Assembly: GCA_009908425.1 (NCBI GenBank)
Contig: JAAAPF010000351.1
Location: 1 to 46,105, forward strand
DNA length: 46,105 nt
DNA from: Alphaproteobacteria bacterium
Lineage (GTDB): Bacteria > Pseudomonadota > Alphaproteobacteria > Geminicoccales > Geminicoccaceae
Reading direction: 5' to 3'
Shown: positions 1 to 46,105 of the stretch, piece by piece
Layout of the letters: each line of letters begins with the position of its first letter
How positions within the stretch are numbered: the stretch's first letter is position 1
Notes under the pieces: model-generated
Databases searched by the model: none
What the model was told of the DNA's origin: nothing
Seen by the model: the letters and a program-made list of their open reading frames with translations, nothing else
Made by a program: the position numbers and the translations under genes

Positions 1-162
1 CGGCGGAGCGGTGCCGCCGCCGACGAGCCGCACGCGGGCTGAGCGCGAGCGGGCGACGCCCGGGCGCGACGGCTGGCGAGGCCGCGCCGGCGCGTGTTAC
101 ATCCGCCCTCCCGTCGCCGAGGCGTCTCGCACGCGCCGGCGATCGTTGGTAGGGAGCCCGCC
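1..162. other. Upstream region of rpiB, no gene seen
   Basis: No reading frame here resembles a known protein. The segment is very GC-rich. A short less GC-rich patch around 98-110 contains TTACAT, which could serve as a -10 element, but no convincing -35 lies at the right distance. An AGGGAG Shine-Dalgarno sequence at 151-156 belongs to rpiB. Confidence 0.4.
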
Positions 163-588
163 ATGCGCCTCGCCTTCGCCGCCGATCACGCCGGCGCCGC
201 GCTCAAGAACCAGCTGATCGAGACCGCCCGCGCGGCGGGTCACGACGTGGTCGACCTCGGCACCGACGGCGCCGACAGCGTCGATTACCCGGATTTCGGC
301 CGCTCCTGCGCCGAGCGCGTGGCCGGCGGCGAGGTCGAGCGCGGGGTGATCGTGTGCGGCACCGGCATCGGTATCGCCATCGCCGCCAACCGCGTCGCGG
401 GCGCGCGCTGCGCCGTCGTCCACGACGTCACCACCGCACGTCTGGCCAGATCGCACAACGATGCTAACCTGATGGCTCTCGGTGCCCGCGTCGTCGGGGC
501 GCAAGTCGCCGTCGATTGCTTGATGGCGTTCCTCGACACCACATTCGAGGGTGGCCGTCATCAGCGCCGCGTCGCCAAGCTCGGCTGA
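163..588 (+). CDS. rpiB: Ribose-5-phosphate isomerase B
   Basis: Cytosolic RpiB/LacAB-family sugar-phosphate isomerase of 141 residues that interconverts ribose 5-phosphate and ribulose 5-phosphate in the pentose phosphate pathway. The N-terminus MRLAFAADHAG is the family phosphate/sugar-binding start. The active-site Cys65 sits in VCGTGIGIA, and the SHNDANL segment supplies His98. The length is normal for the family. The frame stays open upstream to 94, but the ATG at 163 is preceded by AGGGAG and begins exactly at the conserved N-terminus. glyA follows 33 bases downstream, the rpiB-glyA-nrdR order common in alphaproteobacteria, so this is probably the first gene of an operon. Confidence 0.95.
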   Translation: MRLAFAADHAGAALKNQLIETARAAGHDVVDLGTDGADSVDYPDFGRSCAERVAGGEVERGVIVCGTGIGIAIAANRVAGARCAVVHDVTTARLARSHNDANLMALGARVVGAQVAVDCLMAFLDTTFEGGRHQRRVAKLG

Positions 589-621
589 CGACCTCCGCTT
601 CACTTCCTGGGAGTTTGACGC

Positions 622-1917
<1,296 letters not shown>

Positions 1918-1920
1918 GCC

Positions 1921-2172
1921 GTGATCGCGCTCGCCGTCAAGCGGCGGCGCCTGCCGGGGCGGTGGGCGCCCGTCGCCTTCGGCTTTCTGCTTTCCGGGCT
2001 GATGTCGCTGGTGGTCAGCGGCATCAGCACCGTCAAGGCCGGCGGCCTCGGGCCCGGCGTCGTCGGCGGCTGGATGGACGCCTGGCTGAGCTCCTGGGCG
2101 GTCGCCTTTCCGACCGTGCTGGTCGTCGCCCCGCTGGTGCGCCGTCTGGTCGCCCGCATCAGCGACGCCTGA
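1921..2172 (+). CDS. DUF2798 family small membrane protein
   Basis: Eighty-three-residue integral membrane protein with two predicted transmembrane helices, about residues 17-37 and 55-76. The segment [17 protein letters not shown] is characteristic of the DUF2798 family. Function is unknown. It starts with GTG 3 bases after the glyA stop, and its TGA overlaps the nrdR ATG, so it is translationally coupled inside the rpiB-glyA-nrdR operon. Basic residues at the N-terminus (VKRRR) suggest that end stays in the cytosol. The family call rests on the sequence pattern as I recall it. Confidence 0.8.
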
Positions 2173-2678
2173 TGCGCTGCCCCTTCTGCGGCGCCGAGGA
2201 CAGCCAGGTGAAGGACAGCCGTCCGGTGGAGGACGGCACCGGCGTCCGCCGCCGGCGGCAGTGCGGCGCCTGCGGGGCGCGCTTCACCACCTTCGAGCGC
2301 GTCCAGCTGCGCGACATCACGGTGGTGAAGCGCGACGGCCGCCGGGTGCCCTTCGACCGCGACAAGCTCGCCCGCTCGATCGCCATCGCCACCCGCAAGC
2401 GCGGCATCGACCCCGAGCGCATCGAGCGGGTCGTCACCGCCATCGTGCGCCGCATCGAGACCTCGGGCGAGAGCGAGATCCGCACCGAGACCCTGGGCGA
2501 CCTGGTGCTCGACATCCTCAAGGAGCTCGACGAGGTCGCCTATGTGCGGTTCGCGAGCGTCTACAAGGACTTCGCCACCGCCCGCGACTTCGAGGCCTTC
2601 ATCCGCGAGCTCGACCGGGGCGCGGACGCCGACGAGCCCTCGCCGCGCCCGCTGCCGCCCGACCCGCAGCGCCGGTGA
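2172..2678 (+). CDS. nrdR: Transcriptional repressor NrdR
   Basis: Zinc-ribbon plus ATP-cone repressor of ribonucleotide reductase genes, 168 residues. Zinc ligands are Cys3 and Cys6 in RCPFCG and Cys31 and Cys34 in CGACGARF. The ATP-cone follows at roughly residues 46-138, beginning with the [12 protein letters not shown] segment. The family senses ATP/dATP and binds NrdR boxes upstream of nrd genes. No such box is visible in this window. The ATG overlaps the previous stop codon. In many relatives rib genes and nusB follow; here an unrelated repeat protein follows instead. Confidence 0.96.
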
Positions 2679-2699
2679 GACTTCGCCTTTTGAGGGGGC

Positions 2700-2805
2700 G
2701 CCATTCCGGTCGACCTTAAGAAAATTGCGTATTACGTTACCGCCTATCGTAGATTTTCGACTGTGGGGTGAGCGTTGCCGCGCCAACCCCGCCGGGTAGG
2801 AGATC
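2700..2805 (+). promoter_or_regulatory. AT-richer leader and likely promoter of the repeat protein gene
   Basis: Bases 2716-2760 are clearly less GC-rich than their surroundings and contain several hexamers resembling -35 and -10 elements (TTGCGT, TATCGT, TTAAGA), but no single well-spaced pair stands out. A TAGGAGA ribosome-binding site at 2797-2803 precedes the ATG at 2810. The composition drop between two GC-rich genes is the main argument for a promoter. Confidence 0.4.
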
Positions 2806-2809
2806 CTCC

Positions 2810-3802
2810 ATGACGACGACCTCGAGCTGGCACCGCGCCCGAGCCGCCGCGACCGCCCTTCCCTTGCTGCTCGCCCTGGCGCCGGCGAGCGGGTTCGCCC
2901 AGAGCGCCGACCAAGCCATGCTGCTGCCCCCCGACGCCCAGGCGGGCGAATGCTACGCCCGGGTCTGGGTGCCCGAGGTCTATCAGACCCGGAGCGAGGA
3001 GGTGCTGCGCCACGAGGCCTACGAGGTCGTCGAGATCGTGCCGGCGCGCTACGAGACGGTCGAAGAGGAGGTGCTGGTCAAGGAGGCCACCACCCGCCTC
3101 GAGGTCGTCCCGGCCGAGTACGAGACGGTCGAGGAGGAGGTGCTCGTCAAGCCGGCGGAGCTGCGCTACGAGGTGGTCCCGCCGGCGTTCGCGACGGTCG
3201 ACGAAGAGATCCTCGTCAAGGAAGCCCACACCACCTGGAAGGTCGGCCGCGGCCCGATCGAGCGGATCGACACCGCCACCGGCGAGATCATGTGCCGGGT
3301 CGACGTCCCGGCCGAATACGCCAGCGTCGAGAAGACGGTGGTGCAGACACCGGTGGCCGTCACCGAGGTCGAGGCCCCGGCCGAGTACGTCACGGTCGAA
3401 AAGCAGGTGGTGGTCGAGCCGGCGCGCACCGTCGAGGTCGAGGTTCCCGCCGAATACCGCACGGTCGAGGTGCAACGGCTGGTGGCACCCGCCGAGACGG
3501 TGCGGACCAAGGTCCCCGCCGAATACGACGTGGTCGAGCGCACGGTGAAGGTGAGCGACGGTCACCTGGAGTGGCGCTCGATCCTGTGCGAGACCAACAC
3601 CACGCCCGACGTCATCCGCCGGCTGCAGACCGCGCTGGACGAGGCGGGCTACGACGCCGGGCCGGTCGACGGCTCGCTCGGCTACATGACCCGCCGGGCG
3701 GTCGAGGCGTTCCAGCGCGACCACGACCTGCCGACCGGTGAGTTGACCATGGAGACGCTCGACGCCCTCGGCGTCACGCCGCAACCGTCCTCCAACATCT
3801 GA
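2810..3802 (+). CDS. Exported 23-residue-repeat protein with C-terminal peptidoglycan-binding domain
   Basis: 330-residue protein with a signal peptide (cleavage probably after SGFA, residue 30). It carries eight 23-residue repeats starting at residues 55, 78, 101, 124, 167, 190, 213 and 236, with rough consensus PAEYxTVEexVLVkpA...xxV. They form two blocks of four. Each block is introduced by a Cys-containing GE-x-V stretch (Cys48 and Cys162), and a third Cys260 follows the last repeat. Residues about 264-324 form a PG_binding_1-like domain (DVIRRLQTALDEAGYDAGPVDG). The protein is probably periplasmic, anchoring an extended beta-rich repeat rod to the cell wall; function is otherwise unknown. 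ATG 2810 is chosen over the upstream GTG 2768 because of its TAGGAGA site and the signal peptide. Confidence 0.85.
   Translation: MTTTSSWHRARAAATALPLLLALAPASGFAQSADQAMLLPPDAQAGECYARVWVPEVYQTRSEEVLRHEAYEVVEIVPARYETVEEEVLVKEATTRLEVVPAEYETVEEEVLVKPAELRYEVVPPAFATVDEEILVKEAHTTWKVGRGPIERIDTATGEIMCRVDVPAEYASVEKTVVQTPVAVTEVEAPAEYVTVEKQVVVEPARTVEVEVPAEYRTVEVQRLVAPAETVRTKVPAEYDVVERTVKVSDGHLEWRSILCETNTTPDVIRRLQTALDEAGYDAGPVDGSLGYMTRRAVEAFQRDHDLPTGELTMETLDALGVTPQPSSNI
2972..3583 (+). repeat. Eight 69-base coding repeats in two blocks of four
   Basis: In-frame repeats of exactly 69 bases (23 residues), starting at 2972, 3041, 3110, 3179 and then 3308, 3377, 3446, 3515. The two blocks are separated by 60 extra bases encoding an inserted linker and the second Cys motif. 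The protein consensus is conserved more strongly than the DNA, so the array is old and held by selection rather than a recent tandem expansion. Confidence 0.85.
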
Positions 3803-3809
3803 CCCCGCG

Positions 3810-3842
3810 CCCGGCGCGGCGGGGCGACGCCGCCGCGCCGGG
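3810..3842 (+). terminator. Strong hairpin after the repeat protein gene
   Basis: Perfect 12-bp inverted repeat, 3810-3821 pairing with 3831-3842, with a 9-base loop, starting 8 bases after the stop codon. No T-run follows, so it may act as a Rho-assisted terminator or a 3' stabilising hairpin. Confidence 0.5.
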
Positions 3843-3897
3843 AACCGCGCTCCGCCCGCCACCGTTGGCGGCCGCAGGGTCCGAAGCGGAGCGCGCG

Positions 3898-4305
3898 ATG
3901 ATCCACGTGGTGGCGTACCTCACGACCGCGGTCGTGTTCCTCGCGGTGGACGCGGTCTGGCTCGGCGTCGTCGCCCGCGACTTCTACGCCGCCCGGCTCG
4001 GGGCGATGTTGAAGAGCCCGCCCGATCTCGCGATCGCCGCCGGCTTCTACGCCGTCTACGTCGTCGGCATCGTCATCTTCGCGGTGGCGCCGGCGCTCGC
4101 CGCCGACGCCTGGCGCACCGCGCTGGTGAAGGGGGCACTCTTCGGCTTCTTCGCCTACGCCACCTACGACCTCACCAACCTCGCCACCCTGGAGGGCTGG
4201 CCGGTGACGGTGAGCGTCGTCGACGTGGTCTGGGGCACCGGGCTGACCGGCGGCTCGGCGCTGATGGGGTTCGTCCTCACCAAACGCCTGGTCGGCGCCG
4301 GCTGA
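3898..4305 (+). CDS. DUF2177 family membrane protein
   Basis: 135-residue membrane protein with about four hydrophobic segments. It has the DUF2177 signature: an N-terminal helix followed by DAVWLGVVARDFY, a central GFFAYATYDLTNLATL motif and a final DVVWGTGLTGGSAL motif. Function is unknown for this family. The frame is open from 3865 but the residues before the ATG at 3898 are not family-like, and the conserved hydrophobic N-terminus begins at MIHVVAYL. It lies between a hairpin and the next plus-strand gene, so it may be transcribed on its own. Confidence 0.85.
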   Translation: MIHVVAYLTTAVVFLAVDAVWLGVVARDFYAARLGAMLKSPPDLAIAAGFYAVYVVGIVIFAVAPALAADAWRTALVKGALFGFFAYATYDLTNLATLEGWPVTVSVVDVVWGTGLTGGSALMGFVLTKRLVGAG

Positions 4306-4390
4306 GGCTCCTACCAACTCGACGCCACCCCTCGGCTTTGGCACCTTTCGGTGATCCACTGCCGGATCCATGAACGCTGGGAGCACTTCG

Positions 4391-5083
4391 ATGGTCCAAG
4401 TCGCCTGGCTCGGTCACAGCGCCGTGCACGTCAAGGGAGGCGGGCTCGACATCCTGATCGACCCGTTCTTCACCGGGAATCCGACCTATCCCGAGGGCTA
4501 CGCCGACAAGCTCGCCAAGGTCGACGCGATCGTCCTGACCCACGGTCACGAGGATCACCTCGGCGATACCCTCGATCTCGCCAAGCGCTTCGACGCCACC
4601 CTGGTCGCGATGTACGAGATCGCGATGTGGGCCGGCGGCCAGGGCATCGAGAAGCTGGAGCCGATGAACATCGGCGGCACCGTCGCCATGGGCCCCGCCA
4701 AGTTCACGATGGTCCAGGCCCTGCACAGCTCGGCCTTCATGAAGGACGGCGAGCCGGTGACGATGGGCGATCCGGCGGGCTACGTCGTCAAGATCGACGG
4801 CAAGACGATCTACCATCTGGGCGACACCGAGCTCTTCTCGGACATGACGCTGATCCAGCGCATCCACCAGCCGACGCTGGGCTTCGTGCCGATCGGCGAC
4901 CGCTTCACGATGGGGCCGGAGACCGCCGCGATCGCCGTCAACGAGCTGCTGTCGCTGGATACCGTGATCCCGGTGCACTGGGGCACCTTCGACCTGCTCT
5001 CCGGCACGCCCGACCAGTTCAAGCCGCTGGTCGAGCGCTCGACCGTGCTGACCCCGAAGGCGGGCGAGCTCATCGAACTGTGA
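4391..5083 (+). CDS. UPF0173 metal-dependent hydrolase (metallo-beta-lactamase fold)
   Basis: 230-residue cytosolic hydrolase of the UPF0173/YtkL group. The metal-binding motif is THGHEDHLGD (His51, His53, Asp55, His56). A downstream GDT and a C-terminal VHWGTFD supply the remaining family ligands. The substrate is not established for the family. An alternative ATG at 4370 exists, but ATG 4391 has TGGGAG 7 bases upstream and starts at the conserved VAWLGHS beta strand. Confidence 0.92.
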   Translation: MVQVAWLGHSAVHVKGGGLDILIDPFFTGNPTYPEGYADKLAKVDAIVLTHGHEDHLGDTLDLAKRFDATLVAMYEIAMWAGGQGIEKLEPMNIGGTVAMGPAKFTMVQALHSSAFMKDGEPVTMGDPAGYVVKIDGKTIYHLGDTELFSDMTLIQRIHQPTLGFVPIGDRFTMGPETAAIAVNELLSLDTVIPVHWGTFDLLSGTPDQFKPLVERSTVLTPKAGELIEL

Positions 5084-5088
5084 GCGAG

Positions 5089-5122
5089 GCGACCGGCGCG
5101 CCGCCGAGCGCGCGCCGGTCGC
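5089..5122. terminator. 13-bp inverted repeat between convergent genes
   Basis: Perfect 13-bp inverted repeat (5089-5101 with 5110-5122), 8-base loop, placed between the stop codon of the plus-strand hydrolase and the stop of the minus-strand cyclase. It is symmetric, so it could serve both directions. No T-tract is present on either side. Confidence 0.45.
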
Positions 5123-5161
5123 CACCGCCTCGTCGCGCGCTCGGCGGCCCGGCGCCGGCGC

Positions 5162-5728
5162 TCAGGCCGCGGTGATCTCGGCGGCGACGACGTGGATCGC
5201 CCGGTCGAGCTCGGCCAGCCGGATGAAACCGAGGTCCAAGAGCCGCGCGGCGAGCGGCTCGGTCAACCGGTCGCACACCGCACGCGACATCAAGATCCCG
5301 CCGGGCGCCGCCGCGGCCTCCAGCCGGGCGGCGATGTTCACCGTCGCGCCGAAGATGTCGCCGTCCTGGTCCAGCACCTCGCCGAGGTGCAGCCCTGCGC
5401 GCAGCGCGAGCGGGCGCCGCCGCAGCGCGTGCTCGCGCGGCGCCGCGAAGGCGCGTTGGATCGCCACCGCCGCGCGCGCCCCCTGCCCCGCCAGCGCGAA
5501 CTCGGCGAGCGCGCCGTCGCCGGTGAGCTTCACCACCCGCCCCCGCTCGGCGGCCACGGCGGGACGCACGATCCGGCGGTAGGCCACGCGCATCGCCGCC
5601 AGCGTGCCGTCCGGGTCGACGGCGACCTGGCGGCTGTAGCCGACGACGTCGAGGACGAGCACGGCGGCGAACCGCCGGCGGGCGCGGCGGATCGGCTCTT
5701 CGCGGACGAGGGATCTCGGGTTCTCCAC
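5162..5728 (-). CDS. Minimal class III adenylate cyclase domain protein
   Basis: 188-residue protein made almost entirely of one class III cyclase domain. Metal-binding aspartates are Asp27 (VLDVVGYSR) and Asp71 (KLTGDGALAEF). Lys67 and Asp123 (DIFG) sit at the usual adenine-specifying positions, and Asn130 and Arg134 in TVNIAARLE fit the transition-state pair. It is therefore predicted to make cAMP as a homodimer. The start codon is GTG. Relatives usually carry TPR, CHASE or other domains; this one has no sensor, membrane segment or C-terminal extension. Confidence 0.85.
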   Translation of the reverse strand: MENPRSLVREEPIRRARRRFAAVLVLDVVGYSRQVAVDPDGTLAAMRVAYRRIVRPAVAAERGRVVKLTGDGALAEFALAGQGARAAVAIQRAFAAPREHALRRRPLALRAGLHLGEVLDQDGDIFGATVNIAARLEAAAAPGGILMSRAVCDRLTEPLAARLLDLGFIRLAELDRAIHVVAAEITAA

Positions 5729-5830
5729 GGTCGATCTCCGCCGACGGACGGTCGGTTACCGTGAATCCGCCGTTAACACGGCCGCGGCCGGCGCTCTGTG
5801 TGTTTGGGCACAGGCGCGCACGGCGCCGTC

Positions 5831-7219
5831 TCAAGCCGCTTCGGGCAGCCCCTCGCCGAGGTCCCACCACAGCCCGGCCATGAGTTGCAGCGCCTCGCGC
5901 ATCAGCCCGGGCAGGACGTGCTCGTCGGTGTCGTGCTGGCGGCAGCCGGCGTAGGAGTGCGGCACCCACAAGGTCGGCAGGCCGAGCGTGGCGGCGAAGA
6001 CCGCGTTGGGCAGCGAGCCGCCGAGATTGGGCAGCAGCGCCGCCGGCTTGCCGGTGGTGCGCTCGATCGACGCCGCCGCCCAGCGCACCAGCGGGTGCTG
6101 CGGCGACAGCCGGGTCGCCGCCATCGCCTCGTGCGGCACGATGACGACCTCCTCGAAGCCGCGCTCGTCGAGATGCGCGCGCAGGATCGGCACGATCTGG
6201 TGCGGCTGGAGCGGCGGCACGAAGCGCAGGTGGCAGCGGGCCTCGGCCCGCGGCGGGATCGCGTTGGCGGGCTTGGCCGGATCGCCGCAGGTGAACGCCA
6301 GCACCTCGAAGCTCGGCCAGGCGTAGAGCTTCTCGCCGGGCATCAGGGCGGGCTCGCCCCAGGCGGGATCGATCTCCGGCATGTCCGCGCCCGTCCCCAC
6401 CGGCAGATCGCGCACGGCGTGCGCGACGTCGACCGGAATCTCGGCCGGGCGCCAGCCGGTGACACGGATCTGGCCGAAGCGGGAGGCGATCGCGGCGAGG
6501 GCGTGGACGAGGACGATGCCGGGATTGGCCAACAGGCCGCCCCAGTTGCCGGAGTGATGGCCGGCCCGGCGCAGCTCGCAGACCAGATCGAAGTTCATCA
6601 CCCCGCGCGAGCCCATGAACAGCGTCGGGCGCTCGGCGGCGAGCCGGGGGCCGTCGGAGGCCAGGAGCAGGTCGGCCGCGAGCGCCGCGCGGTGGGCCTC
6701 GCAGAATTCGGCGAGCCCCGGCGAGCCCGCCTCCTCGCCCATCTCGATCAGCCACACCGCGTTGAAGCCGAGCCGACCGCGGGTCGCCAGCACCGCCTCC
6801 AGCGCCATCAGGTTCACCAGGTGCTGGCCCTTGTTGTCGGCGGTGCCGCGGCCGTACCAGCGGTCGGCGCGCGCGCTGAGCCGCCAGGGCGCGAGCCCCT
6901 CGGACCAGCGCTCGTCGTAGCCGCGGATGACGTCGCCGTGGCCGTAGCTCAGCACCGTCGGCAGGCCGGCGGCCTCGTGGCGGCGGGCGACCAGAAACCG
7001 GCCGGGATGGCCGCGCGGGTTGGCGTGCACGGTGCAGGCGAAGCCGAGGGCCTCCAGGCGGGGAACCATCGCCGCCGTCAGATAGCGGTCGAGTTCGGCC
7101 GGCTCGCCCGCGCCCTGGCTCTCGCTGCGATAGCTCACCAGCTCCGCCAGCGCCGCCAGGTAGCGGCCGTCGTCGAAGGCGCCGGCGGCGGCGGCCACGG
7201 CGTCGTCGCGCGCGCTCAC
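5831..7219 (-). CDS. M20 family metallopeptidase
   Basis: 462-residue M20 peptidase of the carboxypeptidase/dipeptidase type, without a signal peptide. The metal ligands are visible: His94 and Asp96 in YGHGDV, Asp128 in GRGTADNKGQ, the catalytic Glu162-Glu163 pair in EMGEEAGSPGL, and a late His in the DTDEH segment. The GHHSG motif marks the dimerisation domain. The actual peptide or amide substrate cannot be told from sequence. GTG start with GGGGAG just upstream. It reads in the same direction as the binding-protein and rhomboid genes, but 139 bases separate it from them. Confidence 0.9.
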   Translation of the reverse strand: MSARDDAVAAAAGAFDDGRYLAALAELVSYRSESQGAGEPAELDRYLTAAMVPRLEALGFACTVHANPRGHPGRFLVARRHEAAGLPTVLSYGHGDVIRGYDERWSEGLAPWRLSARADRWYGRGTADNKGQHLVNLMALEAVLATRGRLGFNAVWLIEMGEEAGSPGLAEFCEAHRAALAADLLLASDGPRLAAERPTLFMGSRGVMNFDLVCELRRAGHHSGNWGGLLANPGIVLVHALAAIASRFGQIRVTGWRPAEIPVDVAHAVRDLPVGTGADMPEIDPAWGEPALMPGEKLYAWPSFEVLAFTCGDPAKPANAIPPRAEARCHLRFVPPLQPHQIVPILRAHLDERGFEEVVIVPHEAMAATRLSPQHPLVRWAAASIERTTGKPAALLPNLGGSLPNAVFAATLGLPTLWVPHSYAGCRQHDTDEHVLPGLMREALQLMAGLWWDLGEGLPEAA

Positions 7220-7358
7220 CGCCGCTCCCCTCGCCCGCGCGCCGGCCGAGGCCGATCCCGCCGTTTTCGCATCGCCGCACCCCCGTCCGACGCCCCCGCG
7301 AACCGGCCGCGTCGGCTAGCACGGCCCCCGGGGCGGCGGAAGCCGGCCGGAAGTCCGA

Positions 7359-8153
7359 CTAGGACGGCCCGCGCCCGGCCGCGACGGCGCCCACCGCCGC
7401 CCGCACCGCGTCGAGCCCGGCGGTCAGCGCGGCCGGGCCGGGCTGCAGGATCAACGGCGACTTGATCTCGACGATGGCGTCGGCGCGCACGGCCGGGGCC
7501 TCGGCCATGCCGGGGCGGGCCCGGATGCGCTCGGGCCGCACCTTCTTGCCGCACCAGGAGGCCAGGACGAGCTCGGGCGCCGCGGCGCCGACCTCCGCCG
7601 CCGTCACGATCCGACCCTGCGCCCCCGGCGAGCGGGCGCGCGCGGCGAAGACGTCGACGCCGCCGGCGATCTCGGTGAGCTCCGACCACCAGCCGATGCC
7701 GCAGATCATCGGCTCGTCCCACTCCTCCAGATAGACCCGCGGCCGGCGCGGCGGCGGGTCGGCGCGCATCTGGTCGAGCCGGCGCTGGTACGCGGCCGCC
7801 AGCCGGTCGGCGTCCTCCGCGGCGTCGACCAGGCGGCCGAGGGTGCGGATCATCGCCAGGATGCCGGCGACGTCGCGCTGGTTGAACAGGTGCACGGCGA
7901 GACCGCGCTTGGCGAGGTCGGCCGCGATCGGCCCCTGCAGGTCGGAGAAGGCGAGCACGAGGTCGGGGGCGAGCGCTTCGATGGCGTCGAGGTCGGCGCT
8001 GGTGAAGGCCGAGACCCGCGGCTTCTCGCGCCGGGCCCGCGGCGGGCGCACGGTGTAGCCCGAGATGCCGACGACGCGGTCCTCGCGACCGAGCAGGTAG
8101 AGCGTCTCGGTGGTCTCTTCGGTGAGGCAGACGAGGCGGCGCGGTCCGGTCAC
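7359..8153 (-). CDS. Cobalamin/Fe-siderophore-type binding protein lacking a signal peptide
   Basis: 264-residue protein of the periplasmic-binding-protein family used for vitamin B12 and ferric siderophores (BtuF/FepB fold). It starts RLVCLTEETTETLYLLG, continues with the VVGISGYT and ALAPDLVLAFSD strands typical of the family, and has a second lobe beginning RPRVYLEEWDEPM. No signal peptide or lipobox is visible, and no permease or ATPase gene is nearby. A cytosolic cobamide-handling role, as assumed for similar orphan members, is an inference. The GTG start lies 3 bases after the rhomboid stop, so the two are coupled. Confidence 0.8.
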   Translation of the reverse strand: MTGPRRLVCLTEETTETLYLLGREDRVVGISGYTVRPPRARREKPRVSAFTSADLDAIEALAPDLVLAFSDLQGPIAADLAKRGLAVHLFNQRDVAGILAMIRTLGRLVDAAEDADRLAAAYQRRLDQMRADPPPRRPRVYLEEWDEPMICGIGWWSELTEIAGGVDVFAARARSPGAQGRIVTAAEVGAAAPELVLASWCGKKVRPERIRARPGMAEAPAVRADAIVEIKSPLILQPGPAALTAGLDAVRAAVGAVAAGRGPS

Positions 8154-8156
8154 GGC

Positions 8157-8759
8157 TCAGGCGAACGGCAGGCGGCGGACGTGGCGGATGCGGGTCGCCA
8201 GCAACACGCCGACGACGAAGCCGCCGAGATGGGCCGCGTCGGCGATCTGCCCGCCGAACGGGGCGACGAAGCCGACCAGGCTGGTGAGCAGGAAGATGCC
8301 GGCGAAGATCGTCATCAACGGGCCGTGGCGGCCGAGCTGGTGGCGCTGGGCGAGCAGCAGCCCGGCCCCGGCGAGCGCGCCGTTGGCGGCGGAGGCGCCG
8401 AGCACCGGGGCGGGATCGAAGGCGCTGTGGGTGAGCGGACCGACGATCGCCCCGGCGACGAACAGCCCCACCACCCAGCGCCCGCCGATGCGCGGCTCGA
8501 GCACCGAGCCGAAGATGGCGAGCGCGAACAGGTTGAGCGCCAGATGCGCGAACGAGGCGTGCACGAAGGCCGAGGTGAACGCCCAACCGAGCACCCACGG
8601 CGTCGGGGCGAAGCCGGGAAACACCATCAGCCGGGCGATCAGCCCCCCGGCGAGCCAGTCGAGCACGCCGATCGACGCGATCACCAACAAGAGCACGCGG
8701 GTCGTGGACGGCAGGTTGAGCGCGGGCTCGCCGCCGCCGCGGTTGACCGGCGGCCTCAC
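8157..8759 (-). CDS. Rhomboid family intramembrane serine protease
   Basis: 200-residue six-helix membrane protein. Rhomboid landmarks are present: HASFAHLALN (His67, His72, Asn76), the catalytic serine Ser123 in GASAANGALAG, and the catalytic His177 in AHLGGFVVG. The usual GASG motif is GASA here, a mild departure at the residue after the serine. It probably cleaves transmembrane substrates in the inner membrane. The frame is open to 8846, but a GTG at 8759 preceded by GGAG gives a normal N-terminus. Coupled to the downstream binding-protein gene. Confidence 0.85.
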   Translation of the reverse strand: MRPPVNRGGGEPALNLPSTTRVLLLVIASIGVLDWLAGGLIARLMVFPGFAPTPWVLGWAFTSAFVHASFAHLALNLFALAIFGSVLEPRIGGRWVVGLFVAGAIVGPLTHSAFDPAPVLGASAANGALAGAGLLLAQRHQLGRHGPLMTIFAGIFLLTSLVGFVAPFGGQIADAAHLGGFVVGVLLATRIRHVRRLPFA

Positions 8760-8911
8760 GCGCCGCTCCGCTGTCGCGCAGGCTCGGGTGTCCTCTCCAT
8801 CGCCCGCCACCTGCCACGTCCCGGCGGCGACGACAACGCCCTCCACCGCCGCGGCTTGGCCGCCGGGACCACCCGCCCTAGTTTCAGAGGCGAACGCCGA
8901 CGGAGGGGGCG

Positions 8912-9130
8912 ATGGAAGGCGAAGGCACGCTCTGGATGTTCATCCTGTTCAAGGGCCTGTTGGGCTTCGGCGTACCGCTCGCCCTCGGTCTGCAGCAGCT
9001 CATCTCGATCAAGCGGTCGATCCGCGCCGATCGCGAGGCCGCCGCCGCGCAGGCGGAACGCGAGGCGGCGGCGCGGGCGAGCGCGGCGCCCGGCGACGAC
9101 GCCCGCACGCGGGTGCCGGAGCCGGCCTGA
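8912..9130 (+). CDS. Small single-helix membrane protein, unknown
   Basis: 72-residue protein with one transmembrane helix (about residues 7-27) followed by a charged, Ala/Arg/Glu-rich cytosolic tail that could form a coiled coil. A good GGAGG ribosome-binding site precedes the ATG. I do not recognise a family, though similar short proteins with a LFKGLLGFGVPLALG type helix seem common in alphaproteobacteria. It stands alone, transcribed divergently from the rhomboid gene and convergent with the FAD oxidase. Confidence 0.65.
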   Translation: MEGEGTLWMFILFKGLLGFGVPLALGLQQLISIKRSIRADREAAAAQAEREAAARASAAPGDDARTRVPEPA

Positions 9131-9137
9131 GCCGGGC

Positions 9138-10475
9138 TCAGACCCAGGGGCTGGTCGAGTTGTGCCGGCCGAAGCTGCGGCCCTCGGCGAAGCGGCTCGC
9201 ACGGAAGGGCGCGAGCTCGGCGACGTCGCGGCCGTGGACGAGCTGCTCGGCGACGAGCTTGCCGACCCCGATCATCTTGAAGCCGTGGTTGCTGTCGGCG
9301 ATCAGGTAGAGGTTGTCCTTCACCCAGTCGAAGATCGGCACGTTGTCGGGGGTGAAGGCGCCGATCCCGCCGTTGCGGCGCTCGCGGAAGCGTGAGCGCG
9401 AGCCCTCGAACCGCGTCATCAGCATGCCCATCGCGCCCGTCAGGAGATCGGCGAACTCGGGCTCGGCCTGATAGCGGTCGTTGGCGTGGCCGTAGGGCTC
9501 CACCTCGGCGTGCGCGCCGAGCCGGATCGGGGTGCTGCCGCCCTGGATGCCGGGGCGATCCATGCGCTCCGCGCCGTTCTTGAAATAGACGTAGAGGCTG
9601 TCCTGCAGGATCGCCCCGCTCTCGGGGTGGCGCACCGGGGTGTCGATGAGCTCGACGTGGAGCACCGGCGGCTCGCGGTCGTCGGCGGTGCGGTAGGGCG
9701 GCTCGTGGTAGACTTCGCCCTCGCGCAGGCGCCAGTAGGTCCACATGTCGGCGTCGTCGACGACGTTGCCGTCGGGAAAGCGCTTGGTGAGCCGCGCCGG
9801 CTCGCCGAGCCAGTCCCAGTGCCGGCCGACCCAGGCGCCGGCGCACAAGATCACGCAGTCGGCGCGGATGGTGCCCTGGTCGGTGTGGACGGCGGCGACA
9901 CGGCCACCCGTGACGTCGTAGCCGGTGACGGTGACGCCCGAGCGGATCGCCACCCCCGCCTGCTCGCACTTCTGCACCATGCCGCGGATCGCCTGGGCGG
10001 TCCCGGCGTAGCCCGACGGCCGCTCGTGCAGGACGACCTCGACGCCGGCGGTCTGGAAGTCCGGCCACAGGCCGGTGAGGAAGCGCCGCGCCTCGGCGCC
10101 GGTGTACAGGTCCGAGCGGTAGCCGCAGGCGTTGTGGCTTTCGACCATCACCTCGTAGTCGGGGATCTGCCCGGCGCCGCCGGCGGCGACGTAGCCCACC
10201 TGCTGAAAGCCGAAGGTGATCGGATCGCTCTGCCAGACGTCGACCGAGTGGCGCAGGATCGGGTGCAGCGCGCGCGTCATGTAGAGGTTGCGCACGCAGC
10301 CACAGGCGACCCCGGTCGCGCCCGCGCCCGGTCCGCTCTTGTCGACCACCAGCACGTCGGCGCCGGCGCCCCGCCCCGTCGCCGCCAGCTTCGTCGCCAG
10401 ATGCCAGGCGGTGGAGAGCCCGTGCACGCCGGCGCCGACGACGAGATAGGGGACCGAGGCGGGCAACGACGACAT
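9138..10475 (-). CDS. FAD-dependent amine/amino-acid oxidoreductase (DAO family)
   Basis: 445-residue flavoenzyme of the DAO/sarcosine-oxidase-beta type. The N-terminal Rossmann motif VVGAGVHGLSTAWHL (glycines from residue 14) binds FAD, and the C-terminal IADSNHGFKMIGVGK segment is the matching second FAD-binding element. GATGVACGCVRNLY follows the first sheet. It likely oxidises a secondary or N-methyl amine or an amino acid; the exact substrate is open. The frame extends to 10544, but the ATG at 10475 has a GGGAGG site and directly precedes the Rossmann fold. A 7-bp inverted repeat 20 bases upstream could be an operator. Confidence 0.88.
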   Translation of the reverse strand: MSSLPASVPYLVVGAGVHGLSTAWHLATKLAATGRGAGADVLVVDKSGPGAGATGVACGCVRNLYMTRALHPILRHSVDVWQSDPITFGFQQVGYVAAGGAGQIPDYEVMVESHNACGYRSDLYTGAEARRFLTGLWPDFQTAGVEVVLHERPSGYAGTAQAIRGMVQKCEQAGVAIRSGVTVTGYDVTGGRVAAVHTDQGTIRADCVILCAGAWVGRHWDWLGEPARLTKRFPDGNVVDDADMWTYWRLREGEVYHEPPYRTADDREPPVLHVELIDTPVRHPESGAILQDSLYVYFKNGAERMDRPGIQGGSTPIRLGAHAEVEPYGHANDRYQAEPEFADLLTGAMGMLMTRFEGSRSRFRERRNGGIGAFTPDNVPIFDWVKDNLYLIADSNHGFKMIGVGKLVAEQLVHGRDVAELAPFRASRFAEGRSFGRHNSTSPWV

Positions 10476-10495
10476 CGAACGGGCCTCCCGGCGGC

Positions 10496-10515
10496 TGTGC
10501 GCAACTCCGCGCACA
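10496..10515 (-). promoter_or_regulatory. Candidate operator upstream of the FAD oxidase
   Basis: Perfect inverted repeat TGTGCGC-N6-GCGCACA located 20 bases upstream of the oxidase start codon. The size and symmetry fit a dimeric repressor site. No regulator gene is adjacent, so this remains a guess. Confidence 0.35.
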
Positions 10516-10583
10516 CCGGAGCCTGCGCGCGATCCCGCCGTCAAGCCTGCCGCAGGGCGGCGTCGATCTTGCCGCCCGCGGCG

Positions 10584-10790
10584 TCAGGGGTGGCCGGCGT
10601 CGTCGTCGTAACCGCGGCGGTGGGAGAACAGGACGAGGCCGACCAGTCCGACCGCGAGCAGCACGGTCGCGCCGACGCCGAGCCCGAAGGCGATCCAACC
10701 GTGGCGGCTGAGGGTGCCGTCGATCTGCCCGGAGATGTAAACGGTGCCGATCGCCGCCGTCAGCAGCAGCGCCAGCAGCCCGGCGATCAC
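10584..10790 (-). CDS. Small two-helix membrane protein, unknown
   Basis: About 68 residues with two clear hydrophobic helices (VIAGLLALLLTAAIGTVYI and GLGVGATVLLAVGLVGLV) and a charged C-terminus HRRGYDDDAGHP. It is the last part of a much longer open frame whose upstream section is shadow of the methyltransferase gene on the other strand. I chose the GTG at 10790; a TTG at 10805 is an alternative. It lies just upstream of the FAD oxidase on the same strand. I recognise no family. Confidence 0.55.
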   Translation of the reverse strand: MIAGLLALLLTAAIGTVYISGQIDGTLSRHGWIAFGLGVGATVLLAVGLVGLVLFSHRRGYDDDAGHP

Positions 10791-10853
10791 GTCGCGTCCG
10801 CGCAAGGGTTGATATCCTTTCCGAACCTGATCTCGAAGCGTAGGACGTGGCCG

Positions 10854-11543
10854 ATGCCGCGCAAGGGGGGCGAGGCCCTGATCGACAAACGCCGCCACAC
10901 CGAGGTCCTGCGCGCCGCCGTCGCGCTCGACGGACGCCGCGTCGTCGACGTCGGCTGCGGGGCCGGCGACCTCGCCGCCTGGCTCGCCCGCCAGGGTGCG
11001 CGCGTGCTCGGCCTCGACGCCCAGCTCGCGGCGGTGCGCCGTGCCCGCGCCGGCGGCGCGGCGGTGGCGGTGGCGCACGCCGCGGCCCTGCCGCTCGCCC
11101 ACGCGAGCGTCGACGTCGCCGTCATCTTCAACAGCCTGCACCATTTTCCCGACCCCACCGCCGCGCTCACCGAAGCCCGCCGCGTGCTCGCCCCCGCCGG
11201 CACCCTCTACGTCGCCGAGCCCTTGGCCCACGGCCCCTATTTCCGGTTCATGCAGCCGGTGGACGACGAAACGCCCGAGCGCGCCCGCGCCCTCGCCGCC
11301 CTGGTCGACGCCGAGCGCCTCGGCCTCACCGCGGTCGCGGTGCGCGACTACGCCCACGACGTCGTGGTTCACGATCTGGAGAGCGCGATCCGGGGTTGGT
11401 TGGCGGTCGACCCCGCCCGCGCGGCCCGCGTCGAGTTCGTCCGCGACGAACTGGCGCGCCGCCTCGCCGCCGAGGCCGTCGTCACCGCCGACGGCCACGC
11501 CTTGGAGCAGCCGATGCGCAGCTGGCTGTTGCGCCCGGCTTGA
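10854..11543 (+). CDS. Class I SAM-dependent methyltransferase
   Basis: 229-residue methyltransferase. Motif I is VVDVGCGAGD at residues 30-39, followed by an acidic GLDAQ strand end, the FNSLHHFPDPTAAL motif IV region and the ARRVLAPAGTLYVAEP post-motif. This is the Methyltransf_11 layout seen in small-molecule enzymes such as UbiE-like ones. The substrate is unknown. ATG 10854 has TAGGA upstream. The gene is divergent from the small membrane protein and is followed closely by a HAD phosphatase. Confidence 0.85.
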   Translation: MPRKGGEALIDKRRHTEVLRAAVALDGRRVVDVGCGAGDLAAWLARQGARVLGLDAQLAAVRRARAGGAAVAVAHAAALPLAHASVDVAVIFNSLHHFPDPTAALTEARRVLAPAGTLYVAEPLAHGPYFRFMQPVDDETPERARALAALVDAERLGLTAVAVRDYAHDVVVHDLESAIRGWLAVDPARAARVEFVRDELARRLAAEAVVTADGHALEQPMRSWLLRPA

Positions 11544-11565
11544 ACCGCGTCCGTGGAGCGCCGCG

Positions 11566-12192
11566 ATGTGCCCCCGTCTCTCGCCGCCGCTGCGGGCCGT
11601 CGTGTTCGACCTCGGCGGCGTGCTGATCGACTGGAACCCGCGCCACCTCTACCGCAAGCTCGTCGCCGACGACGACTTCATCGAGTGGTTTCTGGCCGAG
11701 GTCTGCTCGCCCGAGTGGAACGCCGCGCAGGACGCGGGGCGGAGCTGGGCCGACGCGGTCGCCGAGGCCACCGCGCGGCATCCCGAGCACGCCGACCTGA
11801 TCGCCGCCTACGCCGCCCGCTGGCCGGAGATGATCGCGGGCGACATCCCCGAGAGCGTCACCGTGCTCGAGGCCCTGGCGGCGCGCGGGATCCCGCTCTA
11901 CGCCTTGACCAACTGGTCGCACGAGACCTTCCACCACGCCCGCGCCCGCTTTCGATGGTTGGAACATTTCCGCGACATCGTGGTTTCCGGCGATGTGGGA
12001 ATGAGGAAGCCGGACCCTCGGATTTTCCGCTTGATGCTGGAACGGATCGGCGTAGAACCCGCCGCTATCGCGTTCATCGACGACGTGGCCGACAACGTGG
12101 CAAGCGCGGACGCGCTCGGGATGCGGGCGGTTCACTTCACGTCGCCGGCGGCGCTGCGGGCTTCGCCCGACCTGGCCGCGCTCCTCCAATGA
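11566..12192 (+). CDS. HAD family phosphatase (YihX-like)
   Basis: 208-residue HAD hydrolase of subfamily IA. Motif I is VFDLGGVLIDWNP with nucleophile Asp15. Motif II is the LTNWS strand, motif III is the lysine of MRKPDPRIF, and motif IV is FIDDVADNV. The DLGGVLIDWNPRHLYR form matches the YihX/haloacid-dehalogenase-like phosphatases that act on sugar phosphates. The ATG has GGAG 8 bases upstream. All catalytic residues are present, in contrast to the second HAD protein at 17126. Confidence 0.88.
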   Translation: MCPRLSPPLRAVVFDLGGVLIDWNPRHLYRKLVADDDFIEWFLAEVCSPEWNAAQDAGRSWADAVAEATARHPEHADLIAAYAARWPEMIAGDIPESVTVLEALAARGIPLYALTNWSHETFHHARARFRWLEHFRDIVVSGDVGMRKPDPRIFRLMLERIGVEPAAIAFIDDVADNVASADALGMRAVHFTSPAALRASPDLAALLQ

Positions 12193-12253
12193 GCGGCGCA
12201 CCGCGTCGTCGAAACGGTGCCCGTGCCACGCTGGCGAACCCCATGGGGTGGTG

Positions 12254-12724
12254 ATGCCCGCACTCGCCGACGTCCTGGATCCCGCGGCCGTCAAGCTCGA
12301 CGTCCGCGTCTCCAGCAAACGCCAACTGTTCACCGAGATCGCCGGCGCCGCCGCCCGCGTCGCCGCGCTCGACGCCAAGACGGTGCTCACCGCCTTGAGC
12401 GAGCGCGAACATCTGGGCTCGACCGGGGTCGGCGAGGGTGTCGCGATGCCGCACGCGCGGGTCGACGGGCTCGACCGGCTCTTCGCGCTGTTCTGGATGC
12501 TGCAGCGGCCGATCGACTTCGACGCCATCGACGACAAGCCGGTGGACCTGATCTTCGTGCTGCTGGTGCCGGCGGGGGCGGAGACCCTGCACCTCAAGAC
12601 CCTCGCCAAGGTCGCCCGCAAGCTGCGGGATCCCGGCACCCGCGGACGGCTGCGCGCCGCCGACGATCCGAAGGTGGTGTGGCGGACGCTGACCGCGAAC
12701 GGTAGCCGCCACGAAGCGGCTTGA
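12254..12724 (+). CDS. ptsN: PTS EIIA-Ntr regulatory protein PtsN
   Basis: 156-residue PTS_EIIA_2 domain protein of the nitrogen-PTS type. The phosphorylated histidine is His67 in EGVAMPHARV, preceded by the family block REHLGSTGVG. It has no transporter domain, as usual for PtsN, which acts as a phosphorylation-dependent regulator of potassium transport, stress and nitrogen responses. It heads the cluster ptsN-rapZ-EIIA-Man-HPr. Two GTG codons lie just upstream in frame (12248 and 12251); I prefer ATG 12254, which directly precedes PALADVL. Confidence 0.92.
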   Translation: MPALADVLDPAAVKLDVRVSSKRQLFTEIAGAAARVAALDAKTVLTALSEREHLGSTGVGEGVAMPHARVDGLDRLFALFWMLQRPIDFDAIDDKPVDLIFVLLVPAGAETLHLKTLAKVARKLRDPGTRGRLRAADDPKVVWRTLTANGSRHEAA

Positions 12725-12790
12725 CGCGGGCCGCGACCGGGAGGACCCACGCGGTCGCGGGCCCGGGGACCGGGCGGGGTACGAGCGACG

Positions 12791-13684
12791 ATGGCGACGA
12801 CCGAGTTGATCATCGTGACGGGGATGGCCGGGGCCGGCCGCAGCACCGTCCTGCGCGCCCTCGAGGACGTCGGGTGCGAGGCCGTCGACAACCTGCCGCC
12901 GGCGCTGCTGCCGATCGTGGTCGACGCCCGCGAGGGCGCCGAGGAACCGCTCGCGGTCGGCATCGACGGGCGCTCGCGCCATTTCGAGCCGACCGCCCTG
13001 CTGACGACGCTGGCGGCGCTGCGCCGGGATCCGCGCCTCGGGGTGCGGCTGTTGTTCCTCGACTGCGACACCGACGTCCTGATCCGGCGCTTCAACGAGA
13101 CCCGCCGCCGCCATCCCCTCGCCGACCGCCCGGTCGCGGACGCGATCGCCCACGAACGCGAACTGATGCACCCGCTGCGCCGCGCCGCCGACGTTCACCT
13201 CGATACCAGCCGGCTCGGGGTGCACGACCTGCGCCGCGCCGTGGTCGACCGCTTCGGCGGCGATCGGCTTGACAAGCTGCGGATCGAGGTCCTGTCCTTC
13301 TCCTTCAAGGCCGGGGTGCCGCGCGAGGCCGACCTCGTCTTCGACGTGCGTTTTTTGAACAACCCCCATTGGGAGCCGGCGCTGCAACCGCTCACCGGAT
13401 TGGACCCGGCGGTCCAGGAATTCATTCGCGAGGACGCGCGCTTCGAGGGCTTCCGCGCCCGGCTGGACGCGCTGCTCGAGCTGTTGGTTCCGGCCTACCG
13501 CGAGGAGGGCAAGAGCTACCTCACCATCGCCTTCGGCTGCACCGGCGGCAAGCACCGCTCGGTGTTCGTGGCCGAACTCGTCGCCGCCCGGCTCGCCGAG
13601 CGCGGTTTCGCCCCGGCGATCCGTCACCGTGAGCAGGGCCTGCACCGCGCGCCGGCGGCGGTCGGCGGGGAGGCGGTCGCGTGA
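12791..13684 (+). CDS. rapZ: RapZ-family nucleotide-binding protein
   Basis: 297-residue YvcJ/RapZ (UPF0042) protein. The Walker A motif is GMAGAGRST at residues 11-19. The C-terminal half carries the signature FGCTGGKHRSVFVAEL, involved in ligand and RNA binding in E. coli RapZ, which directs RNase E to GlmZ. In alphaproteobacteria the partner RNA is not known. Its TGA overlaps the GTG start of the EIIA-Man gene, so it is translated in the PTS operon. The start ATG at 12791 is followed directly by the conserved LIIVTGMAGAG strand and P-loop. Confidence 0.93.
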   Translation: MATTELIIVTGMAGAGRSTVLRALEDVGCEAVDNLPPALLPIVVDAREGAEEPLAVGIDGRSRHFEPTALLTTLAALRRDPRLGVRLLFLDCDTDVLIRRFNETRRRHPLADRPVADAIAHERELMHPLRRAADVHLDTSRLGVHDLRRAVVDRFGGDRLDKLRIEVLSFSFKAGVPREADLVFDVRFLNNPHWEPALQPLTGLDPAVQEFIREDARFEGFRARLDALLELLVPAYREEGKSYLTIAFGCTGGKHRSVFVAELVAARLAERGFAPAIRHREQGLHRAPAAVGGEAVA

Positions 13685-14085
13685 TCGGGCTGGTCCTCGT
13701 CACCCACGGTCGGCTGGCGCTCGAATTCCTCGCCGCGATGGAGCACGTCGTCGGGCCGCAGGCCCAGATCCGCACCGTCTGCATCGACGCCGACGACGAC
13801 ATGGAGCGCCGCCGCGGCGACATCGTCGAGGCCGCCAAGGGCGTCGACACCGGCGACGGGGTCATCCTGGTGACCGACATGTTCGGCGGCACGCCGTCGA
13901 ACCTCGCCATCTCGGCGATGCAGAAGGGGACCGTCGAGGTCATCGCCGGGATGAACGTCCCGATGCTGATCAAGCTGGCGGAGCTGCGCGAGACCACCAC
14001 CGTCAGCGACGCCGTCCGCCAGGCCCAGGACGCCGGCCGCAAGTACATCGCGGTGGCGAGCGCGCTGCTCGACGTCGGCGGATGA
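13681..14085 (+). CDS. PTS EIIA component, mannose type
   Basis: 134-residue EIIA-Man domain protein. The phosphorylated His9 lies in LVLVTHGRLA and the second family block is VTDMFGGTPSNLA. There is no IIB, IIC or IID partner here, as in the regulatory alphaproteobacterial PTS, where this protein accepts phosphate from HPr and acts as a regulator rather than in sugar transport. GTG start overlapping the rapZ stop (GTGA); its own stop overlaps the HPr ATG. Confidence 0.92.
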   Translation: MIGLVLVTHGRLALEFLAAMEHVVGPQAQIRTVCIDADDDMERRRGDIVEAAKGVDTGDGVILVTDMFGGTPSNLAISAMQKGTVEVIAGMNVPMLIKLAELRETTTVSDAVRQAQDAGRKYIAVASALLDVGG

Positions 14086-14354
14086 CCGCACGCGCGCAGG
14101 TCCGCATCGCCAACGTGCGGGGCCTGCACGCCCGCGCCGCCGCCCTGTTCGCCAAGACCGCCCAGGGCTTCGCCGCCCGGGTGCGGGTCCGCAAGGCCGA
14201 GCTCCAGGTCGACGGCACCTCGATCATGGATCTGATGATGCTGGCGGCGGGGCCCGGCTCGGCGCTCGAGATCGAGGCCGAGGGCGCCGATCAGGACGCC
14301 GCGGTGGCGGCCCTGCGCGCGCTGGTCGAGGCCGAGTTTCACGAGCGGGGTTGA
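14082..14354 (+). CDS. ptsH: Phosphocarrier protein HPr (NPr type)
   Basis: 90-residue HPr. The phosphotransfer histidine is His16 in NVRGLHARAA. Ser47 in DGTSIMDLMMLAA corresponds to the regulatory Ser46 phosphorylated by HPr kinase in other bacteria. The ATG overlaps the preceding stop (ATGA). It is the phosphate donor for the EIIA proteins in this cluster. No hprK gene is found in the window even though the kinase target serine is conserved. Confidence 0.93.
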   Translation: MTARAQVRIANVRGLHARAAALFAKTAQGFAARVRVRKAELQVDGTSIMDLMMLAAGPGSALEIEAEGADQDAAVAALRALVEAEFHERG

Positions 14355-14441
14355 CCTTTCGGCAATCTCGCGTAGCCCCGTGCGCGACGCTCGGCCGTTG
14401 CCGCGGCCGGCCGTTTTCTGGGAACAGCAAGGTAGGAGTTC

Positions 14442-15737
14442 ATGGCGGCAAACGGAGACTACAAGGTCAAGGACATCACCCTTGCCGGCTGGGGTCACAA
14501 GGAGATCGAGCTCGCCGAGCGGGAGATGCCGGGCCTGATGGCGCTGCGCGACGAGTACGGCGCCTCGCGTCCGTTGGCCGGGGCCCGGATCGCCGGCTGC
14601 CTGCACATGACCATCGAGACGGCGGTCCTGATCAAGACGCTCGTGCATCTGGGCGCCTCCGTGCGGTGGTCGTCCTGCAACATCTTCTCGACGCAGGACG
14701 AGGCGGCGGCCGCCGTGGCCGACCTGGGCGTGCCCGTCTTCGCCTGGAAGGGCGAGACGGAGGAGGAATACGAGTGGTGCATCCGGCAGACGATCGAGGG
14801 CCATCCCGACTGGCGGCCCAACCTGATCCTCGACGACGGCGGTGACCTCACCGCCATGATGCACGACGAGTACGCCGGCCTGATGGCGGACGTGAAGGGC
14901 ATCTCCGAGGAGACCACCACCGGCGTGCTGCGGCTCTACGAGATGGCGCGCGCCGGGACGCTGCTGGCGCCGGCGATCAACGTCAACGACAGCGTGACCA
15001 AGTCGAAGTTCGACAACCTCTACGGCTGCCGCGAGAGCCTGGTCGACGGCCTCAAGCGCGCCACCGGCGTCATGATGGCCGGCAAGTCCGCGGTCGTCGC
15101 CGGCTACGGCGACGTCGGCAAGGGCTCGGCCGAGAGCCTGCGCTCGCAGGGCGCGCGCGTCTACGTCACCGAGGTCGACCCGATCTGCGCGCTCCAGGCG
15201 GCGATGGAGGGCTACGAGGTGGTGACCATGGAGGATGCCGCGCCCGAGGCCGACATCTTCGTCACCGCCACCGGCAACAAGGACGTCATCACGCTCGACC
15301 ACATGCGGGCGATGAAGGACGGCGCCATCGTCTGCAACATCGGCCATTTCGACAACGAGATCCGGGTCGCGGACCTCGCCAACATGAAATGGACCGAGAT
15401 CAAGCCGCAGGTCGACGAGGTCGAGTTCCCCGACGGCAAGCGCATCCGCGTGCTCGCCAAGGGCCGCCTCGTCAATCTCGGCTGCGCCACCGGCCATCCG
15501 AGCTTCGTGATGAGTGCCAGCTTCACCAACCAGGTGATGGCGCAGATCGAGCTGTGGAACCATCCGGAGCGCTACGAGCGGCAGGTCTACGTCCTGCCCA
15601 AGCACCTCGACGAGAAGGTGGCGACGCTGCATCTCGGCAAGCTCGGCGTGAGGCTCACCAAGCTGAACCCGGAGCAGGCCTCCTACATCGGCGTCGAGGC
15701 CGAAGGGCCCTTCAAGCCGGACGCCTACCGCTACTGA
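14442..15737 (+). CDS. ahcY: Adenosylhomocysteinase
   Basis: 431-residue S-adenosylhomocysteine hydrolase, which regenerates homocysteine and adenosine and relieves product inhibition of methyltransferases. NAD-binding [10 protein letters not shown] is at residues 221-230. Active-site Lys187 and Asp191 lie in [14 protein letters not shown], and the C-terminus ends KPDAYRY as in the family. At 431 residues it lacks the roughly 40-residue insertion seen in many bacterial homologues. TAGGAG upstream of ATG. Its place after HPr matches the alphaproteobacterial PTS-ahcY arrangement. Confidence 0.97.
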
Positions 15738-15747
15738 GTAGGCCGGG

Positions 15748-16209
15748 GTGGCGGACCTCTTCCTCGCGGACGAGGCCGCCACCGCCGCGCTCGGCCACCG
15801 CCTCGCCGGCCTCTTGCGGGTCGGCGACGTGGTGTTCCTCGAAGGCGATCTCGGCACCGGCAAGTCGACCCTGGCGCGCGCCTGTCTGCAGGCCCTGGCG
15901 GGGGCGGCGATCACGGTGCCGAGCCCGACCTTCACCCTGGTCCAGACCTACGACTTCGCCGACCTCGCGGTCTGGCACGTCGACCTCTACCGCCTCGCCC
16001 CCGGCACGCCGGTCGACGACCTCGCCCTCGACGAAGCGCTGGAGGCGGGTGCGCTTTTGATCGAGTGGCCCGATCGCCTGCCCGCCGACGCCTATCCCGA
16101 ACGCCTCGCCGTCCGCCTCGCCTGGCCCGCGCACGGCGACGGTCGCGAGGCCACGCTCGATCCCGGCACCGGCTGGGGCGAGCGCCTGGAGGCGCTGCGC
16201 GCCGGCTGA
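15748..16209 (+). CDS. tsaE: tRNA threonylcarbamoyladenosine ATPase TsaE
   Basis: 153-residue P-loop ATPase, the TsaE subunit that works with TsaB and TsaD to make t6A37 in ANN-decoding tRNAs. Walker A is GDLGTGKST at residues 33-41, followed by the TVPSPTFTLVQTY switch region and the VDLYRL and IEWPDRL blocks, all characteristic. It starts with GTG ten bases after ahcY and is probably cotranscribed. Confidence 0.93.
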   Translation: MADLFLADEAATAALGHRLAGLLRVGDVVFLEGDLGTGKSTLARACLQALAGAAITVPSPTFTLVQTYDFADLAVWHVDLYRLAPGTPVDDLALDEALEAGALLIEWPDRLPADAYPERLAVRLAWPAHGDGREATLDPGTGWGERLEALRAG

Positions 16210-16213
16210 GGCG

Positions 16214-16804
16214 TCACGACGGCGCCCGCAGCCGCGGCACCACCGCCGGCACCCGCCGCCGGTAGGCCCGATAGGCCTCGCCGTAGCGGCCGAGGAGGCG
16301 GCGCTCCTCGATCCAGGTGCCCACCGCCAGATAGGCCGACGCCCACACCGCGGTCGCCGCCGAGAACGGATCCTGCACGCTCGCGACCAGCGCCAGATAG
16401 CCGGCGGTGTAGAGCGGGTGGCGCACCCGGCTCTGGACCCCGTCGGTGACCAGCGGCTCCGGCGGCGCGTCGACGGGCTCGGGGCGGGTGCCGACGAAGC
16501 GGGCGAGGTCGTAGCGTCGCCCGCCGGCCCAGAACAGCCACAAGGCCGCCGCGAGGGCGGCGAGCTGGACCGCCCGCACCCACCACGGCAGCGCGAAGGC
16601 GGCGACGTCGGGGGCGAGCACGAAGCGGCCGAGGCCCCAGATCAGGACGAGGTGCACGACGGCCACCAGGTTGTAGGCGAGCCGATGCCAGCGCCCCACC
16701 AGCGGCGCGAGCAGCGCTCGCCCGCGCCGGCCGGCCAGCAGCGAATGGCCGGCGGCGAAGCTCAGCCAGAGCAGCGCGTAGCACAGGTGATCGACCAGGC
16801 TCAT
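16214..16804 (-). CDS. NnrU/isoprenylcysteine methyltransferase-like membrane protein
   Basis: 196-residue integral membrane protein with about five helices. The C-terminal part matches the ICMT/PEMT membrane methyltransferase pattern: RHPLYTAGYLAL followed by EERRLLGRYGEAYRAYRRRVP. The N-terminal half resembles NnrU-like proteins. It could methylate a lipid or a small molecule; function is not resolved. The frame is open to 16957; I chose the ATG at 16804, before the first hydrophobic helix. The gene is convergent with tsaE, only 4 bases separating the stops. Confidence 0.78.
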   Translation of the reverse strand: MSLVDHLCYALLWLSFAAGHSLLAGRRGRALLAPLVGRWHRLAYNLVAVVHLVLIWGLGRFVLAPDVAAFALPWWVRAVQLAALAAALWLFWAGGRRYDLARFVGTRPEPVDAPPEPLVTDGVQSRVRHPLYTAGYLALVASVQDPFSAATAVWASAYLAVGTWIEERRLLGRYGEAYRAYRRRVPAVVPRLRAPS

Positions 16805-17125
16805 CGCCGGTGGTCTCCACGCTCGGGTGGTCATGGTGGAGGCGACGCCCGCCGACATAGCCGAGGGCGCCGCCGCCTCGAAGGTGGCCGGCCGCGACCC
16901 CCCGCCGCGGTGTCCGGCGGCGGCCGGCACGGACCGGCGCGGCCCCGGCCGGACCACGGCCGGGGCGGGTCTTCGGCCCTCCCCTGGTCGGCGGCGAGCG
17001 GCGTCCTACTTCGCGCAGCCGGTGGCCACGTGCGCCGGGCGGCCGGCGAGGTACTTATCGCTACCACGTCAGCGCCGCGTCGGCGTCGTACCTTCGACGC
17101 TACCCCAGCAAGGACCTCGCAACGG
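16805..17125. other. Divergent intergenic region with hairpin and tmRNA-like 20-mer
   Basis: No gene is supported in these 321 bases between divergent genes. They contain a perfect 10-bp inverted repeat at 16942-16951/16957-16966 (5-base loop) with no T-tract. At 16825-16844 a 20-mer matches, with one mismatch, the junction of the tmRNA acceptor end at 20130-20149. A less GC-rich patch near 17050-17070 may hold the promoter of the following HAD gene. Confidence 0.5.
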
Positions 17126-17800
17126 ATGACCACCCGGGAACTCGTCATCTTCGGTGTCGACGGCGTGCTCGTCGACAACGCCCACCTCAGAGCACGGGCG
17201 TGGAGCGAGACCCTCGCCGCCTTCGGCTACCGCATCGAGCCGGCGGCGGTCGCACGTCGCCTCGACGGCCGCGGCGACCGCGCCATGCTCGCCAGCGTCG
17301 AGCGCGAGCTCGGCCGCCCGCTCGGCGACGCGGTGCTCCCCACCCTCGAACGCCGCCTGGGCGACGCCTATCAGTGCGAGCTGCGCCCGGTGCACGAAGT
17401 CCTCGGCACCATCCGGCGGCTGCGTCGCACCGTCTGCGCCATCTCCGGCGCCAGCCGCAACCTCGCGCGCTTCGCGCTCGAGACCGCCGGGCTGTGGGAC
17501 GAGCTCAGACCCAACCTCTTCAACACCGAACAGGTCGCCAAGCCGCCGCCGGCGGCGGAGCTGCCGCAGTTCGTGGCGGCGCAGATGGGCATTCCGGTGA
17601 GCCGGTGCCTGTTGGTCGACGCCAGCGAAAACGGGCTGCGCGGCGGCCGCGCCGCCAACATGACCGTGTTCGGCTTCACCGGCGCCGGCAGTGCCGACCC
17701 CCGCCGCCACGGCGAGCGCCTGCACGCCGCGGGCGCCCAGCTGGTGTTCGACCGGATGAGCGAGCTCGCGCCGTTGATGCGCGCCCGCGCCGCCGCCTGA
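17126..17800 (+). CDS. HAD-like protein with degenerate active site (predicted pseudo-phosphatase)
   Basis: 224-residue member of the beta-phosphoglucomutase-like HAD group by overall layout. Motif I should read FDxDGVLVD but is FGVDGVLVD: the nucleophile position is Gly10, while acid/base Asp12 is kept. Motif IV, normally E-D-S, reads VDASENG, with Ala166 in place of an aspartate. Motif II serine (Ser107) and motif III lysine (Lys139 in AKPPP) remain. It should bind a phospho-ligand poorly or not turn it over, which suggests a regulatory or binding role. The frame is intact over the full family length, arguing against a decaying gene. Start ATG 17126 follows AAGGA. Confidence 0.85.
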   Translation: MTTRELVIFGVDGVLVDNAHLRARAWSETLAAFGYRIEPAAVARRLDGRGDRAMLASVERELGRPLGDAVLPTLERRLGDAYQCELRPVHEVLGTIRRLRRTVCAISGASRNLARFALETAGLWDELRPNLFNTEQVAKPPPAAELPQFVAAQMGIPVSRCLLVDASENGLRGGRAANMTVFGFTGAGSADPRRHGERLHAAGAQLVFDRMSELAPLMRARAAA

Positions 17801-17809
17801 GCGCGCGCC

Positions 17810-19204
17810 TCAGTCGCTCGGGCCCAGCATCAGCTCCGGGCGCACCCACTGATCGAACTCGTCGGCGGTCAAGAGGCCGAGGTCGAGGACGGCCTCCTTC
17901 AAGGTGGTGCCCTCGGCGTGGGCCTTCTTGGCCACCTTGGCGGCGTTGTCGTAGCCGATCTTGGGGTTGAGCGCCGTCACCAGCATCAAGCTCTCGTGCA
18001 GGAGCTTCTCGATCCGGGCGGTGTCGGCCTCGATGCCCGCGATGCAGTTGTCGGTGAAGCTCACCGCCCCGTCCGCCAACAGCCGGATCGACTGCAGCGC
18101 GCCGTAGGCCATCAACGGCTTGAAGACGTTGAGCTCGAAATGGCCGTTGGAGCCGCCGACCGTCACCGCGACGTGGTTGCCCATGACCTGCGAGGCCGCC
18201 ATCGTCAGCGCCTCGCACTGGGTCGGGTTGACCTTGCCGGGCATGATCGAGGAGCCGGGCTCGTTCTCGGGCAGCTTGAGCTCGCCGAGCCCGCAGCGCG
18301 GCCCCGAACCCAAAAAGCGGATGTCGTTGGCGATCTTCATGAAGCTCGCCGCCAGGGTGTTGAGCGCGCCGGAGAGCTCGACCAGACCGTCGTGGGCGGC
18401 CAGCGCCTCGAACTTGTTCTCGGCGGTGACGAAGGCGAGCCCGGTGATGCCGGCGACCTCGGCGGCGAAATCCTCGGCGAAGCCGACCTTGGCGTTGAGG
18501 CCGGTGCCGACGGCGGTGCCGCCCTGGGCCAGCTGCAGGACGCTCGGCAGCGCCCGGCGGACGCGCTCGATGCCGTAGCGCACCTGGGTGCGATAGCCCG
18601 AGAACTCGTCGCCGAGGGTCAAGGGCGTGGCGTCCTGGGTGTGGGTGCGGCCGATCTTGATGATGTCCTTGAACGCCGCCTCCTTCTCGGCGAGCGCCCG
18701 CTCGAGGTGCTCCAGCGCCGGGATCAGCCGGTTCGAGGCCTCCTCGGCGACGGCGATGTGCATCGCGGTCGGGAAGGTGTCGTTGGAGGACTGACCGCGG
18801 TTGACGTGGTCGTTGGGATGCACCGGCTGTTTGGTGCCGAGCGGCTCGCCCAGGATCTCGTTGGCCCGGTTCGAGATCACCTCGTTGGCGTTCATGTTGG
18901 ACTGGGTGCCGGAGCCGGTCTGCCACACCACCAGGGGAAAGTGCGCGTCGAGTTCGCCGGCGGCGACCTCTTGGGCGGCCCGCGCCATGGCTTCGGCGAG
19001 CTTGGGGTCGAGCTCGCCCAGGCGTTGGTTCACCCGCGCCGCCGCGAGCTTGACGATGCCGAGCGCGCGCACGATCGCGGCGGGCATGCGCTCGGTCGAG
19101 ATCTTGAAGTTCTGGAGCGAGCGCTGGGTCTGGGCGCCCCAATACCGGTCGGCGGCCACGTCGATCGGGCCGAAGGTGTCGCTTTCCTGGCGGGTCGCCG
19201 TCAT
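17810..19204 (-). CDS. fumC: Fumarate hydratase, class II
   Basis: 464-residue FumC of the aspartase/fumarase superfamily, hydrating fumarate to malate in the TCA cycle. The signature loop [13 protein letters not shown] carries the catalytic serine. The [13 protein letters not shown] and [14 protein letters not shown] blocks are also conserved. Length is standard. The ATG start lies 71 bases after the sspB stop on the same strand. It is convergent with the degenerate HAD gene, with 9 bases between stops. Confidence 0.97.
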
Positions 19205-19275
19205 CGCCTGTCCTCCCTTGCGCGCCGGCGCAAGGTGCCGGGCGACCGGCGAGTGTCAAGCGGGCGAAAAGCGGA

Positions 19276-19836
19276 TCAGCGTTTGCGGAAGCGGTCGAGC
19301 GTGACGATCTCGGCGCCCTGGTCCTCGCCGCCGTCGTCGCCGGCGGCGTCTTCGCCGGCGTCGACGCCGTCGGCCGCGGGTGCGTCCTCGGGGGCCGGCC
19401 GCGGCTCGGCGCGCCCGCCGAGCGGCATGATCGGCGCCGGTGCGGCCGCGCCCGGCGCGGCCTCGCCGTCGGCCTCGGCGTCGGCGAGGGTGAACTGCAG
19501 ACCGAATTCGACGCCCGGATCGGCGAACACCTTCACCGCCGAGAACGGCACCGACAGGCGGTGGGGCCGGCCGCTGAAGGAGAGCGTCACCCCGAACCGC
19601 TCCTCGCCCACCTCCAGGTCCCAGAACTGGTGCTGGAGGACGATCGTCATCTCCTGGCGGTAGCGCTGGCGCAACTCCGCCGGGATGTCGACGTCGGGGT
19701 GGTCGGTGCGGAAGGTGATGTAGAAGTGGTGCGGCGGCTCGACCCCGTCCCGCGCGGTGTCGGCGAGGACGCGGCGGACCACGCCCATCAACGCGGCTTC
19801 GACGAGTCGGGCGTAAGCGATCGAGCCTTCGGACAT
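19276..19836 (-). CDS. sspB: ClpXP adaptor protein SspB (alpha type)
   Basis: 186-residue SspB-family adaptor that tethers tmRNA-tagged proteins to ClpXP. The folded tag-binding domain covers about residues 1-115 (HHFYITFRTDHPDVDIPAELR, then IVLQHQFWDLEV). A long acidic, Ala/Pro-rich linker follows, ending in the C-terminal EIVTLDRFRKR, which fits the ClpX-docking tail. Upstream ATG 19851 is an alternative start. The gene is immediately downstream of and collinear with ssrA, the RNA whose tag this protein should recognise. Confidence 0.9.
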   Translation of the reverse strand: MSEGSIAYARLVEAALMGVVRRVLADTARDGVEPPHHFYITFRTDHPDVDIPAELRQRYRQEMTIVLQHQFWDLEVGEERFGVTLSFSGRPHRLSVPFSAVKVFADPGVEFGLQFTLADAEADGEAAPGAAAPAPIMPLGGRAEPRPAPEDAPAADGVDAGEDAAGDDGGEDQGAEIVTLDRFRKR

Positions 19837-19908
19837 GGATCCGCGCCTCATCGTTCGTCGCGACGCCCGGCGCCGCGTGCTGTTGTCGGCCGCGGTCACG
19901 CCGCGGTG

Positions 19909-19944
19909 AGAACGAACGAATCCCGGGGGCCGAAGCCCCCGGGA
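19909..19944 (-). terminator. Terminator of ssrA
   Basis: On the minus strand a perfect 10-bp stem (TCCCGGGGGC/GCCCCCGGGA) with a UUCG tetraloop, at 19921-19944, followed by the T-rich TTCGTTCGTTCT. It lies directly after the tmRNA coding piece and ahead of sspB. Confidence 0.85.
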
Positions 19945-20218
19945 CCGTGGAGGGGTTCTGTTGCCCGGCCCCCTCCCGGCCGCGCTTACCGTTTGTTACG
20001 CGGCAGCGAGCACCAAATCATTGTCATTGGCACTTGTGAAGTTGGCCCGATAACGGCGGTACCATGCCGGGCGAAGGCCTGCCCTTTACCACGCGCGTCG
20101 AGCCTGGTTCGCCCCCGCAGAGCCCCGAAGGGTGGTGATGGTGGAGGCGCCGGGTACTGCCCCCGGGTCCGCTACGCTTATTTCGGCAGGCGTTTATCGC
20201 CATAGTCGCCGTCGCGAC
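19945..20218 (-). ncRNA. ssrA: Two-piece (permuted) transfer-messenger RNA
   Basis: Alphaproteobacterial split tmRNA; ends are approximate. The acceptor piece comes first and ends in CGCCTCCACCA at 20139. Its T-arm stem CCGGG/CCCGG encloses loop GGCAGTA. A 22-base internal spacer (20138-20117) follows, then the coding piece begins GGGGGCG at 20116. That start pairs over 7 bp with CGCCTCC to rebuild the acceptor stem, and a GGCTCGACG D-loop-like element follows. The tag frame at 20031-19996 reads ANDNDLVLAAA then TAA. A GGAGGGG/CCCCTCC helix near 19946-19975 belongs to the 3' part. Role: rescue of stalled ribosomes and tagging of products for ClpXP. Confidence 0.93.
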
Positions 20219-20224
20219 AACCTT

Positions 20225-20253
20225 GATATAGGCTCGTCGGCCGCGCCTGCAAA
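20225..20253 (-). promoter_or_regulatory. Predicted ssrA promoter
   Basis: On the minus strand, TTTGCA (-35, 20248-20253) and TATATC (-10, 20225-20230) are separated by 17 bases, a sigma-70 layout, predicting a start near 20218 just ahead of the tmRNA acceptor piece. The divergent thyX gene starts 36 bases away on the other strand. Confidence 0.55.
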
Positions 20254-20288
20254 GGGCCCGCGCTCCCCCACCCCACGGAAAGGCGACG

Positions 20289-21221
20289 ATGACCCTCGAG
20301 CCGGACGACCGCGACGCCATCGACGACCTGCGCGCCCAGGAGCGCGCCACCCGCCGCGCCACCGTGCCGGCGCTCGAGGAAGTCCTCTACACGCCGTTTC
20401 CCGTGCTCGATCACGGCTTCGTCCGGGTCGTCGACTACATGGGCGACGACGCCGCGATCGTGCAGGCGGCGCGCGTCTCCTACGGCAGCGGCACCAAGAG
20501 CGTGCGCTCCGACGCCGGGCTCATCCGCTACCTGATGCGCCATCGCCACACCACGCCGTTCGAGATGTGCGAGCTCAAGCTGCACGTGAAGCTGCCGATC
20601 TTCGTCGCCCGCCAGTGGATCCGCCACCGCACCGCCAACGTCAACGAGTACTCGGCGCGCTATTCGATCCTCGATCGCGAGTTCTACCTGCCCGCGGCCG
20701 AGGCGGTGGCGGCCCAGAGTGCCACCAACCGGCAGGGGCGCGGCGACACCCTGCCGGCGAGCGCGGCCGACGAGGTGCGCCGGCGCATGGACGCCCACGC
20801 CCGCGCCGCCTTCGATCTCTACGACGCGCTGCTCGCGGACGGCGACGGGGGCGACGGCGACGAGGGGGGCGCGGTCGCCCGCGAGCTCGGCCGCGCGGTG
20901 TTGCCACTTTCGACCTACACCCAGTGGTACTGGAAGATCGATCTGCACAATCTGTTGCACTTCGTGGCGCTGCGTGTGGACCCCCACGCCCAGGCGGAAA
21001 TCCGCGCCTACGCCGAGGTGCTGCGCGACCTGGTCGAGCGCTGGGTACCGGTCACCGCCGAGGCCTTCCGCGACTATCGCCTCCAAGGCGCCAACCTGTC
21101 GCGCGGGCAACTCGAGGCCATCCGTCGGCGTTTGAGGGGCGACGTCGTCGACGCCGCGGACGTCGGGCTGAGCGCACGGGAGTGGCGCGAATTGGCCACA
21201 ATCCTCGGCGAAGAGGGCTGA
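20289..21221 (+). CDS. thyX: Flavin-dependent thymidylate synthase ThyX
   Basis: 310-residue ThyX, which makes dTMP from dUMP using methylene-THF, NADPH and FAD. The ThyX motif RHRx7S is present as [11 protein letters not shown] (residues 112-122). An insertion around residues 182-195 ([11 protein letters not shown]) is acidic and low-complexity. The family's [18 protein letters not shown] block follows it. The length exceeds the roughly 230 residues of compact ThyX but is common in alphaproteobacteria. ATG with AAAGG upstream. No thyA is seen in the window. Confidence 0.95.
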
Positions 21222-21390
21222 CCGCCGCGGAGGCGTTTGCCGTTGCACCGGCGTTGATGTAGGAAACACACGGGTGGTCGTTTGGACACACACACCGGAC
21301 GGCGCCCGACTCGCGGGAACGGCGGGTGTGACGGACCGCTGAGAAACGGTCGGATCGCATCGGCCAACGATGTTTCGAGGTGGAGGTAAA

Positions 21391-22215
21391 ATGTCGAGGA
21401 CGACAAAAACGGCCCTCTCGCTCGTGGCCGCGGCCGTTCTGGCCGGCTGCGCGGGCGGGGCACAGCGCGCGATCGGCGAACTGGAACGGACACCCGCCGG
21501 CGGCGGCGCGTTCACCCAGTCGCTGGCGCAGGAGTACTTGGCGCTCGCCGAGAAAGAATACGATCTACTGGACTATCAGGACGCGCGGCACTTCGCCCAG
21601 AAGGGGTTGAGCGCGGCCAGCGGCGAGGCCGTCGGCGCCGATCCGTTGAGCATGCGGACCCTGCAGAGCCAGTTCGCCGACGAGGCGGCGTCGCTGCGCG
21701 CCGACACGGTCGACTATGTCGGGCGTTTTGAGAGCTCCGAGCCCGACCAGGCGGCACGGGCCCAGGCGCTGTTCGACTGCGCCCTCGAGGAGTACGAGGA
21801 GTACTGGCAGGTCGACGCTCAGCCCTACCGGTTGAGCGCGTGCGTGGACGAGCTCCAGGCCATGCTCGACGAGGCCGTGCCGCCGACGATCAGCCTCGAC
21901 GCGGACGTGCTGTTCGAGTTCGACCGCTCGGCCATCCAGCCCGAGTTCGAGGGTGTGCTCGCCGAGGTCGCCGAACTCCTGGTCGCCAGCGACGAGGAGG
22001 TGACCATCGAGGGCCACACCGACAGCATCGGCACCGAAGAGTACAACATGGGGCTCGGTCAGCGCCGCGCGGATTCGGTGCGCGACTTCCTCGCCGCGCA
22101 GGGGGTTCCGGTGGAGAACATGACGACGGTGAGTTACGGCGAGACCCGCCCGGTCGCACCGAACGACACGCCGGAGGGCCGCGCGCTCAACCGCCGCGTC
22201 GAGATCAAGCGCTGA
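21391..22215 (+). CDS. OmpA family outer-membrane lipoprotein
   Basis: 274-residue lipoprotein. A signal peptide ends in lipobox LAGC with Cys20 as the lipidated residue. The middle part (about 40-165) is alpha-helical, with EYLALAEKEYDLLDYQDARHF suggesting a TPR-like hairpin. The C-terminal OmpA domain (about 170-274) binds peptidoglycan, with VLFEFDRSAIQ, the VTIEGHTDSIGTEEYN block and LNRRVEI at the end. It is Pal-like but longer, and no tol genes are nearby. The ATG at 21391 has GGAGG just upstream. A strong terminator follows, so it is probably monocistronic. Confidence 0.9.
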   Translation: MSRTTKTALSLVAAAVLAGCAGGAQRAIGELERTPAGGGAFTQSLAQEYLALAEKEYDLLDYQDARHFAQKGLSAASGEAVGADPLSMRTLQSQFADEAASLRADTVDYVGRFESSEPDQAARAQALFDCALEEYEEYWQVDAQPYRLSACVDELQAMLDEAVPPTISLDADVLFEFDRSAIQPEFEGVLAEVAELLVASDEEVTIEGHTDSIGTEEYNMGLGQRRADSVRDFLAAQGVPVENMTTVSYGETRPVAPNDTPEGRALNRRVEIKR

Positions 22216-22241
22216 TCTGACCGCACGAGCACGAACGAACG

Positions 22242-22272
22242 AGGGCGGCGGGAGCATCCCGCCGCCCTTTTT
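22242..22272 (+). terminator. Rho-independent terminator of the OmpA lipoprotein gene
   Basis: Perfect 11-bp stem (22243-22253 with 22257-22267) plus one A-T pair, 3-base loop GCA, followed by TTTTT. It sits 27 bases after the stop codon. Confidence 0.92.
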
Positions 22273-22330
22273 CGTGACCGCGCGGCCGCCGTCCCGGCCA
22301 CGAGCCGGATCCGTCGACGCGCGGGGAAGC

Positions 22331-22406
22331 TGGTGGGCCCGGAGGGATTCGAACCCCCGACAACACCGTTATGAGCGGCGCGTTCTGACCACTGAACTAC
22401 GGGCCC
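22331..22406 (-). tRNA. tRNA with anticodon CAU (probably tRNA-Ile2, else elongator Met)
   Basis: A 76-base cloverleaf on the minus strand with encoded CCA. The acceptor stem is GGGCCCG/CGGGCCC, the anticodon loop CTCATAA gives CAU, and the T-loop is TTCGAAT. G1-C72 pairing excludes the initiator tRNA. The C4-G69 and C5-G68 pairs are features recognised by the lysidine synthase TilS, so I favour the AUA-reading tRNA-Ile2. Elongator tRNA-Met is the alternative. It lies just downstream of rpoD. Confidence 0.93.
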
Positions 22407-22460
22407 CGTCCTCGGCCTAACGTTGCGACCCCGCGCTGTCGAGACGCCGCGAAGTCGAGC

Positions 22461-24605
<2,145 letters not shown>

Positions 24606-24690
24606 CAAAAAACCCCCGTTCTGCGCCCCGTGTGCGCATCTCGCCCGCCGCGGCGCCGGCACGCCGCATGGCGTCGCCCCCTGCGGCCCG

Positions 24691-24945
24691 TCATCCGCAC
24701 TCGGCGGTGTCGCTAACGCCTGCGTTGAGCAAGCCGTTCGGACTGTGGAATCGACGCGACATGTCGTCGCCGTCTACGAGCGGCGCCCGGGCGAACCCAT
24801 CGAGTTCGGCGCCCTGGCCGCGCCGTCGTTCGTCGCGCTCGCGTTGCAAGCGGTATTGCTCCTCCAGCTCTTCCCGCGTCGAGCCGGGTGGCGTCGTCCG
24901 TGCGCGTCCCGGCGTCCGCGATCGCGGCGGACGGTCGAGACCCAC
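24691..24945 (-). CDS. Possible small hydrophilic protein between dnaG and rpoD
   Basis: Open frame of about 84 residues from a GTG at 24945, with an acidic/basic central helix ([21 protein letters not shown]) and a polar tail. It has no family I recognise and no clear ribosome-binding site. Its codon use is less GC-biased than neighbouring genes, so it may be non-coding leader of rpoD instead. The helix suggests a small regulator or a chance frame. Confidence 0.3.
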
Positions 24946-25088
24946 CAGCGCTAAGTGTGCCAAAAGCGCCCTGGTTTCAAGAGCGCGGTCGCGTTCACCG
25001 CGCCCCGCGGCGCTCGGGCGCGGCCCTTGCCGCGCCGGCGGCCGGCCGGGCCGCGCCACCCCGCCGGCCGCGACGGCGGGGTGATCGC
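24946..25088 (-). promoter_or_regulatory. dnaG-rpoD intergenic control region
   Basis: Part of a 480-base gap between dnaG and rpoD. On the minus strand CTTGAAA at 24975-24981 resembles a -35 element, including that of heat-shock promoters, but a matching -10 is poor. With the hairpin at 25057-25083 it suggests separate expression control of rpoD, as in the E. coli rpsU-dnaG-rpoD operon. Confidence 0.35.
25057..25083 (-). terminator. Hairpin immediately after dnaG
   Basis: Perfect 10-bp inverted repeat (CACCCCGCCG with CGGCGGGGTG), 7-base loop, 5 bases after the dnaG stop codon. There is no T-tract. It could be an attenuator or RNA-processing site separating dnaG from rpoD expression. Confidence 0.5.
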
Positions 25089-26806
25089 TCACGGCTCCGA
25101 CCTCGACCGGTTGAGCACGCCGTTCAACGCCCGAAACCGGCGCTCCAGCTCGTCGCCGCCGGCGTCGCTCGGGTGCGAGCGGGCGCGTTCGACGCGCTTG
25201 GCGCGATGGCGCTCGTGGGCCTCCAGCTTGCGCAGGTAGGCGTCCTCGCGTTCGGCTTCGCTCAGCTGCATCTCCGCCCGCCACGCCGGCCAGCGACGCA
25301 GCGACGCCAGCGTCGTCGCCAGCCCCCCGCCCGCGGCGCGACGCTGCAGCTCCTCGCTGCTCAGCTCGTCGTCGCCGAGGGCACAATCGAGCAGGAAATT
25401 CTTGAACTGCTCGAATTCCGGCGTTTCGAACCGCAGCTGGGCGATCCGCTCGTCGAACCGCGCCAGCAACCGCGGCGTGAGGACGAGGGGGACCAGCAGC
25501 TCGTACGTGTCGGCGGGTTCGACGCCGCGAACCCGCCCCGGCGCCGGACGCCCCGCCGCCCGCCCGGGCGGGCGCGCCCAGCCCTCGGCGCGATCGTCCC
25601 CACCGAGCCGGCGGCGGAACTCGCGGCCGTACTCGCGCTTGAGGTCGGGATCGCGGATGCCGCCCACCAGCGCCCGCAGGCGCCGGCGCAGCTGCGCCCG
25701 CGCCTCCGGGCCGCCGTCGACGAGCCCCGCCGCGACGTGACGCCACAGCATCTCGACCAGCGCGACCGGCGCCGTCGTCGCCCGGGCGAACGCCTCGGCA
25801 CCGCCCGCGCGCACCAGGCTGTCGGGGTCCTCGCCCGGCGGCAGCAACGCGAAGGCGAGCGAGCGTCCCGGCGAGAGCACCGCGAGCGCGCGCTCGGCGA
25901 GCCGCCCCGCGGCGCGGAGGCCGGCCTCGTCGCCGTCGAGACACACCAGCGGCGCGTCGTCGAGCCGCCACAGCCGTTCCAGCTGGGCCTCGCTCATCGC
26001 CGTGCCGAGCGGCGCCACCGCGGCCAGCCCGTGCTGCGCGAGCGCGATCACGTCCATGTAGCCCTCGACGACGTGGAGCCGCCCGCGTCCGGCGCGGCGG
26101 TCGAGGCCGTGGGCGCCGTAGAGCAGCTCGCGCTTTTGAAAGAGCGGGCCCTCGGGACTGTTGAGGTACTTGGCCTTGGCGCCGTCGGCGAGCGCGCGAC
26201 CACCGAAGCCGACCAGCCGGCCGCGCGCGTCGCGGATCGCGAAGGTCAAGCGCTCGCGAAAGCGATCGTAGGGCGCGCCGCCGTCGTCGGGAACGATGGT
26301 GAGGCCGGCCTCGACCAGGTCGTCGCGGGCGGCGCCCGCCGCCGCGAGCGCGTCGCTGACCCCGCTTCGCCCGCCGCCGGCGTAGCCCAGCTCGAAACGC
26401 GCGATCGTCGCCCGGCTCAGGCCGCGGCGCTCGAGATAGGCCCGCACCGGCGCCCCGTCGTCGGCCTCGAGCCGGGCGCGGAAGCGGCGGTTGGCCTCCT
26501 CCAGCAGCTCGCTCAGCGCGCGTCGGCGGTCGCTTCGGGGATCGGGCGCACCGCCCGCCGGCGGCTCGACTCGGCGAAGTCCAGCCCCTCGATCGCCATC
26601 AGGAAATCGAGGGCGTTGCCGTGCGCCCCGCAGCCGAAGCAGTGGTAGGTGCCGCGGCTCTCGGTCACCGTGAAGGACGGGGTCTTTTCCCGGTGGAACG
26701 GGCACAGGCCTTTGTGGAGCGGGCCGTTGCGCACCAGCCGGACGTAACGCCGAACGATCTCGACCACCGGCAGCCGCGCTTTGAAGTCGGCGAGATCGCG
26801 CGTCAT
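25089..26806 (-). pseudogene. dnaG: DNA primase, reading frame broken near codon 80
   Basis: DnaG split over two frames. The N-terminal part (26806-26513, 97 residues to its own TGA) holds the CHC2 zinc domain with Cys35, His38, Cys56 and Cys59. From about 26570 the homology continues in the -1 frame to 25089: SDRRRALSELLEEANRRF, the YDRFRERLTFAIRD core, and TOPRIM motifs VVEGYMDVIALAQ and CLDGDEAG. At the junction, E. coli DnaG has about 12 more residues (TVEELAAMHNLE); they are missing here, so a deletion of 1 mod 3 bases (for example about 37) explains both the gap and the shift. dnaG is essential, so an assembly or sequencing error is likely. Start ATG lies 8 bases after yqeY. Confidence 0.85.
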
Positions 26807-26814
26807 CCAGCGGG

Positions 26815-27276
26815 TCAGTGCAGCCGTTCGGTGATCATCCGCTTGGCCTGCTGGAAGTCCAGCTGACCGCGGTAGCGCTGCTTGAGCTTGGCGACGACGC
26901 GGCCGGCGTCGCGCAGGTCGTGGGCCGCGGTCTCGGAGATCGCGGCGTCGACCACTTCGGCGGTTTCGGCGGCGTCGAGCGGTCGCGGCATGAACTCCTC
27001 GATCACCCCGATCTCGCGCCCTTCGCGCTCCGCCATCACCAGCTGGCCGCAGCTCTCGCAGCGCGCGATCTCCTGGCGGCGTTGGGCCACCATTTCCGCC
27101 AGCATGGCGCGGATCTCGTCGTCGTCGACGGCGCCACGACCGTGCTCGGCGGCGCTGCGGTCGCGGTCGCGGATGGCGGTCAGGATCAAGCGGACGGTCG
27201 CGGCCGCACAAGCGTCGCCTTTCTGGTTCGCCTCCCGCAGCCGCTCGCGCAGCTGGTCGCGAAGGGTACCCGCCAT
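26815..27276 (-). CDS. GatB/YqeY domain protein
   Basis: 153-residue YqeY-like protein, homologous to the tRNA-binding tail domain of GatB. It has the typical LRERLREANQKGD start, the EIARCESCGQ... middle and the GVIEEFMPRPLDAAE block. The biochemical role is unsettled. AGGAG precedes the ATG at 27276; the longer frame to 27366 has no family residues. Gene order yqeY-dnaG-rpoD mirrors the macromolecular-synthesis operon of many bacteria, where yqeY often stands with rpsU. Confidence 0.9.
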   Translation of the reverse strand: MAGTLRDQLRERLREANQKGDACAAATVRLILTAIRDRDRSAAEHGRGAVDDDEIRAMLAEMVAQRRQEIARCESCGQLVMAEREGREIGVIEEFMPRPLDAAETAEVVDAAISETAAHDLRDAGRVVAKLKQRYRGQLDFQQAKRMITERLH

Positions 27277-27330
27277 GGGACGCTCCTGATGCGAGCCGAA
27301 CGGCACGTGGCACTGCGAAATGGTCGTTGC

Positions 27331-27359
27331 TTGACGGGCTGTCAACGGCTCACTAGCTG
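27331..27359 (+). promoter_or_regulatory. Predicted carA promoter with overlapping palindrome
   Basis: TTGACG (27331-27336) and TAGCTG (27354-27359) are 17 bases apart, giving a sigma-70-like promoter 40 bases ahead of the carA ATG. The -35 box is part of a palindrome TTGAC-N5-GTCAA (27331-27345) that could be an operator. The gap is shared with the divergent yqeY operon. Confidence 0.5.
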
Positions 27360-27398
27360 TCCGCACGGCCCGTCGACCCCCGCCAAGTGACCGCTTCG

Positions 27399-28547
<1,149 letters not shown>

Positions 28548-28548
28548 G

Positions 28549-31806
<3,258 letters not shown>

Positions 31807-31871
31807 ACGGTTCGACGAACGGCGCCTCGGCGAACGCCGCGGCGCCACAAGCGCATTCGAGGCACGACGGG

Positions 31872-32348
31872 ATGCTGAGCAAGACGCCGATGACGCCGGA
31901 CGGCCATGCGCGTCTGGCCGCCGAACTGAAGCGGCTGAAGAGTGAAGAACGCCCGAACGTGATCAAGCAGATCGCGGAAGCGCGCGAGCACGGCGATCTC
32001 TCCGAGAACGCGGAGTATCACGCCGCCCGCGAGCGCCAGAGTTTCATCGAGGGCCGCATCCTGGAGCTCGAGGACAAGCTGAGCCGTGCCGAAGTCATCG
32101 ACATCTCGCAGCAAAACGGCTCGAAGGTGATGTTCGGCGCCCAGGTCAAGCTCGTCGACGAGGAGACCGACGCCGAGACCGCCTACCGCATCGTCGGCCC
32201 CGACGAGGCCGACATCAACGAGGGCCTGCTCTCGATCAACTCGCCGGTGGCGCAGGCGGTGCTGGGCAAGGAGGCGGGCGACAGCGTCGAGGTGGCGACC
32301 CCGGGGGGCGTCCGTTACTTCGAAATCCTCGAAGTCAATTTCGACTGA
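31872..32348 (+). CDS. greA: Transcription elongation factor GreA
   Basis: 158-residue GreA. The N-terminal coiled coil enters the RNA polymerase secondary channel, and its acidic tip is in the [18 protein letters not shown] signature. The C-terminal FKBP-like domain ends with [11 protein letters not shown]. It stimulates cleavage of backtracked RNA. The start ATG at 31872 is 65 bases after carB. Its 3' end overlaps the likely start region of the ELM1-family gene. Confidence 0.97.
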
Positions 32349-33309
32349 GCCATCCGCGACTGACGGCGAGGTCTGGGGACTGCTCGACGACCGGGCGGGG
32401 CACGCCCGCCAGGTCGAAGGGGTGGTCGCCGCGCTGGGCGGCGGGCGGCTGATCCGCCTCGCCTACGCCCGTCCGCTCGTCCGCCCCGACCTTCTGGCGC
32501 CGGCCACGCTCGGCCATCTCGACGACGACGCCGCGCGCGCCGTCGCGAGCCCGCCGTGGCCGCGGATCGCGGTCGCCGCCGGGCGCCGTCCGGCCGCGGT
32601 GCTGCGCGCGTTGAAGCGGCACGCCGGCGACCGGCTGTTCGCCGTGCAGCTGATGCGGCCCGGTCGTCTCGCCGGCTTCGATCTGGTCGCGGTGCCCGCG
32701 CACGACCGGGCGCGGGCGGATCCGCGCGTGGTCACCACGCTGGGGGCGCCCCACCCCTTCGACCGTGCGACGCTCGACCGGGCGCGGCGGGACTTGCCCG
32801 CCGCCGCGGCCGCGGTGGGGCCGCCCTACGTCACGGTGCTGGTGGGCGGACCCACCCGCGGCGTCCGGTTCGCGCTCGGCGAGGTCGACCGCCTCGCCGG
32901 CGCGGTGGACGCGCTCGCCCGCGCGCTCGGCGCCGGCGTCCTGGCGACGACGAGCCGGCGCAGCCCGCCCGGCACCGCGGCGCGGCTGGCCGCCGGCCTC
33001 GGCGTGCCGCACCACGTCCACGACGTCGGCACCGCGGCCGCGAACCCCCTGCGCGCCCTGCTCGGGGTCGCCGCCCGCGTCGTCGTCACCGCCGACAGCG
33101 TCTCGATGCTGAGCGAGGCCGCGGCCACCGGCGTGCCGGTGCACGTCCACGCCCTCGCGGGCCGGGGGGGCAAGTTCGCGCGCCTGCAGTCGGCGCTCGC
33201 CGAGGCGGGAATCATACAACCTTGGGTTGTCGACGCCGCGCCGCCGCCGGCGCCGCTCGACGAATCCGCCCGGCTGGCCCGGATCATCCGGCGACGGCTG
33301 GCGAGCTAA
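32338..33309 (+). CDS. ELM1 family (DUF1022) protein, start codon unclear
   Basis: About 323 residues of the ELM1/DUF1022 family, whose plant member is a mitochondrial fission factor; the bacterial role is unknown, and the fold resembles glycosyltransferases. The family N-terminal motif (W-x-L-x-D-x-R-x-G-H-x-x-Q) is visible as [17 protein letters not shown] at about 32371-32421, and [16 protein letters not shown] lies near the C-terminus. No ATG, GTG or TTG occurs before this motif: the first orthodox start is GTG 32422, which would cut it off. I place the start at an ATT (32338) overlapping the greA stop; a CTG at 32380 or an undetected indel are alternatives. Confidence 0.7.
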
Positions 33310-33375
33310 CCGCCTTCTCGCGGGGCGGTAGCGACGGTAGAAGGTGGGCGCACGCGACCGCGGAGGAGGACATTC

Positions 33376-34353
33376 ATGAACGGCGCCCGGCACGTCCGCC
33401 TCGCCATCGTCGGCTCCGGTCCGGCGGGCTACACCGCCGCGATCTACGCCGCACGTGCCAACCTCGCCCCGATCCTGTTCGAGGGCCTGCAGGCCGGCGG
33501 CCAGCTCGCCATCACCACCGACGTCGAGAACTATCCGGGCTTCGCCGAGCCCATCCAGGGCCCCTGGCTGATGGAACAGATGGCGGCCCAGGCCCGCCAT
33601 TGCGGCGCCGAGCTGGTCAGCGACCTGATCGCACGGCTGGATCTCGGCGCGCGGCCGTTCGTGCTGCAGCGCGACAACGGTGAGACCCTCACCGCCGACG
33701 CCGTGATCCTCGCCACCGGCGCCCAGGCCCGCTGGCTCGGGCTGGAGAGCGAGCGCAAGTACATGGGCATGGGCGTCTCCGCGTGTGCCACCTGCGACGG
33801 CTTCTTCTTCCGCGGCAAGGAGGTGGCGGTGGTCGGCGGCGGCAACTCGGCGGTCGAGGAGGCGCTCTATCTGGCGCAGATGTGCGAGAAGGTGACCGTC
33901 ATCCACCGCCGCGACGCGCTCCGGGCCGAGCAGGTCATGCAGCAGCGCCTGTTCCGCAACCCCAAGATCGAGGTGGTGTGGGATCACGTCGTCGACGAGA
34001 TCGTCGGGACCGACATGCCACCGGGGGTCACGGGCGTGCGCGCGAAGCACGTGCGCACCGGCGAGATCACCACGCTCGACGTCGACGGGGTCTTCATCGC
34101 CATCGGCCACGACCCGGCGACCGGCCTGGTGAAGGGTCAGGTGGCGATGGACGGCGAGGGCTACGTCCAGACCGCGCCCGACGGCACCGCCACCGAGGTT
34201 GCCGGCTTCTTCGCCGCCGGCGACGTCCAGGACAAGATCTACCGCCAGGCCGTCACCGCCGCGGGCACCGGCTGCATGGCGGCGTTGGAGGCCGAAAAGT
34301 ACCTGGCCTCGCTGGAGGAGCGCGCCGGGCTCGACAGCGCCGCCGGGGATTAG
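33376..34353 (+). CDS. trxB: Thioredoxin-disulfide reductase
   Basis: 325-residue low-molecular-weight TrxB. The FAD-binding motif is VGSGPAGYTAA near residue 12. The redox pair Cys137-x-x-Cys140 is in SACATCDG. The NADPH-binding motif VVGGGNSAVEEAL follows, and the C-terminal FAAGDVQDKIYRQAVTAAG closes the FAD site. It keeps thioredoxin reduced in the cytosol. A GGAGGAGGA site precedes the ATG. The LysR gene starts 3 bases after the stop, so the two are in one transcript. Confidence 0.97.
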   Translation: MNGARHVRLAIVGSGPAGYTAAIYAARANLAPILFEGLQAGGQLAITTDVENYPGFAEPIQGPWLMEQMAAQARHCGAELVSDLIARLDLGARPFVLQRDNGETLTADAVILATGAQARWLGLESERKYMGMGVSACATCDGFFFRGKEVAVVGGGNSAVEEALYLAQMCEKVTVIHRRDALRAEQVMQQRLFRNPKIEVVWDHVVDEIVGTDMPPGVTGVRAKHVRTGEITTLDVDGVFIAIGHDPATGLVKGQVAMDGEGYVQTAPDGTATEVAGFFAAGDVQDKIYRQAVTAAGTGCMAALEAEKYLASLEERAGLDSAAGD

Positions 34354-34356
34354 CGC

Positions 34357-35253
34357 ATGCTGGACTGGGACCGCATCCGGGTCTTTCACGCCGTCGCCGA
34401 GGCCGGCAGCTTCACCCGCGCCGCCGAGCGCCTCAACCTCAGTCAGTCCGCCATCAGCCGGCAGATGGGGGCGCTCGAGGAGGATCTCGGCACCGCGCTG
34501 TTCCACCGCCACGCCCGCGGTCTCGTGCTCACCGAGCAGGGCGAGATCCTGCAGGAGGCGGCGCGGGCGGTGGCGGCCCGGATGCGCGACGCCGAGGCCC
34601 ATCTGAGCGAGAGCAAGGACCGCCCGGCGGGCCATCTGCGGATCAACACCACCATCGGCTTCGGCGCCGGCTGGCTGACGCCGCATCTGGACGAGTTCTG
34701 CGCGCGCTATCCGGACATCAACCTGACGCTGTTGGTCCAGGACAGCGAGGTCGATCTCGCCATGCGCGAGGCCGACGTCGCCATCCGCATGCAGCCGCCG
34801 ACCCAGGGCGACCTGGTCCGCCGCAAGCTGATGGTGGGTCACACCCACCTCTACGCCGCCGAGAGCTACATCGCCCGGCACGGCGAGCCCGCCGGTCTCG
34901 CCGACCTCGACGGCCACGCCCTGATCGTCTACGGCCACGAAAACGCGCCGCCGGCGCCGAGCCTCAACTGGCTCGTCCATGTCGGCCAGGACGAGCAGGC
35001 GCCGCTGCGGCAGGCCAAGCTCACGGTCAACAACGTCATCGCGATGCTGCGCGCCGCGGAATCGGGGCTCGGCATCGCCACCCTTCCCGACTACCTCGCG
35101 CGCGACCGCCAGCTGGTGCGCATCCTGCCCCAGATCGAAGGCCCGTCCTTCACCGCCTATTTCGTCTACCCCGAGGAGCTCCGTAACTCGAAGCGGGTGG
35201 CGGTTTTCCGGGATTTCCTCCTGGAGAAGGTGGGTGGGGAGGATTCGTGGTGA
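34357..35253 (+). CDS. LysR family transcriptional regulator
   Basis: 298-residue LysR-type regulator. The N-terminal winged helix-turn-helix is at residues about 1-60 (FHAVAEAGSFTRAAERLNLSQSAISRQ). A linker helix and a two-lobed effector domain (about 90-295) follow. It is coupled to trxB, a pairing common in alphaproteobacteria that suggests control of a redox or amino-acid pathway. Its effector and targets are not deducible here. The MLDWDRIRVFHAVAEAGS start is typical for this subgroup. Confidence 0.93.
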   Translation: MLDWDRIRVFHAVAEAGSFTRAAERLNLSQSAISRQMGALEEDLGTALFHRHARGLVLTEQGEILQEAARAVAARMRDAEAHLSESKDRPAGHLRINTTIGFGAGWLTPHLDEFCARYPDINLTLLVQDSEVDLAMREADVAIRMQPPTQGDLVRRKLMVGHTHLYAAESYIARHGEPAGLADLDGHALIVYGHENAPPAPSLNWLVHVGQDEQAPLRQAKLTVNNVIAMLRAAESGLGIATLPDYLARDRQLVRILPQIEGPSFTAYFVYPEELRNSKRVAVFRDFLLEKVGGEDSW

Positions 35254-35290
35254 CGCGCGCATCGTCGCACGCCTGACCTGAAATTTGGGG

Positions 35291-35320
35291 CTAGCGTGGG
35301 CCCGCCGGCTGCGCTAGATA
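35291..35320 (+). promoter_or_regulatory. Possible promoter/operator of the small RNA
   Basis: TAGATA at 35315-35320 is a reasonable -10 element; no good -35 is present at 17 bases. A CTAGCG/CGCTAG inverted repeat (35291-35296 and 35312-35317) spans the core promoter region and could bind a dimeric regulator. Confidence 0.35.
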
Positions 35321-35326
35321 CCGCAG

Positions 35327-35460
35327 TGCAGCAAGCGGACTGGGACGCTTGCTGATCGGGCCTCGCGCCCGAACCGGTTCGCCGGTAGCGAAGTGCGCTT
35401 CGCCCCAGACGTTTAGCCTCCCTGATCAAGCTCGCCGGGTCTCTGACCCGGCTTTTTTTT
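35327..35460 (+). ncRNA. Candidate structured small RNA, family not recognised
   Basis: A 134-base segment downstream of the LysR gene with no credible reading frame but dense structure. H1 is 35329-35337/35346-35354 (9 bp), H2 35356-35361/35367-35372 (6 bp), H3 35373-35377/35382-35386 (5 bp, UUCG loop) and H4 35388-35393/35398-35403 (6 bp). CCCAG at 35404-35408 is complementary to CUGGG in the H1 loop (35340-35344), which would give a pseudoknot enclosing H2-H4. A single-stranded GCCUCCC (35416-35422), complementary to Shine-Dalgarno sequences, precedes a canonical terminator. It could be a trans-acting sRNA or a 3'-derived RNA of the LysR transcript. It does not resemble 6S, SRP RNA or RNase P as I know them. 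Confidence 0.65.
35434..35460 (+). terminator. Rho-independent terminator of the small RNA/LysR transcript
   Basis: Perfect 8-bp stem GCCGGGTC/GACCCGGC with loop TCT, followed by eight T residues. Textbook intrinsic terminator. Confidence 0.95.
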
Positions 35461-35515
35461 GTCCTCTCCCTCGTAAAAGGGATTGCGACTTTCGTCAATA
35501 ACCTTCGCGGCGATT

Positions 35516-35549
35516 TTGCATTGCAGCAACAACTTTTGCTGCAATGCAA
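35516..35549. repeat. 14-bp perfect inverted repeat in an AT-richer island
   Basis: TTGCATTGCAGCAA (35516-35529) and its exact complement TTGCTGCAATGCAA (35536-35549) flank a 6-base loop. It lies between the plus-strand terminator and the minus-strand msrP stop. No T-run follows on either strand, so it is not an obvious intrinsic terminator. It could be a protein-binding palindrome or a remnant of a mobile sequence. Confidence 0.75.
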
Positions 35550-35611
35550 TAATGACCCTCGCGGGACTATGGGCTGTTCGACGTCCATTCGCCGCCGGCG
35601 GCGCCGCCCGC

Positions 35612-36562
35612 TCACATGAAGAGCCGCTCGTCCTCCATGCCGTCGTAGAGATGGGCGACGTCGTCGCCGTAGCCGTTGAACAGCCGGGTCGGCACCCGCT
35701 CGTCGCTGCCGACCACGCGTTCGGTCGCCTGGCTCCAGCGCGGATGCGGCACCTCCGGGTTGACGTTGGCCCAAAAGCCGTATTCGTCGGCGGCGAGGTC
35801 TTCCCAAAAGCTCACCGGCCGCTCGTCGGTGAAGGTGAAGCGTTTGATCGACTTGATCGACTTGAAGCCGTACTTCCACGGCACGGCGAGGCGCAGCGGC
35901 GCGCCGTTCTGATTGGGCACCGGCCGGCCGTAGAGGCCGGTGACCAGGAAGGCGAGCTCGTTGGTCGCTTCCGCCATCGTCAGCCCCTCGACATAGGGCC
36001 AGGGATACCAGAACTGGCGCTGGCCCGGGGCGACGCGCGGGTTCTCGAAGGTCTCCATGCGGACGTAGCGGGCGCCGCTCGACGGCGCGGCGAACTTCAC
36101 CAGCTCCGCCATCGGAAAGCCGGTCCAGGGGATCGTCATCGCCCACGCCTCGACGCAGCGCAGGCGGTAGACCCGCTCCTCCAGCGCCATCCGGCCGATC
36201 AGCTCGGTGACGTCGAGCCGCTTCTCCTCGGCCACCATGCCGTCGATCAGGATCTCCCAGGGCTGCAGCTCGAGGGCGCGGGCGGCGCGCGCGATCCGCT
36301 TGCTGGAGCCGAACTCGTAGAAGTTGTTGTAGGAGGTGACCGTCTCCTCCGGGGTCAGCGCCCGCTGCACCTCGTAAGTGTCGTTGCGCGGCGCCGGGTA
36401 GCGCCCGGCCAGCAACTCGTTCGCCCGCGCCGACGCCGGCAGGGCCGCCGCGGCGGCGCCCGCCCCGAGCCACCCCAGCGCCCGGCGCCGATCGAGGTAG
36501 AGGTGCTCGGGCGTGACCTCCCGCTCCGGTATCGCCCAGCCGGGCCGGCGTACGACGTGCAT
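35612..36562 (-). CDS. msrP: Protein-methionine-sulfoxide reductase catalytic subunit MsrP
   Basis: 316-residue periplasmic molybdopterin enzyme that repairs oxidised methionines in envelope proteins. A Tat signal (LDRRRALGWLGAGAAAA, arginines at 25-27) precedes a cleavage site near ASARA. The Mo-coordinating Cys136 lies in RLRCVEAWAM, within the sulfite-oxidase fold. Length is normal. The ATG at 36562 has CAGGAGA upstream. The usual membrane haem partner MsrQ is not encoded next to it. It follows lpxB on the same strand with about a 30-base gap. Confidence 0.95.
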   Translation of the reverse strand: MHVVRRPGWAIPEREVTPEHLYLDRRRALGWLGAGAAAAALPASARANELLAGRYPAPRNDTYEVQRALTPEETVTSYNNFYEFGSSKRIARAARALELQPWEILIDGMVAEEKRLDVTELIGRMALEERVYRLRCVEAWAMTIPWTGFPMAELVKFAAPSSGARYVRMETFENPRVAPGQRQFWYPWPYVEGLTMAEATNELAFLVTGLYGRPVPNQNGAPLRLAVPWKYGFKSIKSIKRFTFTDERPVSFWEDLAADEYGFWANVNPEVPHPRWSQATERVVGSDERVPTRLFNGYGDDVAHLYDGMEDERLFM

Positions 36563-36591
36563 GACGGTCTCCTGCGCTGCCGCTCTCGAAC

Positions 36592-37752
36592 CTAAGCCGT
36601 CGCCGCGCCGCGGCAACGCACCAGCCGAAGGCGGCAGGTCACGGCGCCGTGCCGAACAGCGCCGCCACCGCCGCGGCGGCCCGCCGGCGCCCGCGCGACG
36701 GCGTCGAGCTCGTCGACCTGGCGGCGCCACGCCGCGGCGTCGTCGAGCAGCCCGCCGGCGGCGGCGGCGAGCTCGGCGCCGCTACAGCGCTCCTGCAAGA
36801 GCTCGGGGACGACCTCGCGGCCGGCGACGAGGTTCACCAGGCTGACATGGGGGACGCGCACGAGCCGGCGGACGAGCGCGGCGGTGAGCGGGCTGGTGCG
36901 GTAGACCACCACCGTCGGCAGCCGAGCCAGCGCCAGCTCGAGGCCCACGGTGCCGGAGGCGGCCAGCGCCAGATCGGCGCCGGCGTAGGCGTCGAAACGA
37001 CGGTCGGGATCGATCTCGAGGTCGAGCGGCGTCGGCCAGGCGGCGGTGAGCGCCCGCACCTCGTCGGCCCGCGCCGGCAGGGTGGCGAGCACGCAGGCGA
37101 GCCCCGGCCGGTCGGCCGCGAGCCGGGCCACCGCGTCCCGCAACACCGGCAGATGGCGGGCGATCTCGCTCTTGCGGCTACCGGGCAACAGGCACAGCGT
37201 CGCCGGCCCGTCGCCGCGCGCCCGCCGCACGAACGCCTCCCGCGCCGGCACGCGCTCGACCATGGGGTGGCCGACCTCGACCCCCTCGACGCCGTAGCCG
37301 CGAAAGAAGTCCGCCTCGAACGGCAAGATGAAGAGCACCCGGTCGACGATGCGGGCGAGCTCGGCGGCGCGGCCGGGCCGCCAGGCCCAGGCCTGCGGCG
37401 CGACGTAGTGCACCCGCTTGGCGCCGACGTCGCCGACGCGGGCCTGGACCCTGAGCGAGAAGGCGGGACTGTCGACGGTGAGCACCAGATCGGGGCGCGC
37501 GGTGCGGATGGCCCCCGTCGTCTGTCGCAGACGGCGGATCAGCCGCGGCAGGTGGGGCACGACCTCGGCGACGCCGACCAGGGACAGCTCGTCCATCGCG
37601 AAGCGCGAGACCAGGCCGAGCCGGGCGAGTTCGGGGCCACCGACGCCGTCGAGCGCCAGCGGCCCCAGCCGTGCGGTGAGCGCTTCCAAGAGCCGCGCGG
37701 CGAGGAAGTCACCGGAGGTCTCGCCGGCGATGACGAAGACCCGCAAACTCAC
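36592..37752 (-). CDS. lpxB: Lipid-A-disaccharide synthase (C-terminal frame shifted)
   Basis: GT19 glycosyltransferase that joins UDP-diacylglucosamine and lipid X to lipid A disaccharide at the inner membrane. Family blocks include VIAGETSGDFLAARLL, VDSPAFSLRV, YVAPQAWAWRPGR, LLPGSRKSEI and ASGTVGLELAL. The expected C-terminus RAAAAVAALFGTAP is encoded in another frame ending at 36639, reached by skipping one base near 36690. As written, the protein instead runs to 36592 with a non-homologous Arg/Gly-rich tail. A single-base insertion or sequencing error is the simplest explanation. The GTG start overlaps the lpxI stop (GTGA). Confidence 0.92.
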   Translation of the reverse strand: MSLRVFVIAGETSGDFLAARLLEALTARLGPLALDGVGGPELARLGLVSRFAMDELSLVGVAEVVPHLPRLIRRLRQTTGAIRTARPDLVLTVDSPAFSLRVQARVGDVGAKRVHYVAPQAWAWRPGRAAELARIVDRVLFILPFEADFFRGYGVEGVEVGHPMVERVPAREAFVRRARGDGPATLCLLPGSRKSEIARHLPVLRDAVARLAADRPGLACVLATLPARADEVRALTAAWPTPLDLEIDPDRRFDAYAGADLALAASGTVGLELALARLPTVVVYRTSPLTAALVRRLVRVPHVSLVNLVAGREVVPELLQERCSGAELAAAAGGLLDDAAAWRRQVDELDAVARAPAGRRGGGGAVRHGAVTCRLRLVRCRGAATA

Positions 37753-38570
37753 GCCCAGGCCTCCACGCCGACGACGAACAGGCCCGTCGCGGCGGTCGCG
37801 CCCTCCAGGCCGGCGAGATCGGCGACGAGGGTGTGGCCGGCTTCGACGGCGACGCCGCGCAGGCCGGCGGCGGCGGCGGCCCGCACCGTCTCGGGCCCGA
37901 TCGTCGGCAGATCCACGCGGCGCTCCTGGCCGGGCTTGCGCCCCTTGACGAGCACGCCTCCCGGGCCGGCGCGGGCGAGGCCGGCGCAGCGGGCGAGCAG
38001 GGAGTCGGTGCCCTCGACGGCCTCGACGCCGAGGACGAGGTCGCCTTGGACCACCACCGCCTGGCCGACGTCGACGGCGCCGAGCGCGCGGGCGACGGCG
38101 ACCCCGCGGCGGATGTCGGACCAGGCGTCGACGGGGACCTCGACGCCGGTGACCCGTCCGGCGGGGGCGAGCAGCCGGCCGGCGAGGGTGTCGGCGCCGA
38201 CCACGCGAAAGCCGTCGCCCTCGAGTTCGGCGACGATCAGGCGCAGCAGGCGGTCGTCGCCGGCGTCGCGCCCGCCCAGGCGGGCGAGCATGGCGCGGGC
38301 GCGGCGGTCGAGGGCGACGGCGGCGAGCGACGGTCGGCCGACGCGGCCGATCAGGCAGACCTCGGCGCAGCCGGCGGCGCGCAAGAGGGCGAGGGTGCGG
38401 CCGACCGCGCCGAGCGGGACCCAGGCGTGTTCGAACCGCTCGACCCAGTCGGCCGCGGTGTGGCCCTTGAAGGCGACCACGAACAAGGGGCGGCCCTCGG
38501 CGCGCACCGCCTCGGCCACGGCGGGAGCGAGCGCTCCGCCGCCGGCCAGCAGACCCAATTTGGCGTCCAC
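37749..38570 (-). CDS. lpxI: UDP-2,3-diacylglucosamine diphosphatase LpxI
   Basis: 273-residue LpxI (DUF1009) that makes lipid X from UDP-2,3-diacylglucosamine; it replaces LpxH in alphaproteobacteria. Characteristic parts are the N-terminal LGLLAGGGALAPAVAEA, the central VQGDLVLGVEAVEGTDSLL and the C-terminal LVKGRKPGQERRVDLPTIG. It starts with GTG 5 bases after the lpxA stop and overlaps the lpxB start, so it is translationally coupled on both sides. The frame continues upstream to 38924 but that part overlaps lpxA in antisense-like sequence. Confidence 0.94.
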   Translation of the reverse strand: MDAKLGLLAGGGALAPAVAEAVRAEGRPLFVVAFKGHTAADWVERFEHAWVPLGAVGRTLALLRAAGCAEVCLIGRVGRPSLAAVALDRRARAMLARLGGRDAGDDRLLRLIVAELEGDGFRVVGADTLAGRLLAPAGRVTGVEVPVDAWSDIRRGVAVARALGAVDVGQAVVVQGDLVLGVEAVEGTDSLLARCAGLARAGPGGVLVKGRKPGQERRVDLPTIGPETVRAAAAAGLRGVAVEAGHTLVADLAGLEGATAATGLFVVGVEAWA

Positions 38571-38575
38571 AGCGC

Positions 38576-39382
38576 TCAGCGCCGCGGGTGGGCCGAGGGT
38601 TGCACGATCTCGCGCACGCCGCGCTCCTGGATGAAGGCGACGATCTCCATCACCCGCGGCTGGTCGCCGTAGACTTCGGCGACCTCCAACAGCCGGTCGG
38701 CGAAAGCGCCGCGGTCGTCGACGAAGAGCTGGCGATAGGCGTTGCGGAGCACGCGCAGGTCGGCCGGCCCGACCCCGCGCCGGCGCAAACCGACGAGATT
38801 GAGCCCGGCGAGCACCGCGCGATCGCCCAGCACCAGGCCGTAGGGGATGACGTCGCCCTCGACGCCGGTGACGCCGCCGATCATCGCGGTGGTGCCGACG
38901 CGGACGTACTGGTGTACCCCGCACAGCGCGCCGAGAAAGGCGTGGTCGGCCACGGTCACGTGGCCGCCGAGGCTGGCGTTGTTGGCCATGATGACGTGGC
39001 TGCCGATGACGCAGTCGTGGGCGACGTGGGTCGCCGCCATGAAGAGGTTGTGATCGCCGACCTCGGTCACGCCGCGCCCGCGGGCGGTGCCGGGGTGCAT
39101 GGTGACGTGCTCGCGGATGCGGTTGGCCGCCCCGATCCGGAGCTCGGTCGGCTCGCCGGCGTAGCTCAGATCCTGGGGCGGATGACCGAGCGCCGCGAAG
39201 GGGTAGACCACGGTGCCGTCGCCGACGCTGGTACGGCCGACGACCGAGACGTGGCTCACCAGCTCGACGTCCTCGCCGAGGGTGACCTCCGGGCCGACGA
39301 CGCAGAACGGGCCGATCCGCACGCTCTCGCCCAGGCGCGCCTCGGGGTCGACGACGGCGCTCGGGTGGATGTCGCGGGGCAC
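38576..39382 (-). CDS. lpxA: UDP-N-acetylglucosamine acyltransferase
   Basis: 268-residue LpxA catalysing the first step of lipid A synthesis, O-acylation of UDP-GlcNAc. It has a left-handed beta helix of hexapeptide repeats in the N-terminal two thirds. The catalytic His is in THVAHDCVIGSHV, and the helical C-terminal domain has NLVGLRRRG. The GTG start overlaps the fabZ stop by one base (TAGTG). Confidence 0.97.
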   Translation of the reverse strand: MPRDIHPSAVVDPEARLGESVRIGPFCVVGPEVTLGEDVELVSHVSVVGRTSVGDGTVVYPFAALGHPPQDLSYAGEPTELRIGAANRIREHVTMHPGTARGRGVTEVGDHNLFMAATHVAHDCVIGSHVIMANNASLGGHVTVADHAFLGALCGVHQYVRVGTTAMIGGVTGVEGDVIPYGLVLGDRAVLAGLNLVGLRRRGVGPADLRVLRNAYRQLFVDDRGAFADRLLEVAEVYGDQPRVMEIVAFIQERGVREIVQPSAHPRR

Positions 39383-39852
39383 TACTCGTCCATCAGCATG
39401 GCCGAGTAGGTCGCCTCGGCGACCAAGCGATCCTCGACCATGGCACGGCCTTCGTACTTGAAGACCGACATGCGCGAGCGCAGGTGCTTGACCTCCAGGC
39501 GCAACTGGTCGCCCGGCACCACCGGCGCGCGAAAGCGGGCGCTCTCGATGGTCATGAAATAGACTTGGCGGCCGACCGCGTCGGGGCCGAGCGTGACCGC
39601 GACGTGCACGCCCGCGGTCTGGGCCATCGCCTCGATGATCAAGACGCCGGGCATCACCGCCTTGTTCGGGAAATGGCCCTGGAAATAGGGCTCGTTGACG
39701 GTGACGTTCTTGACACCGACCGCGCTCTCGCCGGGACGGACGTCCACCACCTTGTCGATCAGGAGAAACGGATACCGATGGGGGATCCGGGCCATGATCC
39801 CGTCGAGATCGATCTCCGAAGGCGCGGCGATGGCCGCCGCCGGTTCGCTCAT
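39382..39852 (-). CDS. fabZ: 3-hydroxyacyl-ACP dehydratase FabZ
   Basis: 156-residue hot-dog fold dehydratase for fatty-acid elongation. The active-site His is in FQGHFPNKAVMPG and the Glu in LIIEAMAQTAG; HRYPFLLIDKV marks the N-terminus. It competes with LpxA for hydroxyacyl-ACP, which fits its position between lpxD and lpxA. ATG 39852 is chosen because the residues upstream of it are not family-like. Confidence 0.97.
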   Translation of the reverse strand: MSEPAAAIAAPSEIDLDGIMARIPHRYPFLLIDKVVDVRPGESAVGVKNVTVNEPYFQGHFPNKAVMPGVLIIEAMAQTAGVHVAVTLGPDAVGRQVYFMTIESARFRAPVVPGDQLRLEVKHLRSRMSVFKYEGRAMVEDRLVAEATYSAMLMDE

Positions 39853-39862
39853 GCTCTCGTCC

Positions 39863-40873
39863 TCAACGCCTCCGCCCCAGCCGCCGGATCGCGACGACCT
39901 GGCGGCGCCATTCTTGGGCGGGCACGGCCGGCGCGCCACCGTAATCCGCGTCGCCGTCCAAATCGCCGATCACCGCGGTGCGCGCGGCGAGCCGCGCTCC
40001 CGGACCGATGGTCAGATGGCCGGTGATCCCGCACTGAGCCGCGACCACGACATGGTGGCCCAACTCCGTGCTGCCGGAGATACCGCTTTGCGCGACGATC
40101 ACGCAATGCTCCCCGATCACGACGTTGTGCGCGATCTGCACGAGGTTGTCGATCTTGGTGCCGCTGCCGATGACGGTGTCGCCGAGGGCGCCGCGATCGA
40201 TCGTGGTGTTGGCGCCGATCTCGACGTCGTCGCCGACCAGCACGCGACCGAGCTGCGGCACCTTGCCGTGCTCGACGCCGAGGGCGAAGCCGAAGCCGTC
40301 CTGGCCGATCCGCGCGCCGGCGTGCACGATGGTCCGTGCCCCCACCAGCGCATAGGCGACGCTCGCGCCCGGCCCGATCCGGCAACCGGGACCGAGGATG
40401 CAGCGCCGGCCGACGACCGCGTTGGCGCCGATGCGACAGCCGTCGCCGAGTTCCGCGTCGTCCTCGATCACCGCGCCCGGGGCCACCGTCACCTCCGCGC
40501 CGAGCCGCGCGCTCGCAGCGACCGAGGCCGCGGCGTGGACGCCGGCCGGCGCCGACCCGCCGTCGCCGTAGAACAACTCGGCGACGCGGGCGTAGGCGCG
40601 GTAGGGCTCGGTCGTCACCAGCGCGCTCGCCGTCGCCGGCACCAGTGTCCGATCGCCGTCGCGGACCAGCACCGCGCCGGCCTGCGTCCGCGCCAGCGCC
40701 GCCTCGAATCTGCGGTCGTCGAAGAAGGTGAGCTGGCGCGGTCCGGCGCCGGCGAGCGGGGCCACGTCCTCGATCGGGCGGGCGTCGTCGCCCTCCAGGA
40801 GCGCGCCGGCGCGCGCCGCCACCTCGGCGAGCGTGAACGGACCGGCGCGGTCGAAGAAGCGGGGGTCGGCCAA
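39863..40873 (-). CDS. lpxD: UDP-3-O-acylglucosamine N-acyltransferase
   Basis: About 336-residue LpxD, the third step of lipid A synthesis. The N-terminal uridine-binding domain ([13 protein letters not shown]) is followed by a hexapeptide-repeat beta helix with GQDGFGFAL and the catalytic His region [15 protein letters not shown]. No ATG precedes the conserved N-terminus. The best candidate is TTG 40873, just past the skp stop; CTG 40882 overlapping that stop is an alternative. Either gives normal family length. Confidence 0.93.
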
Positions 40874-40878
40874 GGCTC

Positions 40879-41451
40879 TCAGTCCTCGAAGGCGGGGATG
40901 TCGACACGGGGCAGGCGCTCGTCGAGCTCCGCCATGACCTCCGCGGTGAGATCGATCTCGGGGGCGAACACCAGCACCTCCGCGCGCGGCAGGACCAGGT
41001 TGAAGCGGTAGCGATCGCTCAGCGCGTCGATGATCTGGACGACGGTGTCGCGGATCCGTTGAAACGCCGTGCTGGAGGCTTCGTCGAGCTGGCGGCGACG
41101 TTGCTGGACCAGGCGCTGCACGGCGGCGACGTCCTGCTCGAAGGCGCGGCGGCGCTCGCGATACGCCTCGGCCGAGAGCTCGTCGCGGGCGTCGTTGAGG
41201 CGGCGGTCGGCCTCGGCCAGGCGCTCGCGCTCGGCTTCGACCTCGGCCTCGTAGGCCTGGCGCTGGGTTTCGACCTGGGCGCGGATGCTCCGCGCCGCCG
41301 CGCTCTCGCGCAACAGCCGTTGGTAGTCGATGACGGCGACGACGGCGGGCGCGAGCGGCGCCTGGGGGCCACCCCCCTCCTGACCACGGGCGCCGCCGGC
41401 GAGGGTCACGGCCACCAGGAGGGCGAGGACCAGCGGCGCGCGCAAGGCCAC
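40879..41451 (-). CDS. skp: OmpH/Skp family periplasmic chaperone
   Basis: 190-residue periplasmic chaperone for outer-membrane proteins. A signal peptide ([20 protein letters not shown]) with probable cleavage near ARGQ is followed by a short [13 protein letters not shown] beta strand. A long charged coiled coil then forms the tentacle (about residues 55-135). It starts with GTG 9 bases after the bamA stop, the standard bamA-skp-lpxD order. Confidence 0.92.
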
Positions 41452-41460
41452 CGGCGCCGA

Positions 41461-43740
41461 CTAGAAGCGGGTGCCGAAGGAGAAGCGGAACAGCTCGGTC
41501 TCGTCGACGTCGTCCTCCAGGATCGCCTGGCCGAAGTCGAGGGCGAGCGGGCCGAAGGGCGACAGCCACGTCAAGCCGACGCCCGCGGAGAGCCTGAGAT
41601 TACCGCTGTCGGCGAGGGTGGGGCCGGAGACGTCGATCTCGGTGAGCGTGCCGGCGTCGACGAAACCGCGGCCGAAGAGCCGGAGCTCTTCCGGCAGACC
41701 GAGCGGAAACCGCAACTCGGCGGTGCCGACGTAGTAGGCGTTGCCGCCGAGGGCGTCGTCGGTGTCGCGATCGCGCGGGCCGATGCCCGAGACCGCGAAG
41801 CCGCGGAAGTTGTTGCCGCCGACGAAGAACCGGTTGGCGAGCGTGACATCCTCGCCGATGCCGAAGACGTAGCCGGCGTCGAGCCCCAACCTCAACACGA
41901 CCTCCGGCTCCTCGAAGATCGGCTGAAAGTAATCGGAGGACAGCTCGTGGCTCAAGAAGTGCCGATCACCCCCCAGACCCGCGATCTCCTGGTCGAGGCG
42001 CACCGAAAAGCCGGTGGTCGGCACGGTGAGCCGGTCGCGGGTGTCGATCGAGAAGCTCTGACCGAAGGCCGAGGTGAGGGTGTCGCCCTCCTCCTGCTGA
42101 ATGAAGACGGAGGCGTCGTCGTCGACGTCGCTGATCTCGTCGCGCCGGATGGTATAGCGCACGCTGTGCCGGATGTTGCGGGTCAAGGGATAGCTCGCCC
42201 GCAGCCGCAACCCCAGGTTCTCCTCGTCGAAGGACGATTCGTCCTGAAAGTCGGTGCGGGTGTTGAAGACGTCGAAGCCGGCGTCGATCTCGTAGCCGAA
42301 GGCGTAGGGCTCGGTGTAGGAGAGGTCGATGTCCTGGCGCCGACCCGACAGCGCCAGTTCGGCGCGGACCCGGCGGCCGGTCCCGAGCAGGTTGCGCTCG
42401 GAGAGGTTGATCGCGGCGAGCGGGCCGTCGGTGGTCGAAAAGCCGGCGCCGAAGGAGAGTTCGCCGGTGGCGCGTTCGGTGACCTCGACGTCGACGACGA
42501 GCCGGTCCGGCGCGCTGCCCTGCCGGGTCGAGACGTTGACCTCGTCGAAGAAGCCGAGCCGCCGGATACGCCGTTCCGACTCGCGCAACAGCGCCGAGTT
42601 GAAGGCGTCGCCCTCGGCCAGCCGCATCTCCCGGCGGATCACCCGGTCGAGCGTGCGCACGTTGTTGGTGATCTCGATGCGCTCGACGTAGACCCGCGGC
42701 CCCTCCTCGACCTCGTAGATCACGCCGATGGTCTGCTCGGCGCGGTTGCGGTCGAGCCGCGGGTTGATCTCGACGAAGGCGTAGCCGAGCTGGCCGAGCC
42801 GCTCGGTCATCGCGGTGACGGTCGCCTCGATCGCCTCGGCGTCGTAGACGTCGCCGGTCCGGGTCTCGACCAGCGCTTGCAGTGCTTCGGTGTCGAGGTC
42901 GGGGATGCGGCTCTCGACGGCGATCTCGCCGAAGCGGTAGCGCGGCCCTTCGTCGACGGTGAAGGTGATGAAGAAGCCGTCGCCCTCGGGCGTCAGCTCC
43001 GCGATCGCCGAGCGCACTTCGAAATCGGCGAAACCTTGCGAGAAGTAGAACCGACGGAGCAGCTCCTGGTCGAACGCCAGCCGGTCCGGATCATAGGTGT
43101 CGTTGGTGGTCAGCACCCGCCAGAAGCGCCCCTCGACCGTCTGGATCTCGCCGCGCAGGCGCGCGTCGCTGAAGGCCTCGTTGCCGACGAAGGTGATGGA
43201 CCGGACCGTGGTGAGCGGTCCCTCCTGGATCTCGAAGACGAGGTCGACCCGGTTCTGGTCGAGCTCGATGATCTTGGGCTCGACGGTGGCGGCGTAACGG
43301 CCGCTGCGGCGGTAGATTTCGAGGATCCGGCCGACGGCGCTTTGAACCCGGGCGGGCGTGTAGACCACGCGCGGGCGCAGGTCGATCTCGCGCTCGAATT
43401 CCTCGTCGTCGATCCGAAGGTTGCCCTCGAACGCGATGCGATTGATGATCGGGTTCTCGTCGACGCGGACGACCAGGACGTCGCCTTCACGGTCGAGCGC
43501 GACGTCCTCGAACAAGCCGGTGGCGAACAGCGATTTCAGCGACTCGTCGAGCGCGGCGGGATCGAACGGGTCGCCCTGCACCACGGTGAGATAGCTGCGC
43601 ACCGTCGCCGGATCGACGCGCTGATCGCCCTCGACCCGGATGTCGGCGATGCGGTCCCGGTCTTGAGCCTGCACCGGCGGCGCTACGAGCGCCGCCAGCA
43701 GCAACACGACGAAGCTCCAGCGTAATGGCCGCGCGGCCAT
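41461..43740 (-). CDS. bamA: Outer membrane protein assembly factor BamA
   Basis: 759-residue Omp85 protein, the core of the BAM insertase. Signal peptide (about residues 1-25, ending PPVQA), five POTRA domains (to about residue 425) and a C-terminal 16-strand barrel. The barrel includes [10 protein letters not shown], the region expected for the lid-loop VRGF element, and ends FRFSFGTRF with the terminal Phe of outer-membrane proteins. Between rseP and skp, the conserved context. Confidence 0.97.
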
Positions 43741-43776
43741 GCGATGCTCTCCCGACGCCGAACCGCGCCGCCGCGA

Positions 43777-44871
43777 TTACCCGCCGGGCATCAGGCTCAT
43801 GATGTCGTTCCAGGTGACGACCACCATCAACGCCAGGACGAGCGCGAGGCCGAACCGGAACGCCAACTCCTGCGCCCGCTCGCCGATCGGACGACCGCGT
43901 GCGGCCTCGATGCCGTACATCACGAGATGGCCACCGTCGAGCATCGGGATCGGGAAAAGATTGATCAGCCCGAGGTTTACCGACAGCACGATCATCAGCC
44001 AGATGAACTCGGCGGTGCCGGCCCGCGCCGCGTCACCGGAGACCTGGGCGATCTTCAACGGCCCGCCGAGCTCCTCCATGCTGCGCTGGCCGACGACGAT
44101 CTGGCCGACAGCGCCCAGGATGTCGCCGATCATCGAGCCCACCTGCGTCGTCGCCAGGACCGGCGCCATCACCGGGTTCACGCGTTCGAAGGCGGGCGGG
44201 GCGGCGACGATACCGATCAGCGGCCGCTCGATCGCGTCGGCGCCCTCCCCGACCCGCTCCATCCGCGGCGTCAGCAGAACCTCGAAGTCGCGGCCGTCGC
44301 GCTCGACGGTGAGGGTGAGTTGCTCGGCGGTGTCGCCGACCTCCTGCTGCAGCTCGGCGAAGGTCGCCACCGGCTCGCCGTCGATCGCCGTGATCCGGTC
44401 GCCCTCGGCGAGGTCGGCCTCCGCCGCGGGCGTGCCGTCGCGGACCTCGCCCACCACCGGCAACAGCACCGGCCGGCCGGCGGTGGCCAGCAGCAGCGCC
44501 AGCGCGACCACCGCGAAGACGAAGTTGGCGCCGGGCCCCGCGGCGACGATCGCCATGCGCTGGCCGACCGACTTGGCGGGAAAGCTGTCCGGCGCCGTGG
44601 CCGTCGCGGCGTCGGCGGTGGCGCTCGCCGGATCGGCGTCGCCGCGCATCTTGACGTAACCGCCCAGCGGCACCGCCGCCACCTTCCAGCGCGTGCCGCT
44701 GCGGTCGCTCCAGCCGAAGAGCTCGGGGCCGAAGCCGATCGAGAAGGCGTCGACGTGGACGCCGTTGCGCCGCGCCACCCAGTAATGCCCGTACTCGTGC
44801 ACGAAGACGACGATCGAAAGGACGACCAGAAAGGCGAGAACGTAGGTGGCGCCGCCGGTGATGAGATCCAT
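43777..44871 (-). CDS. rseP: RseP family site-2 protease
   Basis: 364-residue intramembrane zinc metalloprotease. The HExxH motif is HEYGH (residues 25-29) in the first helix. One PDZ domain is at about 125-215 (VGEVRDGTPAAEADLAEGD), and the third zinc ligand region is PIPMLDGGHLV near the C-terminus. It cleaves anti-sigma factors or remnant signal peptides. E. coli RseP has two PDZ domains; one, as here, is usual in alphaproteobacteria. Confidence 0.95.
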   Translation of the reverse strand: MDLITGGATYVLAFLVVLSIVVFVHEYGHYWVARRNGVHVDAFSIGFGPELFGWSDRSGTRWKVAAVPLGGYVKMRGDADPASATADAATATAPDSFPAKSVGQRMAIVAAGPGANFVFAVVALALLLATAGRPVLLPVVGEVRDGTPAAEADLAEGDRITAIDGEPVATFAELQQEVGDTAEQLTLTVERDGRDFEVLLTPRMERVGEGADAIERPLIGIVAAPPAFERVNPVMAPVLATTQVGSMIGDILGAVGQIVVGQRSMEELGGPLKIAQVSGDAARAGTAEFIWLMIVLSVNLGLINLFPIPMLDGGHLVMYGIEAARGRPIGERAQELAFRFGLALVLALMVVVTWNDIMSLMPGG

Positions 44872-44887
44872 GAATCTTCCTTAGCGG

Positions 44888-46051
44888 TCAGCGTAGGGCC
44901 GCGTCGCACAACGCCCGGGCGCGCTCACGGGCGGCGCGGTCCAGGTCGAGCACGTCGTCCAGCGTCGCCGGGGTGGTGGGGGCGAAGGCTTCGAGCGTCG
45001 CTTCGACGATCGCGACGATGTCCAAAAAGCCCAGCCGTTCCTCCAGAAACGCCGCGACGGCGACCTCGTTGGCCGCATTGAGAAGGGTGGGTGCGCCACC
45101 GCCGGCGCGCAAGGCCTCGCGGGCGAGGCGCAGCGCCGGAAAGCGCTCCTCGTCCGGCGGCTCGAAGCTGAGCGTGCCCACCGCGGCCAGATCCAAGGTG
45201 AAGTCGTCGACGGCGAGCCGCGCCGGCCAGGCCAGGGTGTGGGCGATCGGCACCCGCATGTCGGTGGGCCCCAGCGTCGCCACCTGGCTACCGTCGACGA
45301 ACTCGACCAGGCCGTGGACCAGCGACTCGGGGTGGATCAGCACGCCGAGCTTGGCCTCCGGCACGGCGAACAGGAGGTGGGCCTCGATCAGCTCCAGGCC
45401 CTTGTTCATCATGGTGGCGCTGTCGACGGAGATCTTGGCGCCCATCGACCAGCGCGGATGCGCCACCGCCGCCGCCGGGGTGGCGCGCGCCATCTCCTCC
45501 AGGCCGGCGCGGCGGAACGGCCCGCCGGAGGCCGTGAGCACCAGTCGCCGCAGCTCGCCGACGTCGCGGCCGGCGAGCGCCTGGAACACCGCGTTGTGCT
45601 CGCTGTCCACCGGCAGCAGGCGGGTCTCGCCGCGACGCGCCGCGTCCAGCAACAGCGGGCCGGCGCAGACCAGGGCCTCCTTGTTGGCGAGCGCCAGCAC
45701 CCCGCCGTGCTCGGCGGCGGCGAGCGTCGGCGCGAGCCCGGCGGCGCCGACGATCGCCGCCATGGTCCAATCGGCCGGCGCGCGCGCGGCGGCGAGCACG
45801 CCCGCGCGGCCGCCCAGCACCTCGACGTCGCGGCCGGCGAGCCGGTCGGCGAGGGCGTCGACACCGGTCTCGTCGGCGATCGCGGCGAGCTCGGCGCCGG
45901 TGGCGATCACCGCGTCGGCGAGGGCGTCCACCGATCGATGGGCGGTCAGCGCCACCACCTCGAAGCGCTCCGGGTGGCGGGCGACGAGGTCGAGGGTGCT
46001 GCGGCCGATCGAGCCGGTGGCGCCGAGGATGCTGAGACGACGACGGGTCAT
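44888..46051 (-). CDS. dxr: 1-deoxy-D-xylulose 5-phosphate reductoisomerase
   Basis: 387-residue Dxr (IspC), the committed step of the MEP isoprenoid pathway. The NADPH-binding motif ILGATGSIGRSTL is at the N-terminus. Catalytic acidic residues lie in the LLPVDSEHNAVFQAL segment, and the substrate loop is HPRWSMGAKISVDSATMMNKGLE. The ATG overlaps the cdsA stop (ATGA), so both are translated from one operon. Isoprenoids feed the undecaprenyl carrier used in wall synthesis. Confidence 0.97.
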   Translation of the reverse strand: MTRRRLSILGATGSIGRSTLDLVARHPERFEVVALTAHRSVDALADAVIATGAELAAIADETGVDALADRLAGRDVEVLGGRAGVLAAARAPADWTMAAIVGAAGLAPTLAAAEHGGVLALANKEALVCAGPLLLDAARRGETRLLPVDSEHNAVFQALAGRDVGELRRLVLTASGGPFRRAGLEEMARATPAAAVAHPRWSMGAKISVDSATMMNKGLELIEAHLLFAVPEAKLGVLIHPESLVHGLVEFVDGSQVATLGPTDMRVPIAHTLAWPARLAVDDFTLDLAAVGTLSFEPPDEERFPALRLAREALRAGGGAPTLLNAANEVAVAAFLEERLGFLDIVAIVEATLEAFAPTTPATLDDVLDLDRAARERARALCDAALR

Positions 46052-46105
46052 GGATGGAGCACGGCGAAGAGCGCGAAGACCGGGGTGGCGAAGATGAGGC
46101 CGTCG
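46048..46105 (-). CDS. cdsA: Phosphatidate cytidylyltransferase, C-terminal fragment
   Basis: Only the last 18 codons are inside the window: DGLIFATPVFALFAVLHP then TGA, reading from the window edge. DG-L-x-A-x-P at the very C-terminus, directly before dxr, is typical of CdsA, which makes CDP-diacylglycerol. The rest lies beyond the end of the window. Confidence 0.75.
   Translation of the reverse strand, partial: DGLIFATPVFALFAVLHP

Follow-up and report, generated by a model that had tools for sequence, protein, structure and literature searches.

Pal and Lpp are outer-membrane lipoproteins that bind peptidoglycan, and the OmpA-like peptidoglycan-binding domain is one that we take to correspond to PF00691. 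Among elongated proteins, rods of the SasG / G5-E type have a single-layer β fold, and the antiparallel coiled-coil arms of SMC proteins are two arms of one chain, matched in length and paired throughout. Bacteroidota OmpA-family proteins may carry repeats very similar to those described below, which could lower the novelty of what we report. PapS of Rhodospirillum rubrum is reported to be an OmpA-like peptidoglycan-binding outer-membrane lipoprotein (PMC11369160). Periscope Proteins are described as rods whose repeat number sets their length (PMC9704523).

The window analysed here, the whole stretch of 46,105 nucleotides from a Geminicoccaceae genome, encodes a 330-residue protein whose C-terminal domain makes it a clear member of the PG_binding_1 (PF01471) family; its N-terminal two-thirds, a repeat region, falls outside that family. 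The likeness to Pal, Lpp and PapS lies in the combination of a lipoprotein signal with a wall-binding domain, which would put those relatives that have both in the same place with the same double anchoring. Of 38 rows of relatives searched with a simple pattern, 27 have a lipobox, suggesting outer-membrane anchoring in those relatives, and two of the remaining rows have incomplete starts; the same scan found none in the 330-residue protein. Unlike PapS, which uses an OmpA-like domain, neither this protein nor the nine relatives scanned with Pfam matched the OmpA-like model.

With SasG / G5-E rods and Periscope Proteins the protein would share a repeat rod whose length is set by repeat number. 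Those rods fold locally, repeat by repeat or domain by domain, whereas here a single hairpin would form with repeats pairing across two arrays. Periscope Proteins are exposed at the cell surface and vary in repeat number within a population, while the variation seen here is between species, with one genome each. The G5 domain had no Pfam match in the 330-residue protein or the same nine relatives. Matched arm lengths recall SMC arms, which are built of helices rather than the β strands proposed here, and no kinship is implied. The β-hairpin stems of lysenin and aerolysin, which appeared in Foldseek lists, are likewise long two-stranded hairpins, but the likeness is one of local shape (rmsd ~28 to 62 Å in the listed rows) and nothing supports pore formation or kinship here.

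Results

A wall-binding domain preceded by two arrays of 23-residue repeats

The gene and the parts of its product are as follows.

2810..3802, + strand: whole coding sequence, 330 amino acids and a stop; ATG at 2810, stop ending at 3802
2810..2899, + strand: signal peptide region, about residues 1–30, without a lipobox; read from the sequence, cleavage site not computed
2951..3238, + strand: arm A, residues 48–143 (Cys48 to Trp143), four 23-residue repeats; assigned from the repeats and covariation with arm B
2951..2953, + strand: Cys48 at the base of arm A, putative disulfide partner of Cys260; in 59/59 counted relatives, 43 of them selected for this Cys
3239..3292, + strand: tip loop, residues 144–161, KVGRGPIERIDTATGEIM; best-conserved part of the repeat region among relatives with the same loop length
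3293..3583, + strand: arm B, residues 162–258, four 23-residue repeats; assigned from the repeats and covariation with arm A
3293..3295, + strand: Cys162, at the putative tip; missing in 6/59 relatives
3587..3589, + strand: Cys260 at the base of arm B, five residues past Trp255; in 57/59 relatives
3614..3769, + strand: PG_binding_1 (PF01471) domain, residues 269–320; Pfam E 1.3e-13, structural matches to PG-binding domains with VIA Z up to 7.1

The PF01471 match scores 51.4 bits against a gathering cut-off of 23, which makes the protein a PG_binding_1 member and bears out the original prediction of a peptidoglycan-binding protein; all nine relatives scanned with Pfam passed as well, and two short relatives (L049 and L050) are without the domain. 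The reading of the product as a secreted protein with a wall-binding C-terminal domain is supported. On the opposite strand, a 372-residue open frame (2744–3862, − strand) is probably a shadow of the high G+C coding sequence.

Counting from the residue that precedes Pro, repeats start at 54, 77, 100 and 123 in arm A and at 166, 189, 212 and 235 in arm B, a spacing of exactly 23 residues within each block and 43 across the blocks. At the DNA level, a direct-repeat finder returned a six-copy family with 69-nt spacing and 129 nt between blocks, and Tandem Repeats Finder reported a period of 69 (score 183) at 3031–3220. The translation and the DNA repeats confirm what had been predicted from the letters, namely eight exactly 23-residue repeats split 4+4, with a third Cys after the last. 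The protein contains only three Cys residues: Cys48 in GECY, Cys162 in TGEIMC and Cys260 in WRSILCETN (Cys_A, Cys_B and Cys_end in the relatives). The 'GE motif' said to head each block does contain Cys in both, but as GEC in one and GEIMC in the other, similar and not identical. The Cys-to-Trp spacings of 95 and 93 residues recur, identical to the residue, in many relatives, which argues that the pattern exceeds chance.

The wall-binding domain is ordinary, and the repeat region is one for which we found neither a family nor a paper in the open-access literature. The repeats match no Pfam or NCBIfam model, either in the 330-residue protein or in the relatives scanned, so that an existing family for the repeat, named at the outset as something that would refute the idea, did not turn up there; a repeat-region profile matched nothing among PDB sequences even at E 10, and the open-access papers searched in PubMed Central held no description of this repeat. 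Two sets of candidates were set aside. An alignment to the L,D-transpeptidase 8da2 consists of scattered matches only, ahead of the wall-binding domain, and the NCBIfam rows HxsA, SleB and PRK06132 score far under their cut-offs and are centred on the wall-binding domain.

The two arms change length together

Among 59 two-block relatives, both blocks carried the same number of repeats in every case: 52 are 4+4, three 3+3 (L034, L063 and L049), two 2+2 (L048 and L050) and two 6+6 (L115 and L116). The automatic counter could return unequal numbers, from 1 to 8 per block, and required Cys/Trp anchors, thereby selecting for those residues; for 16 further two-block proteins the anchors were set manually, using the letters of the motifs. 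L118 and L119 are 4+4 by rounding only, their B arms being 5–6 residues short, and the divergent L120 could not be counted. Fragments at contig ends were left out, and the Granulosicoccaceae-class proteins counted are those among the matches listed. Measured from leading Cys to closing Trp, block length follows 23n+3 in A and 23n+1 in B, frequently exactly.

In an unconditioned listing, four-block proteins read A3 A3 B3 B3, and equal numbers fail in two of them, L114 (one repeat in the second block) and L123 (one repeat in the first). In L104 and L108 the first closing Trp is replaced, with the Cys spacing the same. The L114 gene of G802 occurs at two places with equal scores and has an in-frame stop. 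In L123 (G881), the one-repeat first block lacks Cys and is fused to an extended N-terminal region that probably contains a membrane helix. The two 6+6 proteins carry ~170 additional N-terminal residues with several Cys ahead of arm A, and a Cys-Asp-Cys within arm B; in the short relative L155 the frame stops five residues past the last Cys.

In a tree of 79 columns, with many forks unresolved and every third four-block name included, the 6+6 pair groups with L084/L086, which are 4+4 (support 99/80). The 3+3 proteins L034 and L063 adjoin L032, another 4+4 protein (support 87/82). Because these pairs sit beside different 4+4 proteins, both arms changed length together more than once. Equal numbers across 2, 3, 4 and 6 repeats would not be enforced if each block folded alone, as a β-meander or β-solenoid in which each repeat stacks on the next, so that the blocks would be two like domains in tandem, an arrangement for which the one repeat motif common to both blocks might otherwise speak.

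Covariation places the blocks antiparallel

Covariation between blocks was calculated as mutual information with APC on 37 of 40 4+4 proteins, after removal of rows sharing ≥95% identity with a preceding row; the set averages 52% identity and has an effective number of ~24. Equal arms, with Cys_A and Cys_end at their ends, had led us to expect beforehand an antiparallel A-B sum near 306. The best three of 136 antiparallel offsets were sums of 305, 307 and 306 (z 5.2, 5.1 and 4.8); the next antiparallel offset reached z 3.4 (sum 310) and the best parallel one z 2.3. The best offset lay within 305–307 in 96 of 100 bootstraps; when the A and B halves were re-paired at random 200 times, z never rose above 1.8 and so never came up to the observed value. 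Offsets shifted by whole repeats, and so still in phase, gave z ≤2.1. Duplication does not account for the signal, since facing positions are mirror images and not homologous positions. The covariation covers most of the arms, with the exception of a stretch at 80–93 that has no peak at 305–307 and peaks at 310 instead, and residues i and i+2 covary in both arms, as expected of extended strands. Covariation between the blocks thus lies on one antiparallel diagonal, as an extended antiparallel A-B hairpin calls for.

Within blocks, the best hairpin offsets were aperiodic and gave z 2.8 over 6 pairs and z 3.4 over 12 pairs, compared with 5.2 (96 pairs) between blocks. Covariation at i,i+23 is weak (mean 0.24 in arm A and 0.12 in arm B), and although stacking of neighbouring repeats would produce it, homologous repeats can cause it too. 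We consider separate folding of the two blocks improbable. Two blocks forming the arms of a single antiparallel β-hairpin, paired along its length, is very probably the correct structure. The original prediction had spoken of a duplicated four-repeat module; the shared motif stands, but the blocks behave in covariation as antiparallel pairing arms, with equal repeat numbers in 59/59.

The correlation of charge across proteins was most negative at sum 306, and was also strongly positive at sum 274. When opposite minus like facing charges were counted over 112 sums, the highest values per protein were 4.8 at 307 and 4.3 at 306, against a mean of −0.1 (s.d. 1.35). Repeat position 10 is Glu in 119/148 A repeats and Lys/Arg in 106/148 B repeats, and the two face each other at sum 307. 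Three of the four position-10 rungs in the 330-residue protein are Glu-Lys/Arg; summed over all facing positions, its charges balance out and do not favour pairing (opposite v like: 5 v 5 at 305, 6 v 6 at 306 and 7 v 10 at 307). For hydrophobic residues, facing pairs are most frequent at sum 300 rather than 306. A charge difference between whole blocks, with B more positive than A, was considered and dropped because it holds in many proteins but fails in others, such as L045, L046, L065, L067 and L077.

Four-block proteins served as an independent set, of which the same identity filter kept 31 of 32 rows (effective depth ~21), from a listing chosen for 72/72/70/70 spacings and therefore equal in repeat number by construction. 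Antiparallel A1-B2 (z 5.0) and A2-B1 (z 3.5) both peaked at the expected register, while A1-B1 and A2-B2 gave no signal there; the A2-B1 value is barely above parallel in-register B1-B2 (3.4) and antiparallel A1-A2 (3.1) in the same scan. The charge test did not distinguish alternative pairings in these proteins. The covariation fits a nested pairing in which the chain would form a longer hairpin of two storeys, with strong A1-B2 and weak A2-B1 pairing.

Low-confidence structure predictions mirror the same register

The AlphaFold model of the 330-residue protein has 18 strands, nine per block, alternately ~7 and 12 residues long. All eight strand breaks of arm A mirror those of arm B with a midpoint sum of 306, including an irregular three-residue break at 92–94 / 212–214. 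Confidence is low (pLDDT 66.9, pTM 0.45). A four-block model from Sulfurovum, also of low confidence (pLDDT 67.5, pTM 0.37), has its mirror points at 439/2 (A1-B2) and 456/2 (A2-B1), sums that were worked out by hand. Models were judged from strand positions, and periodic breaks by themselves would mirror in any register.

Fold searches with these low-confidence models gave structural matches to the repeat region of Z 2.4 at most and Foldseek rows with rmsd of at least ~28 Å; Foldseek returned nothing from the PDB at E <0.001. A viral model matched at E 5e-4, with an rmsd of 30 Å. We take the Foldseek matches as shape likeness only.

Stretches of the model with pLDDT <50 (such as 85–111 and 196–221), along with a composition rich in Pro-Ala and charge, could also be read as a flexible or disordered spacer that links the signal peptide to the wall-binding domain. 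Such a spacer would hardly hold exact spacings across dozens of relatives, equal arms, conserved Trp and Cys positions and rung-specific covariation, and we regard it as very improbable. Disorder and lack of conservation had been named at the outset as what would speak against the repeats; they are conserved and predicted as β strand, though with low model confidence.

In the hairpin we propose, residue i of arm A (48–143) would face residue ~306−i of arm B (162–258), placing A repeat 1 opposite B repeat 4, A repeat 2 opposite B repeat 3, and onward. Each 23-residue repeat would supply a 12-residue and a 7-residue strand with Pro-Ala-type kinks between them, the kinks of both arms facing; support for this arrangement is good. 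At its open end, or base, the hairpin would have the N-terminus together with Cys48, Cys260 and the PG_binding_1 domain, and at its closed end the conserved tip loop with Cys162. Gain or loss of a facing repeat pair would then alter the length of the rod and leave the hairpin intact, and four-block relatives would be its longer two-storey version.

Cysteines at the proposed base and a conserved tip loop

All 59 two-block relatives have Cys_A, 57 have Cys_end and 53 have Cys_B; 43 of these relatives had been selected by Cys-requiring anchors; in the hand-anchored subset (n=16), Cys_A and Cys_end are each found in 16/16 and Cys_B in 10/16. The two relatives without Cys_end have a Cys directly ahead of Cys_A instead. 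Where Cys_B is lost, Cys_A and Cys_end are retained, and because these two are kept together while Cys_B is lost, a disulfide between Cys48 and Cys260 probably clamps the base of the hairpin. Of the bridging between blocks first suggested for the cysteines, the part involving the first and last Cys is likely to hold, at the base; the middle Cys would be at the far tip. Metal bridging between the blocks is unlikely for the same reason of geometry, since antiparallel pairing would keep that middle Cys remote from the other two. More generally, binding of a metal or cofactor between the blocks has the conserved Cys as its only argument, with Cys162 at the opposite end from Cys48/Cys260 under antiparallel pairing and no further conserved ligand cluster noticed by eye, and it is the least probable of the alternatives we considered.

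Nowhere in the repeat region is conservation higher than in the tip loop, among relatives whose loop has that length: mean column entropy is 0.63 bits, compared with 1.26 and 1.27 in the arms (29 rows with 19-residue spacing). Seven relatives have an extra Cys in the tip loop that could supply an intramolecular partner for Cys_B. In 46 of the 59, a set that includes proteins chosen by the Cys-requiring counter, the three block Cys occur with no additional tip-loop Cys, and Cys_B has no obvious partner within the chain in most relatives that lack the extra one. An unpaired Cys_B would fit a tip-to-tip dimer, with an intermolecular Cys162-Cys162 bond giving a double-length rod that carries a PG-binding domain at each end and cross-links wall to wall rather than acting as an antenna. 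This concerns function only and is compatible with the hairpin itself. Given that Cys_B is missing in 6/59 relatives and that the 46 are partly a product of how they were picked, we think such a dimer rather unlikely, while giving it more weight than any of the other alternatives.

Distribution

The source assembly has one full-length copy of the gene, the best match of its own genome. Among 60 relatives, a full-length match occurs only in one of the same family (G005), the remaining matches covering the C-terminal part, mostly the wall-binding domain alone. A repeat-only profile matched 10/289 sampled genomes of its own class (source genome included), at least 47/369 genomes in the class of a Granulosicoccaceae genome, 2/297 in the phylum of a Desulfobacterium genome and 5/150 in the phylum of a Sulfurovum genome; at order level it matched 8/12 genomes in one order and 1/2 in another (central genomes included throughout). 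Nine more related loci were found in named records. The distribution is broad but patchy, spanning proteobacterial, desulfobacterial and campylobacterial genomes.

Seven stretches of viral contigs fitted a pattern, and none was confirmed as a relative. The plasmid search matched two weak records, and a Methylobacterium stretch from it contained no open frame by the pattern applied. No shared neighbour genes were seen by eye across six loci compared. Two different 4+4 paralogues adjoin in the same order in G224 and G110 (L042/L051 and L043/L052), and five genomes (G930, G986, G987, G990 and G991) each have a two-block 4+4 member together with a four-block member.

Discussion

Taken as a whole, the explanation of the repeat region as a hairpin rod seems to us likely, though with less assurance than the hairpin structure itself. 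The base would be fixed to peptidoglycan, and in most relatives a lipidated N-terminus would apparently provide a second anchor, in the outer membrane. Because the N-terminus and the wall-binding domain both lie at the base, the rod would keep the tip away from the wall and would not span between its own two ends. With the rise of ~0.33 nm per residue that is standard β geometry, a 4+4 rod of 95 residues could measure up to ~30 nm if fully extended, which is an upper bound. A ribbon of just two strands whose faces are polar would be expected to be unstable on its own, and an oligomer or a partner may be needed for the stability of the hairpin. As the likeliest function we tentatively suggest that the protein is a wall-anchored rod that holds its conserved tip at a set distance, presenting it to a partner or, via Cys162, to a second copy of itself; this function is a possibility drawn from the architecture, and we hold to it much less firmly than to the fold.

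On balance we favour, by a modest margin of confidence, the view that this is a new architecture, which might be called a zipper hairpin: the two repeat arrays in a chain would pair with each other instead of stacking on their neighbours, length would change only by facing pairs, and the molecule, with its open end on the wall, would serve as a measuring rod in the periplasm, topped by a conserved head, in versions of 2, 3, 4, 6 and 3+3 storeys. A family so far annotated, at best, by its wall-binding domain would thereby acquire a name and a set of rules. If this is right, the copy numbers of the two arrays are tied by pairing, and nature already supplies, across genomes, rods graded in length by steps that share a base and a tip. 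They would offer a ready system for studying how distances are set in the envelope, what the tip contacts and how repeats that face each other come and go in concert.

Follow-up and report, generated by a model that had tools for sequence, protein, structure and literature searches.

A conserved small RNA gene behind the trxB-vtlR pair of Geminicoccaceae, with a loop-tail pseudoknot and a predicted anti-Shine-Dalgarno seed

In Agrobacterium and Sinorhizobium, the small RNA (sRNA) genes abcR1 and abcR2 follow the gene pair trxB-vtlR/lsrB, and the LysR-type regulator VtlR/LsrB activates AbcR1 (PMC7486931, PMC8844928). The trxB-vtlR order is conserved across the Alphaproteobacteria, and we took the consensus of the VtlR box, GCAT-N3-TG-N3-T, from the same source (PMC7486931). 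SorX of Rhodobacter is a published sRNA cut from the 3′ UTR of an OmpR-type gene, and the published targets of both SorX and SorY are transporters. In S. meliloti, a further sRNA, mmgR, is bound and controlled by PhaR, whose motif has the core YGCRNYGCR and can lie between the -10 element and the transcription start, as at SMa1961 (PMC12542648).

Here we describe an RNA gene at positions 35,327–35,460 of a 46,105-nucleotide stretch of DNA from a member of the Geminicoccaceae (Alphaproteobacteria); we refer to the whole stretch as the window. The features of the locus are as follows.

33376–34353, plus strand: trxB, thioredoxin reductase (TIGR01292, 403.7 bits against a cut-off of 343), syntenic in relatives
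34357–35253, plus strand: LysR-type regulator, VtlR/LsrB orthologue by trxB-vtlR order, with Pfam HTH_1 and LysR_substrate
35267–35279, plus strand: VtlR-type box GCACGCCTGACCT, one mismatch to the consensus, about 55 nt before the predicted start
35315–35320, plus strand: predicted -10 element TAGATA, in register with a TA-rich element that immediately precedes the box in relatives
35322–35333, plus strand: PhaR-type operator CGCAGTGCAGCA across the predicted start, fitting the core YGCRNYGCR
35327–35460, plus strand: sRNA gene with predicted start and end, supported by homologues and covariation
35329–35354, plus strand: hairpin H1, 9 bp (35329–35337 with 35346–35354), with compensatory changes at all four counted stem pairs
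35340–35344, plus strand: 5′ strand of the pseudoknot, CUGGG, in the H1 loop, paired in every parsed homologue
35356–35403, plus strand: internal hairpins H2 (35356–35372), H3 (35373–35386) and H4 (35388–35403), from folding; variable in relatives
35404–35408, plus strand: 3′ strand of the pseudoknot, CCCAG, directly after H4; most other lineages use these bases for a local hairpin
35417–35423, plus strand: single-stranded anti-Shine-Dalgarno (anti-SD) stretch CCUCCCU, the predicted mRNA-pairing seed, within AGCCUCCCUG, which is invariant in 32 homologues
35434–35460, plus strand: intrinsic terminator, 8-bp stem (35434–35452) followed by U8

The predicted start of the RNA is 74 nt past the LysR stop codon on the same strand, and the next gene downstream, a molybdopterin oxidoreductase gene (msrP), is convergent. 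In relatives, too, the RNA is usually found directly 3′ of trxB-LysR, although some Geminicoccaceae copies sit away from vtlR. Among 97 named loci with enough upstream DNA, this LysR gene lies on the same strand less than 900 nt upstream of the RNA at 78 (median about 230 nt), and trxB is also present at 68 of those 78. The window LysR protein has matches at E<=1e-50 in 83 of 142 genomes of the class, and because of this class-wide conservation and the gene order, rather than from a tree, we assign it as the VtlR/LsrB orthologue. In a genome of the window's own genus (G001), the copy at the syntenic position (L064) differs in its 5′ part and has a covarying pseudoknot, CUGAGG/CCUCAG, and the copy most similar to the window RNA sits at another locus; exchange or duplication of 5′ domains has therefore taken place. 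Elsewhere in the window, 19946–20257 on the minus strand hold an alpha-tmRNA gene (permuted form).

The earlier note on this DNA had read the 134 bases as a densely folded RNA gene with four adjacent hairpins. The dense folding is borne out by a predicted fold of -58.9 kcal/mol (z = -2.52) that none of 200 dinucleotide shuffles equals, and all four hairpins are present where they were placed. Only H1 is conserved, however; H2–H4 are not individually conserved, and relatives differ in the number and sequence of their internal hairpins. The conserved parts of the sRNA are H1, the pseudoknot, the anti-SD stretch and the terminator, and both the GCCUCCC stretch (35416–35422) and the terminator with its eight U residues are in the sequence as described.

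The most conserved part of all is a 3′ module, CCCAGACGU(U/G)(U/A)AGCCUCCCUG, followed by the terminator. A DNA search of 60 genomes gave matches in 30 of the 31 Geminicoccaceae genomes, with one to four copies in each, and in one genome outside the family. The alignment was nearly full length for two homologues (79–81% identity), and the others share chiefly the 3′ module. A covariance model of the 61-nt module matched all 31 Geminicoccaceae genomes and, at E<=1e-3, 206 of 385 genomes sampled across the class, many with E values below 1e-15. In a pattern scan, the matches listed included Azospirillum, Roseomonas, Reyranella, Thalassospira, Kiloniella, Acidiphilium and others. Several genomes carry tandem copies. 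One of them has the pseudoknot RNA three times, about 333 bp apart (L006, G011:C126), with a fourth copy on contig C116 (L239) that bears a compensatory change of its own; in Thalassospira (L126, L206 and L208) the class-wide form occurs twice in tandem 3′ of vtlR, which recalls the tandem abcR1/abcR2.

The RNA had been said to belong to no nameable family, and an Rfam search of the window RNA indeed gave no family at the curated gathering cut-off, nor did the RNA at 20 sampled loci. A permissive search matched the 3′ part only, with SorX (RF02784) at 27.2 bits against a cut-off of 46.6 and suhB/mmgR (RF00519) at 21.9 against 41. The open literature, searched by the conserved letters and by AbcR/VtlR together with Rhodospirillales, did not describe the RNA, and the accessible part of an Azospirillum brasilense sRNA paper gave no link to it. 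Thus, although Hfq-type anti-SD sRNAs are a known kind, this family is absent from Rfam and from the open literature searched. Rfam 15 lacks a strongly conserved RNA gene that about half of the sampled class genomes carry, and the gene is therefore unannotated in such well-studied genera as Azospirillum, Roseomonas and Thalassospira.

The earlier note had also proposed that the CUGGG of the first loop pairs with the CCCAG after the fourth hairpin. With relatives of the same gene order collected, covariation is seen both in H1 and in this pseudoknot. Its 5-bp core forms in 33 of 33 parsed homologues, a count that none of 20,000 shuffles reached in which the tails were redealt among the copies (mean 25.0, maximum 29). 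The loop search admitted eight spellings irrespective of the tail, so that complementarity was not presupposed. Three of the core pairs show compensatory double changes: U-A/C-G in two copies, G-C/A-U in three and G-C/A-U in four. Two copies that the script left unparsed keep the pairing as judged by eye. An independent count on a MAFFT alignment covered 29 relatives, three rows of the alignment being out of register at H1. For the named structure as a whole, 93.4% of cells were paired, compared with 83.4% after shuffling (none of 500 shuffles reached the observed value) and at most 58% when the partners were slid; the pseudoknot helix was still 95.9% paired, with changes on both sides at four of six pairs. 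From this covariation we conclude that the H1-loop/tail pseudoknot is almost certainly real.

The same tail strand folds in two ways. Across most of the class the module has the form ACGUCU-CCC-AGACGU-GAAG-CCUCCCUG-UU..., in which CCCAGAC closes a local hairpin and the anti-SD stretch comes after it. Most Geminicoccaceae copies, including the window RNA, have lost the 5′ arm of this hairpin, and in them CCCAG(A) pairs with the H1 loop 75–120 nt upstream. Six Geminicoccaceae copies (in G003, G004 and G005) retain the local hairpin instead of the pseudoknot. In the course of evolution, one conserved RNA strand has thus given up its partner in a local hairpin and taken a distant loop instead, a change that the compensatory substitutions support, and the pseudoknot that replaces the hairpin is a new structural variant.

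Upstream of H1, the earlier reading had overlooked a PhaR-type box at the predicted start, as it had the orthology of the LysR gene with VtlR/LsrB, downstream of which AbcR lies in rhizobia, and the class-wide extent of the RNA. A PhaR-type core box stands immediately before H1 in 33 of 41 Geminicoccaceae copies. A separate count of PhaR-like boxes scored R as a mismatch, so its thresholds were one step too strict, and the enrichment holds either way. A genome-wide scan with the degenerate core YGCRNYGCR returned about 2900 matches per strand, fewer than the reversed control, and is uninformative because of GC content, so we used the exact box TTGCANTGCAGCA instead. This box occurs at five sites in the genome. 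Three of them lie ahead of genes for phasins; Pfam PF09361 confirms two of these genes, and the third is identified by its phasin-like sequence only. The remaining two sites are an inverted pair at 35516–35549. They lie in an inverted repeat at 35511–35554 (TTGCATTGCAGCA ... TGCTGCAATGCAA) in the interval that separates the sRNA terminator from the convergent msrP. This repeat also accounts for mir-33-like Rfam matches; it precedes no recognisable ORF and is perhaps the remnant of a second tandem sRNA promoter.

A PhaR gene is present in the window genome, and control of the sRNA by PhaR in the window's family is probable. The RNA also occurs in several small genomes that lack PhaR, so such control would not be universal and would be an addition in some lineages. 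Five loci from genomes of 1.6–2.3 Mb that have no PhaR (L031, L101, L107, L113 and L115) keep the class-wide RNA, apparently without a PhaR-type box. As for VtlR, its exact motif is present in 26 of 131 type-B (class-wide) upstream regions against 3.15 in shuffles (maximum 8), about 8-fold, whereas enrichment in type-A regions is weak (18 against 8.75 expected, shuffle maximum 16). In the window itself, the one-mismatch box at 35267–35279 is the sole sign pointing toward AbcR-like activation by VtlR/LsrB, and we regard control of the sRNA by VtlR as an even proposition.

These upstream elements bear on whether the RNA amounts to no more than the 3′ UTR of the LysR mRNA with its terminator, or is an sRNA processed out of that mRNA with no promoter of its own. 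Its position on the same strand shortly past the LysR stop would suit such an origin, as would SorX, whose similar 3′ end belongs to a published 3′-UTR-derived sRNA. Nevertheless, a conserved TA-rich, -10-like element and a PhaR-type box directly precede H1, and a promoter-operator region of this kind is evidence against a passive 3′ UTR. In addition, extra copies stand apart from LysR, three lie in tandem in G011, and the anti-SD decamer is invariant. We therefore consider a 3′ UTR origin improbable; homologues, covariation and the independent promoter-operator region favor the reading of the earlier note, and the window RNA is, with very little doubt, a genuine sRNA gene as judged from its sequence and that of its relatives.

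What would such an sRNA do? The explanation that we find likely overall is a trans-acting, Hfq-type anti-SD sRNA under PhaR, and possibly VtlR, that represses transporter and metabolic mRNAs. An RNA of about 134 nt would be transcribed from its own promoter, which the PhaR operator overlaps, and, like the phasin genes, it would probably be derepressed when PhaR is titrated by PHB granules; the neighboring VtlR/LsrB-type regulator may also activate it. The pseudoknot would bring the 5′ domain onto the tail such that CCCAG is masked and CCUCCCU exposed. With Hfq, whose gene is present in the genome, CCUCCCU (and perhaps CCCAG too) would pair with Shine-Dalgarno regions and lower translation of transporter and metabolic mRNAs. 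AGGGAGG-N3-9-ATG sites number 52 in the genome, compared with 7 in a reversed control, and include two TRAP solute-binding protein genes and a glutamine synthetase gene; the candidate transporter targets are in line with AbcR, SorY and SorX, which also target transporters. The prediction has no discriminating power, since every AGGGAGG site would suit every RNA with CCUCCC. Repression by anti-SD pairing is a probable activity of the sRNA.

Alternatively, instead of repressing mRNAs, the RNA could be a sponge or a protein-binding RNA, either CsrB-like or a decoy that captures other anti-SD sRNAs through its CUGGGA loop. Binding sites could be offered by the dense hairpins and by the H1 loop, which is conserved and rich in purines, and CrfA in Caulobacter is a known sponge of anti-SD sRNAs. 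However, in all parsed homologues the loop has the tail of the same RNA as its partner, and the invariant element is the C-rich stretch and not the loop, so that this role, too, is improbable.

A relocated member of the alpha-r8 family (mmgR/SisA-D) would share with the window RNA its general plan of a hairpin, a single-stranded CCUCCCU and a terminator, as well as PhaR control, predicted here and known for mmgR in S. meliloti, and the weak suhB match is in keeping with this. We rejected membership on score (21.9 against 41), on the alpha-r8 10-mer and on the neighboring gene: the 10-mer UUUCCUCCCU is absent from the window RNA, which reads UUUAGCCUCCCU instead, and no N-formylglutamate amidohydrolase gene was found beside it, whereas alpha-r8 RNAs are mostly linked to that gene (FGase; PMC12559287) and the window RNA is linked to trxB-vtlR. 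Moreover, a separate RNA with GGCGUUUCCUCCCU coexists with the window-type RNA in several relatives, and any match to RF00519 over its cut-off is confined to 2 of the 31 Geminicoccaceae genomes. Seed flanks and locus thus both differ, and relocation of an alpha-r8 RNA is quite unlikely. Elsewhere in the window's own genome, one locus (L063, G000:C37, minus strand) has two tandem copies of another anti-SD RNA at 1201–1280 and 1657–1736, each with GUGUCCUCCCAGUGAGCUUCAAGCGGCGACC and a terminator, and a weak suhB match. Finally, a cis-acting riboswitch or leader, which a pseudoknot and a terminator in a structured RNA might bring to mind, can be set aside as extremely unlikely because the next gene, msrP, is convergent and leaves nothing downstream to control.

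The trans-acting anti-SD sRNA that we favor resembles AbcR1/AbcR2 (alpha-r15) in its locus, directly after trxB-vtlR/lsrB. AbcR RNAs of about 115–120 nt act by anti-SD pairing and occur in tandem in some lineages (PMC7486931, PMC8844928, PMC5461406), and the class-wide form shares with them a CUCCCA hairpin motif (as GUCUCCCAGAC) and a further C-rich motif, also single-stranded in AbcR, ahead of the following hairpin. The window RNA itself differs: in place of the AbcR M1 motif, CUCCCA in a hairpin, it has GCCCCAG held in the pseudoknot; in place of M2, GUUCCC between hairpins 1 and 2, its single-stranded motif is CCUCCCU; and the pseudoknot and PhaR-type operator are features of the window form. 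The ar15 model (RF02345) matched none of the 385 genomes, and likewise none of its own positive controls. The 3′ end of SorX and SorY, ACCUCCCUGUU with a GGCCGGG terminator, also resembles that of the window family, but the window RNA scores below both cut-offs (SorY, RF02651, 15.4 against 111), and we rejected SorX membership on its score. At one locus (L287, G071), the RNAs that follow vtlR in tandem match ar14 weakly (28.7 bits), and their hairpin loop is of the CUCCUCCC type.

In 20 class genomes, a first, filtered scan gave no strong match adjacent to the vtlR-like gene; when the 700 nt downstream of that gene were searched without the filter, module-like RNAs still appeared in about half of these genomes. 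In G052, the RNA after vtlR resembles SorY (62.1 bits, E 6e-11, below the cut-off), and anti-SD RNAs after vtlR may therefore be an old feature of the class. More tentatively, and we would sooner doubt than assert it, trxB-vtlR-sRNA could be an ancient class-wide module joining redox control by VtlR to PHB and PhaR, in which AbcR, the SorY-like RNA and the window family diverged from one sRNA gene; the shift of the Geminicoccaceae CCCAGAC seed from a hairpin into a loop-tail pseudoknot might then act as a switch of seed access. The sRNA offers a testable link among the redox regulator VtlR/LsrB, PHB storage via PhaR and anti-SD control, and may well be the Rhodospirillales-side counterpart of the VtlR-linked anti-SD sRNAs that are represented by AbcR in rhizobia and by a SorY-like RNA in one distant relative.
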